From Nitrospira sp. (GTDB lineage Bacteria; Nitrospirota; Nitrospiria; Nitrospirales; Nitrospiraceae): a stretch of DNA of 64,000 bases. Location: contig JACOEM010000008.1 in NCBI GenBank assembly GCA_024998565.1, forward strand, positions 62,001-126,000. Reading direction: 5' to 3'. This document shows, piece by piece, positions 1-64,000 of the stretch. Made by a program: the position numbers and the translations under genes. The notes beneath the pieces are model-generated. The model worked only from the letters and a program-made list of their open reading frames with translations. It was not told the DNA's origin and made no database searches. Every line of letters starts with the position of its first letter. Position 1 is the first letter of the stretch.

Positions 1-355
1 AGTCGCTCATTTCGCGCGGATCGCGGCTCGTTACCAGGTGAGCGCGTCGTGGGTGGAAACGTTGCGCCAGATAGGTCAGGACGGTTGGGTCCTGCGAATG
101 AAAAATATCGGCGGTGGATTCCCGAATCAGGCGGCAGGCCGCCACGACGTTTCGTGGTGAAAAACTCCGGATCTCCACCCCGCCGATCGTTTCACTCGGC
201 TGTTGTCCCTGTCGCCCGGGAACAATGACGCTGACCCGGTGGCCAGAGCGCACAAGACTCTCGGCCAATTTCCGGGACATGCTCCCGAATCCGCCGTAGA
301 TCCCCCAGTCGAAGTACTGGCTCGTCAGAATGCAGATATGCGGCCGCGCGCTCAT
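1..355 (-). CDS. GT4-type glycosyltransferase, N-terminal part (cut by window edge)
   Basis: The first 118 residues are visible; the rest runs off the left edge. The protein starts MSARPHICILTSQYF and continues with YGGFGSMSRKLAESL, the glycine-rich N-terminal acceptor loop typical of GT-B fold family 4 glycosyltransferases. It would transfer a sugar from a nucleotide-sugar donor to a lipid or glycan acceptor at the cytoplasmic face of the membrane. The start ATG overlaps the stop of the upstream glycosyltransferase gene in an ATGA, so the two are probably translationally coupled. It is the last visible member of the minus-strand envelope cluster. Donor and acceptor cannot be read from the sequence. 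Confidence 0.85.
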   Translation of the reverse strand, partial: MSARPHICILTSQYFDWGIYGGFGSMSRKLAESLVRSGHRVSVIVPGRQGQQPSETIGGVEIRSFSPRNVVAACRLIRESTADIFHSQDPTVLTYLAQRFHPRRAHLVTSRDPREMSD

Positions 356-1563
356 GCCCGTGGCTCCCTCTGCCACCCGCCATCGGTGTCCGCAGTGGAG
401 CGACCGACCACCGGCCTGGCTGCCGGCGCGGGTGCCATCACGCTCGCGCACAATTCGAGATACCTGGTCGCGAGCGCGGGCCACCCAAATTGGAGCACCC
501 GCCGGCGATTCTCCGCACCCATCCGTCGTCGCAGGTCATCGGCCTGCAGCAACTCCCTCATGGCGCGCACCAGCGCCGGCACATCGGCCCAGGGGACAAT
601 CTCGCCGTTCTTCCCCTTCGTCACCAACTCCGCGGTTCCTCCCGTGTCGGTCACAATGACCGGCAACCCGGACGCCATCGCCTCCAACAACGCAATCGAC
701 ATGCCCTCCTGCTCGGACGGCAACACAAACACATCTGCCTCTTGGTACACAGCCGGCATCCGGTCCCGCCCAACGAATCCCTTGAAAATCACAGAGTCCG
801 CCACTTGGAGGCGGTCCGCCGACTCCCGTAACACGGTCTCGGCATCGCCGGTACCCACGAATAGCAGCTGTAGCGGCTGCTCACAGGTGGCCCGCAATTG
901 CGCAAATGCTTTCAGCAGATGATGTTGCCCCTTGCGCTCGATCAAGCGCGCGACACAGACAATCGTGAATGGCCGATTGGATTCCAGATGGATGGGAGTG
1001 AACAGAGTGGTATCGACGCCATTGGGAATCGTTACCAGCGGCAGACCCGGCAGCGTGCGATGCGCCAAGGCTTCCTGCTCCCCACTGATAGCCGTCACGG
1101 CTCCCGCATGCCGCCAAATCCGTTTGATCAACGGCGTCAGCACCGGATAGAGGTAGGCGTAGCGCGCTTCGAAACCGGGCACGTCCGGCCCTTGAAGCGA
1201 CAACACGTACGGCAGACCGTGGGTCAACCGCAGCAGACAACTGATCGCCCCTGCCGGCACTCCGGCAAAGGCAAAGCTGACATCGTACCGATGGGCGCGC
1301 AGAAGGCGCTGCGCCATGCGCAGGCCTCGCCAGCTGTACCGCAACAACTCGCGATTGGTCGCATGGTGGATGTTCCGATTGTCGACGGGAACTTTATAGA
1401 TCGTAATCCGCTCCGCAAACCGCTCGCTCTCATACCTCGCCTTGGTCCGTGAAGAGGTCACCAGGTCTACGACCACATCCCGATGCGACGCCATCTCCTG
1501 CAACAGGTGATAGTTCACCACGCCGGTGCCGCCGCCCAGCGGAGGAAACTCATTATCGAACAT
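352..1563 (-). CDS. GT4 family glycosyltransferase
   Basis: About 403 residues with a full GT-B layout. The N-terminal loop is PPLGGGTGVVNYHLLQEM and the C-terminal domain carries FVLPSEQEGMSIALLEAMAS followed by GLPVIVTDTGG, the E-x7-E donor-binding region of family 4 glycosyltransferases. It probably transfers a sugar from a nucleotide sugar during synthesis of a surface glycolipid or polysaccharide. Start choice is uncertain. ATG at 1563 has only a distant Shine-Dalgarno, whereas an in-frame ATT at 1575 sits nine bases after GAGGAG and would give the more usual N-terminus IRILMFDNEF. The gene follows the GT2 gene closely and overlaps the next GT4 by four bases. Substrate is unknown. Confidence 0.9.
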   Translation of the reverse strand: MFDNEFPPLGGGTGVVNYHLLQEMASHRDVVVDLVTSSRTKARYESERFAERITIYKVPVDNRNIHHATNRELLRYSWRGLRMAQRLLRAHRYDVSFAFAGVPAGAISCLLRLTHGLPYVLSLQGPDVPGFEARYAYLYPVLTPLIKRIWRHAGAVTAISGEQEALAHRTLPGLPLVTIPNGVDTTLFTPIHLESNRPFTIVCVARLIERKGQHHLLKAFAQLRATCEQPLQLLFVGTGDAETVLRESADRLQVADSVIFKGFVGRDRMPAVYQEADVFVLPSEQEGMSIALLEAMASGLPVIVTDTGGTAELVTKGKNGEIVPWADVPALVRAMRELLQADDLRRRMGAENRRRVLQFGWPALATRYLELCASVMAPAPAARPVVGRSTADTDGGWQREPRA

Positions 1564-1580
1564 GAGAATACGAATGGCGA

Positions 1581-2744
1581 CTATCTCCTCGTCACCCGGC
1601 GAGCTACGTAGAGTGGGCGCCGTTTGACCTCGTCGGAAATCCGGCCGATGTACTCGCCGATGACCCCGATCGTCATCAGTTGAATGCCCGAGAGAAAAAA
1701 GATGGAGACGACCAGTGTGGTAAAGCCTGGCACGCCGGTGCCCAGCGTGAACTTCTTGACCAGATAGAACAACGCTACAAGGAACGACAGGAACGACACG
1801 CTGAACCCCAGGAGGGTAATGATGCGCAGCGGCATATGGCTGAAGGAGATCAGTCCGTCCAGCGCGAGATAGAGGAGCTTCCTGAACGTGTACTTGGGCG
1901 CCCCCGCATGGCGGGCGTGGCGTTCGTAGGGCACGCCGATTTGTTTGAACCCCACCCAACTCCGAATCCCCCTGACAAAACGATTGCGCTCGGGCATGCG
2001 CACCAGGAGGTCCACCACTCGCCGGTCCATGACACAAAAATCTCCGGCGTCCAATGGGATGTCGATGTTGGCCACCCGCTGCAGCAGGCGATAAAACCCC
2101 GCATAGGCCAATCGCTTCCCCCACCACTCTTTACGCTCGGTCCGGATGGCATAGACGACCTCCCAGCCCTCCCGCCACTTGGCCAGAAAGGTGTGCAACA
2201 CCTCGGGGGGATCCTGCAGGTCGGCGTCCATAATGCAGACGACTCGTCCACGGCTCTGCTCAAGCCCGGCACTGATCGCCACCTGATGCCCGAAATTCCG
2301 CGCAAACTCCACGATGACGATCCGTTGATCCTCCGCTTCCAGCCTTCGCAAAATGTCCGGACTCTGGTCCTGACTGCCGTCGTCCACCAGAACGATTTCA
2401 TACTCCATTCCCAGATTCACCAACGCTCTGGTGAGGCGGCCATGCAGCGTGAGGAGATTCTCCTCCTCATTGAAAACCGGGATGATCACGGAGAGCTCAG
2501 GCCGACCCGTCGATGGCTCCGCCTGTCCCATCATGGCCGCGAAGTTTGCCGGTGTGAGGGCATGTCTCTCGCCGTCGGAGGCACGTTCAAGCGCCGAAGC
2601 CAAGGCGCGACAAAATCGCAAGGCCTCGGCCGGGTCCTCCAGAGGCGGCAGCATTCGGTCGCCTACCCGATCCGCGCTGGTCACAGTCTTACCCTCCTGC
2701 ACAGCCGGTGGGGCTGGAGGAGCGCGCTTATATGGTGGTTGCAT
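1581..2744 (-). CDS. GT2 family glycosyltransferase, DPM1/ArnC-like, with C-terminal membrane helices
   Basis: About 387 residues. A GT-A catalytic domain begins near residue 82 with LSVIIPVFNEEENL and contains VLVDDGSQD and the metal-binding MDADLQDPP. The C-terminal part has two transmembrane helices, near the segments IITLLGFSVSFLSFL and LVVSIFFLSGIQLM. This is the architecture of polyprenyl-phosphate sugar transferases such as DPM1 and ArnC, which make a lipid-linked sugar donor. An N-terminal extension of about 80 residues, rich in Pro and Ala, precedes the domain and has no recognised motif. ATG at 2744 is preceded by an AGGGA element. The gene lies upstream of two GT4 genes, so it may supply a lipid-linked sugar for the same envelope molecule. 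Confidence 0.9.
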   Translation of the reverse strand: MQPPYKRAPPAPPAVQEGKTVTSADRVGDRMLPPLEDPAEALRFCRALASALERASDGERHALTPANFAAMMGQAEPSTGRPELSVIIPVFNEEENLLTLHGRLTRALVNLGMEYEIVLVDDGSQDQSPDILRRLEAEDQRIVIVEFARNFGHQVAISAGLEQSRGRVVCIMDADLQDPPEVLHTFLAKWREGWEVVYAIRTERKEWWGKRLAYAGFYRLLQRVANIDIPLDAGDFCVMDRRVVDLLVRMPERNRFVRGIRSWVGFKQIGVPYERHARHAGAPKYTFRKLLYLALDGLISFSHMPLRIITLLGFSVSFLSFLVALFYLVKKFTLGTGVPGFTTLVVSIFFLSGIQLMTIGVIGEYIGRISDEVKRRPLYVARRVTRR

Positions 2745-2970
2745 GGTTTTCCCTACAATGTCAGGCCTTCGGTCTCCCGACAGCCGCGCCGCCGGTCGGC
2801 ACAAGGAATCTCCAACCACATAAGTGTAGCAAGAGAATCGTTTTCATCCAGTTCACGCCATAACGGGCAAAAAATGGTTGGGATGGCGACAACCATCGTC
2901 CCGTGACGAGGCGGTTGTAGGAAAAAGGACGGGTATTTTTGTGTGAAATGGCCGACGGCCGGAATACAGA

Positions 2971-3966
2971 TCAGGGGGCAGGAACCGGAGGCTCTTCGCC
3001 CTTTGGGAGCATGGCAAGGCACGCCAACCCAATGGCAATCCAGACAAATTCCCGAAAGCGCCGCAACAGGGCAAAGGTGATTCCGGTCACATCTCCATAC
3101 CCGAACGCCGTCAGCAGCAAGAGATTGCCGGCGTCCTGCGCACCTAAGCTCCCCGGGATGAAGAAGGTGCCCCCTTTGATCAGCACCGCGAGGGCTCCGA
3201 TCGCCAGGGCCGACAACACTGTGACCGGTTGGCCCAGACAGAGGATCATGACGAACACTTCCAGCGCTTCCGCGAGCCATCCCAGGAGAAACAGCCCGGT
3301 CGAAAGGAGAAAGGCGGAGCGCTGCGTCGCATAAAATCCGGCGATGGTGCGATCCAAGTCCAGCAGTTGTTGCTCACGCGATTCCAGATATTGAATGCGC
3401 AGACCAAGGCGCCGCAGTATCTTCAGGATCCACCCGAACATGCCCTGGCGTTGCACGACCACGAACGCGCCGACCCCGAACCCCAGCAGCCCGACAGAGA
3501 CAAGGCCGGCCATGGCGGTTTGTCCTACCGATCCTCCCGCGCCCAACAGCCAGAACGCGAGCCCGATGCCGGACAGGATAAAGAGAATCTGGGCGATCGT
3601 CATCGTGGTCTTCGCCGTCACCACCGAGGCCAGCCCTTCCACGATCGGCACGCCCTGCCGTTTGAGGAGAAACGCCTTAAGCGGCTCTCCGCCCACGTAG
3701 GCCGTGGGGGTCGTCATGTTCACGACCTCTCCGGCGGTGCGAATGGCCAGCACGCGCCAGAAGGGCACGTTCGTCGCCCACGCGCCGAGCGTGACCAGCC
3801 ATCCGTAGGCTTCCAGAATGTACATGAGCAGCGAGGGGAGGAGAATCACCAGCATGGCGGCGGGGCCGAGTTGCGTGACCGCCTCGTAGATCCGCCCGAT
3901 GCCGATATGCCAGACCAGTACAGAGAACGTCAGGGCCCCGAGCAGAAGGAGGGCCGCCTTAAGCAC
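2971..3966 (-). CDS. Lysylphosphatidylglycerol synthase TM region / UPF0104 flippase-like membrane protein
   Basis: 331 residues with about eight predicted transmembrane helices. The signature FFIPGSLGAQDAG near the C-terminus, together with MTTPTAYVGGEPLKAFLLKR, places it in the UPF0104 (LPG synthase TM) family. Relatives flip or export lipids, or occur next to glycolipid and hopanoid synthesis genes. There is no C-terminal aminoacyl-transferase domain, so it is not an MprF-type aminoacyl-PG synthase. Its start overlaps the stop of the CDP-alcohol transferase gene by eight bases, so the two are almost certainly co-translated. A role in moving the cluster's lipid product across the inner membrane is inference. 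Confidence 0.88.
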   Translation of the reverse strand: MLKAALLLLGALTFSVLVWHIGIGRIYEAVTQLGPAAMLVILLPSLLMYILEAYGWLVTLGAWATNVPFWRVLAIRTAGEVVNMTTPTAYVGGEPLKAFLLKRQGVPIVEGLASVVTAKTTMTIAQILFILSGIGLAFWLLGAGGSVGQTAMAGLVSVGLLGFGVGAFVVVQRQGMFGWILKILRRLGLRIQYLESREQQLLDLDRTIAGFYATQRSAFLLSTGLFLLGWLAEALEVFVMILCLGQPVTVLSALAIGALAVLIKGGTFFIPGSLGAQDAGNLLLLTAFGYGDVTGITFALLRRFREFVWIAIGLACLAMLPKGEEPPVPAP

Positions 3967-5410
3967 GGGCCCGTGCCGAGGGACGAATCACCCAGACCAT
4001 CATCAACCAGAAGACGGTGGAGCCGAGTGCGGCCATCCACAGAAACCAATCCAGTTTATCCAGCAGCGCAAAGAGAAAGACCACCACGGAAAAATCCCGA
4101 CTTGCGACGTTCTTCAGAATGAAGTCGGACCAGGCCGCCTGCTTGGGCGTATTCCAACCACGCGTCGCGCCGATTTTTTGCGCCTTTGTAACCAGCCAGA
4201 ACGACATGATGTTGCCGAACACCGCAGCTCCGCCGAGCGCCAACGGAACCCAGGCGCCTTCGGTACCGGCCTGCCGGAGATACGCGCCGCAGGCGATCCC
4301 GGCAAAGATAGCCATATGCACCACATTGTCCATGGCAATATCCAACCAGGCACCGAACGGCGATTCGGTAAACGTAAGCCGAGCCACCTCGCCATCGCAA
4401 CAATCGATGACCGCCGCCAATTGAAACAGCAACGCGGCCACGATCCCCGCCGAGTACGTCCCGATGCCGAACCCCACGGCCGACATGATCCCGACCGCCG
4501 TCGCCACCATCGTGATGGCGTTAGGCGAACACTTCATCCGCAGAAACAGTTGAGTCAGCAGCCGCGAGAACGTCCGGTTGAAATAGCGATCGACGAATCC
4601 CTCAGCCTCACCCTTCAACGAGCGGAAGAGGGTGCGCTCCGCCAATCCGGCGCTGGTATGATCCCATACGTCCCGGTACCACAGACCTGCGTGGGCCGCA
4701 GCTGCCACCACCCGGACACGCCCTTCCACCGCCGCCCGTTCCAGCCAGCGTCGTACCGGAATCATGCCCGCCGGCTCTGCGGCACCGGAAGGAGATGCGG
4801 CCGCTCCGTTCGGCGGAGTCAAAATACTAGCCGGCAACACCACCAAATCAGCGGCAACCTGGTGGCCCTCTTGTCCCGGATGATTGTGAAACGAGATCAG
4901 CCGCCCTTCCTGAAACGCCACCACCGGATTGCGGCGGCCCATGGCCGGCTCAACCGGACCGGCTTCCCGCGTCACAACGAGCGCCTCGCCGTCTCGCACG
5001 GACTGCCGCAAGTGCTCGATCAAGCCCTTGGAGAACACAGCCTGCACCCCTGCGATCAGACAAAATCCCCGCACTTCGGTGGCCAGTGATTCCCATGTCC
5101 GCGGATCATCGAGCGGGAACTCCCGCACCGGCATCCAGCGCACAGGAATCGTCACCCGGGCCCCCCGTGCCAAGGCATGCTTGAGCAGTTCTTCATCGGA
5201 GCCCGCCAGCACGATCAATTGGCGCATGCCGCCGCGTTGCAGCGTGAGCACGGTACGTTGAAACAAGCTTAAGCCGCCGATAGGGGTTAAGGGACCGACG
5301 TCGGTCAGACCACGACCCGGCCGATCTCCAAACAGACCGGCGCCCGGCAATAGAATGGCCGTGCTCAATCCCTGAAGTTCCGCCCCGCGTTGCAGTGTAC
5401 TTTCACTCAT
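3959..5410 (-). CDS. Two-domain protein: nucleotidyltransferase-like N-terminus fused to CDP-alcohol phosphatidyltransferase
   Basis: 483 residues. Residues 1-250 resemble a nucleotidyltransferase fold (AILLPGAGLFGDR, then LTPIGGLSLFQRTV), but the usual GxGxR loop is altered. Residues 275-480 are a membrane CDP-alcohol phosphatidyltransferase with the complete signature: D336, D339, G340, A343, R344, G353, D357 and D361. Such enzymes displace CMP from a CDP-activated head group onto an alcohol. The architecture recalls the bifunctional IPCT-DIPPS enzymes that make inositol phosphodiesters. Next to PhnW-like and PntC-like genes, the likely substrate is CMP-aminoethylphosphonate with a diacylglycerol-type acceptor, which is inference. 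A 140-base gap separates it from the PntC-like gene upstream. It overlaps the flippase-like gene downstream. Confidence 0.88.
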   Translation of the reverse strand: MSESTLQRGAELQGLSTAILLPGAGLFGDRPGRGLTDVGPLTPIGGLSLFQRTVLTLQRGGMRQLIVLAGSDEELLKHALARGARVTIPVRWMPVREFPLDDPRTWESLATEVRGFCLIAGVQAVFSKGLIEHLRQSVRDGEALVVTREAGPVEPAMGRRNPVVAFQEGRLISFHNHPGQEGHQVAADLVVLPASILTPPNGAAASPSGAAEPAGMIPVRRWLERAAVEGRVRVVAAAAHAGLWYRDVWDHTSAGLAERTLFRSLKGEAEGFVDRYFNRTFSRLLTQLFLRMKCSPNAITMVATAVGIMSAVGFGIGTYSAGIVAALLFQLAAVIDCCDGEVARLTFTESPFGAWLDIAMDNVVHMAIFAGIACGAYLRQAGTEGAWVPLALGGAAVFGNIMSFWLVTKAQKIGATRGWNTPKQAAWSDFILKNVASRDFSVVVFLFALLDKLDWFLWMAALGSTVFWLMMVWVIRPSARARA

Positions 5411-5550
5411 GGTCGGATTCGTCGTTCGTCGCTCGTCATGTGTCTCTCGTCATTCGTATCTCGGAAAAAACTGGAGATCCATCGCGATAGGTAGAGCTGC
5501 CGGATATCTTACGAGAAAGCCTTCCCGATTCAGGCGAGGCGCGCCTCCGT

Positions 5551-6270
5551 TTACAGCCGCGGCAGAACCTCCCGCTCCGCCTTCGTCACGTCCTCGGGGA
5601 AATCGATCTCCGTCCACGGCAACCCGCCGATTTTCTCATGTCCGACCTTCACGTCCTGGAAATACTGCAACAACCCGTCTTCGTATTCCATGTCCCAGCG
5701 GTCCTGATCGATATAGCCCTTGAGCGAGCCGATCACGTGGGCCGTATCAGCCCGTCGCACCCTGAGAAATCCGACTCCCTCGCCCGCAATATCGTACCGA
5801 TCCGGCATCTTTTTGCTCAAGGCTACTACTCGATCGCCCTGCACCACGACCATACATTCCTCGCCCGTTTGCTTCACCGTGTCGTCCATCAACAGGCAGT
5901 TCTCGTAGGGGGAGGCCACCAACCGGCGGAGAATTTCGCGATGAAACAAGACATCCGCATCCATGATCACCACGTCGTCGGATAGCGCCGGCCGGGCAAT
6001 CCATAACGAGGAAATACTGCCCCGGTGGAACTCCTCGTTCACCAAATAGGAAAGATCGACCCCGTGGCAATGCGAACCGACTGCGGCCCTGATCATTTCC
6101 TGCTTATAGCCGACCACGATGGTGGCCTGCCGGATCTTCACCGATGCCAGGGATTCGAGATACCGGGACAGCAAGGTCTGCCCCCCGATCTCGATCAGGC
6201 ATTTCGGCTTGTGCTGGGTCACCGGCCAGAGACGCTTCCCCACTCCGGCGGCAAGGATGATCGCTTTCAT
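5551..6270 (-). CDS. PntC/LicC-like nucleotidyltransferase (probable CTP:phosphonoalkylamine cytidylyltransferase)
   Basis: 239 residues, a single GT-A-like nucleotidyltransferase domain. The nucleotide-binding loop is LAAGVGKRLWPVT, followed by KPKCLIEIGGQTLL. VIMDADVLFH supplies a metal-binding aspartate and WTEIDFPEDVTKAE is the C-terminal acidic signature. LicC and PntC enzymes activate phosphocholine or 2-aminoethylphosphonate with CTP. The start codon overlaps the stop of the PhnW-like aminotransferase gene (ATGA), which makes aminoethylphosphonate the most likely substrate. A sugar-1-phosphate nucleotidyltransferase is the main alternative from sequence alone. Confidence 0.87.
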   Translation of the reverse strand: MKAIILAAGVGKRLWPVTQHKPKCLIEIGGQTLLSRYLESLASVKIRQATIVVGYKQEMIRAAVGSHCHGVDLSYLVNEEFHRGSISSLWIARPALSDDVVIMDADVLFHREILRRLVASPYENCLLMDDTVKQTGEECMVVVQGDRVVALSKKMPDRYDIAGEGVGFLRVRRADTAHVIGSLKGYIDQDRWDMEYEDGLLQYFQDVKVGHEKIGGLPWTEIDFPEDVTKAEREVLPRL

Positions 6271-7367
6271 GCGCGGGCAACCGCTCCCGTCACCACCTCC
6301 TCAAAGGCTCCCAGGAACCCGTCGATCTGTAACTCGGTCAAGGCGCCCATGTTGGCGATCCGGAAGATCTTGGATTCCAGTTGTCCTTGTCCCGCGTAGA
6401 TGACGTAGCCGCGTGCCTTCAATTGATCGTGCAGCGTGGCGTAGCTGATGCCGGAAGGCAGGTGAAAGGCCGTGATCGTATTCGAGAGCGAATCCGACGG
6501 CAACAAAGTCTTGACTCCCAGGGTCGCCATCCGTTCCCGAATGCGTACCGCCGCCCGCTTGTAGCGCTGGAACCGATTGGCAACACCCTCTTCCAGCAAC
6601 TCGCTCAACGCTTCTTCAAAGGCATAGTAAATTTGAACGGCGGGGGTAAAGGGCACAATGCCTTTGCCCTGGTCATCGATATAGTGGGTCAAGTTGAGGT
6701 ACCAGGATCGCTTGGGGTAGTTGCGCATCCGTTCCAGGAATCCTTTGCGCAGCAGAACGAACGACACACCCGGAAATCCCTGGATGCATTTGCCGGCGGT
6801 CCCCGCCACCATATAGATGTGGGACCCGGCAATATCGATCGGTTCCCCGGCCAGGCCGCTGACGGAGTCGAGCACAAAGACCCGATTCAGACTATCGACG
6901 ACTTCTGCGATTTCTTTGACCGGATTGATCAACCCGGTGGTCGTTTCGTGGTGCACCATGGACACCGCATGCACCTCGGGGTGCTGGCGTAGCGCCAAAC
7001 GGACTCGCTCAGGATCAGGCTTAATGTGCCACTCCGACTTGAGTTCGGAGACTCCGAGTCGATGGAGTCCGACCATGCTGGATAAACGCTCACCGTAGAC
7101 GCCGTTGTTGATGACCAACATGCGCTTGGCCATCGGCAGACAGGACATGACCGCGGATTCTACCGCCGCCGTGCCTGACCCCGTCAACAATACGGCCACG
7201 TAGTCGGATTCGGCCCCGGGCACAAACGCCGCCAGCAGTTTGTGTTGGATACGGCCCAACAGATCTGAAAACTCGGACTCGCGATGGCAGATATCCGGAC
7301 GCAACAACGCCTGCCGCACCCGTTCGCTCACGTTCACCGGACCTGGATTTAGAAGTATCATGTTCAT
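6267..7367 (-). CDS. phnW: Class V aminotransferase, 2-aminoethylphosphonate-pyruvate transaminase-like
   Basis: 366 residues, PLP-dependent fold type I. It begins with LLNPGPVNVSERV, the start typical of PhnW and alanine-glyoxylate transaminases. The PLP-binding lysine is K193 in TAGKCIQGFPG and the cofactor aspartate is D167 in FVLDSVSGLAG; MVHHETTTGLINPV is also family-typical. PhnW interconverts phosphonoacetaldehyde and 2-aminoethylphosphonate using alanine/pyruvate. Just downstream of a phosphonopyruvate-decarboxylase-like pair and overlapping a cytidylyltransferase, it is best read as biosynthetic rather than catabolic: no phosphonatase gene is visible. It lies 63 bases after the decarboxylase beta gene. 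Confidence 0.87.
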   Translation of the reverse strand: MNMILLNPGPVNVSERVRQALLRPDICHRESEFSDLLGRIQHKLLAAFVPGAESDYVAVLLTGSGTAAVESAVMSCLPMAKRMLVINNGVYGERLSSMVGLHRLGVSELKSEWHIKPDPERVRLALRQHPEVHAVSMVHHETTTGLINPVKEIAEVVDSLNRVFVLDSVSGLAGEPIDIAGSHIYMVAGTAGKCIQGFPGVSFVLLRKGFLERMRNYPKRSWYLNLTHYIDDQGKGIVPFTPAVQIYYAFEEALSELLEEGVANRFQRYKRAAVRIRERMATLGVKTLLPSDSLSNTITAFHLPSGISYATLHDQLKARGYVIYAGQGQLESKIFRIANMGALTELQIDGFLGAFEEVVTGAVARA

Positions 7368-7430
7368 GCCTCAGGCTGTGGATCGGGACTGAGCGGAGCG
7401 GCCCCACACATCGCACTCAGCACATCGGTG

Positions 7431-8009
7431 CTATTCAATTGCGTTCATGAATCGAGCGGTGATGGCCGGCGGCTCGAGCGCCACCCGCCCGGCATCCTCG
7501 ACAAACTCGTTGACCTTGACCAGCAACATGCTGGGGCCTTCTTTCTTCAACATATCCTTAAATTCGTAGACGAGGTCGTCCCGGTCCAATACGCGCTCGA
7601 CGTTGACGTAGCCTGCCGCCCTGGCCACTTTCTCCAACTGCACGACATTCGAGATGGTCGGCTGATTTCCAGTGGAACCATAGACTTCATTGTCGAACAC
7701 CACATGGATGAAATTTTTCGGCTTCAGCGCGCCCACCGTGGCCAATGTACCCATCCCCATGAGGACATTGCCGTCGCCGTCGAAGACGATGACCTGCTTG
7801 CCTGGCTTGGAGAGCGCCACGCCAAGCGCAATGGCCGGCGCATTCCCCATCGACCCGATCATGTAAAAATGAGTCGGGCGATCGGCAAGCTTGTGGGCTT
7901 CCCGCGAGGGAAATCCATTGCAGATGATGACCGGCTGATCGGTCAGCAATTCGAGCAGCGCCGCCATGGCCTGCGCCCGACTCTGCATGGTGCCTTGTTC
8001 GGGCCTCAT
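7431..8009 (-). CDS. Phosphonopyruvate decarboxylase-like, ThDP-binding (beta) subunit
   Basis: 192 residues. The C-terminal half of a split thiamine-diphosphate decarboxylase, with the cofactor signature GDGNVLMGMGTLATVGAL (G78-D79-G80) and the closing FDNEVYGSTGNQ (N107). It pairs with the alpha gene upstream, whose stop overlaps this start by four bases. Split enzymes of this class decarboxylate phosphonopyruvate (Ppd) or sulfopyruvate (ComDE). The PhnW-like gene directly downstream favours phosphonopyruvate to phosphonoacetaldehyde. In many organisms Ppd is a single polypeptide, so the split form is worth noting. Substrate is inferred from context. Confidence 0.85.
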   Translation of the reverse strand: MRPEQGTMQSRAQAMAALLELLTDQPVIICNGFPSREAHKLADRPTHFYMIGSMGNAPAIALGVALSKPGKQVIVFDGDGNVLMGMGTLATVGALKPKNFIHVVFDNEVYGSTGNQPTISNVVQLEKVARAAGYVNVERVLDRDDLVYEFKDMLKKEGPSMLLVKVNEFVEDAGRVALEPPAITARFMNAIE

Positions 8010-8503
8010 GGATGCAACCCCTTGATAATCCCCTTCTTAATCAGGAGCGCGACCGGAACACGCTGCTTCATCACGGTCTGCCCCACCCACCGGAGATCGT
8101 CCAGCATCGTCGGTTCCGACAGCGTCCGGTGTGGAATTCTCATGGTGTCGAGTAACTGCGGCATCGTCTCGCCCATCACCAGATGTTCCGGGGCGTCTTT
8201 GCCCTCGAACCCCCGCCAGGACACCAGGAGGATACAGGGCTGGCGATAGATCATGTTCAGCGAAATGAGCGTATTCAACGACGTCCCGAGCCCGGAATTC
8301 TGCATGAGCACAGCGGGAACTTTCCCGGCCATGTAGGCGCCCGCCGCCATGGCGACCGCTTCATCCTCACGCACCGCAGGGGTGTAGAGCTTCCGCGTCA
8401 ACAATTCTTCGATAAGGCCGCCGAGCAACGAATCCGGCACCCCGGTGAAAAAATTCACGCCCAGATTCTCGAGCGCTTGCACAAACACATCGCTCTCGAT
8501 CAT
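8006..8503 (-). CDS. Phosphonopyruvate decarboxylase-like, pyrimidine-binding (alpha) subunit
   Basis: 165 residues. The N-terminal half of a ThDP decarboxylase, with FTGVPDSLLGGLIEELL, REDEAVAMAAGAYMAGK (the glutamate that activates ThDP) and QNSGLGTSLNTLISLNM, all typical of the phosphonopyruvate/sulfopyruvate decarboxylase family. It forms the active site together with the beta subunit encoded next. It is the first gene of the minus-strand cluster; the region upstream is shared with a divergent plus-strand gene. PEP mutase, the enzyme that would supply phosphonopyruvate, is not encoded in the window. Confidence 0.85.
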   Translation of the reverse strand: MIESDVFVQALENLGVNFFTGVPDSLLGGLIEELLTRKLYTPAVREDEAVAMAAGAYMAGKVPAVLMQNSGLGTSLNTLISLNMIYRQPCILLVSWRGFEGKDAPEHLVMGETMPQLLDTMRIPHRTLSEPTMLDDLRWVGQTVMKQRVPVALLIKKGIIKGLHP

Positions 8504-8645
8504 GCCCCCTGCTCCTCGTGTCTCATCGGCCCAGGCACAAAAGGCGCATTATAGCCAAGGGGTCCTCCATTCACAAGAACAGCGCCACCGAGTTGCCGTC
8601 ACCGCGAGAACCGTGATAGCGTTTGGGGAGAAACGATTGAAGGCC

Positions 8646-9188
8646 ATGCCTAACGCGTTTTGGATATGCTCCTCTCTCCGCATGGCGCGTCGCCTGGGGC
8701 TTCTCGGTGCGCTCATCTTCATCGTGGCCGTGCCTGCACAGGCCATCACGATGGCAAACGATCCTCATGGCTTCGGCCAACTCACTTGGGGGATCCCTCT
8801 CACCGACATTCCGGAACTGACGGTAACACGATCCAATTCGCATACGATTGACTACCAGTTTCGCGATCATCCCCCGGTCTATGCCGATATTCCGGTCGAG
8901 AGCGTCCACCTTTCGACCGTCGATGATCAGTTTGCGCGGGTAACTATTCGGTACAATGGCGCGAAAGCCCACGCGCACGTGCTGCAATTCCTCGAACGGT
9001 CCTATGGCAGGATCGAGCGGATCCCCGGGCAGATGATGCGGGGCCTGAACCAGCAATACACCTGGCGCGGGACGGATACCGAGATCAGCCTCACCTATGA
9101 GGCCAACCGGGACCGGGGCTTTATCTTTATCGAAAGTCGCAACCTCGCGCCGAGATTTCAGGACCGGATGTCGGATACGGCGGAATAA
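8646..9188 (+). CDS. Secreted protein of unknown function, first of a tandem pair
   Basis: 180 residues from ATG 8646 (ATG 8682 is also possible). An N-terminal signal peptide (MARRLGLLGALIFIVAV, then PAQA) is followed by NDPHGFGQLTWGIPL. The mature part includes STVDDQFARVTIRYNGAKAH and FLERSYGRIERIPGQMM. The same layout recurs in the next gene, so the two are tandem paralogues. Neither matches a family I recognise. The protein is probably periplasmic and about 150 residues when mature. It is transcribed divergently from the phosphonate-type cluster. No catalytic residues stand out. Confidence 0.8.
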   Translation: MPNAFWICSSLRMARRLGLLGALIFIVAVPAQAITMANDPHGFGQLTWGIPLTDIPELTVTRSNSHTIDYQFRDHPPVYADIPVESVHLSTVDDQFARVTIRYNGAKAHAHVLQFLERSYGRIERIPGQMMRGLNQQYTWRGTDTEISLTYEANRDRGFIFIESRNLAPRFQDRMSDTAE

Positions 9189-9189
9189 C

Positions 9190-9729
9190 ATGGCTCAGCC
9201 CCTCTTCATCACTCCTGGACAATGGCCCACGGCCCTCACCGCGTTCGTTGCCGCGCTGCTGCTTCCGGTCGCGCTGGCGCTGGCCGTCCCCATGCAAAAC
9301 GACCCGAACGGGTTCGAAGGCATTCCCTGGGGTGCGTCGTTCTCCGAATCCGACACGTTCGTGAAGGTCGAAGACACAGGCCGGGTCCAGACCTATGAAC
9401 TGAAATCCGCCGACCGGACATTGGGTTCGGCGACGGTCGATTCGATGAAGTTCAGCACCGTCGATGGGAAATTCGCGCGAGTCATGGTGCGATACAGCGG
9501 CAAAGAGGCCCACGACCGGATACTGAGTTACCTGCAGGAACGATTCGGCCCTCTCGACCAGACTCCCGGCCAGGTCGCGGGCGGCGCCGTGAAGTTTTTC
9601 AACTGGCAGGGTGACGAAAGCGAAATCATTCTCCGCTATGACCTGCGCACCAGCCAGGGCGTCATCTTCTTCGAGAGCGAAGCCTTTCGTGCGAAGTTCA
9701 ACGAAGGCAATTCGCCTTCGACGTTTTAA
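9190..9729 (+). CDS. Secreted protein of unknown function, second of a tandem pair
   Basis: 179 residues. The ATG lies one base after the stop codon of its paralogue, which implies co-translation. A signal peptide (ALTAFVAALLLPVALALAV) precedes NDPNGFEGIPWGASFSES, matching the NDPHGF...WG motif of the upstream gene. FSTVDGKFARVMVRYSGKEA and LQERFGPLDQTPGQV match the corresponding parts of its neighbour. The conserved core (NDP-x-GF, WG, STVD-x-FARV, PGQ) points to one small secreted fold duplicated in place. The function is unknown. Confidence 0.8.
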   Translation: MAQPLFITPGQWPTALTAFVAALLLPVALALAVPMQNDPNGFEGIPWGASFSESDTFVKVEDTGRVQTYELKSADRTLGSATVDSMKFSTVDGKFARVMVRYSGKEAHDRILSYLQERFGPLDQTPGQVAGGAVKFFNWQGDESEIILRYDLRTSQGVIFFESEAFRAKFNEGNSPSTF

Positions 9730-9814
9730 GGCCGTTCCCTTCCTCCATGGCCGAATACGTCGTCCCGAAACCAGCGAGATTCTTGTCTTGCCGAGTTGGC
9801 CCGTGATAGCCTGA

Positions 9815-9840
9815 CAGGTGAGTAACCACTCACTCACCTG
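9815..9840. promoter_or_regulatory. Probable TetR-family operator
   Basis: Perfect inverted repeat with nine-base arms (CAGGTGAGT and ACTCACCTG) around an eight-base spacer. A second, nested palindrome occupies 9819-9832. It ends 12 bases before the start codon of the TetR-type gene. Position and symmetry suggest autoregulation of the tetR-RND unit by its own repressor. Confidence 0.65.
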
Positions 9841-9852
9841 ATCGACGAGCGC

Positions 9853-10500
9853 ATGAAGCCGACGACCGCCCTCTCCCGCAATCCGGGCCAAGACCGCCAG
9901 GCCAGCCTGATCGCCTCGGCCGCCAGTCTGTTCGCAGCCAAGGGCTTCAAGGGCACGACCACCAAGGCCATCGCGCGCGCCGCCGGCGTCAGCGAAGCCC
10001 TGGTGTTCAAATATTTCCCGACCAAGCGAGCGCTCTATACCGCCATCCTTGCCGAAAAGGCCCCGCTCAGCGAGTTGCTGAGCGCCGTCGAAGAAGTCGC
10101 CCGCAAACGTGACGATCAGCGGGTCTTCACCCTCATCGCCGGATACCGCATCCGTCCCGGCGCCGATCCCACCATGCTGCGACTGCTGCTCTTCAGCGCG
10201 TTAGAGGGCCACGAACTGGCCGACATGTTTTTCGGCAAGCAGCACCGCTGGTTCTACGACTACCTGGCAGGATACATTCGGACCAGGATCGAGGAAGGCG
10301 CGTTCCGCGAGATCGATCCGCTGCTGGCCGCGCGCGCCTTCATCGGGATGGTCGTCCACCACCGGCTGCTGCATGATATTTTCGATGTGCCGTTGCATTG
10401 CCCGCACAAGGAGATTGTCTCTACCTACGTGGAACTGTTCCTGAACGGATTGCGGCGTTCATCCACATCCAGGAAGCGAGGGCTGTCGCGTGTCCGCTAA
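9853..10500 (+). CDS. TetR/AcrR family transcriptional regulator
   Basis: 215 residues. The N-terminal helix-turn-helix is clear: LIASAASLFAAKGFKGTT, then TKAIARAAGVSEALVFKYF and PTKRALY. The C-terminal ligand-binding region is variable, as usual. It is the first gene of a unit with an RND adaptor and pump: the adaptor starts inside its last codons. The usual arrangement is a local repressor of the efflux genes, released when a toxic ligand binds. A strong palindrome lies just upstream. The inducing ligand cannot be predicted. Confidence 0.92.
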   Translation: MKPTTALSRNPGQDRQASLIASAASLFAAKGFKGTTTKAIARAAGVSEALVFKYFPTKRALYTAILAEKAPLSELLSAVEEVARKRDDQRVFTLIAGYRIRPGADPTMLRLLLFSALEGHELADMFFGKQHRWFYDYLAGYIRTRIEEGAFREIDPLLAARAFIGMVVHHRLLHDIFDVPLHCPHKEIVSTYVELFLNGLRRSSTSRKRGLSRVR

Positions 10501-11683
10501 TCTCATCAGACGGCATCCGATCGTGACCCTCGGCATCATGCTCTTTGTGGCCGTCATAGCGCTGGTCGCGCTCCGCCTCAGCAGCGGAGCCAAGAGCGAT
10601 CCCCGGAAAAACCGGATTCTCACCGTCGGCACCATGAGTCCCATCAAGCAGGACCTGGACGTACGATTAACCTACACCGCCGACCTCATTCCCAATCAGC
10701 TCGTGAATATTTTCTCCCGCGTGGACGGCTACATCGCCAAGATCTATGTGGATAAAGGCGACCTGGTGAAAGCCAATCAACTGCTCGTCGAAATCGATCA
10801 CACCGACTATGTACACGCGGTCAATCAGGCTAAGGCTAATCTCCTATCCGCAAAGGCCAAGGTCGTGCAGCAGGAGGCGGCCGTGCGCAACGCCGCCCTC
10901 ACGCTCGACCGCATGCAGGCCTTGATCAAGGACCAGTTCGTCTCCCAGCAGGACCTGGATACCGCGCTGGTGAATCGCGACGCGGCGCTGGCCTTACAGG
11001 ACTCCTTGCGAGCGCAGGTGCAACAGATGGACGTCGCCTTGGCCCAGGCCGTCACCAATCTGGCCTATGCCTCCATCCGTGCCCCGTTTGCCGGCTATAT
11101 CGCGGAACGCAACCTCGACCCCGGCGCCTATGTGAGCGGCACCACCGCCAGCACGTCCACGATGTCGCGAGGAATTTTAAGTGTGCATGACGTCGAAACC
11201 GTCCGCACCCTGATCGAGGTCGTGGAGAAGGATGTGCCGCTGGTGAAGGTCGGGCAGCGCGCGGATGTGCGCGCCGAAGCCTACCCGAACGAAGTCTTTG
11301 AAGGCACGGTGACCCGCATCGTGCAGGCACTCAATCGCGCCACCCGCACCATGACCGTCGAGGTCGACCTCCCCAACAAAGATCATCGGCTCAAGGGCGG
11401 CATGTTCGCCCGCGTCGAAGTCCTGGTGGGAAAACATCCCCAGGCGATTCAGATTCCCCTGGATGCGGTGAGCCGGCTCGAAGAGTCACAATACGTCTAT
11501 GTCGTCAAAGACGGGAAGGCCCATCAGGTCCCGGTTGAACTGGGGGCCCGCTCAGACAATCGCGTCGAAGTGGTGAAGGGCCTCACGGGGGACGAACAGG
11601 TGATTGTCTCCGGCAAAGACCTGGTGAGCGAGGGCGCGGCGGTTCAGACGCAGCCGATGGATGCCGTGAAGCGTGAGTCGTAA
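10490..11683 (+). CDS. RND efflux periplasmic adaptor (membrane fusion protein)
   Basis: 397 residues from a GTG start that overlaps the end of the TetR gene. One N-terminal membrane anchor (VTLGIMLFVAVIALVALRL) is followed by the biotinyl-lipoyl-like half motif (VNIFSRVDGYIAKIYVDKGD), an alpha-helical hairpin, the second half (ASIRAPFAGYIAERNLDPG) and beta-barrel domains. HlyD/AcrA-type adaptors link an inner-membrane RND pump to an outer-membrane channel. The pump is the next gene. No TolC-type channel gene is present nearby, so the complex probably borrows one encoded elsewhere. Confidence 0.93.
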   Translation: MSANLIRRHPIVTLGIMLFVAVIALVALRLSSGAKSDPRKNRILTVGTMSPIKQDLDVRLTYTADLIPNQLVNIFSRVDGYIAKIYVDKGDLVKANQLLVEIDHTDYVHAVNQAKANLLSAKAKVVQQEAAVRNAALTLDRMQALIKDQFVSQQDLDTALVNRDAALALQDSLRAQVQQMDVALAQAVTNLAYASIRAPFAGYIAERNLDPGAYVSGTTASTSTMSRGILSVHDVETVRTLIEVVEKDVPLVKVGQRADVRAEAYPNEVFEGTVTRIVQALNRATRTMTVEVDLPNKDHRLKGGMFARVEVLVGKHPQAIQIPLDAVSRLEESQYVYVVKDGKAHQVPVELGARSDNRVEVVKGLTGDEQVIVSGKDLVSEGAAVQTQPMDAVKRES

Positions 11684-11767
11684 CAGGCACCAAGTGAAGG
11701 GACCTCCTGCGTTGACGGCAGGCTCACTTCGTTTCACATCTAACGTTTCACCGCTCACGTCTCCATT

Positions 11768-14700
11768 ATGTGGCTGACGCTACTCGCACTTCGTAACCGC
11801 ATCGGCATCCTGATGCTGTCCCTGGCCATGGTCATCCTGGGGGCCACGTCGCTCGAACGGCTCCCCGTCGATCTCTTCCCAAACATTCAGGTCCCGGTCG
11901 CGTTCGTCGGAGTGATCTATAAGGGGGCGCCCCCGCTCGACATCGAACAGAGCGTGGTCTATCCCATCGAGAAGGCCGTCAGTTCCGCCTCGAACGTCGA
12001 ACATGTCGAGTCCTTCGCCAAACAAGGCATCGGCGCGGTGCAGGTCTGGTTCAACTGGGGCGCGGACATCAACGTGGGCCAGATGGAAGTGATGCAGCGC
12101 ATCACCCAGATTTTGAACAGCCTGCCGCCCGGGATTCTGCAGCCGTTCATCGTCAAGTTCGATGTCTCGAACATTCCCGTAGCCTTCGTGACGGCCTCCG
12201 GCGGCGATCTGGACGAACGGGCACTCTACGACCTGGCCTACAACACGATCGCCCCGCAGATCGAGCAGATCTCCAACGTCGCGGCAGCGACCGTCGAGGG
12301 CGGCAAGATCCGGCAGATCAATATCAATCTGGACCCGGCCCTGCTCCAGGCGCGTGGCCTCTCCATTCTGGACGTGGTCAACGCCGTCAAGGCCTCCAAC
12401 CTGATTCTGCCGTCGGGCGACATCAAAGCCGGCAACCTCGACTACAACGTCTTCACCAACACGCAGTTCAAGACGGTGGAGCCCATCAACGATGTCGTGG
12501 TGAAAATCGATCAACGGGGCAACCCGGTTCGCGTGCGTGATGTCGGCGTGCTGAGCGACTCGTCGGACATTCAAACCAACGTGGTCCGCACGGACGGCAA
12601 ACGCTCCGTCTACCTGCGGGTGAACAAGCAACCGATTGCGAACACGGTGGAAGTCGTCGATGCCTTGCGGAAGGCGATCCCGAAAATGATCGGCATTCCA
12701 CCGGGTGTGCAATTGGGCATCTCCTTCGACCAATCGGTCTACATCCGGCAATCGATCAAGAACCTCATCGAACAGGCCCTCCATGGCTCGCTGCTCGCGG
12801 CGGCGGTGATTTTGCTGTTCCTCAGAAACCTCACCAGCACGCTGATCATCTCGGTTGCCATCCCGCTGTCCATTCTCGTGACGTTCATCGTGCTGTACTT
12901 CACCAACCAGACGCTGAATGTCTTCACGATGGGCGGCCTGGCGCTGGGCATCGGCCGGCTGGTGGACGATTCCATCGTGGAATTGGAAAACATTCAACGC
13001 CATTTGAATGTCGACCGGAACCGGTGGGACGCCATCGTCAATGCCGCCCGCGAGGTCGCCATGCCGATCTTCGCTTCCACGGTCACCACCGTCGTCGTCT
13101 TCCTCCCCATGTTTTTCATCGTCGGGATCGCGCGACTGCTGCTCATTCCGTTGACCCTTACGATCGCCATCGCCCTGTTCACCTCGTTCTTCGTCTCCCG
13201 CACGGTGACCCCCGCGCTCTGTTATCGCTTCTTGAAGTCGGAACAGGAGGCGCACCGTTCCTTGCCCTCCTGGTTCGTGAGCATCATGCAGTGGAGCCAG
13301 CGCCGGTACGACGCGCTCGATGAAGGATACGAACGCAGCCTGCGCTGGGTACTGGCCCACCGGCGCACCTTGCTGGTGTCCGTGGTCACGATTTTCGTCG
13401 GATCGCTGATGCTGCTGCCCTTCATCGGCACCGAATTTCTTCCGGTCTCGGACGAAAGCCAGTTCCGGATCGTGCTTCGCGGGCCGGTCGGCCAGCGGGT
13501 GGAAAAAACCGTCGATCAGGTCGCCGAGGTCGAGCGTGTACTTCGGGAAAAGATCCCCCCGGATGAACTGGAAGCGATCGCCTCCAGCACCGGAGTGCTG
13601 GCTCAAGGACGCTCGTCCCTGTTCAATCCCAACACCGGCCCGCACACCTCGGTCATTTCGGTCTATTTGGCGTCGCCCGACAAGCGCCGGCGCAACCAGG
13701 TCGAGATCATGAACGCCGTCAGACCGGCGATCATCAAGCTCTTCCCCGGCGTCGCGATGTTCTTCGATCCGGGAGGCCTGGTCAAACGGGTCACCAGCTT
13801 CGGCTCGCAGAAGTCCATCGATGTCGAAATTTATGGGTACGACTTCGAAAAGGCCCGCACCGTCATCCACCAGGTACAGGACCTCATGCATAAGATTCCA
13901 GGCATGGCCGACATTGAAGTCAGCCGGGAGGAAAACTACCCCGAGGTCAACGTGGTTGTCGACCGGGAGAAGGCCGCGCTGCTGGGAATCAGCGAGACGG
14001 ACGTGGCCAACGCCGTCCTGTTTTCATTAAACGGGAACGGCCAGACCGACCCGATCATCTTCACCGACCCCCAGAACGGCAATGAATATTACATCAGCGC
14101 CTGGCTCGCGGAAGAACATCGCAAGGACCTGTCGGCCATCGAGCATGTCCTCCTGACGACGAAAAACGGAGAGCCGGTCCTGCTCAAGAACCTGGCGACG
14201 CTGAAGCTGAACGCCGGGCCCGTGAAGATCGAACGCAAGTATTTCCAGCGGGTCGTCCATATCACCGCCAACCCCGTTGGCCGGGATCTCGGTTCGATTG
14301 CCCAGGACCTGGAGTCGGCATTCGCCCAGATGCAGCTCCCGCCGGGATTCAGCATCCGACTCGCCGGTCAAATCCAACAGCAACGCGAGACGTTCGAAGG
14401 CCTCACCTATGCCAGCGCCCTGGCATTGATCCTGGTGTATATGGTGATGGCCGCACAGTTCAAATCACTGATCGACCCCTTCATCATCATGTTTTCCGTG
14501 CCGATGGGCATCCCCGGCGTGATTGTCATCCTCTATTTGACCAACACCACCATCTCCACCTCCTCCCTCATGGGCATCATCATGATGTTGGGAATCGTGG
14601 TCTCCAACGGGGTCCTGCTGGTTGACTACACCAATGTGCTGCGACGCCGCGGCCTGGACCTCGCCGCCGCCGTCGTCACGGCCTCGCGCACCAGACTCCG

Positions 14701-14950
14701 CCCCATTCTGATGACCTCACTCGCCACCGTGGTCGGGCTGATGCCCATGGCCCTTGGGCTCGGCACCGGCAGCGAGACCAATGCCCCGCTCGCTCGCGCC
14801 GTCGTGGGAGGACTCACGGTCTCGACGATTCTAACGCTGTTCCTCGTGCCGACCGTCTATACCATGTTGGAAGAGCGTTTCCCGCGTCGGGCGGATCAGC
14901 TGGCCGGAGCAGACGCCGAGGCCGACGCACCCGCGACCCAACCGGCGTAG
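11768..14950 (+). CDS. RND transporter, HAE1/AcrB-type inner-membrane pump
   Basis: 1060 residues, the normal length for the family. Typical segments include an N-terminal helix followed by LPVDLFPNIQVPVAFVG, the membrane stretch GGLALGIGRLVDDSIVELEN, and RPILMTSLATVVGLMPMALG near the C-terminus. The protein would be a trimeric proton-driven exporter of hydrophobic compounds. The usual proton-relay acidic position in helix 4 carries GRLVDDSIVELENI, where hydrophobe pumps commonly have GLLVDDAIVVVEN: the second residue is Arg rather than Leu. It lies 84 bases after the adaptor gene and is presumably controlled by the upstream TetR protein. Confidence 0.95.
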   Translation: MWLTLLALRNRIGILMLSLAMVILGATSLERLPVDLFPNIQVPVAFVGVIYKGAPPLDIEQSVVYPIEKAVSSASNVEHVESFAKQGIGAVQVWFNWGADINVGQMEVMQRITQILNSLPPGILQPFIVKFDVSNIPVAFVTASGGDLDERALYDLAYNTIAPQIEQISNVAAATVEGGKIRQININLDPALLQARGLSILDVVNAVKASNLILPSGDIKAGNLDYNVFTNTQFKTVEPINDVVVKIDQRGNPVRVRDVGVLSDSSDIQTNVVRTDGKRSVYLRVNKQPIANTVEVVDALRKAIPKMIGIPPGVQLGISFDQSVYIRQSIKNLIEQALHGSLLAAAVILLFLRNLTSTLIISVAIPLSILVTFIVLYFTNQTLNVFTMGGLALGIGRLVDDSIVELENIQRHLNVDRNRWDAIVNAAREVAMPIFASTVTTVVVFLPMFFIVGIARLLLIPLTLTIAIALFTSFFVSRTVTPALCYRFLKSEQEAHRSLPSWFVSIMQWSQRRYDALDEGYERSLRWVLAHRRTLLVSVVTIFVGSLMLLPFIGTEFLPVSDESQFRIVLRGPVGQRVEKTVDQVAEVERVLREKIPPDELEAIASSTGVLAQGRSSLFNPNTGPHTSVISVYLASPDKRRRNQVEIMNAVRPAIIKLFPGVAMFFDPGGLVKRVTSFGSQKSIDVEIYGYDFEKARTVIHQVQDLMHKIPGMADIEVSREENYPEVNVVVDREKAALLGISETDVANAVLFSLNGNGQTDPIIFTDPQNGNEYYISAWLAEEHRKDLSAIEHVLLTTKNGEPVLLKNLATLKLNAGPVKIERKYFQRVVHITANPVGRDLGSIAQDLESAFAQMQLPPGFSIRLAGQIQQQRETFEGLTYASALALILVYMVMAAQFKSLIDPFIIMFSVPMGIPGVIVILYLTNTTISTSSLMGIIMMLGIVVSNGVLLVDYTNVLRRRGLDLAAAVVTASRTRLRPILMTSLATVVGLMPMALGLGTGSETNAPLARAVVGGLTVSTILTLFLVPTVYTMLEERFPRRADQLAGADAEADAPATQPA

Positions 14951-15147
14951 CAAAAGATTGCCCCCTCCGCCGGCGACAAGTTCACGCCATTCACCACTTC
15001 CGTGCATCGCCGTTCGTGAAACGAATCGCGCAGGCATGCGCCGGGGGCGAGCGACGAGACCCTGAAAGCGCCGGTTTGTAGATCATGCTCGACAGCGCGG
15101 CGAACCAGGATGGGTGCGAGAAAACGGGGGGAGGATTCGGTCGCCCG

Positions 15148-15492
15148 TTAGGGGCGGAGACTGGGAAAGAGAGAGGCCAGCTGCATAGCCAGGCCCATAT
15201 CACCACTGATACGCAGCCGCCCGGTCATGGCCACCATCGTGCCGCTGACCTGACCGTTCAACACCTTCAGACAATCCTCCCCCGACATCGCCAGGGTCAC
15301 ATGCGGATCCGGGTGGGTGCCTTCAGAAACCTGACAGACACCGTCCCGGATCTGCAGTTGGTATTGTCCTCCATCGGCGCCGTTCAGGTCGAACTGGTAG
15401 ACGGCATCCAGTCCTTCGGCTGCTTCAGGATCCAGTTTACCCGCGAGTGTGGAGAAAAACGCCCGCACGGTTTTAGGTGGTGTCGGATTCAT
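15148..15492 (-). CDS. SCP2 sterol-binding domain protein
   Basis: 114 residues from ATG 15492. The whole protein is one SCP2-like lipid-binding domain: VYQFDLNGADGGQYQLQI, then PDPHVTLAMSGEDCLKVLNG and GRLRISGDMGLAMQLASLF. Such small domains bind hydrophobic ligands in the cytoplasm; bacterial members are often accessory to lipid or polyketide metabolism. It lies 62 bases downstream of an AdoMet-decarboxylase-like gene on the same strand, so the two may be co-transcribed. The ligand is unknown. Confidence 0.88.
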   Translation of the reverse strand: MNPTPPKTVRAFFSTLAGKLDPEAAEGLDAVYQFDLNGADGGQYQLQIRDGVCQVSEGTHPDPHVTLAMSGEDCLKVLNGQVSGTMVAMTGRLRISGDMGLAMQLASLFPSLRP

Positions 15493-15554
15493 GGCATAAG
15501 GTTCCGGCAAGACAACGCCTCCTGCCGGAAACCGGAAGTATCTGTGCCCTTGGT

Positions 15555-15998
15555 CTAGTACCGCAACATGGCCCGATGGCTCGAACGACGGGCGCCGAAG
15601 AAGGCCTTGGAGAATTCTTCGACGACGGCCGGCTCATAACCCTTGCAACTGAAAATATCGAGATAGGCGCTGTTGGTGTCGTTGGCAAAGTGCCCGCTGA
15701 TCAAGGAGGTCTCGATCAACTGCACCATGCTGTAGCCCGCCACGCGGCCTTCTCCGAAATTCACGATCTGGCAGGCGCCATACCGCTTCATTTCGATCAG
15801 TTCGCAGAGCTGCACAACGTAGGCTTCGATTTGTTTGGCGTCGCGAATACGCTCGGGAATGCAATCGTGGAGGTCAACGGAGGTGCAAATGCCCCAGGCT
15901 TTGCCGGGTCCGACAGAGTCCGGATGGACTGCGGAGTCAGCAACCCTGGCTGAAGATGATGAGATGTCGTCGGAGGTGGCACCTTCTGCGTTGTGCAT
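15555..15998 (-). CDS. Divergent S-adenosylmethionine decarboxylase-like protein
   Basis: 147 residues from ATG 15998 (an AAAGG element lies about 11 bases upstream). From residue 35 the pattern follows class 1b AdoMet decarboxylase: a GICTSVDLHDC strand, a helix, then VAGYSMVQLIETSLISGH and SAYLDIFSCKGYEP. Aligned by eye, the self-cleaving serine (S98), the processing histidine (H103) and the catalytic cysteine (C118) all remain, while the second residue of the usual SH pair is Leu and the TWPE segment is lost. AdoMet decarboxylase makes the aminopropyl donor for spermidine. No spermidine synthase is visible nearby, so the protein may have another substrate. An extra N-terminal region of about 34 residues is Ser-rich. 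Confidence 0.72.
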   Translation of the reverse strand: MHNAEGATSDDISSSSARVADSAVHPDSVGPGKAWGICTSVDLHDCIPERIRDAKQIEAYVVQLCELIEMKRYGACQIVNFGEGRVAGYSMVQLIETSLISGHFANDTNSAYLDIFSCKGYEPAVVEEFSKAFFGARRSSHRAMLRY

Positions 15999-16142
15999 AT
16001 GCGATATGACCTTTCTGTTGGGAATGGTGGGAGTGGGAACACATGTTTGCAATATACTGAACGTTTGAAACCCTGTAAATATTTATCTCCGAAATTTCTC
16101 GTGCTTCCCGCACATTGACAAACTCTCGACCCCTTAGCGAGA

Positions 16143-16337
16143 ATGCCGACCATGGCTGATACGTCGACACCCCAATCCAATCCTTCCGCACCGACCGCTG
16201 AATTGCCGGAACGTCTCTGCACCTGGTGCAAGGTCCCCATGACTAAGCGCCTGGTCGCCGGCGGCCAGTTCATTCACTATACCTGCCCCAAATGCGTGTT
16301 TCAGCATACCACCAAGCGCGCCCCCAAGACTGAGTAG
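16143..16337 (+). CDS. Small zinc-ribbon protein
   Basis: 64 residues. A disordered N-terminus (Thr/Pro/Ser-rich) is followed by two CxxC knuckles, CTWC and CPKC, separated by 22 residues; the second is followed by VFQHTTKR. The spacing fits a structural zinc ribbon. It stands alone between a minus-strand AdoMet-decarboxylase-like gene and a convergent oxidoreductase gene, from which a large palindrome separates it. Function unknown. Confidence 0.7.
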   Translation: MPTMADTSTPQSNPSAPTAELPERLCTWCKVPMTKRLVAGGQFIHYTCPKCVFQHTTKRAPKTE

Positions 16338-16365
16338 GTCACCTGCCTCGGAAGGGGAGAGGCCT

Positions 16366-16491
16366 CCAGGCCGATCAAAGAGGTCGTGAACAAGGCCGCA
16401 GCGAGCGAACGACTGAGGCATACTGTTCCGGTATGTCGAAGGAGTGAGCGACGCGAGAACGCCGTTGGCGGCCTCTTTCATCGGCCTGCTA
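16366..16491. repeat. Large palindromic repeat, family A copy 1
   Basis: Imperfect inverted repeat of about 126 bases. The outer arms pair (AGGCCGATCAAAGAGG on the left against the reverse complement of CCTCTTTCATCGGCCT on the right), the core contains CAAGGCCGCAGCGAGCGA, and a central hairpin pairs CATAC with GTATG. It lies between convergent genes, and its last three bases form the TAG stop of the minus-strand oxidoreductase. It may act as a two-way terminator. Confidence 0.75.
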
Positions 16492-17196
16492 GTCGTAATA
16501 TTTCTCTCTATAGATGGGACACAGCCCTTTGGCCTGAAGCCGGGCCGTCACGTCCTTGATCATTCCGCTCCCGCCGCAAAGATAGACGGCAAGATTGTTG
16601 ACGAAGGACATCCGCTCCTCCACCAGCGTCGTCACTCGCCCACAGGCACCTTGCCACCAGGGTTCCGGCCTGGACAGCGTCGTCGCGACGGAAAAGGTGG
16701 GGTGGGCGGTGGCCAGCGCCGCCCATTCTTCCTGCCAATACAAGTCCCGCTGACTGCGAAGTCCCCAAAACAGGGTGATCGGCCGGTCCGGCGCTCGCTG
16801 CAGTTGCGCCAGAATCATGCTTCGGATCGGCGCGATGCCGGTTCCCGTCGCGACGAACAACAGGTCTCTTCCCCCATCGTCCCGCAAATAGAAAGCCCCT
16901 GCCGGCCCCTTGAACGAAGTTCGCGCTCCCACCCGTAAGCCGAACAGATAACTCGACCCCGGTCCACCCTGCACGAGATTCAGCACGAGCAGGATCCGCT
17001 CCCGCTCACCCGGCGGTGACGCAATGGAATAGGGCCTGGTCAGCGGTCGAGGCTGTCCCTCCTTCGGCACTTCGAATGACACGAACTGCCCGGGCTTAAA
17101 CGTGATGCCGGCCGGCTCCAGGAGGCGCAATTCGATCTCGCGCACGTCGTGCGTGAGGTCCTGAATACGACTCACTTCAGCTGTGAACGTGTACAC
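16489..17196 (-). CDS. FAD/NAD(P)-binding oxidoreductase (ferredoxin reductase type)
   Basis: 235 residues from a GTG start. An N-terminal FAD-binding barrel with KPGQFVSFEVP and RPYSIASPPG (the RxYS flavin motif) is followed by a nucleotide-binding domain with VATGTGIAPIRSM and the CGGSGMIKDV cysteine-glycine motif. It lacks a 2Fe-2S domain. The protein would move electrons between NAD(P)H and a small carrier or partner enzyme in the cytoplasm. No obvious partner oxygenase is adjacent. Its stop codon lies at the edge of a family A palindrome. Confidence 0.9.
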   Translation of the reverse strand: MYTFTAEVSRIQDLTHDVREIELRLLEPAGITFKPGQFVSFEVPKEGQPRPLTRPYSIASPPGERERILLVLNLVQGGPGSSYLFGLRVGARTSFKGPAGAFYLRDDGGRDLLFVATGTGIAPIRSMILAQLQRAPDRPITLFWGLRSQRDLYWQEEWAALATAHPTFSVATTLSRPEPWWQGACGRVTTLVEERMSFVNNLAVYLCGGSGMIKDVTARLQAKGLCPIYREKYYD

Positions 17197-17222
17197 AGGA
17201 ATCTACCCGTTAGCACTGTTGA

Positions 17223-17933
17223 TCAGTTACGGGAAGGGAGCAGGAGATGCGTTTCATAACTCATGATACCAAGAAACGCCGCCAGCCCGAGGTAGTACAG
17301 GCCGTAGCTCACCCTGGTTGAGAGCGGCACATCGTAGTACCGTTCCGGCAGGCCGTGGGGACCGCCCCGGAAGGTCGCCATGAGGTGAGGGAGAGCCATG
17401 ATGGCGATCAGCAGCAGCATGGGACTCTGATTCATGACAAAGAGCCCGATCAGAATCGGCACACCCAGCCACCAGACCTTCGGCGAGATAATAGCCGTGA
17501 TGCGCCCGCCATCCAGCGGTGAGAGGGGAATGAGGTTGAACAGATTGATCATGAAGCCGGCATAAGCCAGGGCCAACAGCAATTGACTGTGGCTGTATTC
17601 TGCCGCGTAGTAGCAGGCCATGGCGGCAAACGTGCCGGCCACCGGGCCGGCGATGCCCACATAGGCCTCGGTTTCCACGTCCATCGGCTGTTCTTTGAGT
17701 TGAATCCAGGCACCCACGAACGGAATAAAGGTGGGAGCCCCGACGTTGAGGTTACGCTGCTTGGCGGCGGCATAATGCCCCAGCTCGTGGAACAGGATCA
17801 GCAGCACGAACCCCACCGCATACCACCAGCCGAAGATGAAACTATAGATCACCATCGACAGGAGCATGGTCCCGCCGGTGAGCGCAATCTTGCCCAGCTT
17901 GAGGCCGCCCAGGAGCAGCAGGAGAATTTTCAC
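17223..17933 (-). CDS. Site-2 protease family (M50) membrane metalloprotease
   Basis: 236 residues with about six membrane helices. The zinc motif HELGH (H49, E50, H53) lies within a helix and the second motif NLIPLSPLDGGR carries the third ligand, as in M50 rhomboid-independent intramembrane proteases. The start is GTG and overlaps the stop of the DUF2167 gene (GTGA), suggesting a coupled pair. No PDZ domain is present. The substrate is unknown; linkage to a membrane DUF2167 protein is worth noting. Confidence 0.9.
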   Translation of the reverse strand: MKILLLLLGGLKLGKIALTGGTMLLSMVIYSFIFGWWYAVGFVLLILFHELGHYAAAKQRNLNVGAPTFIPFVGAWIQLKEQPMDVETEAYVGIAGPVAGTFAAMACYYAAEYSHSQLLLALAYAGFMINLFNLIPLSPLDGGRITAIISPKVWWLGVPILIGLFVMNQSPMLLLIAIMALPHLMATFRGGPHGLPERYYDVPLSTRVSYGLYYLGLAAFLGIMSYETHLLLPSRN

Positions 17934-18826
17934 GACGACAATCCTCCGCCGCCACCCGGCTGCTCAGCCTGCGGTTTCTTCTTGAGGTATTTCGCGGCCA
18001 ATCCGCCGAGCGCAATCACCAACAGCATCAACAGCTTCTTTCCTGCAATCACCAGCGGAATGATGAACCCCCAGAGCTTCGCCAAGAGGCCGGACTTGAT
18101 CGCCGCGCCGGCGATGAGCGCCGACAGGCCGACCGCGGCCACCTTGTCGGTGGTACTATCGAAATCGGCATACCGTTTCCCCTCGATAAACTCCACATTG
18201 GACAACAGAAGTCCGACGTGCGGCTTCAGCATCGGCAACTGTTCCAGGGCGCCCACCATATTCATGCTGAGATACCCCTGCCGTCCCAGGGCCAGGGTGT
18301 TGTAATTGACCCCCACCGCCGATTCTCGCTCCTGCGCCGAGATCGCCCAGACCACCTTGTTCGCGGTCTTGTCGTAATGCGGCTTTTCTTCCCATCCACG
18401 AATGATCAGCGGGGGAAACCCTTGCGCCTGGCGGGTCTTGTTGTCTTCTTCCGTGCCTTCCTTAATGGAGGTCATCAGCGCATCGGCGTCCCAATTGGCC
18501 GCCTCGTCATCCTTCACATAGCCCGCATCGATATACCGGACCACCATGAACCACTGCTCACCCTCACCCATCGCCGTAACCAAACCGAGCTCCGAGCCGG
18601 ACGGGAAGTTCCCCATTTGCTTCAACAATTGTTGCGTCTCTGGTCCACCAAGGAACCGATACCCCTGAGGAAGTTTCAACAGAGCCTGATCGCCCAACTT
18701 CGCTTCGGCGGGCCCCACCAGCCAGGGAAGCGCGGACGGTTTCGGCTCATCCGCGATGGCGGGCAGCGTCCACGCGCATAGCGCCAGAACGATCACCGCC
18801 ATGAGCCTCAACTGATGCCCCACCAT
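17930..18826 (-). CDS. DUF2167 membrane protein
   Basis: 298 residues. A signal peptide (MAVIVLALCAWTLPAIA) leads into a periplasmic domain with KLPQGYRFLGGPETQQLL, GEGEQWFMVVRYIDAGYVKD and GFPPLIIRGWEEKPHYD, all typical of DUF2167. Two C-terminal membrane helices and a Gly-rich tail follow. ATG 18826 has an AGGAGG seven bases upstream. The biochemical function of DUF2167 is unknown. Translational coupling to an M50 protease suggests that they act together in the membrane. Confidence 0.88.
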   Translation of the reverse strand: MVGHQLRLMAVIVLALCAWTLPAIADEPKPSALPWLVGPAEAKLGDQALLKLPQGYRFLGGPETQQLLKQMGNFPSGSELGLVTAMGEGEQWFMVVRYIDAGYVKDDEAANWDADALMTSIKEGTEEDNKTRQAQGFPPLIIRGWEEKPHYDKTANKVVWAISAQERESAVGVNYNTLALGRQGYLSMNMVGALEQLPMLKPHVGLLLSNVEFIEGKRYADFDSTTDKVAAVGLSALIAGAAIKSGLLAKLWGFIIPLVIAGKKLLMLLVIALGGLAAKYLKKKPQAEQPGGGGGLSS

Positions 18827-19059
18827 AATCAGACCTCCTTCTACCGCCTATTTATATCTTGGCATGCGGAAACAAGAGAAACACATGATCGCTGTCGAAA
18901 TTGTACGATCATGACTGGATCATCTTATCGTATTCGTCGCACAGCCGGATTCAAAACGAGTTGGGGCCGTCTGAATATCGAGCCCGGGCGCCGGCCTCTC
19001 CTGTTCATCAAGTAGCCTCAGTCCCTTACTCCGTCGCACGTGCGACTCCAATTGGCCGG

Positions 19060-20172
19060 TCAGTACACCACCGTGGTCAATGACAGCGGCCCGACCGTCG
19101 TCTTGTCCAACACCTTGACCGCCACCCGGCCGATCACGCGACCATCTTCGGCTTCCACATCGACCCGCCAATCCCCCGGATCAAGCCCCTCCTTGAAGGT
19201 GTAGGCGCGATACCCTCCCTCACGTCCACCGGAAATCTTGAGCGGGATGCGGTCGGCATCGGTGAACGGTTGACCGGCGTCTGGGCGGTAATACCAGTGA
19301 TGATAGATCGTGGTCTTGAGCGCGACCGGCGCGAACACGGCCGTAAAACAATAGACGGGATCGTCGGCCGGGAGGACGCTGTCTGAGCTCTTCCACACTT
19401 CGTACCAGGATTTCTCAAAACTCAGTTCATACCGGTCACCCGAACGCTTCACCTCGTGATACATCCCGCCGAACTTGAGCGAGAGCGGCACCGGTGGAAT
19501 CCAATTCAAAAAATAGAACCCGACCAACAGCCCGATCAGGCCGAGGGCCGGCGCACCGGCCCACATCGCCTCACGAGTCGAACGATCTGAGTTGTTCCAA
19601 TAGATCAACTGTACGACGCGCAGGACCACCAGCACGGTGACCGCCGCTCCGGCCAGAAAGACCGCCGCATTCATCCAGCCGGTCATCACCGGGAAGAAGA
19701 AGGTAAAAAATGCGAAACAGACGAGGGCGTAGAGACTCACCAGCAATTGCACGTTCGACAACCGGCTGCGGAGAAATTCGTTGGCCACCAGAAACGCCAC
19801 CAACAGGCAGAAAAACACGGCCGTGCCGGCGAAGGTCGCGCTCTTGGAATAGAAGATCGCGTAGGCGCTGAAGAGGCCGCCCAACAGGAACTGAATGGCC
19901 ATCGGGGCATAGGGTTTGGCCTGCACGACCCATTTCATGAAGAACGGCGCATCCGGCGGGAGGTCGTCGACCGTGGCTTCCTGTGTTCCCAAGCGCCCGG
20001 TCAGCACGATCAGAAAACCCAGCAGGCTCAGGTACGCCAACAGCAGCAGGTTGTCCCGCAGACGGTCGATCCGCGTCAACACCAGCGTGTCGTAGGTCAC
20101 TCCGCTGAAGAAAAACAGTGGCGGCAGGTAGGGCTTGCCCAATACCGATTGGAATCGTTGCAATGAGACCAT
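19060..20172 (-). CDS. Membrane protein with C-terminal DUF2914 domain
   Basis: 370 residues. The first 250 hold about seven transmembrane helices; the C-terminal 120 residues match DUF2914, including IYHHWYYRPD, IPLKISGGREGGYRAY and GDWRVDVEAEDGRVIG. DUF2914 looks like an extracytoplasmic sandwich domain of unknown role. The gene stands alone, with a 233-base gap after it and a pair of palindromic repeats before it. No function is assigned. Confidence 0.85.
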   Translation of the reverse strand: MVSLQRFQSVLGKPYLPPLFFFSGVTYDTLVLTRIDRLRDNLLLLAYLSLLGFLIVLTGRLGTQEATVDDLPPDAPFFMKWVVQAKPYAPMAIQFLLGGLFSAYAIFYSKSATFAGTAVFFCLLVAFLVANEFLRSRLSNVQLLVSLYALVCFAFFTFFFPVMTGWMNAAVFLAGAAVTVLVVLRVVQLIYWNNSDRSTREAMWAGAPALGLIGLLVGFYFLNWIPPVPLSLKFGGMYHEVKRSGDRYELSFEKSWYEVWKSSDSVLPADDPVYCFTAVFAPVALKTTIYHHWYYRPDAGQPFTDADRIPLKISGGREGGYRAYTFKEGLDPGDWRVDVEAEDGRVIGRVAVKVLDKTTVGPLSLTTVVY

Positions 20173-20290
20173 GTGCTAGATTTCAGGAGACGCAGGCGAT
20201 TGTCAAACGAAGAGAGGAATTGATCGCAGAAGTCAGCAAGTGGATCAATTCAATGACGGGTCACGAACACCCGCTTTGATCAATGACAAC

Positions 20291-20414
20291 CGGCAGCTCA
20301 ACATGGTCATCCAGGCAAGGCCGCAAGGGAGAAGGAACCGCAGGCGTACCCTTTGCGGTACGTCGAGGATGCTTTCGATCTGAGAACGCAGCTGGGGGCC
20401 ATGTTCAGCTGCCG
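20291..20414. repeat. Large palindromic repeat, family A copy 2
   Basis: About 124 bases. The outer arms pair (CGGCAGCTCAACATGG against the reverse complement of CCATGTTCAGCTGCCG) and the core contains GGCAAGGCCGCA and a central CGTAC...GTACG hairpin. It sits directly before copy 3 in the gap between two minus-strand genes. Apart from these two copies the 20173-20547 gap holds nothing I recognise. Confidence 0.7.
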
Positions 20415-20423
20415 ACGACAATA

Positions 20424-20549
20424 CAGGATACTCAAAACGGTTGTCCGGCAAGGCCGCAGCGAGTGAGAGGGCGAGGCGTACTCTGCCTCGTACGTCGAGC
20501 CCTGGAACGAAGCGAGAACGCCGCCGGGAACCGTTTTCAGGATCCTGTC
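20424..20549. repeat. Large palindromic repeat, family A copy 3
   Basis: About 126 bases. The arms pair (CAGGATACTCAAAACGG against the reverse complement of CCGTTTTCAGGATCCTG), with the shared core GGCAAGGCCGCAGCGAG and a central CGTAC...GTACG hairpin. The right edge overlaps the stop codon of the next minus-strand gene. Confidence 0.75.
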
Positions 20550-21609
20550 AGATGAAGGGAGGGAGCGGCGCATACGTCACATCATACCCCAGCAGACGTT
20601 CCAGCCACGCAGCCATATGTTCTTCAGGCAAGGGCGCGCGATTCAAGCGGGCCTCCAGTTGAAAGCCTCCCGCAGTGCCGACGATTCCAATGATGGCTGA
20701 CGCGTCGCCGCCCTCCGGCATCAACTCCTGCGTCTGGAATTCACAGAGCGTGCTATACAAGCGTCCCTGCGGCTCGATCGTAGCAAGCACTTCCGGCAAT
20801 TCGCCCAACGCGCAATGCACGGAACAGCGGTACACCGAACGGGCGCCAGGTTGCACCGCGGCAAACGCCTCCAACGCCGGCTCCGAAAAACCCGTCAGGT
20901 AGGCACGCACACCGGCCGGCTGCGGCGCAAAGGTGGCCGCCAACCGGCTCGCCGGCACGAGAAACTCGTAGGCATCCAGGGAGTTGTATTCGAACTGACA
21001 GGGGCCGAAAGCATCCGGCCAGGAACAGAAAAACGGCGTTGCCGGATCTGCCGGCCTCAACACCAGGCTATCCTTCTCCACGGAGGTTTCCACCGGCAGA
21101 TCCAACGTCCCGATGGCGTCGAGAAAGATCGCCCGCCGCTCATCGATCCATTCCACCCGCCGCGCATCCTCACGTGTTTCCCCCGGCGTCACCACCTCCT
21201 GGGTATGCAGGCGCACGCGGATAAAAGCATGGTTATGCCGGAAGCCCAGCCAGAACATGCACGCGGGATGGTGAAATCTGAGCCCCGGTTTCGTACGCCA
21301 GGGATGGCTGATGGAGCAGTAGGTGCCGACGTCCTGAAACCGCTGATAAACCGTATGGTACCCGCCGGCGAGCAGGAAAAAATCGCCCTGCCAGGCCTCG
21401 CGAATATGCAGGAGCGTGACGTCTTCCGTCGCCCAGTGATCGAGCTGATCGAACGCATCGGGAGAATCGACGGCCCAATCCTCCACATAGCAAATCACAT
21501 CCCTGGCGGGATGCGCGGGCTTCAGGCCCAGGGCCGTCAGCCGCTCCCCGACCGCCAGCACCTCTCGAAAGGTCAATCGGCCCGAGGTCTCCCACCGCCG
21601 TTCACGCAC
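20548..21609 (-). CDS. Conserved hypothetical protein
   Basis: 353 residues from GTG 21609, chosen because GGAGGG lies five bases upstream; an in-frame GTG at 21624 has no such signal. The sequence is rich in aromatic residues and His (YHTVYQRFQDVGTYCSISHP, HHPACMFWLGFRHNHAFI) and shows no signal peptide, membrane segment or nucleotide-binding loop. I do not recognise the family. It is probably cytoplasmic. The stop codon lies in a family A palindrome. Confidence 0.75.
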   Translation of the reverse strand: MRERRWETSGRLTFREVLAVGERLTALGLKPAHPARDVICYVEDWAVDSPDAFDQLDHWATEDVTLLHIREAWQGDFFLLAGGYHTVYQRFQDVGTYCSISHPWRTKPGLRFHHPACMFWLGFRHNHAFIRVRLHTQEVVTPGETREDARRVEWIDERRAIFLDAIGTLDLPVETSVEKDSLVLRPADPATPFFCSWPDAFGPCQFEYNSLDAYEFLVPASRLAATFAPQPAGVRAYLTGFSEPALEAFAAVQPGARSVYRCSVHCALGELPEVLATIEPQGRLYSTLCEFQTQELMPEGGDASAIIGIVGTAGGFQLEARLNRAPLPEEHMAAWLERLLGYDVTYAPLPPFI

Positions 21610-21654
21610 AACGACCCTCCGCACTCTGCACGCGACGGCCGAACCCGCACCGCG

Positions 21655-22284
21655 TCACTTGGCTGACTTCAGCGTGCGGCCCTCGATCTTGGTATCGGTG
21701 ATAAACCGCTCAATCCCGTCTTGCAGGAGGCCGGACATGAGCGTTTCCACATCTTCGCTGGTGAACCAGAACACCAGCTTGGTCTGTTCGCCCTGAATAT
21801 TGCGCACGGTGCTGCTGTCGTCCGCGAGATTCCTGGCCTTGACGACCAGCCGGCTTTCGCCGGTCAATTTGGTATTGAACACCCGGCTTTTCGCGTTCGT
21901 CGAGAAGTCCCGGATTTCGCCCCCGATCACGATATCCGCGCCTGACACTCCGACGCCCGCCTGCACGACGCGCGCATCCCATCCGCGGCGGTTCCATCCC
22001 CGCACGCGCAACGTTTCGGCCAGCGCTTCGGCAATGGTCACTCCCGGCGCGCCTCCGCTGACATTGAAATTCGTGACCCCGCCGCCCAAATGGGTGCGTT
22101 GCCCGATCTTCGACCGGTCGGTGCGCAAATCCTCAAACGGTTCGATCACAATCTTCAACGGCTCAGTCTGGCTGCTCTGTGCGAACGGCTGTTGCGTCTG
22201 AAGATTCAGCGAAACCATTTCTCCGGTTCCGGCACAGCCCAAGAGCAGGGCCAAACCCAGTGCGACACAACACTGACCTACCAT
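21655..22284 (-). CDS. Outer-membrane-type lipoprotein of unknown function
   Basis: 209 residues from ATG 22284. A lipoprotein signal peptide with lipobox LLLGC is followed by a mature domain containing IVIEPFEDLRTDRSKIG, PGVTIAEALAETLRVRGW and DIVIGGEIRDFSTNAKS. The pattern (a PF-x-D stretch, then a variable-lipoprotein beta-alpha domain) recalls YajG and related lipoproteins, but the match is by eye and weak. It is probably attached to the inner face of the outer membrane. It lies upstream of the unknown 20548-21609 gene with a 45-base gap, so the two may be co-transcribed. Confidence 0.75.
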   Translation of the reverse strand: MVGQCCVALGLALLLGCAGTGEMVSLNLQTQQPFAQSSQTEPLKIVIEPFEDLRTDRSKIGQRTHLGGGVTNFNVSGGAPGVTIAEALAETLRVRGWNRRGWDARVVQAGVGVSGADIVIGGEIRDFSTNAKSRVFNTKLTGESRLVVKARNLADDSSTVRNIQGEQTKLVFWFTSEDVETLMSGLLQDGIERFITDTKIEGRTLKSAK

Positions 22285-22473
22285 GCGACATCCCTGTGCA
22301 ATCACACATCCCTCCCTGTCAGTAAGTGACCTTCCCAAAGACGCGCACAGTCTACCCAACTCGCAGCCGGATGACAAACGGGAAGGAGGCCCAGCATCAA
22401 CGCGCGTAAGCTGCTCGCTGAATGCCGATGGCGGAGAAAACCCACCGCCGGAAAGAGTCGACTGCAGGGCCGA

Positions 22474-23103
22474 TCAAGGCGTCAGGAGCGGCAGGAGACT
22501 CCGGAAGGTTGCACGGCCCACCTCCGGCAAACGCCCCTCGGCCATGGCCGGCTGATCCAGCGGCACGAACCGGGCAATCTTGAACCAGGCCCGACCGGAC
22601 AAGACCGCCGCCAATTGAGCCTTGCGGTCGTGAGTAATCGGCAGGGTATAACCTTCGCCCCGCTTCCATTCCCAGAACGTGGGAGCAAGGGACAACTCCA
22701 ACCCCTGACCGGCCAGCTGGTGGAATCGATCGAAGAAGTTCTTCTTGCACTGTTTGACCTGCCCCCCTTCCACAATCATGGCGAAGACGAGATGGTGGCC
22801 CCACCAGCAGAGCGAGCGAAAGGTGAACTTGTCGTCCCCGAGGAAGTGTTTGGGATAATCCAGATATTGGTAGGGGCATTCTTCAAGCCGTTCGCCCTTC
22901 ACAACCTGCATTTTTGAGGGATCGAACCCTGGCGGCACCAGCAGCGCGGCCCGGCTCAGCTCTTCCTGCAACCCGGCCTGGAGTTCGGTGAGCAGATCGC
23001 GCACCTTGAGGATGATACGTTCCTTGGCACGAAACAGCTCCCCGTCCGCGACCAAGGTAAGTTCAGCGGGTGTCAGCGAGGAGTCTTGTGACGGAAAAGC
23101 CAT
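22474..23103 (-). CDS. Hypothetical protein
   Basis: 209 residues from ATG 23103. Notable stretches are LTLVADGELFRAKERIILKV, CPYQYLDYPKHF and RSLCWWGHHLVFAMIV. There are no membrane helices or signal peptide. The family is not recognised. The composition (Trp/Phe-rich, with a predicted helical N-terminus) suggests a folded cytoplasmic protein. It lies in a run of small minus-strand genes of unknown function. Confidence 0.7.
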   Translation of the reverse strand: MAFPSQDSSLTPAELTLVADGELFRAKERIILKVRDLLTELQAGLQEELSRAALLVPPGFDPSKMQVVKGERLEECPYQYLDYPKHFLGDDKFTFRSLCWWGHHLVFAMIVEGGQVKQCKKNFFDRFHQLAGQGLELSLAPTFWEWKRGEGYTLPITHDRKAQLAAVLSGRAWFKIARFVPLDQPAMAEGRLPEVGRATFRSLLPLLTP

Positions 23104-23142
23104 CGTTCGTGTTCCAAGACGGGTCGGGTCCGGCAAGGTACG

Positions 23143-23169
23143 TTTCACGTTTTACATTTCACGTTTCAG
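23143..23169. repeat. Short intergenic repeat, ACGTTTCACG type
   Basis: ACGTTTCACGTTTTACATTT followed by CACGTTTCAG: three head-to-tail versions of a TTTCACGTTT motif. Similar runs occur at 23716-23752, 31331-31360, 31411-31432 and 34627-34661, always between genes. Confidence 0.5.
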
Positions 23170-23210
23170 GGCTGTTGTGCGAGAGACCGGCGGACTTTTT
23201 CAGCATCCGA

Positions 23211-23585
23211 CTAGGACTTCTGGTGGGATTCAAACACCGACACCTGCAAATCGAATATCCGGCGACAGTCGGCGCAACGCAGGCCTACGCTGTCCCGGAT
23301 GACATCCAATTCGCGAATGGTGACGGACACGGGATGCGCCTGAAGGCAGGCCTCCAACAGTTCCTTCGCCGTCGGGAGCGCCTTGGCGCCCGACATGTCG
23401 CCGTCAACCGGCACCGCCGCCACCCGCGCCACCACCTGGTTCGGTGCCATGTGATGCATCATGCGGCAGGACGTGCAGGCGATGATCAGCCGCCCCTCCT
23501 CGTCGATGCGCTTGAGCGACAGGCAGAGAGGATGGACGGCGAAGCACTGTTGTACGAAGGCGCCGCTTTGAAATCGCTGCCCCAT
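23211..23585 (-). CDS. Small protein with two CxxC pairs
   Basis: 124 residues from ATG 23585. Two cysteine pairs, CTSC (followed by RMMHHM) and CADC (followed by RRIFDLQ), suggest one zinc site. The N-terminal part also carries single Cys and His residues. It is cytoplasmic by appearance. Function unknown. The region contains two further Cys-rich small proteins (24093-24383 and 16143-16337), unrelated by eye. Confidence 0.65.
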   Translation of the reverse strand: MGQRFQSGAFVQQCFAVHPLCLSLKRIDEEGRLIIACTSCRMMHHMAPNQVVARVAAVPVDGDMSGAKALPTAKELLEACLQAHPVSVTIRELDVIRDSVGLRCADCRRIFDLQVSVFESHQKS

Positions 23586-23619
23586 AGCCACCTAATAGAA
23601 CAGAAGGGCCAAAAGAGCC

Positions 23620-23752
23620 TATGGCGTATAGCTTATAGCGGAAGGCAAGAAATCGAGAGTGGGGGTACTTGCTATCAGCTATAAGCCATCAACCATACGC
23701 TCTTATCCCCTGAGATACGCTTCACGTCTTACGTTTCACGTTTTACGCTTCA
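23620..23752. repeat. Intergenic repeats of two types
   Basis: First a TATGGCGTATAGCTTATAGC-type repeat with a partner GCTATCAGCTATAAGCC in opposite orientation (about 23620-23700), then an ACGTTTCACG-type run (23716-23752). The first type recurs near 34597-34620 and 52380-52480. No coding potential is seen. Confidence 0.5.
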
Positions 23753-23760
23753 ACCTGCCG

Positions 23761-24096
23761 CTACAGCTTCGCCAACCCCAGCATCATGAGCACTCCAAGG
23801 GCGTAGGGAATCATACAGGAATACAGCACGGCATTGAAGGCTCGCTCCGGCGAGGTCGATCGAACGGTGTGATCTTTGTAAATGAACTCGTAGGCAAGAA
23901 TCAGCAGCGTGAGGGTCAGCACGAAGACCCGGCTCGTACGAGGCCAGGTGTAGTGCCCGCTCACGATGAAATTGGCCGTAAAGAAGCCGCTCGAGATAAA
24001 CAGGAGCGGCGCAAGCACATAGCGAAGGGTGTGGGAAAAGTAGACGTGCCAGACAGGTCTGGTGGATCGTTGCTGCGGATCGAGTAAGAGGGTCAT
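23761..24096 (-). CDS. Small membrane protein
   Basis: 111 residues with three predicted transmembrane helices (YVLAPLLFISSGFFTANFIV, VFVLTLTLLILAYEFI, LYSCMIPYALGVLMMLGLA). The start overlaps the stop of the zinc-finger gene upstream by four bases (ATGA), so both are probably made from one transcript. The family is not recognised. Confidence 0.7.
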   Translation of the reverse strand: MTLLLDPQQRSTRPVWHVYFSHTLRYVLAPLLFISSGFFTANFIVSGHYTWPRTSRVFVLTLTLLILAYEFIYKDHTVRSTSPERAFNAVLYSCMIPYALGVLMMLGLAKL

Positions 24097-24383
24097 GACC
24101 CGACTGGTGCGGGTTGGCTTGAGGGCGGCGGAACGGTTTGCTTCGCCTGTTCCTCAGCAGTCCGGCAGGTTTTGCAAATGCGCGGACGCTGCTTGAGGAA
24201 TCTGATCCTCCCGCTGGCCAGACAACTATAGTGCACAAACTCATCGCACACCGCGCAACGCGACCAGCCGCCGCGCAACATCGTCTTATCACGGTAGAGA
24301 CCCTGCTGGCACACCTTGCAGTTCCGAGGCTCGATCCCCAGCAGCATGGGCTCCCACTCACCAGCAGCTTTACGAATACTCAT
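24093..24383 (-). CDS. Zinc-finger protein, LIM/RING-like cysteine spacing
   Basis: 96 residues from ATG 24383. Four cysteine knuckles follow one another: CKVC, CAVC, then HYSC and CKTC, giving a cross-brace-like Cys/His arrangement that could bind two zinc ions. A Pro/Ser-rich tail follows. Such modules are rare in bacteria and usually mediate protein contacts. It is coupled to a small membrane protein downstream, so the pair may form a membrane-anchored complex. Function unknown. Confidence 0.7.
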   Translation of the reverse strand: MSIRKAAGEWEPMLLGIEPRNCKVCQQGLYRDKTMLRGGWSRCAVCDEFVHYSCLASGRIRFLKQRPRICKTCRTAEEQAKQTVPPPSSQPAPVGS

Positions 24384-24435
24384 AGGGCGGGAGTATAGCG
24401 AAGGGCTCGAAGAAAAAACAAGGAGGGAGAGGAGG

Positions 24436-24601
24436 GAGGGTTGGCCCGGTGATCCCCCGAAAGACACGGCCGGCTCACCGTCTCGCCGGCGTGCGCAAAC
24501 GTGACGCTCGTTATTCCTCGCGTCGCGCACCTCGCGCAACGCGCGGCCTCGGAAGGCCCTCGTTGGACGCGCGCAGTTGGGGGACCACCAGGCCACCCTC
24601 C
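24436..24601. repeat. Large palindromic repeat, family B copy 1
   Basis: The outer arms pair (GGGTTGGCCCGGTGATCCCC against the reverse complement of GGGGACCACCAGGCCACCC). The core includes GACGCGCGCAGTTGG. About 75 bases of the left half are nearly identical, in inverted orientation, to part of copy 3 at 30158-30325. Confidence 0.7.
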
Positions 24602-24644
24602 AGGGGAAATAGGGGCGAGGGGAAACACTAGAAGATTACTAGGT

Positions 24645-24878
24645 TTATAGATGGAGTCTCTTGCGGATATCGCGCAACGACTTGGCGACTGACAGCGGCT
24701 TAGTAAGCTTTCGCTTCCAGGCGGAATATCGTTGTTCTGCCTCTGCGACCCAGGCTTCGTCCACTGAGGTCAGGCGTTCGCCGGTCATCCCTGCCATGAG
24801 TCGCTCAGCCAACCGTTCACGCTCAGTCGGCGAAAGCTTCCGGGCCTGTTTTTCAATAGTCAGGGCAAGGGTCGTCAT
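24645..24878 (-). CDS. Addiction-module antitoxin-like protein (orphan)
   Basis: 77 residues from ATG 24878, with AAGGAG upstream. LSPTERERLAERLMAGM followed by DEAWVAEAEQRYSAW is typical of the short antitoxin family that pairs with RelE/ParE-type toxins. No toxin gene lies on either side: downstream there is only a palindromic repeat, and upstream a gap and the restriction gene. It is therefore either an orphan or a relic. Such antitoxins normally bind the toxin through the C-terminal half. Confidence 0.75.
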   Translation of the reverse strand: MTTLALTIEKQARKLSPTERERLAERLMAGMTGERLTSVDEAWVAEAEQRYSAWKRKLTKPLSVAKSLRDIRKRLHL

Positions 24879-24994
24879 CGGCTCCACTCCTTGAAAAATG
24901 TCTCAGAAACCCTACGCTGCTTTGGAAAACTCTACAACCTGCCGGAATTCTCTGCAACCCATGCCCCTCCTGAGACCGGTATCGTGATCGTGGG

Positions 24995-27673
24995 TTATGC
25001 GTCCAGCATCTTACGAATCGTTGAAAAATCGCCGTCGGTCGGCATCACGAAGAGACAGCGACCATCGCTCCGGGAGGCCCATATCTCTCCAACCGCTCGT
25101 TTCTCTTCGGCATCGACACCGTCGAAGAGATGTTTTCCCTTATATTCGACCGCCAGCGTACGGCCGTCCGTCAGTTGACACAGAAAATCAGGATAGAACC
25201 AGTCCTTGGATGTTTGCAGCCGGAAGGAAGTCGATTTGCGTGCAAGATTTCTCACCCAGAATCTCACCTGCGGCAGTCCATCGAGAAACTGCGCACATTG
25301 AAACTCTTCTGTGATCCGCCCTTCGGCCGTCTTTTCCGTCAACTCACCGGGCTTGGGTCCGAAGTAATGCTTCTGAAACTGAAAGCCGCCCTCATACACG
25401 CGGCTTGGCTCATAGCCCATAGTCTTGAAATTCATCGTGCGCTCTTCGGTCACAGTGAGCGGTGAGTCGGAAAGAAGCAGCAGCTGAAAAGACGCCTTCC
25501 GCTCACCCTCCCGATGGTCCTGAATCCGCGCCGCAATCTCATCGCGGAGCCGGAATCGATCGAGCGCCAGAGCACCGATGTCCGCAATCCCATACTTCGC
25601 CATCAGTCCACGAATAACCTTCCGAAGAAACTCTGCCGATTCCCCGACGGGAATGTCGTGGTGATCGATTTCCCGATCCAGCCAGGCGACGAGCCTTTCT
25701 AAGGGCCAGTCGTCTTGACCGCTGAAGTGAAACATCTGTTGGTGCAGCGTGCCGACAAAATCGGCATCGCCTGTATCGCCCAGCAGCGTCGTCTGGACAT
25801 CACCCTTCTGTCCGACATCGATCACCCCAACCTTTCCATACGGACGAGCCAGCGGGTTATACGCCGCAGGCAACGACGCATCCTTCTCGCTCAGCTTCCA
25901 GGGGTGGTCGAGCAAAAAGGTGCTTTCGAACTCGTACAGCATGCCGTTCTCGGCAAAGCAGAGCAGCGGCACAAGAAAGTCTAACTGCTGCTCATACGGC
26001 GAGGGCTTTCTCGGCTTTCCAGTTCCGCCGAAGGCTTGCTCCGCCTGACGGACCATCTCCGCGGCTTCCGCGAGCCTGGCTTTGGCGCCCGGAGTCGTGA
26101 CACAGCTTTGCACCTTTTCCAGGTCATCGTGGTCGAGCGGCACGACTATGGTGATGGCGCCGCTGGCGGCATCGATCCGCACCTTTCCGCCAAGCGCGGG
26201 CTCCTGGACCTGGACGACTGTGGGATCGATCTCGTCAGGACCAACGGTCACAGTCTGCGGTTGCACACCAAGCGGCAGCGTGCCTTGCGGCACGGAAAGA
26301 ATGATCCGTTCGGCCTCTGCCTTCGTAAACCCATTGTGTTCCAATGCCTCGCGCAGCTCCGCCAATACTGTTGTAATCGAATCCGAAACGGAGAAGGCAT
26401 AGGCGCAATTCAGGTCAGGATGCCGCTTCGCCTGCGCATTCGGCAGGCGAAGAATGCGCCCGACAATTTGCTCAATCGCCGTGGCCGACCAGGTCTCTTT
26501 CAAGCTGCAGAGCACATAGGCAAAGGGGCAATCCCACCCCTCGCGCAATTTCTCCACCGTGATGATCACCCGAACCGGGCACTTCGGCGAGGCGATATCC
26601 TTCACCCCTTTGAGTTCATCGAGCCTGCCGACGGAAATCTTCACCTCGTCGTTTGAAAGCCCGAACTCGCGCACCAACCGCTCACGCAGCGGTTCACAGG
26701 CATCGACCCGCTCAGCCTGAATCAAAAGAATGGGACGGATATATTCGGTCGTCTGCTGCCCTTCCAGGGCGGCGAGCCTTTCCAGATCGGCCCGAAGCGT
26801 GAGGGCTTCCGCCAGCAGTTGGTCCCGCTGACTCGGGTGTCTGGTGACCACCCGCAACGGCAACTTGACCATCTGCGCCATTTTGAGTTCCGCCGCCGAG
26901 ACACGATGCAGCACGTTGGACGGAGTCTTTTCGCGTGCCGGCGTCGCCGTAAACTCGACGATGCACGAGGGCAGGACGTTGCCGAGCGTCGCAAAGGACA
27001 GATCGGTCCGGGCATTGTGCGCCTCATCCACGATCACGATCGGCCGCCGAAGCCGCAGCGCGTTGACCAACGATGGTTTGGGCTTTCCGTCCACACCGGG
27101 GAATAGGTCCCCAAGGCGGTCGGGAGGCACATTCATCACATGTTCGGAAAACGCGCCGTTTTGGTCGTAGACCCTGCGCCCGGTCGTGTCCTCGACGCGA
27201 AACGATTGAATGGTGGACACGATCACCACCGTTTGCCCGTCGACAGCTGCACGCGACAAACGCAATGCCTCGTCGATGGTCATCACTTCGACCGCCCCGC
27301 ACGCCAATTCCAGCGCACGGCGGTACGGATGGCGTGGATCGCGCAACGCATCCGCCGTTTGATCCAGAATCGTATTGCTCGGCACCAACCAGAGCACCAC
27401 CGCTCGCTCGGCCCGCATGAACTGGCGCTGAGCCAATCCAGCCGCATAACAGGCGAGCAAGGTCTTGCCGCCCCCGGTCGGTACGCGCAAACAGACATAG
27501 GGCATGTCCGGCCCAAGCCCTGCAGCCGAGACCGGAAAGTAGGGCGCTGCCTCACCGAATCGGCGCGTGACTTCCCGAAAGGCGATCTCCGGATTTTTGG
27601 TCTGGGCAGTGAGGCGAAAGAAGTCACCTAACGACTCTAATACCCGCTCCTGATAGTCTTTGAGCGTAATCAC
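24995..27673 (-). CDS. res: Type III restriction enzyme, Res (helicase-nuclease) subunit
   Basis: 892 residues from GTG 27673; this start overlaps the stop of the ORF6N gene (GTGA). Superfamily 2 helicase motifs are present: VPTGGGKT (64-71), DEAHN (216-220), and later REGWDCPFAYVL and QIVGRILRLP. The C-terminus holds a PD-(D/E)xK nuclease site (D829, E843 and K845, in FLCQLTDGRTLAVEYKG). With the Mod subunit it would cleave unmethylated DNA after ATP-driven movement between two asymmetric sites. The gene appears intact. It is the last gene of a three-gene locus. Confidence 0.92.
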   Translation of the reverse strand: MITLKDYQERVLESLGDFFRLTAQTKNPEIAFREVTRRFGEAAPYFPVSAAGLGPDMPYVCLRVPTGGGKTLLACYAAGLAQRQFMRAERAVVLWLVPSNTILDQTADALRDPRHPYRRALELACGAVEVMTIDEALRLSRAAVDGQTVVIVSTIQSFRVEDTTGRRVYDQNGAFSEHVMNVPPDRLGDLFPGVDGKPKPSLVNALRLRRPIVIVDEAHNARTDLSFATLGNVLPSCIVEFTATPAREKTPSNVLHRVSAAELKMAQMVKLPLRVVTRHPSQRDQLLAEALTLRADLERLAALEGQQTTEYIRPILLIQAERVDACEPLRERLVREFGLSNDEVKISVGRLDELKGVKDIASPKCPVRVIITVEKLREGWDCPFAYVLCSLKETWSATAIEQIVGRILRLPNAQAKRHPDLNCAYAFSVSDSITTVLAELREALEHNGFTKAEAERIILSVPQGTLPLGVQPQTVTVGPDEIDPTVVQVQEPALGGKVRIDAASGAITIVVPLDHDDLEKVQSCVTTPGAKARLAEAAEMVRQAEQAFGGTGKPRKPSPYEQQLDFLVPLLCFAENGMLYEFESTFLLDHPWKLSEKDASLPAAYNPLARPYGKVGVIDVGQKGDVQTTLLGDTGDADFVGTLHQQMFHFSGQDDWPLERLVAWLDREIDHHDIPVGESAEFLRKVIRGLMAKYGIADIGALALDRFRLRDEIAARIQDHREGERKASFQLLLLSDSPLTVTEERTMNFKTMGYEPSRVYEGGFQFQKHYFGPKPGELTEKTAEGRITEEFQCAQFLDGLPQVRFWVRNLARKSTSFRLQTSKDWFYPDFLCQLTDGRTLAVEYKGKHLFDGVDAEEKRAVGEIWASRSDGRCLFVMPTDGDFSTIRKMLDA

Positions 27674-28263
27674 GCCTTGCCCTTCGACTGAAAGCCGATG
27701 CGGCGTGTGGGAGCATCCGGAGGCGGCTGCAACAGCGGCAACAGCTTCTCGTAGACATCCAGCAAGGCCGTGTCGTGCTCTAGCAACGTGCGATCGATTT
27801 CGGCCAAACGTTTCAGAATGGCGTGATTCGCGGCAACATGCTCGCGCAGGCGGACAAACGCCCGCACCACAAACACACTCATCTGGACCGCCCGCTCGCT
27901 GCGAAGAATGTTCGCGGCCATCACGGCACCATGTTCCGTGAAAGCCCAGGGGCAATACCGACGCCCGCCGTGGGAGGTGGTCACAATCTGTGACCACCTC
28001 GGATGAACCTCCGTCGATTCAGCATGTTGCAAACTTGAGGTCGCAAATTGCGACCTCAAGTTGCCGAACTCAGTAGTCGTCAGTTGAAAGGCGAAATCAT
28101 GCGGGAACCGCTGTCGGTTCCGTTTGAATGCCTCATTGAATCGTTTTGTCGTTACTCCATAGAGGCGAGCCAAGTCGGCATCAAGAATCACGCGCTGATT
28201 CCTGATGACAAGAATCAACGGCTCCAGGGGACCATGCGGGGGCGATTTCTTGCGAGTAGCCAT
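27670..28263 (-). CDS. ORF6N/KilA-N-type DNA-binding protein
   Basis: 197 residues. The N-terminal ORF6N domain is clear: VILDADLARLYGVTTKRFNE, then RFPHDFAFQLTTTE and ALTEHG-like AFTEHGAVMAANIL. A helical C-terminal region follows. These domains are common on phages and mobile elements and bind DNA. It lies between mod and res and is coupled to res, so it may act with, or regulate, the restriction system. Phage-type origin is inference from the family. Confidence 0.88.
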   Translation of the reverse strand: MATRKKSPPHGPLEPLILVIRNQRVILDADLARLYGVTTKRFNEAFKRNRQRFPHDFAFQLTTTEFGNLRSQFATSSLQHAESTEVHPRWSQIVTTSHGGRRYCPWAFTEHGAVMAANILRSERAVQMSVFVVRAFVRLREHVAANHAILKRLAEIDRTLLEHDTALLDVYEKLLPLLQPPPDAPTRRIGFQSKGKA

Positions 28264-28266
28264 GCG

Positions 28267-29868
28267 TCAACTCACCTTGATCTCGTAGGGCGTCTGCCTG
28301 ATCAGAATCCGCTCCGCCTGCAGCCGGTCTTTCCCCAACAGGCAGCCGGCACAATAGATCACTTTCTGCCCGTCGAACTTCGGAAGTTTCGCCAACACTG
28401 CGCGGGTCAGCACGTTGCCCCCTTGAGCACTTTTATCGTCGAGGATGCCGTTGTAGAGCAGATAGACCCCCACGCCGCGACACTCACCCAGGAACGGCGA
28501 CTTGGTCACACGCCCACGCGGCAAGGGCTCGCCCGTTTCGGTGAAATAGACATGCCTTGCCAAATCGGCAAAGCTCACAGTCTCACGGATCTTGCCGCTC
28601 TCATCGAACAGCGGCTCTCCTAACTCGCAGTAGCGGAACCCGCCGCCGAGGCCTTCGACTTTCTCCCCCTTGGCATTCTTGTAGCCCTCCGAGACCCGGC
28701 GTACCCGTTCGGCAGTAATGTCGCTGGCGATCTGCGGCTCCATTTCGACAAGGATGAAGCGGCGCGGCTCTGTATCCTGAGCGGCGTTGTTCAACGTCAA
28801 TGTGGCATGTCCTGTCGTCCCGGAACCAGCGAAGGAGTCAAGAATTAGATCACCAGGGCTTGTTGCCTGCTCGATAAGGAGGCCAATAAGTTGCGACGGT
28901 TTTGGAAAGGCAAAGGCCTTCGGCCCCATTATCTCTGCGAGTTCCTTCGTTGCCACAACATTGCCTGGTGCGTCTAATACCGTCGAAAACCCTGTCGTTG
29001 CAGATTGCATATCCGATATGAACCGCTTAAGCCTGGGACGTCCTTCCCGCTTCCGTGGCCATAAAATTCGGTTGTCTTCGATAAGTTCTGCCATGCGCTC
29101 TCGCCCGTAAAGCCATCCTCGGGATGGGTGAGGCTTATAGCTTATGCCCGTCTTCGGATTGACGATTTCATAGTGAAGATTGGGGCGCTCGGCAGGATTC
29201 GCTAACCCAGTTAAGTTGTCACTCATCCAAGGACCGCGCGAATCATTGTCGGAATTCGTGTACTTGCCAAGGTCCTTAGCTTGACCTTGCACACGGAACC
29301 CTGCAGTTCGTTGGTAGCACAGAATATATTCGTGATCGCCTGAAATGCCATTTAGGTTTCGGCTGTCCGTGGCCGTTCGCCGCTTCCAAATAAATGTTGC
29401 AACGTGATTTTCAGCACCAAAAGTTTCGTTCATTGTCAACTTTAGGCGTTCATATTCATGATCATCGATGCTTATTAGAATCACACCATCTTGCCGCAGA
29501 AACTGCCGCAACAGCGCGAGCCGCGGATACATCATGCAGAGCCAGCGGTCATGGCGATCGAGCGTTTCGCCCTCTTTGCCGACGACCTTGCCGAGCCACT
29601 CTCGCATTAACGGGCTGTTCACATTGTCGTTGTAGACCCAATTCTCGTTGCCCGTGTTGTACGGCGGGTCGATGTAGATGCACTTCACCTGCCCTGCGTA
29701 ATAGGGAAGTAACGCTTTTAGGGCTACCAGGTTGTCACCCTGCACGATGAGGTTGCCCTCGCCCGGCTCGCCGCACGCGAGATCCGGCACATCCTTCAGC
29801 AGATGAAACGGCACCTGCCGGTGGTGGTTGACCACCGCCTCTTTTCCGATCCAATTCAACGTGGGCAT
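28267..29868 (-). CDS. mod: Type III restriction-modification DNA methyltransferase, Mod subunit
   Basis: 533 residues. The catalytic motif DPPY (67-70) precedes the AdoMet-binding motif FAGSG (346-350), which is the beta-class order of N6-adenine or N4-cytosine methyltransferases. GDNLVALKALLPYYAGQ and VILISIDDHEYERL are typical of type III Mod proteins. The central region between the motifs is the target-recognition domain. Mod methylates a short asymmetric site on one strand and directs Res. An AGAGGA element precedes ATG 29868. No homopolymer tract suggesting phase variation was seen at the start. Confidence 0.93.
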   Translation of the reverse strand: MPTLNWIGKEAVVNHHRQVPFHLLKDVPDLACGEPGEGNLIVQGDNLVALKALLPYYAGQVKCIYIDPPYNTGNENWVYNDNVNSPLMREWLGKVVGKEGETLDRHDRWLCMMYPRLALLRQFLRQDGVILISIDDHEYERLKLTMNETFGAENHVATFIWKRRTATDSRNLNGISGDHEYILCYQRTAGFRVQGQAKDLGKYTNSDNDSRGPWMSDNLTGLANPAERPNLHYEIVNPKTGISYKPHPSRGWLYGRERMAELIEDNRILWPRKREGRPRLKRFISDMQSATTGFSTVLDAPGNVVATKELAEIMGPKAFAFPKPSQLIGLLIEQATSPGDLILDSFAGSGTTGHATLTLNNAAQDTEPRRFILVEMEPQIASDITAERVRRVSEGYKNAKGEKVEGLGGGFRYCELGEPLFDESGKIRETVSFADLARHVYFTETGEPLPRGRVTKSPFLGECRGVGVYLLYNGILDDKSAQGGNVLTRAVLAKLPKFDGQKVIYCAGCLLGKDRLQAERILIRQTPYEIKVS

Positions 29869-30015
29869 GCAACAGTCCTCTGAGCCTGAGCCGCTGAGGG
29901 ATACCCGTTTCCCATCGGGAAATCAACCAAGCCCGCTATCAAAGCAGATGCATCTCCGTTTCATTCATCCAACTCATCTTAATGGCCCTCCAAGCTTGCC
30001 CGAACCTCTCCCCCA

Positions 30016-30109
30016 GGGCTGGCGTCCGGCGATCCTCAACTGCGCGCGTCGAACGAGGCCCTTCCTAGGGCGCGCGTTCCGCGAGCAAGAGGATGCCGGA
30101 CGCCGGCCC
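30016..30109. repeat. Large palindromic repeat, family B copy 2
   Basis: The outer arms pair (GGCTGGCGTCCGGCGATCCTC against the reverse complement of GAGGATGCCGGACGCCGGCC, allowing one bulge) around the shared core AACTGCGCGCGTCGAACGAG. An inner hairpin follows. It lies in the 29869-30406 gap between the divergent mod and prenyl-synthase genes. Confidence 0.7.
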
Positions 30110-30157
30110 TCCCCGTACATCATGACAATCCTTCCAAGCTCGCTTGCTTCCCCTTTA

Positions 30158-30325
30158 GGGAGGGTGGTCTGGTTGGTCTCCTACTGCGCGCCATCGACCG
30201 AGCACATTCTGATCGTGCGCGGTCTGCGAGGTGCGCGACGCGAGGAATAACGAGCGTCACGGTTGCGCACGCCGGCGAGACGGTGAGCCGGCCGTGTCTT
30301 CCAGGAGACTAACAGGCCACCCTCC
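30158..30325. repeat. Large palindromic repeat, family B copy 3
   Basis: The outer arms pair (GGGTGGTCTGGTTGGTCTCC against the reverse complement of GGAGACTAACAGGCCACCC). The core CTGCGCGCCATCGACCGAG carries an inner GCAC...GTGC hairpin, and the right half matches copy 1 inverted over about 75 bases. Confidence 0.7.
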
Positions 30326-30335
30326 CGCTCCCCGT

Positions 30336-30365
30336 TTGACACTCCCCGAACCCCTTTGTTACTCT
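30336..30365 (+). promoter_or_regulatory. Candidate sigma70-type promoter of the prenyl-synthase gene
   Basis: TTGACA (30336-30341), an 18-base spacer and TACTCT (30360-30365). It lies about 40 bases before ATG 30407 and just after a family B palindrome. The -10 match is partial. Confidence 0.4.
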
Positions 30366-30406
30366 CTCGCGCACATGAAGACGCACAGCCCCCTGAGCAC
30401 TCCGGC

Positions 30407-31330
30407 ATGAGCCCCACGGGCCAACTGACCCCGACCGGTCTGGACATCCGCCAGTACCTCGAACGGAAACGCGAGGAGGTGGATCAGTATCTGCAATCGG
30501 TCATTCCGAGTGCCGAAACCATGCCCACGACGCTGCATGAGAGCATGCGGTACAGCCTGTTCGCAGGTGGGAAACGGGTCCGGCCCATTCTGGCCATTGC
30601 CGCCGCCGAAGCGGTCGGCCACGCTGGCAAGGCTGTTTTGCCCGTTGCGTCCTCACTGGAATTGATCCACACCTATTCCCTCATTCACGACGATCTCCCG
30701 GCGATGGACAACGACGATTTTCGCCGCGGGAAACCGACGAACCACAAAGTCTACGGCGAAGCGATGGCGATCCTGGCCGGCGACGCGCTGCTGACCATGG
30801 CCTTCGAACTCTGCGCCCGCGCGAATGCCGAGCACAATCTCGATGCCGCGCGCCAGGTTCAGCTGATCCGTGAACTGGCTATCGGATCGGGCAATCTCGG
30901 CATGGTGGGCGGGCAGGTCCTCGACATTCAGGCCGAAAACAAGGACATCGACCTCGCCACATTGCAATCCATCCACAAACACAAGACCGGGATGCTCATT
31001 CGAGCGGCCGTGCGGATGGGCGCGATTACGGCCGGGGCGACGCCCGCACAACTCGACGACCTGACCTTCTATGCCGAACAGATCGGCCTGGCCTTCCAAA
31101 TCGCCGACGATGTGCTGAACGTCACCGGCACGCGTGAGGAACTCGGCAAGAATCCCAACACCGACGCCCAACGCGGCAAAAAAACCTACCCGACGTTTTA
31201 CGGCGTCGAGGGAGCCAAGCAACTGGCGGAAGAGTGCGTCACTCGCGCCAATGACCGGCTTGCCTCCTTCGGCACAAAAGCCGATCCACTCCGCGAACTA
31301 GCCCGGTATATCACCTCGCGGAAAAATTAA
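30407..31330 (+). CDS. ispA: Polyprenyl (geranyl/farnesyl) diphosphate synthase
   Basis: 307 residues from ATG 30407. The first aspartate-rich motif is in HDDLPAMDNDDFRRGKPTNH and the second is in FQIADDVLNVTG; GGKRVRP is the diphosphate-binding site. It condenses isopentenyl diphosphate with allylic diphosphates to give C15 (possibly C20) products in the cytoplasm. The two residues between the first and third aspartates of the first motif, with the YSLIH segment before it, fit a bacterial IspA-type enzyme. It precedes hpnA and a carotenoid gene, so it probably feeds hopanoid and carotenoid synthesis. Confidence 0.92.
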   Translation: MSPTGQLTPTGLDIRQYLERKREEVDQYLQSVIPSAETMPTTLHESMRYSLFAGGKRVRPILAIAAAEAVGHAGKAVLPVASSLELIHTYSLIHDDLPAMDNDDFRRGKPTNHKVYGEAMAILAGDALLTMAFELCARANAEHNLDAARQVQLIRELAIGSGNLGMVGGQVLDIQAENKDIDLATLQSIHKHKTGMLIRAAVRMGAITAGATPAQLDDLTFYAEQIGLAFQIADDVLNVTGTREELGKNPNTDAQRGKKTYPTFYGVEGAKQLAEECVTRANDRLASFGTKADPLRELARYITSRKN

Positions 31331-31436
31331 CCGTGAGGCGTGAAACGTAAGACGTGAAACGCGACCCCCTCGTCCAGACCATCATCTCTCCCAACATACC
31401 TTTCACCTTGGCCGTTTCACTTTTTACGTCTTCCCC
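31331..31436. repeat. Intergenic ACGTTTCACG-type repeats
   Basis: GGCGTGAAACGTAAGACGTG just after the prenyl-synthase stop and GTTTCACTTTTTACGTCTTC just before hpnA form an inverted pair. They could fold into a stem between the two genes. No gene is present here. Confidence 0.45.
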
Positions 31437-32420
31437 ATGAAAGCTCTCGTCACCGGCGCAACAGGGTTTGTCGGCGGGGCTGTGGCGCGGGCCCTGCTCA
31501 AGAGTGGGGTCGAAGTCCGCGTGCTCGCTCGAAAAGGTGCAGACCTCCAAAACCTCACCGGACTCCCCGTCGAGCAGGTTGATGGAGACCTACGCAACCC
31601 CGAGTCGCTCCGGCGTGCCCTCAGCGGTTGCCGGCAGCTCTATCACGTGGCGGCCCATTACGCTCTCTGGGCAAAAGACCCGTCGATCTTCTACGACATC
31701 AACGTCACCGGCACGCGAACCCTACTGGAGGCGGCCCGCGAAGTCGGCATCGAACGAACCGTCTACTGCAGCACCATCGGCGCAATCGGCCTGCCGCCGG
31801 GCGGGGGATTGGGAACGGAAGAGACGCCGGTGTCGCTGGAGCAGATGGCCGGCCATTACAAACGTTCGAAGTATCTGGCCGAGCAGGAAGTGTTGAAACT
31901 TGCGCGCGAAGGCCTGCCGGTCGTGATCGTGAACCCCAGCGCACCGGTCGGCGAAGCAGACGTGAAACCCACTCCCACCGGCCAGATCATCGTCGACTTC
32001 ATGAAGGGCCGCATGCCCGCCTACATCGAAACCGGCATGAACCTGATCGACGTGGACGACGTGGCCCAAGGCCACCTGCTCGCCATGCAGAAGGGCCGGC
32101 AGGGCGAACGCTATATTCTCGGCAACAAGAATCTGCTCCTCAACGACGTGTTCCAGATCCTCAGCCGGATCACCGGGGTGAAGGCCCCGACCATCAAACT
32201 CCCGCGCCTCGCCATTCTGCCGCTGGCCTATGCGAATCAGTGGATCTCAAACCTTACGGGGGTGCCCCCGCGCATTCCGCTCGAAGGGGTGAAGATGGCC
32301 AAGTACAAGATGCATTACGATTGCAGTAAGGCGATCCGGGAGCTCGGCCTGCCCCAAACACCGGTCGAGGTTGCGCTGGAAAAGGCGGTGCGGTGGTTCC
32401 GATCACATGGCTACGTGTAG
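31437..32420 (+). CDS. hpnA: Hopanoid-associated sugar epimerase HpnA
   Basis: 327 residues. An extended short-chain dehydrogenase with the N-terminal NAD(P) motif TGATGFVGGAVARALL, catalytic YKRSKYLAEQEVL (YxxxK) and the HpnA-specific stretch NPSAPVGEADVKPTPTGQ, followed by MPAYIETGMNLIDVDDVAQG. HpnA is found with hopanoid genes and is thought to act on the sugar or ribose side chain of extended hopanoids. No squalene-hopene cyclase is in the window. A family A palindrome begins directly after the TAG stop. Confidence 0.9.
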   Translation: MKALVTGATGFVGGAVARALLKSGVEVRVLARKGADLQNLTGLPVEQVDGDLRNPESLRRALSGCRQLYHVAAHYALWAKDPSIFYDINVTGTRTLLEAAREVGIERTVYCSTIGAIGLPPGGGLGTEETPVSLEQMAGHYKRSKYLAEQEVLKLAREGLPVVIVNPSAPVGEADVKPTPTGQIIVDFMKGRMPAYIETGMNLIDVDDVAQGHLLAMQKGRQGERYILGNKNLLLNDVFQILSRITGVKAPTIKLPRLAILPLAYANQWISNLTGVPPRIPLEGVKMAKYKMHYDCSKAIRELGLPQTPVEVALEKAVRWFRSHGYV

Positions 32421-32633
32421 GCGAATGCTGAAAAAGCCTCCCAACTGCGTTCTCGGCTGGACAAGATCCTCTACGTACCCAGGGAGAAAGAGCTGTCCCG
32501 GCAGCTCGGGGTGGGTAAGAACTGGTACGCCTCCGGTCTTGTCGTCGCCTGCGGCCTTGCCCGAGACAGGGCCGTGTCTTGACGCGCCGAGGTGGGCGGG
32601 TAAGAACGTGACCTGTTTGAGCATTCGTTGATC
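32421..32633. repeat. Large palindromic repeat, family A copy 4 (longer form)
   Basis: The outer arms pair (GCGAATGCTGAAAAAG against the reverse complement of CTGTTTGAGCATTCGT). The family core appears inverted (CTGCGGCCTTGCCCGAG). At about 213 bases it is longer than other copies, as if a second unit were nested in it. It begins right after the hpnA stop codon. Confidence 0.55.
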
Positions 32634-32638
32634 CCCCG

Positions 32639-33451
32639 ATGGAACTCCTTTTCCTTTTCTTTAAAACCATTCTCCTCCGCCCCTACGTCTTTGCCTTCCT
32701 CGCCGCGTTTCTAGTTTCGGCCATCTCATTGATCGGCTGGCCGCGCACCTGGCGCTTCTGGCTCATCAGCTGGATCACCGCCTTCGTCTGCGAGTTTTCT
32801 TCGACACGCAACGGCATTCCCTTCGGCTGGTACCATTACAACGGCTCAACGGTCGGGCAGGAACTTTACTTCTCCAATATCCCCTTCATGGACTCGATCT
32901 CGTTCTCGTTCCTGCTGTTCGCCAGTTATTGCCTGGCGCTGTTGTTTCTCTTGCCGATACGGGCAGGCGCCAGCACCGACAGGGCACCACGGCTTCACGA
33001 TCTGAAGTTCGATCTGCCGTTCCGGACGAGTTGGCCGGTGTTCGCCTTGACGGTGCTGTTCTTCGCCTTCATCGATATGGTCATCGATCCGGTCGCCTTG
33101 CGAGGGGACCGTTGGTTTCTGGGAAAGATTTATTACTACCCGGATCCCGGCGTGCATTTCGGCGTCCCGATGGCGAACTATGTCGGGTGGGCGGTCGTCG
33201 GCGCCATCTCCCTGTTGATCTACTTTCCATTGGACCGGCGGCTCAACCGGCCCTTGCCGCAACACCGTCCCTCAATCACGCATCGCCTGTTGCTGGGCGG
33301 CGGACTCTATTATGGAGTGCTGGCCTTTAACCTGGCCATGACGTTCTGGATCGGCGAAACCCTTCAAGGCACCACCGGCCTCCTCATGTATGTGCCGATA
33401 ACGACCATCCTGTTGCTACGCCTGCTCACGCCTGCGACACAATCTACATAA
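32639..33451 (+). CDS. Carotenoid biosynthesis protein (DUF422, CruF-like)
   Basis: 270 residues with about seven transmembrane helices. DUF422 signatures include IPFGWYHYNGSTVGQELYF, FIDMVIDPVALRGDRWFLG and FGVPMANYVGWAVVGA. Members hydrate carotenoid ends (CruF, bacterioruberin hydratase) in the membrane. The isoprenoid-chain synthase and hpnA upstream support a terpenoid role. Which carotenoid is modified is unknown; no phytoene synthase or desaturase lies in the window. Confidence 0.88.
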   Translation: MELLFLFFKTILLRPYVFAFLAAFLVSAISLIGWPRTWRFWLISWITAFVCEFSSTRNGIPFGWYHYNGSTVGQELYFSNIPFMDSISFSFLLFASYCLALLFLLPIRAGASTDRAPRLHDLKFDLPFRTSWPVFALTVLFFAFIDMVIDPVALRGDRWFLGKIYYYPDPGVHFGVPMANYVGWAVVGAISLLIYFPLDRRLNRPLPQHRPSITHRLLLGGGLYYGVLAFNLAMTFWIGETLQGTTGLLMYVPITTILLLRLLTPATQST

Positions 33452-33558
33452 ACACACCCGAAGCAGGCCCCCTCGAACCCCGCCGTGATTGGCATTCATT
33501 TGATCGAGACTGTATAGTGTTCACAGGCGTTGCGCCTGCACTGGAAGGTTTGTCTCCG

Positions 33559-34176
33559 ATGAAAAAACTGTGCGGACTGTTGATGATCGGTTTCCTCGCC
33601 GCCCTGGGAATCCTCGGGTGGTTCGGGTATCAGTCCTATAGCACCGGCTTCAGCGCCAAGGCTGAGCCGAACGAGCTGGAGGTGCTGATCGCCAGACAAC
33701 TCCGCCACCTGGCCATTCCGTATGAGAATCGGCAACTCCGGAACCCGCTGCCCGTCACGCAGGAGCTGATGAAGGAGGCCCGTGCCCACTTCGCCGACCA
33801 TTGCGCCTCGTGCCATGCGAACAACGGCAGCGGGGAGACCGTGATCGGCAAGAACGTTTACCCCAAAGCACCGGACCTTCGCCTGCGGGACACGCAAACC
33901 ATGTCCGACGGAGAATTGTTCTTCATCATTCAGAACGGCATTCGCTTCACCGCCATGCCCGGCTGGGGCACCGGCGATCCGGCGAAGGACAGCGGCAGCT
34001 GGCAACTGGTGCATTTCATCCGGCATCTTCCCAGTGTGACCGAAGAAGAATTACAGGAAATGGCCGGCTTGAATCCAAAGACCAAGAAAGAACTCCAGGA
34101 AGAAGCCCTGTTCGACCAGTTTCTGGGCGGTGACGACGCCGCAGCCTCCAAGGCCGCCGGCTCGCATCATCATTAA
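33559..34176 (+). CDS. Cytochrome c, single heme, membrane-anchored
   Basis: 205 residues from ATG 33559 with GGAAGG upstream. One N-terminal membrane helix (LLMIGFLAALGILGWFGY) anchors a class I cytochrome c domain: heme site CASCH and a probable Met ligand in AMPGWGTG. A C-terminal extension of about 50 residues ends in an Ala/His-rich tail (SHHH). It faces the periplasm and carries electrons. It is followed after 22 bases by a small secreted protein, probably in one operon. Partners are unknown. Confidence 0.9.
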   Translation: MKKLCGLLMIGFLAALGILGWFGYQSYSTGFSAKAEPNELEVLIARQLRHLAIPYENRQLRNPLPVTQELMKEARAHFADHCASCHANNGSGETVIGKNVYPKAPDLRLRDTQTMSDGELFFIIQNGIRFTAMPGWGTGDPAKDSGSWQLVHFIRHLPSVTEEELQEMAGLNPKTKKELQEEALFDQFLGGDDAAASKAAGSHHH

Positions 34177-34198
34177 TTCGCGAACGAAAGGACCACCC

Positions 34199-34519
34199 GT
34201 GACATTCCTTCGACTCTTCATTGCCGCGTTCCTTCTGATCTGCGCCCCGGCCGTGGTGGCCGCCCATGGAAGCGGGCAGCACGTGCTCGGCGTCGTAGCC
34301 GCCATCGACGCGACCCATATCGAGGTCAAAACCCCAAAAGGCCAGGTCGTGTCGGTACGAATCACGGACAAGACGCAATATAAGGTGCGGAACCTTCGCC
34401 GCCCGAAGAGTCCGCCGCAGGTGGGAGACCGCGTGGTCATTGAAGCCGAAAAGGGCACCGACGGCCTGATCGCCACGGAAGTCCATTACTCGGACTCCAA
34501 ACCCAAAGAGGCACAATAG
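34199..34519 (+). CDS. Small secreted beta-barrel-type protein (DUF5666-like)
   Basis: 106 residues from GTG 34199; AAAGGA lies about eight bases upstream. After a signal peptide (FIAAFLLICAPAVVAA) the mature 85 residues read as a small OB-like barrel: HVLGVVAAIDATHIEVKTPK, VSVRITDKTQY, then PQVGDRVVIEAEKGTDG. Domains of this type occur as DUF5666 and in metal-export partners. It follows the cytochrome c gene closely. The role is unknown; copper or redox function would be a guess. Confidence 0.8.
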   Translation: MTFLRLFIAAFLLICAPAVVAAHGSGQHVLGVVAAIDATHIEVKTPKGQVVSVRITDKTQYKVRNLRRPKSPPQVGDRVVIEAEKGTDGLIATEVHYSDSKPKEAQ

Positions 34520-34596
34520 CAGACCGCAGGTCATCGGTATCATTCGTCGTTCGTGAAACGTCGTTCGTCTCCCCTCCGAATGATGAGCGTAGAGCA

Positions 34597-34661
34597 CGTG
34601 GCGTATAGCTGATAGCCATACGCACTGAGTTCCCCGTGAGGCACGTTTTACGTTTCACGAT
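34597..34661. repeat. Intergenic repeats
   Basis: GTGGCGTATAGCTGATAGCC (the TATAGC type) is followed by GAGGCACGTTTTACGTTTCA (the ACGTTTCACG type). Both recur elsewhere in the window. They lie just upstream of a membrane-protein gene. Confidence 0.45.
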
Positions 34662-34674
34662 TGAAGAGGGTCCC

Positions 34675-35133
34675 ATGCGAGTGTTTCAGTTGCAGGGAAA
34701 CCAGCACAGCACGAGCGGCAACAGTGGCCTGCGTCCCATTGTCATGCGGGTGTTGATCATGGGACTGGCCGTGTTTCTCGCCGTGACCATCGTGCCCGGC
34801 ATCGAATCGGAGAGCCTCGGCGCCGGGCTGGCCGCCGTGCTCGTGCTGACGGTGCTGAATACGCTCATCCGTCCGCTGCTCTACCTGCTGGCGCTCCCGC
34901 TGATCGTCGTCTCGCTCGGCCTGTTCATGGTGGTGATCAATGCCCTCCTGCTGCAGCTGACCGCCGCCCTTGTCAAAGGCTTTACGGTCGTCGGGTTCGG
35001 GGCGTCCTTCTGGGGCGCCCTCGTCATCAGCCTTGTGAGCAGCCTGCTCAACATGATCCTGGTGGTGGAACATACCCGGGTGGAACGACACGATCATCCC
35101 CAGCGCCCGCCCACGATCATCAACCCGGATTAG
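34675..35133 (+). CDS. Phage-holin family 4 / PF04020-type membrane protein
   Basis: 152 residues from ATG 34675, preceded by GAAGAGGG. Four transmembrane helices are arranged as in the mycobacterial-type holin superfamily: IMGLAVFLAVTIVPGI, AAVLVLTVLNTLIRPLLYLL, LPLIVVSLGLFMVVINALLL and GALVISLVSSLLNMILVV. Despite the name, chromosomal members are not phage genes; the function is unknown. A short, basic, disordered tail follows. Confidence 0.85.
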   Translation: MRVFQLQGNQHSTSGNSGLRPIVMRVLIMGLAVFLAVTIVPGIESESLGAGLAAVLVLTVLNTLIRPLLYLLALPLIVVSLGLFMVVINALLLQLTAALVKGFTVVGFGASFWGALVISLVSSLLNMILVVEHTRVERHDHPQRPPTIINPD

Positions 35134-35413
35134 CGTGGAGGTATGGCGTATCGCACAGACGGCGGGAAGCCCCATGGACCTTGCCATAAACTATTGGCCC
35201 TGTGCTCTTCAAATTCATGCGCTTCCTTGAGTTACCTTGATCCGGCTGCTACAATGCCGCCCGACGCTCGCTTTTCACCGCCGAGAGCGCACAACCTATA
35301 ACGAGCACCATGTTCCGAACATGCTGCGGGCCATGACTCACGATCGGAGTCATCCAGACCGGAACACCGTCGGTAGCCCCCTGCATAGCCGGCAACATCC
35401 TGCATAGAGGTCG

Positions 35414-37246
35414 ATGAGTCCTCCAGCTGAATCAGAAAAAAAAGCCGCCGCTGAAACGCACCTGCAACGCACCCTGACTTCCGTCGTCAACGGACTCCCC
35501 GCCGATGCCGCCCTGGTTGCGATTTTCCACCAGGAGCAGGGACCGCTCACGACCCAGGTGCATCGCGGGTTCACGCCACGCGATGTGCAATCGATCGTCC
35601 GTACGCTGTCTTCGCAGAAGGTACTGACTTCCGTCCCCGCCGGCAACGATCCTGAGGCCTCACGCACCATGCGTCTTCGTCTGGTCACCCCGGGGGCCAA
35701 GTCGCTGCTGGGCGTGCCGTTGCGGCACCGTCAACGCACCTTCGGCTTTTTGGTGATCGGACGGAAAGACAATGCCGTCTATGCCAAAAAAGACAAGACG
35801 ATGCTGGAGCAGGCCGGCGACGACATTACCAAGGCCCTCGAACGGGACAGCCTCTTCGACCTCAATGTGCTGCTCAGCCGTCCGCTGGTGGTGCAAGAGC
35901 CGCAGCCGGTCATCGCCACTCCGGATGTCTACAACGCGCCGACTTCCCATGCGACCCCGGAGATCCAAGAAAAAATCGTGTTGCTGTTGAATGAGCTAGG
36001 GCAGACCCTGGCCTTCGACCGCGCCTGGATCGGCGCGTATGACCCGCTCGCCGGTAATGTCGAAGTGCTCGGGATCGCCGGGGAACAAAAGACCGACCCG
36101 AAAGACCAGAAGAAAGATCTTAAAGCAGGCCAGCGCTTGACGCTCGACGCCTCCGCCGCCGGATGGGTGGTGCGCCACCGTAAGCCACGCGTCGATCACG
36201 ATCTGGCTTCGACTCAAGGCCGCTTCCTCGATCATAAACACCTGTACAAAGACCGGTTCCAGTCGTCGCTGGTGCTGCCCTTCTTCCTGCGCGGACAAGT
36301 CGGAGGCACCATCACGCTGGCCTCGAAAGAAGCGGACCGGTTTGCGGTGACCGATGCCCGCCTGCTCGAACCGATCAATCTCAAGTTGGTCGATCTGCTT
36401 CAGGCCGCCCCGCCCGCAGCGGCAGGCGCCGCCAAGGCCGAAGGCGCACCGGACACGGCAGCAGGCTCACCCGCGCTGATCTCGGCTGAACCGGTGATCA
36501 GAAAACAGGAGCGGCAGGCGGCCATCGGAGAGTTCAGCGCCTTCCTCGCGACTGAAATCCGTGAACCGCTGGGTTCGATTCGGGCACAGTTGGAAGAGGT
36601 CACGGCCGAGGGCATCCTCGATTTCGACCCGCAAACCCGTGTCGAGAACGCCATGCGGGACCTGATCCGGATCGAAGCGATTCTCAATGAAATCCTCGAC
36701 TTCGCCAAACCACTCGACCTCATGCGCCGGCTTTGCCGCGTTCCGGAAATGGTCGAAAATGCGTTGACCGTGGTGGCGACCGAACTGGAAGCCACGCGCA
36801 TCCAGGTGGTCAAAGAATATGCAGGAGTCCTCGCCCCGGTACGGGCCGACGAAGCCAAGATGCAGCAGGTCTTCCTCAGCATTTTCAAAAATGCGATCGA
36901 AGCCATGACCCCGGGCGGCATCCTGACCATCTCCATGAGCAACCAGCGGGTAGGCCGACATCTGGAAGTTCAGATCCTGATCAAGAACAACGGGGCGCCG
37001 ATTCCCCCCGAACATGTCGACAAGGTGTTCGAACCGTTCTTTACGACCAAGCGGTCCGGTACGGGCCTGGGCCTCGCCACGGTGAAGAAAATCGTCGAGG
37101 AACATCAGGGCAGTATCGGCATTTCCGGAACGCCCGGCGAAGGAACGACGGTGACCATCCGCCTGCCCGGTGTCAGCCGAGGGCCGGCCCATCGGTATCG
37201 AGGACGCGGACGCCGTCCGCCACGCCGCCCGACCGCCGCCTCCTAA
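35414..37246 (+). CDS. GAF-domain sensor protein with a histidine-kinase-like module lacking the phospho-acceptor histidine
   Basis: 610 residues. An N-terminal region (about 20-160) and a second GAF-like domain (about 185-330, with FDRAWIGAYDPLAGNVEVLG) precede a dimerisation helix and an ATPase domain. In the dimerisation helix the usual HEIRNPL reads TEIREPL: T380 (codon 36551-36553) stands where the phosphorylated His should be. The N box (FKNAIEAM) and G2 box (GTGLGLATVKKIV) are intact, while the G1 box reads NNGAPI. No transmembrane segment is seen. The protein is therefore probably not an autokinase. It may act as a dimerising regulator or ATP-binding partner of another kinase. Confidence 0.85.
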   Translation: MSPPAESEKKAAAETHLQRTLTSVVNGLPADAALVAIFHQEQGPLTTQVHRGFTPRDVQSIVRTLSSQKVLTSVPAGNDPEASRTMRLRLVTPGAKSLLGVPLRHRQRTFGFLVIGRKDNAVYAKKDKTMLEQAGDDITKALERDSLFDLNVLLSRPLVVQEPQPVIATPDVYNAPTSHATPEIQEKIVLLLNELGQTLAFDRAWIGAYDPLAGNVEVLGIAGEQKTDPKDQKKDLKAGQRLTLDASAAGWVVRHRKPRVDHDLASTQGRFLDHKHLYKDRFQSSLVLPFFLRGQVGGTITLASKEADRFAVTDARLLEPINLKLVDLLQAAPPAAAGAAKAEGAPDTAAGSPALISAEPVIRKQERQAAIGEFSAFLATEIREPLGSIRAQLEEVTAEGILDFDPQTRVENAMRDLIRIEAILNEILDFAKPLDLMRRLCRVPEMVENALTVVATELEATRIQVVKEYAGVLAPVRADEAKMQQVFLSIFKNAIEAMTPGGILTISMSNQRVGRHLEVQILIKNNGAPIPPEHVDKVFEPFFTTKRSGTGLGLATVKKIVEEHQGSIGISGTPGEGTTVTIRLPGVSRGPAHRYRGRGRRPPRRPTAAS

Positions 37247-37396
37247 TTCCTCTTTGAGCGCTCAGGGCTCGGAAGACTCCCCCTCGGAACCGGTCCTTTC
37301 AGTGCGCGTCTCCCACGCACCAAACAACGTCACGTCCTAAGCCCGGCGAATTGCGCGCATGGGCCCAGCACATCTTTTTCTCCGGTTTCGCGATAG

Positions 37397-37572
37397 GTTA
37401 GGAGGCCGCCTCCTGCGCACGTCCAACGAGGGCCTTCCGAGGCCGCGCTTCTCGTAGCGAATCGCCATACACACCTGTGGGTGGTCATTGAGGCCGTCCA
37501 ACTGCGCGCATCGGCCGAGCACATTCCGATTGTGCGCGGTCTGCGAGCAACTGGATGGCCTCAGGACCACCC
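37397..37572. repeat. Large palindromic repeat, family B copy 4, with an adjacent partial copy
   Basis: In the 37247-37696 gap. At about 37478-37572 the arms pair (GTGGTCATTGAGGCCGTCCA against the reverse complement of TGGATGGCCTCAGGACCACC) around CTGCGCGCATCGGCCGAG and an inner GCACA...TGTGC hairpin. A related core (CTGCGCACGTCCAACGAG) at about 37413-37450 looks like a partial copy. Confidence 0.65.
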
Positions 37573-37594
37573 GCTCCCCTCCCCCCCTTTATCC

Positions 37595-37623
37595 TTGACA
37601 CGGCTTCTTCAGATAGCTAAGAT
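37595..37623 (+). promoter_or_regulatory. Candidate sigma70-type promoter
   Basis: TTGACA (37595-37600), a 17-base spacer and TAAGAT (37618-37623). It gives an untranslated leader of about 67 bases before ATG 37697, which has AAAGGAG in front. It follows the family B palindrome. Confidence 0.5.
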
Positions 37624-37696
37624 TCCCGCACTCATCAGGCTTTTAACGTCTATAATCGACCACCATACTTTCACATTCTTTCAAAGGAGTAGGGGT

Positions 37697-38065
37697 ATGA
37701 AATTCGTGATCGGCAGCGTCGCGACCCTTGCAGGTGTATTGTTTATGTGTTCGATGGCCTCCGCGAATCCGGCCCTGTTGCCGAAGCACGAAGGTTATCC
37801 GATGAAGAACGACGGCAGCCCGGTGAACGGACAGCCGACAGCCAATGACCCGGGCCAGAAGGCTGGGGGGGGTGAGTCCACCCTGCTCAAGTCTGCTGAT
37901 TCCTCCAGCAAGCATGCCGAACAGAAATTAGTGAAGTCGGACAACGCGCGGATTACCGAAGGCCAGGGCGCCGGTCGGTTGCCGAACGTGCAGGGTCCGC
38001 AAATCAAGATCGAGCCACCGGTGACCTCTGCCACCAAGATCACCGGCGACCGTAAGATCGACTAG
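37697..38065 (+). CDS. Small secreted protein of unknown function
   Basis: 122 residues from ATG 37697. A signal peptide (GSVATLAGVLFMCSMASA) is followed by a hydrophilic, low-complexity mature protein (HEGYPMKNDGSPVNGQPT, KSADSSSKHAEQKLVKSD). No fold is recognised; the mature part looks disordered. It has its own promoter candidate and a strong terminator, so it is a stand-alone transcript. The level of expression may be high, given the clear signals. Confidence 0.78.
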   Translation: MKFVIGSVATLAGVLFMCSMASANPALLPKHEGYPMKNDGSPVNGQPTANDPGQKAGGGESTLLKSADSSSKHAEQKLVKSDNARITEGQGAGRLPNVQGPQIKIEPPVTSATKITGDRKID

Positions 38066-38086
38066 TTTCCATTCGATAGAACGAAG

Positions 38087-38125
38087 ACGGGGCCGTTGTC
38101 TCACGACAACGGCCCCGTTTCTTTT
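38087..38125. terminator. Two-way intrinsic terminator
   Basis: A perfect 14-base stem (ACGGGGCCGTTGTC, loop TCAC, GACAACGGCCCCGT) followed by TTCTTTT on the plus strand. It separates the plus-strand secreted-protein gene from the convergent mpg gene. Confidence 0.9.
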
Positions 38126-38142
38126 GCTCCCGTGATCGCTGC

Positions 38143-38712
38143 CTATCGCCTCTTCCGACTAGAACCGGCCTCCGTCTGCAATCGAAACCGCCAGGGTTTC
38201 TTCGCCCATTCCCCGGCGTAATCGACCCCGATCCGCGGATAGGTTTTGAGGGCGTCTTGCGGCAACGAGTCCCCACGATCCTCAAACCAGAGTGTAGCCC
38301 CGGCTGTGAGATCCCAGCGGTTCAATCGGCGATCGATCCCGAATGCGCGGGTCAGCCGGCCCGGTCCATCGATGAGCAACCCGTCGCACTCCACCGCCCG
38401 CAGGAGGACGGCCGCCGGATAGCCGTCCTGCTCGGTCACCACGTTCAACATCTCGTGCATCCCGTAGCAGAGATACACATAGGCCATTCCAGGCGGCCCG
38501 AACAGCACTTCCGTCCTGGCCGTTCGTCCTTTCGATGCATGACAGGCCTTGTCCTCCGGGCCGACGTAAGCCTCGACCTCGATGATCTTTCCGGCCATCA
38601 ACCCGGCCCCGTTGTCCCGTACAAGGTACTTGCCGATCAACGACCGCGCGACTTCAACCGTTGAACAGCTAAAGTAGGAACGATCCAGGATCTTCCGGTT
38701 CAGTCGACTCAT
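38143..38712 (-). CDS. mpg: DNA-3-methyladenine glycosylase (AAG/Mpg)
   Basis: 189 residues from ATG 38712. AAG-family signatures: VEAYVGPEDKACHASKGRT (with the catalytic glutamate in VEAY), VLFGPPGMAYVYLCYGMHEM and LLRAVECDGLLIDGPGRLTRA. It removes alkylated purines in base excision repair. The length matches the family. It stands alone between a terminator and a family A palindrome, and no repair neighbour is seen. Confidence 0.93.
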   Translation of the reverse strand: MSRLNRKILDRSYFSCSTVEVARSLIGKYLVRDNGAGLMAGKIIEVEAYVGPEDKACHASKGRTARTEVLFGPPGMAYVYLCYGMHEMLNVVTEQDGYPAAVLLRAVECDGLLIDGPGRLTRAFGIDRRLNRWDLTAGATLWFEDRGDSLPQDALKTYPRIGVDYAGEWAKKPWRFRLQTEAGSSRKRR

Positions 38713-38762
38713 TGGAAATCCTTTATGTCCCCTTCCCCACATGTGAGATGACGCCGATCGAA

Positions 38763-38894
38763 TAGCAGGCGGCTCAAAAAGCCCGTTCAGCAAGGCCGCA
38801 GCCGATGGTACCGCCGGAGGCGTAGCCCATTGGCTACGTTGAGGACGGTACCGAGGCGAGAACGTCGCTGGCGGGCTTTTTCAGCCGCCTGCTA
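38763..38894. repeat. Large palindromic repeat, family A copy 5
   Basis: About 132 bases. The arms pair (TAGCAGGCGGCTCAAAAAGC against the reverse complement of GCTTTTTCAGCCGCCTGCTA), the core carries CAGCAAGGCCGCAGCC, and the centre pairs GGCGTAGCC with GGCTACGTT. The last three bases form the TAG stop of the TonB-receptor gene. Confidence 0.8.
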
Positions 38895-40937
38895 AAAATA
38901 CCATGCGACGCCCCCCATCACCATCCGCGGATTGCCCGGGACAAAGTGAATGTCGGTCACGCCTGTTGCTTCGTTTCTCAGCCTCGATTCAAAGGCAAAG
39001 ACCGCCTGCTCCCACTTCGTATTGAGTAGATTCTGCACAAACAGAAACGCTTCGAGTCGCCCATGTGCCAGCTTGATCGGAATCTGGTACCGTTCGGACA
39101 AGTCGATATCGATCCAGGAGGGCGCGCGGATGCTGCGATCCTCCGTCAGCGGGCGAACGCCCAGATACGTCGCTTGCAGCTGGGAGGTTAGTCCTTCCGG
39201 CCACCGCAGCAGCAGCGCGCCATACGCCGTGACTTGCGGCGCCAGGGGAATGGCATCGCCGTTGCGGAACTCCGCCTTGGTCCAGGTGATGCTGCCGTTG
39301 AAATACACCGGCCCCCAAACCTGCCCGCGCGCCCCGACCTCCATACCGCGCCGACGGGATGCGCCACGAATCTCCGTCGTTCCCTCATCACCGACAAACA
39401 CCAGTTCCTGCTTCATATCCAGGGCCCAGAACGTGGCCGTCAGCTCGATACCATCCGAACCCCACGGTCTTGAGCGAAGGCCGACCTCATAACTCTTGGC
39501 TCTCGCCAGCGGTGAAGCGGCCGAAGTCACCGCCGAGCGCGCATCGTTACTATGGTACCCCTCGCCATAGTTCAGAAAGAATTCCGTTCTCAACCAAGGG
39601 CCGAGGATCAGGTTCGCCTTCGGCAACACCAGACCGGAATCGGCGGTCCCGGAGGCTTGCGCCACGCAGGTCTGACAACGATTGCGTACATCGAAGGTAA
39701 ACACCTCGCTCCGTACCCCGCCGGCCAGACGCATCCAGGGTGTCGGTTGCACTTCCAATTTGAGAAAGGGGGCATAAGAGGCTTCGGTCATATCCGTATC
39801 GCTCGTGCTCCCGAGCGGATTTCTGAGCACTTGCGGCCCGAGCCGCGCATGAATGTGATCGACCCGTGATTGCACCCCTACAGTCACAGCGCCGTCCATG
39901 TCGAACCATCGTGCGGTTTGCTTGTAGCCGATGTCGCCGCCATACATAACCCGCCGATCGGACTGCTGAAACCCGTCGCCGTTGACGGGATCGTTTTGGA
40001 AAAATGTAAAATTCGTAAAGAGATCGAAGCGGTAGTATTGCGCATAGGCATTGGCAAAAAAACGGCCGCCCGACGTCGTGTCGTAGTGATAATTGAGCCG
40101 GCCGGTGCTGCGCATCGTTCGCCCACCCTCGGAAGGATCGACCGCACCGAACCGATCCAACGACCCGTCCTGCACCGCGCGCAAGGGGATCTCTCCCGAC
40201 GCATTCCATTGAGACTTGTGAAAGGTCCCGGTCACCGACAGCTCCGACCGGGCACTCGGATTCATCGTCGCCTTCCCGAGCAGGTTGCCCCGGAAGTAAC
40301 GGTTGTCCTGTTGAAACGGTCCGTTCGTGTAGTACCCTTCGGCAGCAATCAGCGAGCGAACACGGTCCGTCGTCGGAGAAAACATCAACAGGTGGCGCTG
40401 CGTATGGAACTGCCCGCCGGCCGACTGCACCACGCCCTCCTTCACCACCTCTCGCGTCCTGAAATTCACCGCCCCCGCCGTCGCAAAATCGCCATACTCC
40501 GGCAGATAGGCTCCCTTGTACACGTCGAGGCCCTCGATGGTTTCCGGAATGATGAAATTGAGGTCGGTATACCCCTGGCCGTGCGCATGGGAGCGCAGGT
40601 TGATCGGCATGCCGTCGGCAAAAAACGCGACATCCGTACCGTGATCCGCATCGAACCCGCGCAAAAAATATTGGTCGGCCTTGCCGGCGCCGCCGGAATG
40701 TTCGACGGCAATAAATCCCGGGATGAGGCGGAGCACCTGGGCCGGGCGCCCTTGCGGCTGGAGGAGATATTCCTTGTCGGGAATGAATTGCTGCGACGAA
40801 GCCGCCACCGGGCGGTCGGATTCGACCGTCACCTCAGGCACGTCGAGGTCAGGCGCATCGGGATCGTGGGCGAACGCCGCCACACCGACACTCAACACGA
40901 TTGTTCCCGCACCGATCGCCCATCCGATCCACCGCAT
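38892..40937 (-). CDS. TonB-dependent outer-membrane receptor, possibly for nickel
   Basis: 681 residues. A signal peptide is followed by a TonB-box-like VPEVTVESD, a plug domain (LRLIPGFIAVEHSGGAGKAD, FADGMPINLRSHAHGQGYTD) and a beta-barrel that ends in the terminal Phe signature (GGVAWYF). Such receptors import a metal chelate or other scarce nutrient with energy from TonB-ExbBD. It lies downstream of nikR and a DUF3842 gene on the same strand (gap 127 bases) and there is no obvious terminator between. A nickel substrate is therefore plausible but unproven. ATG 40937 was chosen to give the signal peptide MRWIGWAIGAGTIVL. Confidence 0.9.
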   Translation of the reverse strand: MRWIGWAIGAGTIVLSVGVAAFAHDPDAPDLDVPEVTVESDRPVAASSQQFIPDKEYLLQPQGRPAQVLRLIPGFIAVEHSGGAGKADQYFLRGFDADHGTDVAFFADGMPINLRSHAHGQGYTDLNFIIPETIEGLDVYKGAYLPEYGDFATAGAVNFRTREVVKEGVVQSAGGQFHTQRHLLMFSPTTDRVRSLIAAEGYYTNGPFQQDNRYFRGNLLGKATMNPSARSELSVTGTFHKSQWNASGEIPLRAVQDGSLDRFGAVDPSEGGRTMRSTGRLNYHYDTTSGGRFFANAYAQYYRFDLFTNFTFFQNDPVNGDGFQQSDRRVMYGGDIGYKQTARWFDMDGAVTVGVQSRVDHIHARLGPQVLRNPLGSTSDTDMTEASYAPFLKLEVQPTPWMRLAGGVRSEVFTFDVRNRCQTCVAQASGTADSGLVLPKANLILGPWLRTEFFLNYGEGYHSNDARSAVTSAASPLARAKSYEVGLRSRPWGSDGIELTATFWALDMKQELVFVGDEGTTEIRGASRRRGMEVGARGQVWGPVYFNGSITWTKAEFRNGDAIPLAPQVTAYGALLLRWPEGLTSQLQATYLGVRPLTEDRSIRAPSWIDIDLSERYQIPIKLAHGRLEAFLFVQNLLNTKWEQAVFAFESRLRNEATGVTDIHFVPGNPRMVMGGVAWYF

Positions 40938-41064
40938 GATCACTCCCAATCACATCACGTGAGCGGACAAAGCGCTCAGAATGGTCCACGCATAGCCCCT
41001 GGCGGCCGCTTCAGACCCTCGTGATCTGACTGTGCAATCGGAGATGTACAATCGGCGGGTTCGA

Positions 41065-41484
41065 TCAGGCAGTCGCCTGGAGCAGACACACACAACGCTG
41101 CAGGGCATGGTCGATTAGCGCATCGAGGGTTCGTCCCTGGACGCCGACGACTTCGACCTTCCGTTTGTTGAGAGGGAGCAGCACCTTTCTGGCCGAAGAT
41201 TCCAGCACGGCTTGCGCGAGTACGGGAGTGACTTCCCCCAACATCGACCCGGGCATGAGGAGACTCAAGGAACCCACAATGACATCCGCCGCGTAGAGCC
41301 GTCGGTGGATCATCTGCGGGGCTGTTTCGGTGAAGGTCGCGCCGGCTCGAGCCATCGCCTCCGCGGAGGCGCTATTAAGGCCCAGGCCGATAATTGCGTG
41401 ACCGTCCTCCACAAGCCCGCGCAAACCGGCGACCATCCGGCTTCCCAGCCCGCCGCCGCGTCCATCCACGACACAAATCGTCAT
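41065..41484 (-). CDS. DUF3842 family protein
   Basis: 139 residues. It opens with a dinucleotide-binding-like motif (ICVVDGRGGGLGSRMV) and continues AIIGLGLNSASAEAMARAGA and VIVGSLSLLMPGSMLGEVTP, all typical of DUF3842. The start overlaps the stop of nikR (ATGA), so the two are translationally coupled. The function of DUF3842 is unknown; co-occurrence with NikR suggests a link to nickel homeostasis. Confidence 0.85.
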   Translation of the reverse strand: MTICVVDGRGGGLGSRMVAGLRGLVEDGHAIIGLGLNSASAEAMARAGATFTETAPQMIHRRLYAADVIVGSLSLLMPGSMLGEVTPVLAQAVLESSARKVLLPLNKRKVEVVGVQGRTLDALIDHALQRCVCLLQATA

Positions 41485-41903
41485 CAGATACTCAGTCCTT
41501 TACCCGTCGTCGTCATGGTGAGCTTGCCGTGCTTCACGCCCTTCACGCTCAGCAACGCGTCGGCCACCTTGCGAATGGCAGCCCCTTTGCCCTTGGCCAC
41601 CAGCACCTCCAGGCAGTGATCGTGGTCGAGATGCACATGCATTCCGGCCATGATGTGTCCCTGAAAATCGTGCTGGATATGGGTGAGTTTCCCCGTCAAC
41701 CCCGGCACATGATGGTCGTACACGAACGTGATCGTGGCGACGGTCTCCCTATTCTCGTCCCATTGCTGCCCGACCAGATTGTCCCGGATCAAGTCGCGGA
41801 TCGCTTCGGAGCGGTTGGTATAGCGGCGACGTTCGATCAGCCGGTCGAAATCGGCAAGAAGATCCTGATCGAGCGAGACGCCGAATCGTGCAAGCTGCTT
41901 CAT
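41484..41903 (-). CDS. nikR: Nickel-responsive regulator NikR
   Basis: 139 residues from ATG 41903. The N-terminal ribbon-helix-helix (LARFGVSLDQDLLADFD, then YTNRSEAIRDLIRDNL) is followed by an ACT-like metal domain with the nickel ligands H78, H89, H91 and C97 (spacing H-x10-H-x-H-x5-C). NikR represses nickel uptake genes when nickel is bound. It heads a unit with DUF3842 and probably the TonB receptor. A palindrome over its own -10 region suggests autoregulation. Confidence 0.93.
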   Translation of the reverse strand: MKQLARFGVSLDQDLLADFDRLIERRRYTNRSEAIRDLIRDNLVGQQWDENRETVATITFVYDHHVPGLTGKLTHIQHDFQGHIMAGMHVHLDHDHCLEVLVAKGKGAAIRKVADALLSVKGVKHGKLTMTTTGKGLSI

Positions 41904-41929
41904 CGCCGTGATATCCGTGTTACGAAATT

Positions 41930-41975
41930 TATTATCGTGGCACGGATAATACAAAGCCGGACGTGACTGCGTCAA
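41930..41975 (-). promoter_or_regulatory. nikR promoter with a candidate NikR operator
   Basis: On the minus strand TTGACG (41975-41970), an 18-base spacer and TATTAT (41951-41946) form a promoter. The TATTAT box is also the first half of a perfect inverted repeat, TATTAT-N10-ATAATA (41951-41930). The repeat resembles the TATTATT-N11-AATAATA pattern known for Helicobacter NikR. It ends 26 bases before ATG 41903. Confidence 0.6.
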
Positions 41976-42038
41976 GCGGCCGTGAAGAGAATGTTTGGTG
42001 AGGCGCCAGCGGGAGGAATCGGACCGGAAAGAGAGCTG

Positions 42039-43112
42039 TTACGCAACCATCTGAAGCGGGCCCGTTGCGGCGAACAGTTTCTCGCCTTCACGGTCGATGA
42101 GCTGCATGAATAAGGCGCTCAACTCGGGATCGAACTGCTTGCCGGCCTGTGCGGCGATTTCATCTTTGGCTTCGCTGAGCGTCATCGTCGCTTTGTATGA
42201 GCAGGGGTGCGTCATGATATCGAACGCATCGGCCAGCGCCACGATCCGCGCCGCCAGCGGGATCTGCACATCTTTAATCCCGTGATAGCCGGCTCCATCC
42301 CACCGCTCATGATGCGTCAGGGCAATCTCGCGGGCCATCATCAACAGAGGAGCCCGACTATCCGACAGGAGCCGCGAGCCGATTTTGGTGTGCTGCTTCA
42401 TCGCCTCCCAATCAGCCGTCACATAGGGCCCGTCCTTCAGGATCACGGAATCGCGCAGGCCTACTTTCCCGATATCGTGCAACGGAGCGGTCGTCTTGAT
42501 CATATCCACCTGATCCGCAGGCAGCCCCTTCATCTCCGCCAGCAACATGGCCATCCGTCCGACCCGCCACGCATGGCCGCCGGTCGCGTCATGCCGATAT
42601 TCCGCCGCCAGCGCGAGACGGTTCAGCAGATCCAGCTGCGTTTGCTCCACGACTTTGGTGCGCAAGCGGACCTGCGCTTCCAAATGTTCATTGTGCATAC
42701 GCAGCTGTCGATGCAGCTGCCTCGTGACCAGTTGGTTTTTGATGCGGAGTACGACTTCCGTAGCATCCACCGGCTTGTTCAGGAAATCCTTGGCGCCCTC
42801 CGCCAAGGCCCTGTGCTTCGTCGGAGCGTCGAGCTCGCCGGTAATGACGAGAATCGGCACATAGTCTTCGGCGGGAATGACGGCGGTCAACTGCCGTAGG
42901 ACTTCGAATCCATCCATATGCGGCATACGCATGTCCGTCGCAATCAGATCCGGCTTCACCTCTTGATATAACGGCACCGCCTGACGCGGGTCGGTCGTCG
43001 TGGTAATTTTTTCGTAGCCGGCCTGCTTGAGGATCGCCTCCATCAGTTTGAGGCTAGGCAGCTCATCATCGATCAACAGCAATTTGACGGCGCTCACATC
43101 AAGATCCGACAT
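42039..43112 (-). CDS. Response regulator with HD-GYP-type domain
   Basis: 357 residues. An N-terminal receiver (LLIDDELPSL, phospho-acceptor in LIATDMRMPHMDG, and FLNKP) is joined to an HD-GYP phosphodiesterase-like domain: HATGGHAWRVG-like YRHDATGGHAWRVGRMA, the HD motif HDIGKVG, and HHERWDGAGYHG. The last motif normally reads GYP; here Pro is replaced by His. Metal-binding residues are otherwise kept, so c-di-GMP hydrolysis remains possible. The hybrid kinase encoded 54 bases upstream is its likely partner. Confidence 0.9.
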   Translation of the reverse strand: MSDLDVSAVKLLLIDDELPSLKLMEAILKQAGYEKITTTTDPRQAVPLYQEVKPDLIATDMRMPHMDGFEVLRQLTAVIPAEDYVPILVITGELDAPTKHRALAEGAKDFLNKPVDATEVVLRIKNQLVTRQLHRQLRMHNEHLEAQVRLRTKVVEQTQLDLLNRLALAAEYRHDATGGHAWRVGRMAMLLAEMKGLPADQVDMIKTTAPLHDIGKVGLRDSVILKDGPYVTADWEAMKQHTKIGSRLLSDSRAPLLMMAREIALTHHERWDGAGYHGIKDVQIPLAARIVALADAFDIMTHPCSYKATMTLSEAKDEIAAQAGKQFDPELSALFMQLIDREGEKLFAATGPLQMVA

Positions 43113-43166
43113 GGCAACACCCGTGCTCCTGGTTCTCGAAATCCTACCGCTTCCACCCTACCATCC

Positions 43167-45926
43167 TCATGCCGCATCACCAATTTCTTTCTGGCTCTCC
43201 GCAGGGAGTGATTTCGGATACCGGAGCCTGGACAGCGCCTGCCGGAGCGCCCCCATCGTCAGCGGTTTGCTCAATTCTGCATCGACCGCCTGCGACACGG
43301 TGTCCTCCTGCTCGAGTTGGTCGCCTCCGGTCAACAGCAGCACCGGCGTCTCAGGCGAGACTTTTTTGATCACCCCGGCCAACTGGCGACCGGTCATATG
43401 CGGCATGCCGTGATCGGTCACCACCAGATGGACCCGCTCGGGATTGAACCGCTTGATCGCCTCGGCCGCGCTCCCGACCACTTCCACACGGTGCCCAGCC
43501 ACCCGGAGATATTCGCCCGTCACACGGCCCACCAACGGATCGTCGTCTACGACCAGGACCTGCAACCGGACCCCGTCCATGTTGTGTCCGCCATGGTCTG
43601 TGCTCGTCTCCGCCTCCGCTTGAATCGGGAGCCGGATGCTGAACGTCGTCCCGACGCCGACGGCACTCGTGATATCGATGGTGCCACGCAACCGCCGGAT
43701 GATGCCGTACACCATGGCCAATCCCAAACCGGAGCCCTTTTCTCCTTTTGTGGAGAAGAACGGTTCAAGACAACGTTGACGCACTTCTTCCGTCATGCCC
43801 GTGCCGGTATCGCTGACTTCCAGGCGCACCGCATCGCCGTCGACTTTGGTGCGGAGCGTAATCGACCCGCTGTTGGGCATCGCATCCACGGCATTAAACA
43901 CCAGATTCGTCAGCACCTCGCGCAATTCCGATTCATGCCCTGCGACCGAGGGCACCGATTCCAATTCCGTTTTGATCTCGATCGCCACGCCGTTCGCCAA
44001 AGCCTGATCCTTCCACTTCGGCTGGCTGAGCTTCACACTTTGCTGGACCAGGCTGTTCAGATCGACGATGCCGGCCAGGTCCGCGTCGAGGCGGGGTCGA
44101 TAGAAATCCCGCAGCCGGCTGACGACCTTCGCCGCGTCCTTGGCCGCCATATTGATTGTCTGCAGATATTCCTTCAGTTGCGCGGGATCCGCCGACATCT
44201 GGGGCGCGATGAGCAGGAGTTCGCTGAAACCCATGATCGGCGACAGGGTATTATTGAAGTCGTGCGCGATCCCGCTCGCCATTTGCCCGAGCGCCCGCAA
44301 CCGCTCCTGCTGGACCATCTGCTGTTGCGTCGTCTTGAGTTCGGCCATAGCGGCTTCCAACTGCGTATGGCTCTCCCGCAAAGACGATTCCGCCCGCTTC
44401 CGTTCCGCGAGATCCGAGGCGTTACTCAGCGCCACCGCCACCTGATCGGCCAACTGACGCAATTGCACGAGATGATCCGCGTGCATGTCGGGCGCCTTCC
44501 GGTAACTCAACACAATCCCGCCTAACAGATCGTGCGAGCGGAAGAGAGGCAGCACCAGGAGGGACTCGCTCCCTTGCCCACTCAGGGCGGCAAACGCCCC
44601 TGTTCCGTCCGGCTGCACCAGAGTCGAGCCGTCCCGATGCGCCGTGAGCATCCGGCTCTCAGCCTCCGTCACCGTCACACCCTGCATCGTCGTCTGCTTG
44701 CTCTCCGGCCCGAGTCTGGCATAGAGCCACCCACGAGTGCGCTCGGATGGATCGATCAATAACACGGCCAGGCCCTGGCAGGGAGAGACCTCGCGCAACC
44801 TGGCCAGAACCGTATCGACAATCCGGCTGGGGTCGAGCACCGACAGCACCGATCGGTCGATCTCATGGATGGTGGCCAGCTGCGTGAATTGCTGATTCAG
44901 CCGGCTTGCCATGGCATTGAAGGAGGCCGCCAGCTCCTCGAACTCATCCCCGCTCTTAACCTGCACCGGCGTCGAAAAATTTCGCTTGGCAATCCGCCTG
45001 GTGCCCTTGCCCAACTCCTCCAACGGCACCATGGTCTTCCCGATTTGATTCACGCTGAGCAACGCCACGCACAACAGCGCGATCACGACCACCAGGCTGA
45101 AGCGATAGTGAAAGCTCGCCAGCGGCGCGAGCACCGAGCTTCGCGATTCACTCAACAGCACGGTCCACGGCGCCGTCGAAAATTGGTACCGGAGCGGGAT
45201 CGCCCAATAGCCTGCGATATAGGAATCTTCTTCATCTCGCCATTCCAATAGAGACGTGCTGCCCCCTTCGCCCTGCCCGACCCGCTGCTCCCTCAATGTA
45301 GCGGGAGCGGAAGGGCTGCAGAACAGAACCTCCGGCGCGGTCCCGAATACACACATGGACATCTCCGCCGGGAGCGTCATGCTGCCGGCCAGGTCCCACA
45401 GATAATCGCCGTTGATTTCAGCCACCACGGCCGCCGTATCGGGTTCGGAAAGCCTGACCAGAAACAGGCGCCTGGCTCCGGTGTCATCGGTCGCCGTCGT
45501 CAACAACGTTTTGTTCTGGCGGAGCAACGCCCATTGCGCCGGCGACAGAGTGGGAATCAACGGCAGCTCGCCGAGAAAGACGCGCGTCGCGCCATCGCCC
45601 GAGACGTAGGCCATGCCTGGAAACCCCGGTGTGCTCGGAAGCGGCCGTGTCGGGAGGTCGCCCGGCGCTGTCGGGATGATCGCATGGTGCTGTCGGCTGA
45701 TCGAGAGCAGTTCTGCTTCCAGCAGGAGGAGCCGTTGGTAGACGGCCATGCCCATAGCCTTACTCTCCTGCCGCACCCGACGCTCGGCCTGCTGAGTGAG
45801 CTGGCCGGTCACGTCGCTGAACGACACCAGGCTCAGCGCGCCGACCGGCAAAAGGGCGCAGAGGATGAAGAGAAAGAAGACCCTGCGGGCGACACGACTA
45901 CTGAGAAACGACCGTTCAATCTGCAC
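43167..45926 (-). CDS. Hybrid sensor histidine kinase with HAMP, GAF and receiver domains
   Basis: 919 residues from a GTG start. A membrane-anchored periplasmic sensor (helices near 16-36 and 285-305) leads to a HAMP domain (VPLEELGKGTRRIAKRNF), a GAF domain (about 365-510), a coiled coil, the phospho-acceptor motif ASGIAHDFNNTLSP, an ATPase domain (EKGSGLGLAMVYGIIRRL) and a C-terminal receiver with VVTDHGMPHM. The signal is unknown. It lies between a pseudopilin gene and an HD-GYP regulator, so it may link a surface or pilus cue to c-di-GMP. Confidence 0.92.
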   Translation of the reverse strand: MQIERSFLSSRVARRVFFLFILCALLPVGALSLVSFSDVTGQLTQQAERRVRQESKAMGMAVYQRLLLLEAELLSISRQHHAIIPTAPGDLPTRPLPSTPGFPGMAYVSGDGATRVFLGELPLIPTLSPAQWALLRQNKTLLTTATDDTGARRLFLVRLSEPDTAAVVAEINGDYLWDLAGSMTLPAEMSMCVFGTAPEVLFCSPSAPATLREQRVGQGEGGSTSLLEWRDEEDSYIAGYWAIPLRYQFSTAPWTVLLSESRSSVLAPLASFHYRFSLVVVIALLCVALLSVNQIGKTMVPLEELGKGTRRIAKRNFSTPVQVKSGDEFEELAASFNAMASRLNQQFTQLATIHEIDRSVLSVLDPSRIVDTVLARLREVSPCQGLAVLLIDPSERTRGWLYARLGPESKQTTMQGVTVTEAESRMLTAHRDGSTLVQPDGTGAFAALSGQGSESLLVLPLFRSHDLLGGIVLSYRKAPDMHADHLVQLRQLADQVAVALSNASDLAERKRAESSLRESHTQLEAAMAELKTTQQQMVQQERLRALGQMASGIAHDFNNTLSPIMGFSELLLIAPQMSADPAQLKEYLQTINMAAKDAAKVVSRLRDFYRPRLDADLAGIVDLNSLVQQSVKLSQPKWKDQALANGVAIEIKTELESVPSVAGHESELREVLTNLVFNAVDAMPNSGSITLRTKVDGDAVRLEVSDTGTGMTEEVRQRCLEPFFSTKGEKGSGLGLAMVYGIIRRLRGTIDITSAVGVGTTFSIRLPIQAEAETSTDHGGHNMDGVRLQVLVVDDDPLVGRVTGEYLRVAGHRVEVVGSAAEAIKRFNPERVHLVVTDHGMPHMTGRQLAGVIKKVSPETPVLLLTGGDQLEQEDTVSQAVDAELSKPLTMGALRQALSRLRYPKSLPAESQKEIGDAA

Positions 45927-45940
45927 GAAGTCTCGTCCTG

Positions 45941-46645
45941 CTAGAACTCGACGGCCAAGCCGACAAAGCTGCCGTCATTGGCGCGGATTACATCGTCGTG
46001 ACTTTTCTTAGCCGTGAGCGGCTCTACGCTCTCGCCGTCTTTGCCCATACTATAGAGGTCGTAGTCGGAGTTGATCGGATGGAGAAAGCGATCCTTGCGC
46101 GGCTTCCCCTTGCTGGCGTTCCCGCCACCTCCCTGGGCCGCATAGGCGCTGTCTGGCTCAAACCAATAGGAGGTCTTATTCCCGCCGCCGTTGCCGCCCC
46201 CGTTCCCATTTCCCCCGCCACTGCCGGCGCCTCCTGCACCGCCACCGCCATTCCCACCTGCATTGCCTCCGCCACCTCCATTGCCACCTGCGTTTCCGTT
46301 CCCACCCGCATTCCCACCGCCGTTACCATTGCCGCCACCGTTCCCGGGCAGGCTTAACGCCGCAATATTCAGATACTCATAGGGATTTCCCCAAGGGTCG
46401 GCGATGTCGCCTGCCCCCGCTTCGGCTAACGTGTTCGGGAATACGTCATTCGCGGCTTCATACGAATCGATCGCTCGCTCGATGTAGCGAACTTCCGCAA
46501 TGCAGCGGGCTAGTCTGGCCTTGTCGAGATAGCCCAGATAGTTCGGGATCGCCAAACCCGCCAACGCCCCGACAATCGCCACGGCAATCATCAATTCAAT
46601 GATCGTAAAGCCACGCTGCCCGCGGCAATCTGTGTTGTTTGCCAT
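45941..46645 (-). CDS. Pseudopilin (GspG-like) with a large Gly/Asn-rich insertion
   Basis: 234 residues. The prepilin peptidase site and helix GFTIIELMIAVAIVGALAGL are intact, as are DPWGNPYEYLNI and the GspG-like calcium-loop region INSDYDLYSMGKDGE. Between them lies an insertion of about 55 residues (roughly 101-155) made almost wholly of Gly, Asn and a few Ala, in units such as GGGNGNGGG. The core of the major pseudopilin is thus split by a flexible loop that would lie on the outer surface of a fibre. It neighbours a HAMP-like protein and a hybrid kinase. No other secretion gene is in the window. Confidence 0.85.
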   Translation of the reverse strand: MANNTDCRGQRGFTIIELMIAVAIVGALAGLAIPNYLGYLDKARLARCIAEVRYIERAIDSYEAANDVFPNTLAEAGAGDIADPWGNPYEYLNIAALSLPGNGGGNGNGGGNAGGNGNAGGNGGGGGNAGGNGGGGAGGAGSGGGNGNGGGNGGGNKTSYWFEPDSAYAAQGGGGNASKGKPRKDRFLHPINSDYDLYSMGKDGESVEPLTAKKSHDDVIRANDGSFVGLAVEF

Positions 46646-46652
46646 ACGCGAC

Positions 46653-47212
46653 CTAAAATCCCGATGCAGAGGGCAAGGATACCGGCCGGGCCTCGATCAC
46701 ATCCGCCTTGGTCTGAAACGGTTCCATCGCCTGCGCGAGTTGATCGACGGTGGATCGAAGGCGATCCGCCTCCTGCTCTACCTCGCGGAACGAACCTCGC
46801 GCCGCCGCCTGCTTCAATCGCTCCAACTGCGGAGCCATGTCGGCATGGTGCGCTTCGATACGGGCGATCTTCTCCCGCAACGCGCCGACCATTTCACCCA
46901 AACATTGCGCTTCCGCATGGAGGTAAGGGGGCCCGCGATCCGATGTGAAAAAAATACCCCGTGCACGAGCAGGAGAAGAGACACCACCGCCACCACCGGC
47001 CAGAAGCGGCTGTGCAATAACTCAAACTGGTCTGCCACCCGCTGTGCCTCCGGGCTGGAGACAGGCAGATGCTCCAGTTGGAGCATCAACGGAAGAAACA
47101 GCGCGGCCGACACGGCAACGATCACCACCACCACATAACAGAAGCTCAGACCCAGGAAACGTGGCTGCACCGTGTCCCACAGAAAATGGCGTCGAAACCG
47201 TGGCCGGCTCAT
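46653..47212 (-). pseudogene. Membrane protein with HAMP-like linker, disrupted by a frameshift
   Basis: Two frames together make one protein. From ATG 47212 the first encodes two membrane helices (FCYVVVVIVAVSAALFLPLM, FWPVVAVVSLLLLVHGVFF) and the hallmark SHRIAGPL. It then loses sense. The second frame picks up with YLHAEAQCLGEMVGALREKI and an Ala/Glu-rich coiled coil to the stop at 46653. They join at a run of five G (plus strand, 46927-46931): one missing base explains the break. Related intact proteins (helices, HRIAGP, coiled coil) are common near pilin and sensory genes. The change could be a true pseudogene, a sequencing error or phase variation. Confidence 0.75.
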
Positions 47213-47583
47213 GATGTCGCAACCTTTCTCGTCCAGACCAAATGATCCTGATTCTTGTAGATAATCCTGCCGCCGGCGGCCGGCTCATAAAAAAATGCCA
47301 ATTGGTACTTGGTTTGGTCTTCACCCTGATAGGAGACGACGAAGAGGGTCTTGGTCCCCTCACGGCTTTCATCGATCTGCGTGATCACATACCCATCCGC
47401 CGTGACGGCACTGGTGCCGAATCCGATCCGGCGCTCATCGATAAACATATGCTGGTCCGTGTAACCTTCGGCCGCCGTTTCCCACACCCCGAGCAGATAC
47501 GACGGCGCCGCCTCCGGCTCAGGCGCACAGGCCGCGCACAGCCAGAGGGCGAGCAGACAACTCACCCGCGAGATCGACCACAC
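47209..47583 (-). CDS. Lipoprotein of unknown function
   Basis: 124 residues from GTG 47583, with AGAGG seven bases upstream. The signal peptide ends in the lipobox LCAAC. The mature part contains YLLGVWETAAEGYTDQHMFI and TKYQLAFFYEPAAGGRIIY and looks like a lipocalin-type or small beta domain. Its stop overlaps the start of the frameshifted membrane protein (ATGA). It is first in a five-gene minus-strand run reaching the HD-GYP gene. The role is unknown. Confidence 0.75.
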   Translation of the reverse strand: MWSISRVSCLLALWLCAACAPEPEAAPSYLLGVWETAAEGYTDQHMFIDERRIGFGTSAVTADGYVITQIDESREGTKTLFVVSYQGEDQTKYQLAFFYEPAAGGRIIYKNQDHLVWTRKVATS

Positions 47584-47753
47584 GATGCACCTCTTTGAAG
47601 TGGAATCCTCCGAGTCTCTCTGGTACCGACTCAGTATGTCGTACCTGCGTGTAAATTCAACTTTTCCGAAAGTTTCCACAGGGCATCGGCGCCGACTCCG
47701 CAGCACATTCAGCGTGGGTACAGGTCGTTTTTTTAGAAAGGGTGCGAACCCGA

Positions 47754-49187
47754 CTATTCGCTTTGGATGGGGATGTAGAGCAGACTGCCCTGACGATTGA
47801 CGAGCAACAGGGCGAGATCAGTGGACCGGAGCGGTTCAGCGAGCCGCTGAAAGGTATTGAAGTTGGGGATGGGCTGTCGATTGAGTTCCAACAGGAGATC
47901 GCCGGGCTGAAGCCCGGAGACTTCGGCCAGGCTGCCGTCTTCGATATCCGTCACGACCAGACCGGCGTTGACCGGCAAATCCATCTGTCGCGCCAGGGCC
48001 GGCGTCACCTCATCCACGATCACACCGGACAGGGGATGTGCGGTGGAACTAGCGGCATCTGCCGTCTGCGTTTTCTTGGGCCGCTCCCGCGGCGCTTCCT
48101 GCACGGTGAGGTCCGTCTGCATCAACTTGGCATCGCGGAGCAGCTCGATCCGGTGTTTGCTGCCGATGGCCGCGGTGGCCATCAGATTGCGCAGATGGCC
48201 GCTGTCCATCACGTCGCGGCCGTCGAAACGTACCACGACATCGCCGCGCTTCAATCCCGCCCGTTCGGCGGAGCCCTTGGCCTGCAGGTCGGTAATGATC
48301 GAACCCTTCACATCCGGCAGGTGGAACGTCTTGGCGAGCAACGGTGTGACATCCTGCGTGGAGGCCCCCAGAAATCCCCGAACGACCCGGCCCGTCTTGA
48401 TGAGACTCTGCATGGCGGTTCTCGCCATGTTGCTGGGAATCGCAAACCCGACGCCGACGCTGCCGCCCGTCGGACTCGCAATGGCCGTGTTGATCCCGAC
48501 CAACTCTCCGTTAGTGTTCACCAGGGCCCCGCCAGAATTCCCGGGATTGATCGGCGCATCGGTCTGAATGAAATCTTCCACATCGGCCACCCCCACATCC
48601 GCGCGACCGACCGCGCTGACGATGCCGAAGGTGACGGTGCGGCTCAGACCGAGGGGATTGCCGATCGCGAGGACGAAATCGCCGACGGCGAGCGCGCTGG
48701 AATCGCCCCAGGCCGCGCTAGGAAGGCCGGTGGCGCTGATTTTCACCACCGCCACATCGGTTTTCGGATCGGTCGCGACCACCCGCCCTTTGAACTGCCG
48801 TCGATCGGCGAGAATAACTTCCACATCCACGGCATCGGCCACGACGTGGTTGTTGGTGATGATGTACCCATCCGACGAGACGATGACCCCGGAGCCCTGC
48901 CCGTATTGGCGACGCGGCGGCACGTCTTTGAACATGCCGAAAGGCAGCCCCTCATCGCTGAAGGCTTGATCGTGCACCATCACCGTCGAGGCGATGCTGA
49001 CGACAGCGGGAAGCACCTTGGCCGCAGTGGCCCGCACCTGGGCCTGCAAATCGCCCGCCGTGCTGACCTTTGACAGACGCGGTGCAAGCAAATCAGAAGC
49101 CGAGGCTGAACCCTCAGGCCAACAGCCCAGTAGGACGCCCGCGATTCCCAGAGCCAACAGGCCCGTTTGTGATCCACGTGACGACAT
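47754..49187 (-). CDS. Do/DegP-type periplasmic serine protease (HtrA)
   Basis: 477 residues from ATG 49187 (ATG 49199 is also possible). An N-terminal export signal containing VLLGC suggests a lipoprotein form. The trypsin-like triad lies in ITNNHVVADA (His), DPKTDVAVVK (Asp) and PINPGNSGGALVN (Ser). Two PDZ domains follow (about 290-370 and 385-475). It degrades or chaperones misfolded envelope proteins. It stands alone upstream of a metal-handling region. A degenerate arm of a family A palindrome lies just upstream (49203-49219). Confidence 0.93.
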   Translation of the reverse strand: MSSRGSQTGLLALGIAGVLLGCWPEGSASASDLLAPRLSKVSTAGDLQAQVRATAAKVLPAVVSIASTVMVHDQAFSDEGLPFGMFKDVPPRRQYGQGSGVIVSSDGYIITNNHVVADAVDVEVILADRRQFKGRVVATDPKTDVAVVKISATGLPSAAWGDSSALAVGDFVLAIGNPLGLSRTVTFGIVSAVGRADVGVADVEDFIQTDAPINPGNSGGALVNTNGELVGINTAIASPTGGSVGVGFAIPSNMARTAMQSLIKTGRVVRGFLGASTQDVTPLLAKTFHLPDVKGSIITDLQAKGSAERAGLKRGDVVVRFDGRDVMDSGHLRNLMATAAIGSKHRIELLRDAKLMQTDLTVQEAPRERPKKTQTADAASSTAHPLSGVIVDEVTPALARQMDLPVNAGLVVTDIEDGSLAEVSGLQPGDLLLELNRQPIPNFNTFQRLAEPLRSTDLALLLVNRQGSLLYIPIQSE

Positions 49188-49280
49188 GGTGTGAAACATC
49201 CCTAGCAGGATGCACAAAAACTAGCTTGTCGCGCAATAGCTCGGACTGAGCTCCAGTGCCGTCTCGCGTCAAAAAAAACC

Positions 49281-49407
49281 GCAGGATGCGCAAAAAGGCC
49301 GTCCAGCAAGGCCGCAGCGAGCGAAGAGGCGAATCGTACTCTCGCGGTACGGTGAGCCTCTGAGTGATGCGAGAACGACGCTGGCGGACTTTTTCCGCAT
49401 CCTGCTA
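49281..49407. repeat. Large palindromic repeat, family A copy 6
   Basis: About 127 bases. The arms pair (GCAGGATGCGCAAAAAGG against the reverse complement of ACTTTTTCCGCATCCTGC, with two mismatches). The core has CAGCAAGGCCGCAGCGAGCG and a central CGTAC...GTACG hairpin. It lies between the HtrA start and the copper-ATPase stop. Confidence 0.8.
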
Positions 49408-49458
49408 GAAACGGCAGGCCCCAGCCTATCATGCGGCAGAGGCTTGCACACTCAGAAC

Positions 49459-52353
<2,895 letters not shown>

Positions 52354-52379
52354 TCATCACTCCACTGGGAAGCGAAGAG

Positions 52380-52480
52380 CTTATGGCCGATGGCATATAG
52401 CGTATAGTCAAGAATCGGAAGAAACGAACATGCCGTCACTCCCTTCCTTCCTGCTATAAGCCACACGCCATCAGCTATTT
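52380..52480. repeat. Intergenic TATAGC-type repeat pair
   Basis: TTATGGCCGATGGCATATAG with GCGTATAG on one side and GCTATAAGCCACACGCCATC on the other form an inverted pair. The same type occurs at 23620-23700 and 34597-34620. It lies between the copper ATPase start and the DsbA-like stop. Confidence 0.5.
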
Positions 52481-52487
52481 GCTCCGA

Positions 52488-53135
52488 TCATTTTCTCGTG
52501 CCGTCTCCGTCCAGAATGCTGTGAATGATCAGCTTCAAATTCTCCGGATCGATTTGCTCAACCTTGATGTTGCCGTCGAGCAGGACGGTGGGCGTCTGTT
52601 GAATCTTGATGCGATCACCCCATTTCCTGCCATCTTCAAAAGCCTTCGCCGGCTTGGCGCTGGCTAATCCCTCTTCGAACGCCACCGGGTCGAGCCCGAC
52701 TTCACGAATCAACACTTCACGGATCGCCTTGTCGATGATGCCGATCTTGTCCTTATGGATGGTCCGGAACAACGCCCGCTTCATCTCAGCGCCCTTCCCC
52801 ATCGTCTTAGCCTGTTCATACATATCGAAGGCGGTCGGCAACTTGCCGGGAATCACGGGATACCCCACCATGACCGCTTCCAGCTTATTGCCGAATTCCT
52901 TCTCCAGAATCGCCAGCCCCTCGCCGTCGAACCGGTGGCAATGCGGGCAGTAGAAATCTGCGAATTCAGTCAGTTGCACTTTCCCCGGCTTGTGTGTCGA
53001 CTTCTCGTCGCTCAGCACCTGGAAGTTCCCTTTGAGTTCCGCCTTGCCCGCCTGCGCGATGCCCACGAACCCGAGAGCCGCCACCGCCATCAGGCCCATC
53101 AACAGACTGACCCGCCATCCACGACGCTTCGCCAT
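52488..53135 (-). CDS. DsbA-like thioredoxin-fold oxidoreductase
   Basis: 215 residues from ATG 53135, with AAAGGAG seven bases upstream. A signal peptide precedes a thioredoxin fold with the active site FADFYCPHCHRFD (CPHC) and the cis-proline loop QQTPTVLLDGN. DsbA proteins introduce disulfides into exported proteins or hand them to partners. It lies in the metal and redox region next to the copper ATPase. The partner DsbB is not seen. A sulfur-relay or copper-chaperone role is possible. Confidence 0.9.
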   Translation of the reverse strand: MAKRRGWRVSLLMGLMAVAALGFVGIAQAGKAELKGNFQVLSDEKSTHKPGKVQLTEFADFYCPHCHRFDGEGLAILEKEFGNKLEAVMVGYPVIPGKLPTAFDMYEQAKTMGKGAEMKRALFRTIHKDKIGIIDKAIREVLIREVGLDPVAFEEGLASAKPAKAFEDGRKWGDRIKIQQTPTVLLDGNIKVEQIDPENLKLIIHSILDGDGTRK

Positions 53136-53219
53136 ACGCTGCACTCCTTTTTTCAAACTCGGTTCGGTTCAACAGGTTCATCGGCATTATAAACAATGCT
53201 CGCTCAGTTATGCGTCTGA

Positions 53220-53225
53220 TATAAT
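53220..53225 (+). promoter_or_regulatory. Candidate -10 box of a leaderless slp transcript
   Basis: A consensus TATAAT ends seven bases before ATG 53233, so transcription would start at or next to the start codon. The other in-frame ATG (53224) overlaps the box and could not be used. No clear -35 is seen. Confidence 0.4.
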
Positions 53226-53232
53226 GCCAACG

Positions 53233-53784
53233 ATGCGAGTAAAACTTCTACAGGGGATCGGCATTTTGTGGTTCGCCGCGATCCTGACGGCCTGCGCCAC
53301 CTCCGGCGACATGCACGAGTCAGCCGACGGCGGCCCGCACGTTCCGCCGTTTTCTCAAATCAAAGCCGCACCGGACTCCTTCAAAGGACAGACCCTGGTG
53401 CTCGGCGGGCAGGTGCTCGCCGCGCGACGCATGAAAGACGGCACGCGGATCGAAGTGCTGCAGTTACCACTCAACGACTCGCAACAACCGACCCTCGATT
53501 TGATGAAATCCCAGGGGCGCTTTGTCGCGGTCCAACGGGACTTTCTGGATCCGGCCACCATTCCCCAGGGCACGTTCCTGACCATTACCGGTGAGCTCAC
53601 CGGCTCCATCACCTTGCCGCTCGACGAGACCGACTATACGTATCCCGTGATCGACATCAAATCGTTCCGCACCTGGATTCCATCGCAAGACTCGAATCTG
53701 TCCCGTGTCCGCCCCTATCCGTACTACAGTCCGTTCTGGCATCCCTACTGGGGACCCTACGGGCGCTTTCCCTATTATTGGTAA
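53233..53784 (+). CDS. Slp-family outer-membrane lipoprotein
   Basis: 183 residues from ATG 53233. The lipobox ILTAC is followed by FSQIKAAPDSFKGQTLVLGG, the typical opening of the starvation-lipoprotein (Slp) family, then GGQVLAARRMKDGTRIEVLQ and TFLTITGELTGSITLPL. A Tyr/Pro-rich tail (PYPYYSPFWHPYWGPYG) ends the protein. Slp proteins are outer-membrane lipoproteins induced by stress or starvation. The gene is divergent from the DsbA-like gene. Function beyond the family is unknown. Confidence 0.86.
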   Translation: MRVKLLQGIGILWFAAILTACATSGDMHESADGGPHVPPFSQIKAAPDSFKGQTLVLGGQVLAARRMKDGTRIEVLQLPLNDSQQPTLDLMKSQGRFVAVQRDFLDPATIPQGTFLTITGELTGSITLPLDETDYTYPVIDIKSFRTWIPSQDSNLSRVRPYPYYSPFWHPYWGPYGRFPYYW

Positions 53785-53832
53785 CCCCGGCCGTTTGTCG
53801 ATCGTCGGTTCGACAGCGGTGAAGAAACGACA

Positions 53833-53866
53833 ACGCCCCGTCCATCCACAAGGATGAACGGGGCGT
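53833..53866. terminator. Two-way intrinsic terminator
   Basis: A stem pairs ACGCCCCGTCCATCC with GGATGAACGGGGCGT, with one mismatch and loop ACAA. It lies between the convergent slp and cupredoxin genes, flanked by short T/A runs on both sides. Confidence 0.8.
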
Positions 53867-53893
53867 GTCTACTCACCCAACAGACGGTGTCGG

Positions 53894-54373
53894 TTACTTG
53901 ATCATCACCAACTTGCCGCCCGGCTGCTTCGGATTCAGATGGTCGTGGTAGCTCAGGGTGTTTCCCTGGGTGGCGTTAAACAAATCGCTGGTCGGCACGC
54001 CGATGTACTTCGTCTCGCCCGGCTTCAGCTTGACTTCGGCCTTGAAGACGAACGGCGACGCGGCATTGACCGTGTCGATCATTTGAAAGCCCCGCTCCGT
54101 CGCGGTGGTATTCGTCACCTTGATCAACAGCGGACGGCCCGGACGGACTTTGAAATCGATGACCGTGGTCGGCGGATACCAGGCCTTCAGCGTGCCCATT
54201 TCAATGGCATACAACTGCACATCCACTTCCAACTCCTTGAACGGCTGACCCACAACGGAACCGGTCTCAAGGTCACCGACCTCGACCCCGCCGGCCTGAT
54301 GGGCCAACGCAGACGTTCCACTCGCCAATACGCTCAACACGCCCATGAAAAGAACCGCAATCCTGCTCAACAT
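53894..54373 (-). CDS. Cupredoxin-like periplasmic protein
   Basis: 159 residues from ATG 54373, preceded by AGGAGG. A signal peptide (IAVLFMGVLSVLASGTSA) leads to a beta-sandwich with VDVQLYAIEMGTLKAWYPPT, PLLIKVTNTTATERGFQMID and LSYHDHLNPKQPGGKLVMIK. The ligand pattern at the C-terminus (YHDHLNPKQPGG) differs from blue copper proteins, which have Cys, His and Met in this position. It could bind copper in another way or act as a structural relative. It is in an operon with the small secreted protein upstream (16-base gap). Confidence 0.82.
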   Translation of the reverse strand: MLSRIAVLFMGVLSVLASGTSALAHQAGGVEVGDLETGSVVGQPFKELEVDVQLYAIEMGTLKAWYPPTTVIDFKVRPGRPLLIKVTNTTATERGFQMIDTVNAASPFVFKAEVKLKPGETKYIGVPTSDLFNATQGNTLSYHDHLNPKQPGGKLVMIK

Positions 54374-54389
54374 AGAACCTCCTGTCAGG

Positions 54390-54734
54390 TTAAAGAGATG
54401 AGGACGGACGATGCTCCTGTGCCAGGCACGGGGGAAGACCGGTGCCTTCCAACACCTGGCCACCGACAATGTGACCATCGATGATGAGAAACAGCACTTT
54501 CATACGTTTGGTATTGTCCGAAAATTTCCCGCTGGCCACCGCCAGCACTTCATGTGACCCGTCAGGCTGAGGCTGATCCGCCTCGATCCTGACGTAATAC
54601 GAATCGAACCCCTCGAATTCCCGATTGAACGCCTGCGCCCGTAACAACCGCTCCAATGAATCGTCGGCGGCCCATACTCCTGACCCGCCGGCCAGCGTGA
54701 GGATCTGAACCACGGCCACGAAGAGTTTTCGCAT
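54390..54734 (-). CDS. Small secreted protein of unknown function
   Basis: 114 residues from ATG 54734, preceded by AGGAGGGG. The signal peptide (LFVAVVQILTLAGGSGVWA) is followed by LRAQAFNREFEGFDSYYVRI and DNTKRMKVLFLIIDGHIVGG. The family is not recognised. It lies just upstream of the cupredoxin gene and is probably co-transcribed with it. It may support the same process, but nothing in the sequence shows which one. Confidence 0.75.
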   Translation of the reverse strand: MRKLFVAVVQILTLAGGSGVWAADDSLERLLRAQAFNREFEGFDSYYVRIEADQPQPDGSHEVLAVASGKFSDNTKRMKVLFLIIDGHIVGGQVLEGTGLPPCLAQEHRPSSSL

Positions 54735-54990
54735 GGGGGACCCCTCCTAGGGAGTCGAGTTATAGCCCCAGCACGCTCAACCGTCTACAGATGTACGCTC
54801 ACGAATGCCTACCGATGCTACAGGATCGTGTCGTTGAAATGTGGCGTACGGAGGGGACCGGGATCTGGCCGGCTTTGCCCTGTCTCGCGAGGCCGAACAC
54901 GTTCAACTCACGCAGGCAGAAGGCCCTTCGGCAGAGTTCCAAGGGGGAACGCCGGATGGGACTCGCCGCCCCCTTGGCACAGTGACCAGA

Positions 54991-55293
54991 TTACTTGCCC
55001 TTGGCCTTGCCCTTGTGGCTCGAGGCCTGTTCCGCATGCGCCAGGGACTCTTCCGCATGTTTGACGGCTTCCTTCGCATGCTCCAACGCTTCCTTCGCAT
55101 GCGGGTCGTTGCTCGCCTTGACCGACTCTTCCAGATGCTTGATCGCTTCCTTCTCGTGCTCCACGCCTTCCTTGGCGTGCTTGATCGTTTCCTTCACGTG
55201 CCCGCCGCCGTCGGCCAGCGCGTATCCCACCGGCGCAGTCGCCACCAGCGCGGACAGGGCGAACGCGAGCATACCTGAACGCAATACAGTCAT
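54991..55293 (-). CDS. smbP: SmbP-like small metal-binding protein
   Basis: 100 residues from ATG 55293, with AGGAGG seven bases upstream (an ATG at 55296 is also possible). After a signal peptide the mature protein is a helical bundle built of seven-residue units with regularly placed His, for example HVKETIKHAKEGVEHEKEAI and HAKEALEHAKEAVKHAEESL. The pattern is that of SmbP from Nitrosomonas, a periplasmic protein that binds several copper ions and other metals. A charged Lys-rich tail follows. It supports a nitrifier-type periplasm. A sigma70-type promoter candidate lies upstream. Confidence 0.87.
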   Translation of the reverse strand: MTVLRSGMLAFALSALVATAPVGYALADGGGHVKETIKHAKEGVEHEKEAIKHLEESVKASNDPHAKEALEHAKEAVKHAEESLAHAEQASSHKGKAKGK

Positions 55294-55341
55294 CATGATT
55301 CCTCCTGTGTGATAAGTGGATGTGGCACTCGATTGGGCGGC

Positions 55342-55370
55342 ATTGTACCGCATTTGTCGTGTCGTGTTCA
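55342..55370 (-). promoter_or_regulatory. Candidate promoter of the smbP-like gene
   Basis: On the minus strand TGAACA (55370-55365), a 17-base spacer and TACAAT (55347-55342). It lies about 50 bases before the start codon. Matches to the consensus are four and five of six. Confidence 0.4.
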
Positions 55371-55518
55371 GTAAGGAAAGAGGAGGCCGCACTGACCGTG
55401 AAGGCAACCCGGGACCGAGAAAAAGATGGTGGGAGAGGGAAGCGCATGGGCGTACGCTTCCCTCATCGGAGCTCACTGCGTGGTCAGCGCAGTCCAACCG
55501 TCGAGCCCCGTCCACCGA

Positions 55519-56046
55519 TCATCGAACGTCGGCGGGCGTCAGCCAGGGCAGTCGGCAGACACCGCACCGGCCACGATCCGCCGTGGCCTGCTGAGCGGGC
55601 GAATCCCAGCTCGCATACAACCATGATTCATACTGGCGCGTCCCCGCGCCATTCATCGTGAGACCGGCGCACTTCTCCATCGCAAACAGGGACGGCCTGA
55701 CCCGATAGGATCCGGGGCCTTCCGGATAGGGCTCGGACTCCACGACGAACGTGGTCCCCACGGGAAACGATTCATAGTCCGGCGTGAGCAGCGCCTTGGG
55801 GCAGACATAGAACCGGAGCCGTTTCCGCCCGCCGGGCGATTCCACCGCAGAGGTCACGCTCGGCCAATCCCGATACCCGAGCGGGATCAAGAGCGTGGCA
55901 GCGGGAGGCGCCGGGGACCAGCCCTCGCTGATATCGAGGGCGACCGCCAGCAATCGCACGACCGCCACGCTCAACCCCGCCCTTTCTTGAGCGCCCTGAG
56001 CCATCTCCGCACGACGCGGTGACGCCACCGCAGCACTAACCGGCAT
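55519..56046 (-). CDS. Cytochrome P460-like protein without a heme-attachment motif
   Basis: 175 residues from ATG 56046, with GGGAGG seven bases upstream. LIPLGYRDWPSVTSAV, RFYVCPKALL, FPVGTTFVVESEPYPEG and YESWLYASWD follow the order seen in cytochrome P460 proteins and in the neighbour at 57534-58085. Where that neighbour has CRACHAP, this one has CGVCRLPW: both cysteines remain but the heme-ligand His is Arg. It therefore probably cannot bind heme c in the usual way. The N-terminus looks like a weak export signal. Function is unknown. Confidence 0.7.
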   Translation of the reverse strand: MPVSAAVASPRRAEMAQGAQERAGLSVAVVRLLAVALDISEGWSPAPPAATLLIPLGYRDWPSVTSAVESPGGRKRLRFYVCPKALLTPDYESFPVGTTFVVESEPYPEGPGSYRVRPSLFAMEKCAGLTMNGAGTRQYESWLYASWDSPAQQATADRGRCGVCRLPWLTPADVR

Positions 56047-56075
56047 GGAGCACCTCCCTTCCTGTCGCCTTCTAC

Positions 56076-57230
56076 TTATCGCGTGAGTTCTCCGACCGCA
56101 GGCCCCTGGCGCATGGCCGCACCCTGCCGCACGACTCCCGGCTGAATCCGCGCCCGGATCGATGCGGCCCGCGCAGCGAATAATCCGGCTTCAACCGGCT
56201 GCCCGAGAGTATCGAGCACGTGCGCATACCGCTCCACCAACAGCCCGACGGTGGGATGATGCACACCCAGTTGCGCCTGTTGAATGACGAGCGCGCGCTG
56301 ATACAACAACTGCGCCTCCGTCCACAGTCCCTGCTCATCGGCGAGAAACGCCATATTGCCGACAATTGTGCCGGTCAAGGAGGCCTGGGGTCCGGATGTC
56401 CGTTCCGCAATGGCCAGTGCCTCATCGAAATATCGTTGCGCCGACGCGTAGAGTCCTTCAGCCTGGTAGAGGCAGGCGGCGTTATTCAAACTCATCGCCA
56501 CCGCCGGATGTTCATCGCCGAATCGCAGGCGGCGCATCTTCAGCGCACGCAGGTAGAACGGTTCCGCCCAGGCATAGAGCCCGCGCCCCTTATACAGAAC
56601 GGCAAGGTTGTTCAGCACGGGGCCCAGATCGGGGTGATCCGTGCCATGGGCTTCTTCCATGAGAATCAGGGCCAGGTGATACATCGATTCGGCCGCTGTC
56701 TCCCGTCCCTGCTTGCGGTACAGCTCGGCCAGGTTGTTCAGACTGATCGCCACATCGGGGTGCGCCGCGCCCAGGACCTTGCGCTCGATCGCCAGCACCC
56801 GTTCATACAGGGGCTCCGCGCGAGCCCAATCGCCTTCGGCATGGGCGATTTCCGCCAGGTTATTCAAGGCCGCCGCGACATCCTCATGTTCCGGTCCCAC
56901 GTGTTGTTCCCAGATGGCGAGCGCACGGGTGTACAGCGATTGTGCCTCCTGGAGACGGCCCTGGTCGTGATACAGCAATCCGAGATTGTTGGCTGCCGTG
57001 GCGACGCGAGGGTCGTCGGGACCGACCTGCTCAGCCTCGCGGAGGGCGCGCTGCAAGAGTTGCTCAGCCTCGGCATAGTGCGCCGCTTCCCTGGCCTTCA
57101 CACCGTCGGCGAACAACTGCTGCCAGGCATCGGGGCCGGCGGCCCGGCTCCCATCGACGCCGCACAAGGCCATACCGGCCACCAATGCCATGCGTAACCA
57201 GTACGGGGCTTTCTTCGTGCAATCAGCCAT
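56076..57230 (-). CDS. TPR-repeat protein, kinesin-light-chain type, secreted
   Basis: 384 residues from ATG 57230; GGGAG lies eight bases upstream. A signal-peptide-like N-terminus (LRMALVAGMALCGVDGSRAA) precedes seven to eight 42-residue repeats. Each reads like VATAANNLGLLYHDQGRLQE followed by AQSLYTRALAIWEQHVGPEH. Such repeats make a right-handed superhelix that holds partner proteins. It is 29 bases upstream of the P460-like gene and probably in one operon with it. The partner is unknown. Confidence 0.88.
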   Translation of the reverse strand: MADCTKKAPYWLRMALVAGMALCGVDGSRAAGPDAWQQLFADGVKAREAAHYAEAEQLLQRALREAEQVGPDDPRVATAANNLGLLYHDQGRLQEAQSLYTRALAIWEQHVGPEHEDVAAALNNLAEIAHAEGDWARAEPLYERVLAIERKVLGAAHPDVAISLNNLAELYRKQGRETAAESMYHLALILMEEAHGTDHPDLGPVLNNLAVLYKGRGLYAWAEPFYLRALKMRRLRFGDEHPAVAMSLNNAACLYQAEGLYASAQRYFDEALAIAERTSGPQASLTGTIVGNMAFLADEQGLWTEAQLLYQRALVIQQAQLGVHHPTVGLLVERYAHVLDTLGQPVEAGLFAARAASIRARIQPGVVRQGAAMRQGPAVGELTR

Positions 57231-57313
57231 GTGCGCCGCTCCCTCTGCCGACTCCGTCGATTCTCTGTTCCGCATCCCTCGTGTCCGGCCTCTCCGCACT
57301 AACAGCCCGGAAA

Positions 57314-57400
57314 GCCCCGAAGGGCCGGGGTGGAGGGGGAGGCCATCCCGCTCACCCCGGGAGGCAGATCCTGAAGAAGGGTGCACAACCCCAGGATCCG
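57314..57400. repeat. 87-bp repeat E, copy 1
   Basis: 87 bases that differ from copy 2 (58117-58203) at only three positions. It includes a GCCCCGAAGGGCCGGGG hairpin at one end and AGGATCC at the other. It lies 84 bases upstream of the TPR gene on the minus strand, in the gap before the P460 stop. Confidence 0.85.
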
Positions 57401-57533
57401 AGGGACCTGTGACTCAATCGGCCGATGGGCGGGGAGCGGCCAACCACCGCTCCCCCATGGGACTCCTGCGAGGAGGTAGGTCAAGACCCGCACACAGGCC
57501 CCATCTATTTCCCCCCGATCCGGCCGCATCCTG

Positions 57534-58085
57534 CTAGTGCGCCTTATGGCCCTGCGCGCAAAACTCGTCATACCGGTGCACGAAATCTTTCTGTGCGAGC
57601 GGAGCATGGCAAGCCCGGCATTTTGTAAAATCTTCGGCCAGCGCCTTGCCGTCAGGCCCATAGGCTCCGAACACCCAGGCCCCGTTTCTCAAATTGTCCG
57701 GGACGTCCTGTCCCCACCCCTCGTTCTTCTCCATGACGAACACCTTCAGCAGGTCGCTTTTCACCAGCTTTCCGTCCGCCCCCTTGGCCAAGGCCTCGCC
57801 TTCCGCTTTGGCCTTGTACAACTCCATGACCAGTTGGGTGCCCTGAGGAAACGCCGCGGTCGGACAGGCCCTGGCGCCGGCGGGGCTGACGAACAATTCC
57901 CGTACCTGCTTGGCATCTTCACGCTGTACCTCGCTCAAAAACTTCGGCCAGCTTTTATAGTCGGCCGGGAGCGCGATGTCGCCGTCCTTGGGGGCCGCCC
58001 CCGCTTCAGCAACCGTCGTCACGATCCCGCCGTTCCACGCTACCCCCATCACCACAATGAGGCTTAGTATCTCTCTGACCATCAT
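57534..58085 (-). CDS. Cytochrome P460 family protein
   Basis: 183 residues from ATG 58085, with AAGGAG six bases upstream. A signal peptide is followed by LPADYKSWPKFLSEVQ, FPQGTQLVMELYKAKAEG, NLRNGAWVFGAYGPDGKALA and the heme site CRACHAPLAQKDFVHRYDEF (CxxCH). P460-type cytochromes of ammonia oxidisers oxidise hydroxylamine or detoxify nitrogen oxides; the special lysine-heme cross-link cannot be judged by eye. The stop codon lies in CCTGCTAG, the same sequence that ends family A palindromes. Gene order links it with the TPR protein. Confidence 0.88.
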   Translation of the reverse strand: MMVREILSLIVVMGVAWNGGIVTTVAEAGAAPKDGDIALPADYKSWPKFLSEVQREDAKQVRELFVSPAGARACPTAAFPQGTQLVMELYKAKAEGEALAKGADGKLVKSDLLKVFVMEKNEGWGQDVPDNLRNGAWVFGAYGPDGKALAEDFTKCRACHAPLAQKDFVHRYDEFCAQGHKAH

Positions 58086-58116
58086 ATTCATCTCCTTCCT
58101 CTCAGTCTTGCCGTCG

Positions 58117-58203
58117 GCCCCGAGGGGCCGGGGTGAAGGGGGAGGCCATCCCACTCACCCCGGGAGGCAGATCCTGAAGAAGGGTGCACAACCCCAGGAT
58201 CCG
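58117..58203. repeat. 87-bp repeat E, copy 2
   Basis: Matches copy 1 (57314-57400) except for three substitutions. It contains the hairpin GGCCCCGAGGGGCC and lies between the HTH gene stop (58216) and the P460 start (58085), 32 bases from the P460 ATG. Confidence 0.85.
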
Positions 58204-58215
58204 TTTCCGACAGAC

Positions 58216-58464
58216 CTATCGTTTCATCGCCCTGCGCCCACCGAGCGGCACCGCCTTCAGGTGCGGCGTCGGTTCAAGTGGACGCGGATCCGTTCGATTG
58301 CCTTCCACCAGCGCCGTCACGGAGACACGAAAAATGCGGAGGCTGCCTCCACCGATCTTCGTGGCATTGAGCCGTCCTTCATCGATCCACCGGTAGATCG
58401 TCCACTTACTGACTTGGAGCAATTGCGCGGCCTCTTTCACACGCAACAGCGGCTGTTCCACCAT
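58216..58464 (-). CDS. Excisionase/MerR-like helix-turn-helix protein
   Basis: 82 residues from ATG 58464, with AAGGGG upstream. RVKEAAQLLQVSKWTIYRWI, DEGRLNATKIGGG and LRIFRVSVTALVEG are the winged helix-turn-helix of the excisionase family (HTH_17). Such proteins bind DNA as small regulators or recombination directionality factors. No integrase is nearby. It may regulate the P460/TPR genes that follow on the same strand. Confidence 0.85.
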   Translation of the reverse strand: MVEQPLLRVKEAAQLLQVSKWTIYRWIDEGRLNATKIGGGSLRIFRVSVTALVEGNRTDPRPLEPTPHLKAVPLGGRRAMKR

Positions 58465-58836
58465 CTCGCTTACCCCTTCAACACCTTGGCGGTGGATAGG
58501 AGCGGTCCGTGACCGCTCCTCCCCCGACTGCAGGAAGGGGCACGAGCCTCCCGCACAACCGGGTCCACCATTCAGGACCGATGCAAAACACATCGCGGTT
58601 CCGTCGTGGGAACCGGCAGCGGAGGTCACAGGAAACGCGCCTGCGCTGCCGGGTGGTCCGGGATCGGAGGGCAATCCCATCCTCGGACTCAACATGCTTG
58701 AGTGAAATAGCTCGGGCCGAACGCCCGGACAAGGCGGAGCACAGGACCGACAGGACTCCCGCCTGGCACTTGGCCTGAACGACGGGATCGAATTTCTCTG
58801 TGCGATGAATCGGTGGCGACGCGCGCCCCGCCCGAA
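58465..58836. other. Gap without a recognised gene
   Basis: 372 bases between the HTH gene and the DUF2946-like gene. The only clear element is a perfect hairpin at 58499-58519 (GGAGCGGTC, CGT, GACCGCTCC). Open frames here lack a codon pattern or Shine-Dalgarno. No repeat-family arms are seen. Confidence 0.6.
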
Positions 58837-59169
58837 CTATCCCCTCACGGGGATGGGCGGCGCACGGGCATGCAGGGACGAGGGATCCCCGGAAGTCAGA
58901 AGGAGCGGAGGGGCAATCAACGTGTGGGATTGAGCGACCCAGGCAGTCCCCACATCCCCCTGGGAAATCGGGCCGACATCCGATGTCGCCTGACAGGCCC
59001 AGGAGCAAAGGGTGGAATGGGATTCCGTGCCTGAATGCTGATGATGACTATCCGACGGGGTGGCATGGGCGAAAGAACAGCCCGGTGCCACGAGCGCCAA
59101 TACCACATACACCCAGACGATTCCGAGTGCGAGGCCGGCAACTGTGGTTTGTGAAGTCCGTCGGATCAT
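58837..59169 (-). CDS. Small exported Cys/His-rich protein (DUF2946-like)
   Basis: 110 residues. A signal-anchor (VAGLALGIVWVYVVLALVAP) is followed by a His-rich stretch (SDSHHQHSGTESHS) and a CSWACQ segment. This layout is typical of DUF2946-type proteins found with copper genes. It may bind metal in the periplasm. ATG 59169 has a weak GGTGAGAG upstream. It stands between the HTH protein and the ABC exporter genes. Confidence 0.7.
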   Translation of the reverse strand: MIRRTSQTTVAGLALGIVWVYVVLALVAPGCSFAHATPSDSHHQHSGTESHSTLCSWACQATSDVGPISQGDVGTAWVAQSHTLIAPPLLLTSGDPSSLHARAPPIPVRG

Positions 59170-59319
59170 GGTCTGATAGCTCTCACCTGCCGTATCAAAT
59201 ACGCCGTTCCGCAGAAGTTGTCTACCGACGGATGCTCACGCGTGCTACAAAATGTGAGCCCTTGTTCAAACACCTGTCGATCGAGGGTGAAATATTCAAG
59301 CGATGCCCGCCCTCCCGCA

Positions 59320-60492
59320 TCAGAGGGTGCGCTCACCCAGCGCCTGCACAATTTCGAGGCGAGAGGCCCGGGTGGCCGGAACGAGGCCGCCGACAATGCT
59401 CATGAGCATCGCAAACACGAGGGCGATCGCGATCATCTCGCCCGAGAGGTGAAAGCCGAAGACCAGTTCGGTGCCGGTGTCGAAGTTCATGGTGGAGATC
59501 GTCATAGACTGCAACCCCACCGCGGCGACGACTCCCAGCAAGCCCGCGATCGTGCCCAGCGCCATCGATTCCAGCAGAAACGCCTGCAGGATATCCATCC
59601 GCGTGAACCCGATGGTCCGCAGCGTGCCGATCTCGGTCGTCCGCTGCGCCACCGACGCCGACATCGTCATCGTCGCTCCGAGCACCGCGCCGACACTGAA
59701 AACCACGGTTAGAAACAGCCCCGTGACGCGAATCATTCTGGCGAGGCCTTCCGCCTTGCCTTCGTAATACTCCGGCTCGCGTTTCACCGAAAATTTAAAC
59801 CGTGGATCCCGCTCGATCCGGTCCTTGAACGCAGGCAGCATCGCAGGCTGCACCAACCGGAGGGTCAGAGACGAAAAGGTGGTGCGATGGAACGTCGCCA
59901 GGAATTGTTCCGCATCGCCCCAGACCTCGGAGTCGAATCCGCTGCCGCCGGCCTCGAACACCCCGACCACAGTCCAGGCCCGATTCCCGAAGTGCAACAC
60001 CCGATCGACGCGGGCGTCCGGAAACTGCCTGGCGATGGAGGCACCCACAACGATCTCGGTGGTGCCCGGCCTCCACAGTCGCCCCTGAATCAGGCGGATC
60101 GCCGGCCGCACCGCCAGCGCCTCGGGTGCCGTGCCCCGCAAGGTCACGCTGGTCAGACTGCCGCCCTGCCCCTTCCGCAGCGTCAATTGCAGTCCGACCT
60201 CAGCGACCGCCAGCGGCCGGCGATCCGCCGTCAGTCGAACCTCCGGCTGAGCTGCCACCGCGCGTATTTCCTCGCGGGACAGGCTGCTGCCGATTTCCGA
60301 GAGTGCGCCTTTGCGCAGAATGATCACGTTCTCCGGATCGCCCGTCTTCCCCAGTGTCCGCTCCAATCCATGGGCCAACATCAACACGGCCAACAACACG
60401 AACACCACCAGCCCCAAACCAACGACGGTCAACGCCGTCGTCACACGGCGAGCCCACAGATTTCTGAGGCTGTACAGACCCCACCGCACCAT
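59320..60492 (-). CDS. ABC transporter permease, FtsX/MacB type
   Basis: 390 residues from ATG 60492. One N-terminal helix (TTALTVVGLGLVVFVLLAVL), a large periplasmic domain and three C-terminal helices match FtsX-like permeases; RTTEIGTLRTIGFTRMDILQ is the cytoplasmic coupling loop. It is the second permease of a four-gene set with another permease, an ATPase and an adaptor. Such systems extract lipoproteins (Lol type) or drive MacAB-type export. The start lies 15 bases from the stop of the first permease. Confidence 0.9.
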   Translation of the reverse strand: MVRWGLYSLRNLWARRVTTALTVVGLGLVVFVLLAVLMLAHGLERTLGKTGDPENVIILRKGALSEIGSSLSREEIRAVAAQPEVRLTADRRPLAVAEVGLQLTLRKGQGGSLTSVTLRGTAPEALAVRPAIRLIQGRLWRPGTTEIVVGASIARQFPDARVDRVLHFGNRAWTVVGVFEAGGSGFDSEVWGDAEQFLATFHRTTFSSLTLRLVQPAMLPAFKDRIERDPRFKFSVKREPEYYEGKAEGLARMIRVTGLFLTVVFSVGAVLGATMTMSASVAQRTTEIGTLRTIGFTRMDILQAFLLESMALGTIAGLLGVVAAVGLQSMTISTMNFDTGTELVFGFHLSGEMIAIALVFAMLMSIVGGLVPATRASRLEIVQALGERTL

Positions 60493-60506
60493 TTCCTTAC
60501 CCCCGC

Positions 60507-61673
60507 CTATCCCGCATGCCGCAGCCCGTCCAACGTCGTCATCCGGATGAGACGGACCGCCGGCCAGATCGCCGCGCCCAAGGCCACCAGCACCATCATG
60601 CCCAGGCACAACCCCGCCGTCTCCAGCGACACCGCGTAGGCGGCCACGTACCCGTTCGATTGGGTCATCTGCGCGTAGAGCCGCGACGCGGGGACGAGCA
60701 GGCCCAATCCCAGGGCCCCGCCGCAGAGCGCCAGCAGCAACGACTCGCCCAACACCAGGACGCAAAAATGCCGCGGCTGAAATCCCAGCGTCTTGATCAC
60801 GGCATATTCCCTGGTCCGTTCCCGGACCGCCATGGCCAGCGCGTTCAGCAGGACCAGGAGCGCGATCCCGTTGATGACTGCGGACACCGCTTCCAGGCCG
60901 TACAGCAGTGCGCTCGACCGCTCGACCCACCCGGCAATGAACGCCTGCTCCAGTTCCGTGCGTGTCTCGGCAAACGAGTTCGCAAACAGCGCATCGATCG
61001 CCAGGGCCACTGCCCGGGGATTACTCCCTTCGTTCACATCGATCGCGTACCACGACACCTGATCGGCGCGGTCGGGCTGGGTCGTCTTCACCTGTTCATT
61101 GAGATAGTCCCACTGCAGAAACAATTCCTGATCCGACCAGATCATGAGGTTGCTGCTGCGGTAAATGCCGCGCACGATCACTTCCCATTGCCCGGGATAG
61201 CTGGTCCCGGTCAGCGGAATGACATCGCCGAGTTTCCATCCGTACCGCTCGGCCAGGGACAGGCCGACGATGCACCCGCGGCGATCCTGCACAAAGGCCA
61301 GACGCTCCCCCTCGGAGAGCAGAATTTCCGGATATGTGGTCAGCAATGTCGCCGCCGGCTCGGCGAAGGAGGCCAACGGCTGCTTGGAATCCTTGTAGAT
61401 CCCGCCGAACTCGACGCCATAGTGCACGGACCGCACCCCCGGCAGCACCGCCATGCGATCTCTGTATGCCAACGGAAGCGGCAAGGCCCCCGACATCGCA
61501 TGGACCGTGATCAGCCGGTTCTTGCTGGCCGCTTTTGCCGCTCCCTGCCATTCGTCGAGCGTCAGACGGATGAGGCCGAACGCCAGCACGACCATGGCGA
61601 GCCCCCAGACCGTCAAGGCCAGCCGGACCGGGCGGCGCAGCGTATTGCGGAGCACGAGCCGGCCGAGCGTCAT
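60507..61673 (-). CDS. ABC transporter permease, FtsX/MacB type
   Basis: 388 residues. A helix ([20 protein letters not shown]), a periplasmic domain and three C-terminal helices, including [20 protein letters not shown] as the coupling loop. It pairs with the downstream permease; the two are not near-identical, so the complex is probably a heterodimer. The start overlaps the stop of the ATPase gene (ATGA). Confidence 0.9.
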
Positions 61674-62353
61674 GGCGGAGATTCCAGGACGCCCTTTTCC
61701 AGATGACGAATCATCTGCGCACGCTCGGCGGCGCGGGGATCGTGCGTGACCATCACGATGGTTTTGCCCAGTTCCCGATTCAATCGACCGAACAGGGTCA
61801 GAATATCCTCGGCGGATTCACGATCGAGATTGCCCGTCGGCTCGTCCGCCAGAATCATGGTGGGGTCGCTGACGATGGCGCGGGCAAGACCGACGCGTTG
61901 CTCCTGCCCGCCCGAAAGCTGGCGCGGATAATGGTCCATCCGCTCCCCCAGGCCCACAAGCCGCAAGGCCGTCTTCACATGCTCCCTCCGTTCCTGCCGC
62001 GACAGATGTGTCAGCAGGAGCGGCAGTTCTACATTCTCCGAGGCGGTGAGCACCGGAATGAGATTGTACGATTGGAACACGTAGCCGATGTGCCGCGCCC
62101 GCCATCGCGCCATGTCGCCTTCCGAAAGATCGTCGAGTCGTGTGCCGGCCACGACGACCGACCCGCTGGTCGGCCGATCGATCCCCGCCATCACATTGAG
62201 CAAAGTACTTTTCCCGGACCCCGAGGGCCCCATGATGGCGAGGAACGTTCCCGCGGGAATCGTGAAGGAGAGATCGCGCAACACGGACACGTCCGTGCCT
62301 GCCCGCGAATAGGTTTTCGAGATCCGTTGGAGCGTAACGACGGGATCGTACAC
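61670..62353 (-). CDS. ABC transporter ATPase, LolD/MacB type
   Basis: 227 residues from a GTG start with TAAGG upstream. Walker [10 protein letters not shown]-loop YVFQSYNL, signature [14 protein letters not shown], Walker [12 protein letters not shown] and the switch His in VTHDPR are all intact. It energises the two FtsX-type permeases encoded downstream. The family serves envelope export rather than nutrient uptake. Confidence 0.94.
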
Positions 62354-62362
62354 GGTGCAGCC

Positions 62363-63637
62363 TTACAATGTCCGCCGCCGGATGGTCACCGAGGCACCGG
62401 TCCGCAGATCGGCGGGCGGCGCCACGACGACCTCATCGGCCTGAGTCAACAGGCCGTGAACGGCTTGTATCGGCCCCGACGTCGAGACGGCCTCCACCAC
62501 GCGTTCCGTCACCACCGCGTCTTTGACGACGAATACGATCTGACGGCCATCGCGACTCACGACGGCCGTCGGGGGAACGCCCCAGGATTCTCTGTCCTCC
62601 TCGACCGATCCGGGCTTCGGCCCGAACGTCACTTTTGCGCTGAGTTCGGCGCGGACCCGTTCATCCAATTCGAGGAATCGCACCCGCGTCAGAATCGTCG
62701 CCTTGGCCCGATCGGCAATGGGCATCACCTGGACCACTTCGCCGCGATACCGGTGTCCCGGAACGGAATCCAACTGAATCTCGGCGGACTGCCCGGCCTG
62801 GACGCGGTGGATCATGGCTTCCGACACCTCGGCATCGACCATCACGGACGCGGGATCGACGATGGTGACGACGGAGCCGCCGGAACGGACCGACGCGGTC
62901 ATCGGAGAGACGACTTCGCCCAGTTCCGCCAGTTTCTTCACGACAATCCCGTCGAAGGGCGCGCGGATGTTCGTATTTTCAAGCTGAACCTCGGCCGCTT
63001 TCCGTTCTGCGTCCGCCGCCATCACGGACGCTTCGGCCGATCGGACCGCTGCGGCCGCGCGCCGGACTCGCGCCCCGGCGATATCGTATTCCGATTTGGT
63101 GATGAACGATTTCTCCAACAGCATCTTCACCCGTTCGAAGTGGAGCGTGGCGTCTTCCAGTTCCGGCTTCGCCGCACCCAGCTGCGCCCGCGCCACGTTG
63201 AGCTTCGCCACCATCTGCTGCAACAGCGCATCGATATCCGAATGTTCGAGCCGCGCAATGATCTGGCCTTCCTTCACCGGGTCGCCGACCTTGACCCCGA
63301 GATACTCCAGCCGGCCCGTGCCTTTGGAAGCGATCAACGCCTGGCGCTGCGCGACGACGTAGCCTGTGGCGGCGAGCCCTGAGACGCCGCCTGCCGGCAT
63401 GCGCACCACCGGGGTCACCTCCACCGTGTCACCGGAGCCGGTGAGGCCTGATTTCCAGGCCAGAAACGCGCCGCCCGTCACCAGGATCAGCAGCAGGAGC
63501 CACAGCCACCACCGGCCCCGCCCGGTGCGCCGGGGCAGATGCGGTTCAGTTCGCCGGATGGCCAACCCGTCCAAGTCCGCGTCATGAATACTGGGCGTCC
63601 TCGGTTCCGGTTGTTCTATCGTCGGGTGTGCAGACAC
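62363..63637 (-). CDS. Periplasmic adaptor (MacA/HlyD type) of the ABC exporter
   Basis: 424 residues from GTG 63637 with GGAGG four bases upstream. A cytoplasmic N-terminus is followed by one helix (WWLWLLLLILVTGGAFLAW) and the adaptor domains: GRLEYLGVKVGDPVKEGQII, a helical hairpin and NIRAPFDGIVVKKLAELGEV. It presumably links the FtsX-type permeases to an outer-membrane channel, as MacA does for MacB. Nine bases separate it from the ATPase gene. The substrate is unknown; the metal-handling setting is a hint only. Confidence 0.92.
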   Translation of the reverse strand: MSAHPTIEQPEPRTPSIHDADLDGLAIRRTEPHLPRRTGRGRWWLWLLLLILVTGGAFLAWKSGLTGSGDTVEVTPVVRMPAGGVSGLAATGYVVAQRQALIASKGTGRLEYLGVKVGDPVKEGQIIARLEHSDIDALLQQMVAKLNVARAQLGAAKPELEDATLHFERVKMLLEKSFITKSEYDIAGARVRRAAAAVRSAEASVMAADAERKAAEVQLENTNIRAPFDGIVVKKLAELGEVVSPMTASVRSGGSVVTIVDPASVMVDAEVSEAMIHRVQAGQSAEIQLDSVPGHRYRGEVVQVMPIADRAKATILTRVRFLELDERVRAELSAKVTFGPKPGSVEEDRESWGVPPTAVVSRDGRQIVFVVKDAVVTERVVEAVSTSGPIQAVHGLLTQADEVVVAPPADLRTGASVTIRRRTL

Positions 63638-63702
63638 AAGACCTCCATTATCAGGCGGCTGAGAGTCTACCGCAGAGAAACGTCACTCCGCACACGCCCC
63701 CT

Positions 63703-64000
63703 TCAGGCCGGACGCATGCGGCGTGCTCGCCGCTTTCGCCACCACATCAGGACTCCGGTCCCATAGATGACCGGACAGGCCAATCCGCTCAGACAGACCA
63801 TCAGTCGACCGGGCCATCCGAATGCCTGGCCGGAATGTAGCGGCCATTGCCAGTCGGCAAACGTCTCCCCGGCGCTTCGCCGGGTGGCGGGATCCCGCAC
63901 ATCCAGAATGGCGCCGCTGTACTGATCGATACTCACGGTTCGTTCAGACCAGAAAAGACTGAGGCCCGGCACCTCCTTCCGGCCCACCAGATAGATGCCC
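63703..64000 (-). CDS. PepSY-associated membrane protein, C-terminal part (cut by window edge)
   Basis: At least 98 residues; the reading frame is open to the right edge. The visible part has SIDQYSGAILDVRDPATRRS, a PepSY-type motif, then DWQWPLHSGQAFGWPGRLMV and one membrane helix followed by VLMWWRKRRARR. This is the C-terminal end of PepSY-TM (PiuB-like) proteins, often linked to iron or copper uptake and reduction. It is upstream of the adaptor gene on the same strand. Confidence 0.8.
   Translation of the reverse strand, partial: GIYLVGRKEVPGLSLFWSERTVSIDQYSGAILDVRDPATRRSAGETFADWQWPLHSGQAFGWPGRLMVCLSGLACPVIYGTGVLMWWRKRRARRMRPA

Follow-up and report, generated by a model that had tools for sequence, protein, structure and literature searches.

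A conserved twin-hairpin RNA element recurring between the genes of a probable metal operon in Nitrospiraceae

Nitrospira are important nitrite oxidisers that depend on metal enzymes. In a 64,000-nt stretch of a Nitrospira genome (the window; contig JACOEM010000008.1), an 87-bp repeat had been noticed from the letters alone, and this sequence-only reading offered a shared leader, a regulatory RNA or a recombination site as explanations. The question addressed here is which of these the repeat is and what it could do for the genes next to it. The repeat pair was found as described: both copies have 87 bp, lie in the same orientation and differ at three positions (57321/58124, 57333/58136 and 57350/58153), a similarity far beyond chance (E = 2.2e-35). 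The 13-15 bases compared on each side of both copies showed no relation between the copies. Each has a minus-strand gene downstream, the P460 gene for 58117-58203 (copy A) and the TPR gene for 57314-57400 (copy B). The GC-rich hairpin closest to the start codon is present as well, and a second long hairpin in each copy had been omitted by that reading. The suggested search for further copies, made over all 4.13 Mb (19 contigs) of the own genome, returned those two alone at E <= 0.001, and the covariance model R2 introduced below also gave two copies, both in the operon. The many scattered copies per genome of a dispersed REP-like repeat were not found, the own genome holding two copies in one operon. 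The features of the region are collected in Table 1.

Table 1. Positions, in window coordinates, of the genes and RNA features around the repeat
Feature	Positions	Strand	Basis or remark
h110, small exported-looking protein, CxxxC and C-terminal RAPP, CruR/CutF-like	58837-59169	minus	no Pfam/NCBIfam match
Predicted hairpin, RAPP codons of h110 and first bases past the h110 stop	58823-58863	minus	single-sequence folds only
Diverged twin-hairpin element, loops UUGCCCUCC and GUGACCUCC	58613-58690	minus	spacer upstream of HTH gene
HTH_17 / excisionase-family DNA-binding protein	58216-58467	minus	Pfam HTH_17 and NCBIfam, over cut-offs
Element copy A, 87-nt RNA	58117-58203	minus	between HTH stop and P460 start
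Copy A hairpin 1, 12 pairs, loop UUGUGCACCCUU	58168-58203	minus	covariation
Copy A hairpin 2, 10+3 pairs, loop AUGGCCUC	58128-58163	minus	
Copy A short hairpin, UUCG type (CUCG here)	58118-58127	minus	
P460A, cytochrome P460 family protein	57534-58088	minus	PF16694
Element copy B, 87-nt RNA	57314-57400	minus	between P460 stop and TPR start
Copy B hairpin 1	57365-57400	minus	
Copy B hairpin 2	57325-57360	minus	
Copy B UUCG hairpin	57315-57324	minus	
TPR protein	56076-57230	minus	
P460B, second P460-like protein	55519-56046	minus	20.2 bits, under Pfam cut-off 27
SMBP, small metal-binding protein family	54991-55302	minus	PF16785
h114, conserved protein	54390-54734	minus	without Pfam match
Cupredoxin-like protein	53894-54376	minus	by eye; without Pfam match
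Terminator-like hairpin, 15 pairs, T-rich tail, possible operon end	53833-53866	minus	

Evidence for an RNA was sought in the pattern of substitutions. RNAalifold, run on the genus alignment, returned a hairpin 1 of 12 pairs (outer stem), a hairpin 2 of 10 + 3 pairs and a short hairpin. Among 31 copies (the genus and one relative), 6 of the 29 pairs were compensated, which none of 500 shuffles matched. With 79 distinct copies, compensation was observed in 20 of 27 pairs (shuffle mean 11.6, slid controls 3-9) and in 291 cells (shuffle mean 98, slid 13-45). Since the 79-copy alignment had been fitted to the model, the count was repeated on a MAFFT alignment of 59 copies, hand-picked from 90 matches with most near-duplicates dropped. 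Here 15 of 29 pairs were compensated (9 of 500 shuffles reach that), with 185 compensated cells against a shuffle mean of 62.6 (none match) and 16-35 in slid controls, and 93.1% of the cells were paired, compared with 32-65% when slid. The nine most divergent copies (L133-L139 and the second copies in L108 and L117) stand outside this set and are tested by the 79-copy count. G·U cells were more frequent than A·C cells (156 versus 20) and this relation would be reversed on the opposite strand; the RNA is therefore the gene-sense strand, which is the minus strand of the window. The element is well supported as an RNA that is oriented toward the P460 and TPR genes and composed of two long hairpins and a short one of UUCG type.

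The loop positions were among the most conserved columns, a UUCG-type tail was present in many copies, and the fold of copy A was very stable (-47.8 kcal/mol). An open frame extends from copy B into the TPR gene. A small coding region was ruled out, because the copies vary in length by single bases (83-88 nt) and such one-base differences disrupt any common frame. A search of window positions 56900-58700 against Rfam 15 at relaxed E gave just a sub-threshold match to PhotoRC-I (16.3 bits versus 45), and at gathering score the loci of nine relatives yielded a tRNA alone.

The element was detected in 25 of 29 same-genus genomes, the own one included (DNA search, E <= 1e-4), with two copies in 13 and one in 12; those without it at this threshold were G007, G012, G014 and G017. 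Identity to the query was 91-100% in 23 genus genomes and 84-90% in G001 and G004, and in more distant genus genomes the identity of the flanking TPR protein drops to 66-75%. In 69 of 175 family genomes the element was recovered, at E <= 0.05, by R1, a covariance model built on 31 distinct copies. The second model (R2), from 90 matches, found it at E <= 0.01 in 81 of the 175, belonging to 12 of 22 genera, and 94 were without it at this threshold. When R2 was run over 395 phylum genomes, 66 were matched, 65 of them in Nitrospiraceae. The one exception, G275, with E = 0.006 in the search of these 395 genomes, was taken as chance and excluded from the 106 copies used for the context analysis. This set also leaves out opposite-strand matches, which cover only the near-palindromic hairpin 2 except for one weak full-length match in L102, and weak full-length matches in L093, L106, L102, L110, L122 and L115. 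The weakest copies inside it (G141, G174, G198x and G034x, E 0.001-0.008) may singly be chance. In a collection of 84,980 species, a 25-base loop pattern, built from known copies and thus prone to miss divergent ones, occurred in 33 stretches. Their titles name Nitrospira, with two pattern matches in Candidatus Nitrospira defluvii (FP929003.1), or Nitrospiraceae, except for one labelled Nitrosospira (isolate NOB2). The RNA family is old and, as far as seen, restricted to Nitrospiraceae. The opposing account raised at the outset, a recent segmental duplication, is excluded by this age, and a functionless duplication was ruled out by the element being kept in 12 genera of the family.

The order of features in the window is h110, diverged twin hairpin, HTH, copy A, P460A, copy B, TPR, P460B, SMBP, h114, cupredoxin-like gene and terminator-like hairpin; beyond the latter, genes for a DsbA-like protein and for a P-type ATPase bearing motifs of the heavy-metal type were recognised by eye. 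The genes probably form one transcript. In order to see how constant this context is, the surroundings of the 106 copies were annotated with 13 custom protein profiles, to which the gene families named here are limited. The h110 gene was found within 2.5 kb upstream of 101 copies, and two of the other five (G108b and G066b) sit near a contig end. The nearest upstream profile gene was HTH in 60 copies, h110 in 26, P460A in 15 and another or none in 5. Where it was HTH, the frame ended (stop codon excluded) 11-15 nt before the element in 30 of 60 cases. The nearest downstream one was TPR in 26, SMBP in 24, a P460A-profile match in 19 (this profile also picks up some P460B proteins), HMA in 15, P460B in 11, h114 in 3, h110 in 1 and none in 7, some of these near contig ends. 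The next recognised gene was accordingly a TPR, P460-type, SMBP or heavy-metal-domain protein in 95 copies. All 637 of 637 profile-matched genes near copies lay on the strand of the element, genes beside two copies being counted twice.

The protein at the head of the probable operon, h110, gave no match in Pfam or NCBIfam for the copy of the window, DUF2946 (PF11162) included. Three h110 relatives were scored by the DUF2946 profile at 14.2, 18.5 and 20.8 bits, below the cut-off of 23.7, and such scores say little, as the profile matches 9 of 14 control genomes, above the cut-off in 1. The layout of motifs is therefore the stronger evidence for likeness to CruR and CutF, which are described as small proteins that sense copper during their own synthesis and thereby control the next gene (PMC9426467, PMC9973294). 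In CruR, the CXXC and RAPP motifs are about 45 residues apart (PMC9426467); in h110 of the window, 42 residues lie between the cysteine pair and R-x-P-P, in line with CutF/CruR spacing. An alignment of 9 h110 proteins (8 relatives hand-picked) showed the cysteine pair of CxxxC and the R-x-P-P near the C terminus unchanged in all of them, and RAPP or RGPP was found in 28 of 31 h110 reading frames, the remaining ones (G119, G155 and G080) looking like wrong frames. On the basis of these motifs and of the gene content, the operon was called metal-handling, probably for copper; copper would likewise be the candidate signal.

The arrangement resembles two known systems of the DUF2946 type. With cutF-stem-loop-cutO of Rhodobacter capsulatus, as described in PMC9973294, it has in common that metal genes are preceded by one for a small exported protein with CxxxC and a C terminus rich in proline, and that a structured RNA lies between genes. 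Unlike there, the RNA has two hairpins, recurs in the operon and often follows HTH or P460A, and h110 of the window, unlike the leader CutF, is without a DUF2946 match. The cutF-cutO stem-loop is described as concealing the Shine-Dalgarno sequence of the next gene (PMC9973294), whereas nested masking was not seen here. With CruR-bfrG of Bordetella pertussis the shared traits are a CXXC-type pair with RAPP and an operon with a TonB-dependent receptor, the target in that system (PMC9426467). CruR-bfrG works via a C-rich site for Rho that lies where there is little structure, and the passages of PMC9426467 on this mechanism do not mention a twin-hairpin RNA. A kindred neighbour was observed at seven copies (L093, L094, L095, L097, L098, L101 and L125), where the element is followed by P460B, a second h110-type gene and a TonB-dependent receptor. 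The hairpin over the RAPP codons was predicted (fold only) in several genus genomes and not in others; its stretch is GC-rich and its sequence is kept throughout the genus, as a stem-loop of the CutF type would be.

The spacer between h110 and HTH holds a diverged twin hairpin, matched weakly by R2 at 58599-58691 (E = 0.063 over 16 kb). All 23 genus loci that were scanned carried its motif, and it was found at neither of two loci outside the genus; the scan left out G026 and G016, and the stretch of G001 folds differently. In 20 sequences, 7 of 25 pairs were compensated (shuffle mean 2.6, reached in 0 of 500; slid 0-3), and 98.4% of the cells were paired versus 31-48% when slid. In other genera, model-recognised elements follow h110 in G034x, G195x, G196x, G197x, G071 and G193, and the stretch was therefore counted in the same series. 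It can be regarded with moderate confidence as a further member, with loops of the same kind.

The repeats also bear on the history of P460A. All 12 genus genomes with P460A at this place, among them G021 with its gene in two pieces, carry a copy on both sides of the gene. The 13 other element-bearing genus genomes have one copy in 12 cases and two in G004, 242 nt apart, and between the latter the apparent 3' flank of a lost P460A was recognised by eye. At all 12 one-copy loci, the upstream flank was nearer to the HTH-side flank and the downstream flank nearer to the TPR-side flank, which are the outer flanks of two-copy loci; the margin for the downstream flank was 0.18 in G015, G020 and G018 and just 0.01-0.04 in G001, G027 and G010. 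On a tree of the operon proteins with 26 tips, some nodes of which are weakly supported, P460A presence takes 10 changes. Recurrent deletion via recombination between the repeats would explain this pattern well, and gain by the same route may be allowed for. Two genomes without the element, G012 and G017, have P460A homologues; that of G017 adjoins DsbA and ATPase genes, and no h110, HTH, TPR or SMBP was detected there.

For the function of the element, we give about an even chance to a cis-acting intercistronic RNA of a metal, probably copper, operon that acts on the following gene, most likely translationally by loop pairing. The element would be carried in the polycistronic mRNA of this Nitrospiraceae operon, fold mostly just past one gene and ahead of the next, and act in cis on the latter. 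Its apical loops, which are pyrimidine-rich and similar to the anti-Shine-Dalgarno tail of 16S rRNA (CCUCC, CACCCUUCUU), would hold the Shine-Dalgarno of the next gene through loop pairing, and a passing ribosome, the leader peptide h110 or another factor would release it. Of 94 distinct copies, 90 have CCUCC in their second half and 87 have CCUUC, CUCUUC or CCUCC in their first. In all 94, the loop segments, which take in some stem bases, have at least 5 consecutive bases in common with the 16S tail; of the shuffled segments, 53% do. At 43 of 53 hand-listed loci, the best duplex of segment and leader overlapped the Shine-Dalgarno window, compared with 59% for shuffled segments. The duplex energies of real and shuffled segments were alike (-17.9 versus -17.7 kcal/mol), so that composition explains much of the pairing; loop pairing is modestly favoured by these data.

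Nested masking of the Shine-Dalgarno was evaluated as a different mode of translational control and was not supported. At 81 loci, the Shine-Dalgarno was unpaired with a mean probability of 0.35 if the element was included and of 0.46 if it was left out, the value being lower by >0.2 at 20 loci and higher at 3. This drop disappears against shuffled elements (mean 0.36 with the element versus 0.34 shuffled, 27 of 54 loci each way) and is therefore an effect of added sequence. The control was based on simple, not dinucleotide, shuffles and on hand-listed starts, that of G000_B being off its ATG. Further points against the translational reading are the estimated distance from element to start codon, which ranges from 15 to over 180 nt, and the 94 family genomes without the element at the R2 threshold. 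A wider proposal, which we consider doubtful, would be that of a new regulatory RNA class, in which a twin-hairpin module is used 1-3 times along a copper operon and its anti-Shine-Dalgarno-like loops set the translation of each gene separately, in concert with a copper-sensing nascent peptide of the CruR/CutF kind at the operon head.

Other roles were weighed against this translational reading. As a processing or stability element, the hairpins would form the 5' terminus of the downstream mRNA after processing and raise the effectors (P460, SMBP, cupredoxin) over the upstream regulators (h110, HTH); this is held to be rather unlikely. In 86 of 106 copies the first recognised gene on the upstream side is indeed HTH or h110, and the very stable fold and the UUCG-type tail would fit; yet a plain stabiliser needs no conserved loops, and the 15 copies that follow P460A stand behind an effector gene. 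Control at the level of transcription, either by processive antitermination like that of the phage HK022 put element or by pausing or termination in an operon that begins with a CruR-like leader peptide, is judged unlikely. Put RNA, of about 70 nt, is described in PMC9378689 as having two stem-loops in the nascent RNA and acting in cis. The present element has the same layout and is repeated inside one operon, and the Rho-dependent action of CruR (PMC9426467) points in the same direction. The likeness to put is one of layout, without a match in Rfam: put forms a triplex and contacts RNA polymerase (PMC9378689), and what is compared here is structure. An intrinsic terminator or attenuator was dismissed for the window copies, as neither is followed by a T-run or appears among the terminator-like sites, and TTTT occurs within 15 nt past the element in just 1 of 38 genus copies. 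The terminator-like scan of the window gave six sites versus 7.2 expected by chance, the one in Table 1 being the longest. On this strand, sites lie shortly upstream of copy A (58615-58596 and 58352-58336), and none was found from copy A to SMBP. A sub-clade of eight copies (L178-L184, L186) has T4-T7 within a few bases after hairpin 2, replacing the UUCG hairpin; this could form an intrinsic terminator there and would suit a transcriptional role.

That the element is the source of a trans-acting small RNA, its C/U-rich loops pairing with Shine-Dalgarno regions of other mRNAs, appears improbable. The conserved anti-Shine-Dalgarno-like loops would serve such a function, and a promoter-like box 3' of the element at some loci suggests a separate unit: TATACT stands between element and gene in 13 of 24 SMBP-type copies, ten of them with a weak -35-like hexamer. 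These sites before SMBP imply that the element need not belong to SMBP's own leader, which also tells against the translational reading there. Upstream promoters are inconsistent, a sigma-70 consensus scan of up to 700 nt upstream giving weak matches in 9 of 107 copies and, within the genus, three weak sites in total (G019_B, G004_B and G000_A). The promoter-like scan of the window gave four sites versus 1.8 expected, the nearest at 55370-55342 ahead of SMBP, and none on this strand from 55370 to 61000. Furthermore, most genus copies have no U-tailed terminator, and the copies are confined to one gene cluster and one strand. A ligand- or metal-binding riboswitch, or a protein-binding leader, read out on the next gene, is very improbable. 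The two hairpins with long conserved loops and the metal-gene context would be compatible with it, as would the weak copy G034x, in which the two loop types, by eye, apparently swapped places; a switch structure was not identified, and the mRNA of the CruR system is reported not to sense copper in vitro (PMC9426467). The faintest prospects are those of a DNA-level site, either an HTH operator or a site-specific recombination site for P460 cassettes. The adjacent excisionase-like HTH gene is real, and in 56 of 106 copies no more than 60 nt separate the end of its frame from the element; P460A was moreover gained or lost between two copies. The proposed link to the HTH protein proved weak, as h110 is the nearest upstream gene in 26 copies and the element is retained in G022 and G001, where no HTH gene was detected between h110 and the element. 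The one-copy flanks are those that simple repeat deletion gives. As to the explanations offered by the sequence-only reading, a leader or regulatory RNA is thus borne out by conservation, strand-specific covariation and gene context. A dedicated recombination site is unsupported, because the excess of G·U over A·C fixes one strand and the P460 gain or loss is of the sort that any direct repeats yield by homologous recombination.

Among the open PMC papers listed in a search, none dealt with this element or with RNA-based regulation of these genes in Nitrospira, and none linked Nitrospira with DUF2946. Regulatory RNAs that lie between cistrons, close to a copper leader peptide, are of a known kind; the twin-hairpin form is not known. 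A conserved RNA tied to metal and P460 genes offers a concrete handle on metal control in organisms that are hard to grow, and copper-sensing leader peptides may be combined with additional structured RNAs within a single operon.

Three further observations concern the spacers and P460A. The remaining part of the h110-HTH spacer (58468-58612, minus strand) is also kept in 20 aligned genus genomes and has inverted repeats just ahead of the HTH gene (AGGAGCGGT/ACCGCTCCT and GGTGGA/TCCACC). P460A of G021 (L042, 8018-8525, minus strand) consists of two overlapping pieces in different frames, which suggests a decaying or frameshifted gene. The spacer between P460A and copy B in the window (57401-57533, minus strand) contains an additional GC-rich hairpin and a ACCTACCTCC stretch, and a very similar stretch of this type persists, by eye, between the two copies of G004, where P460A is absent.
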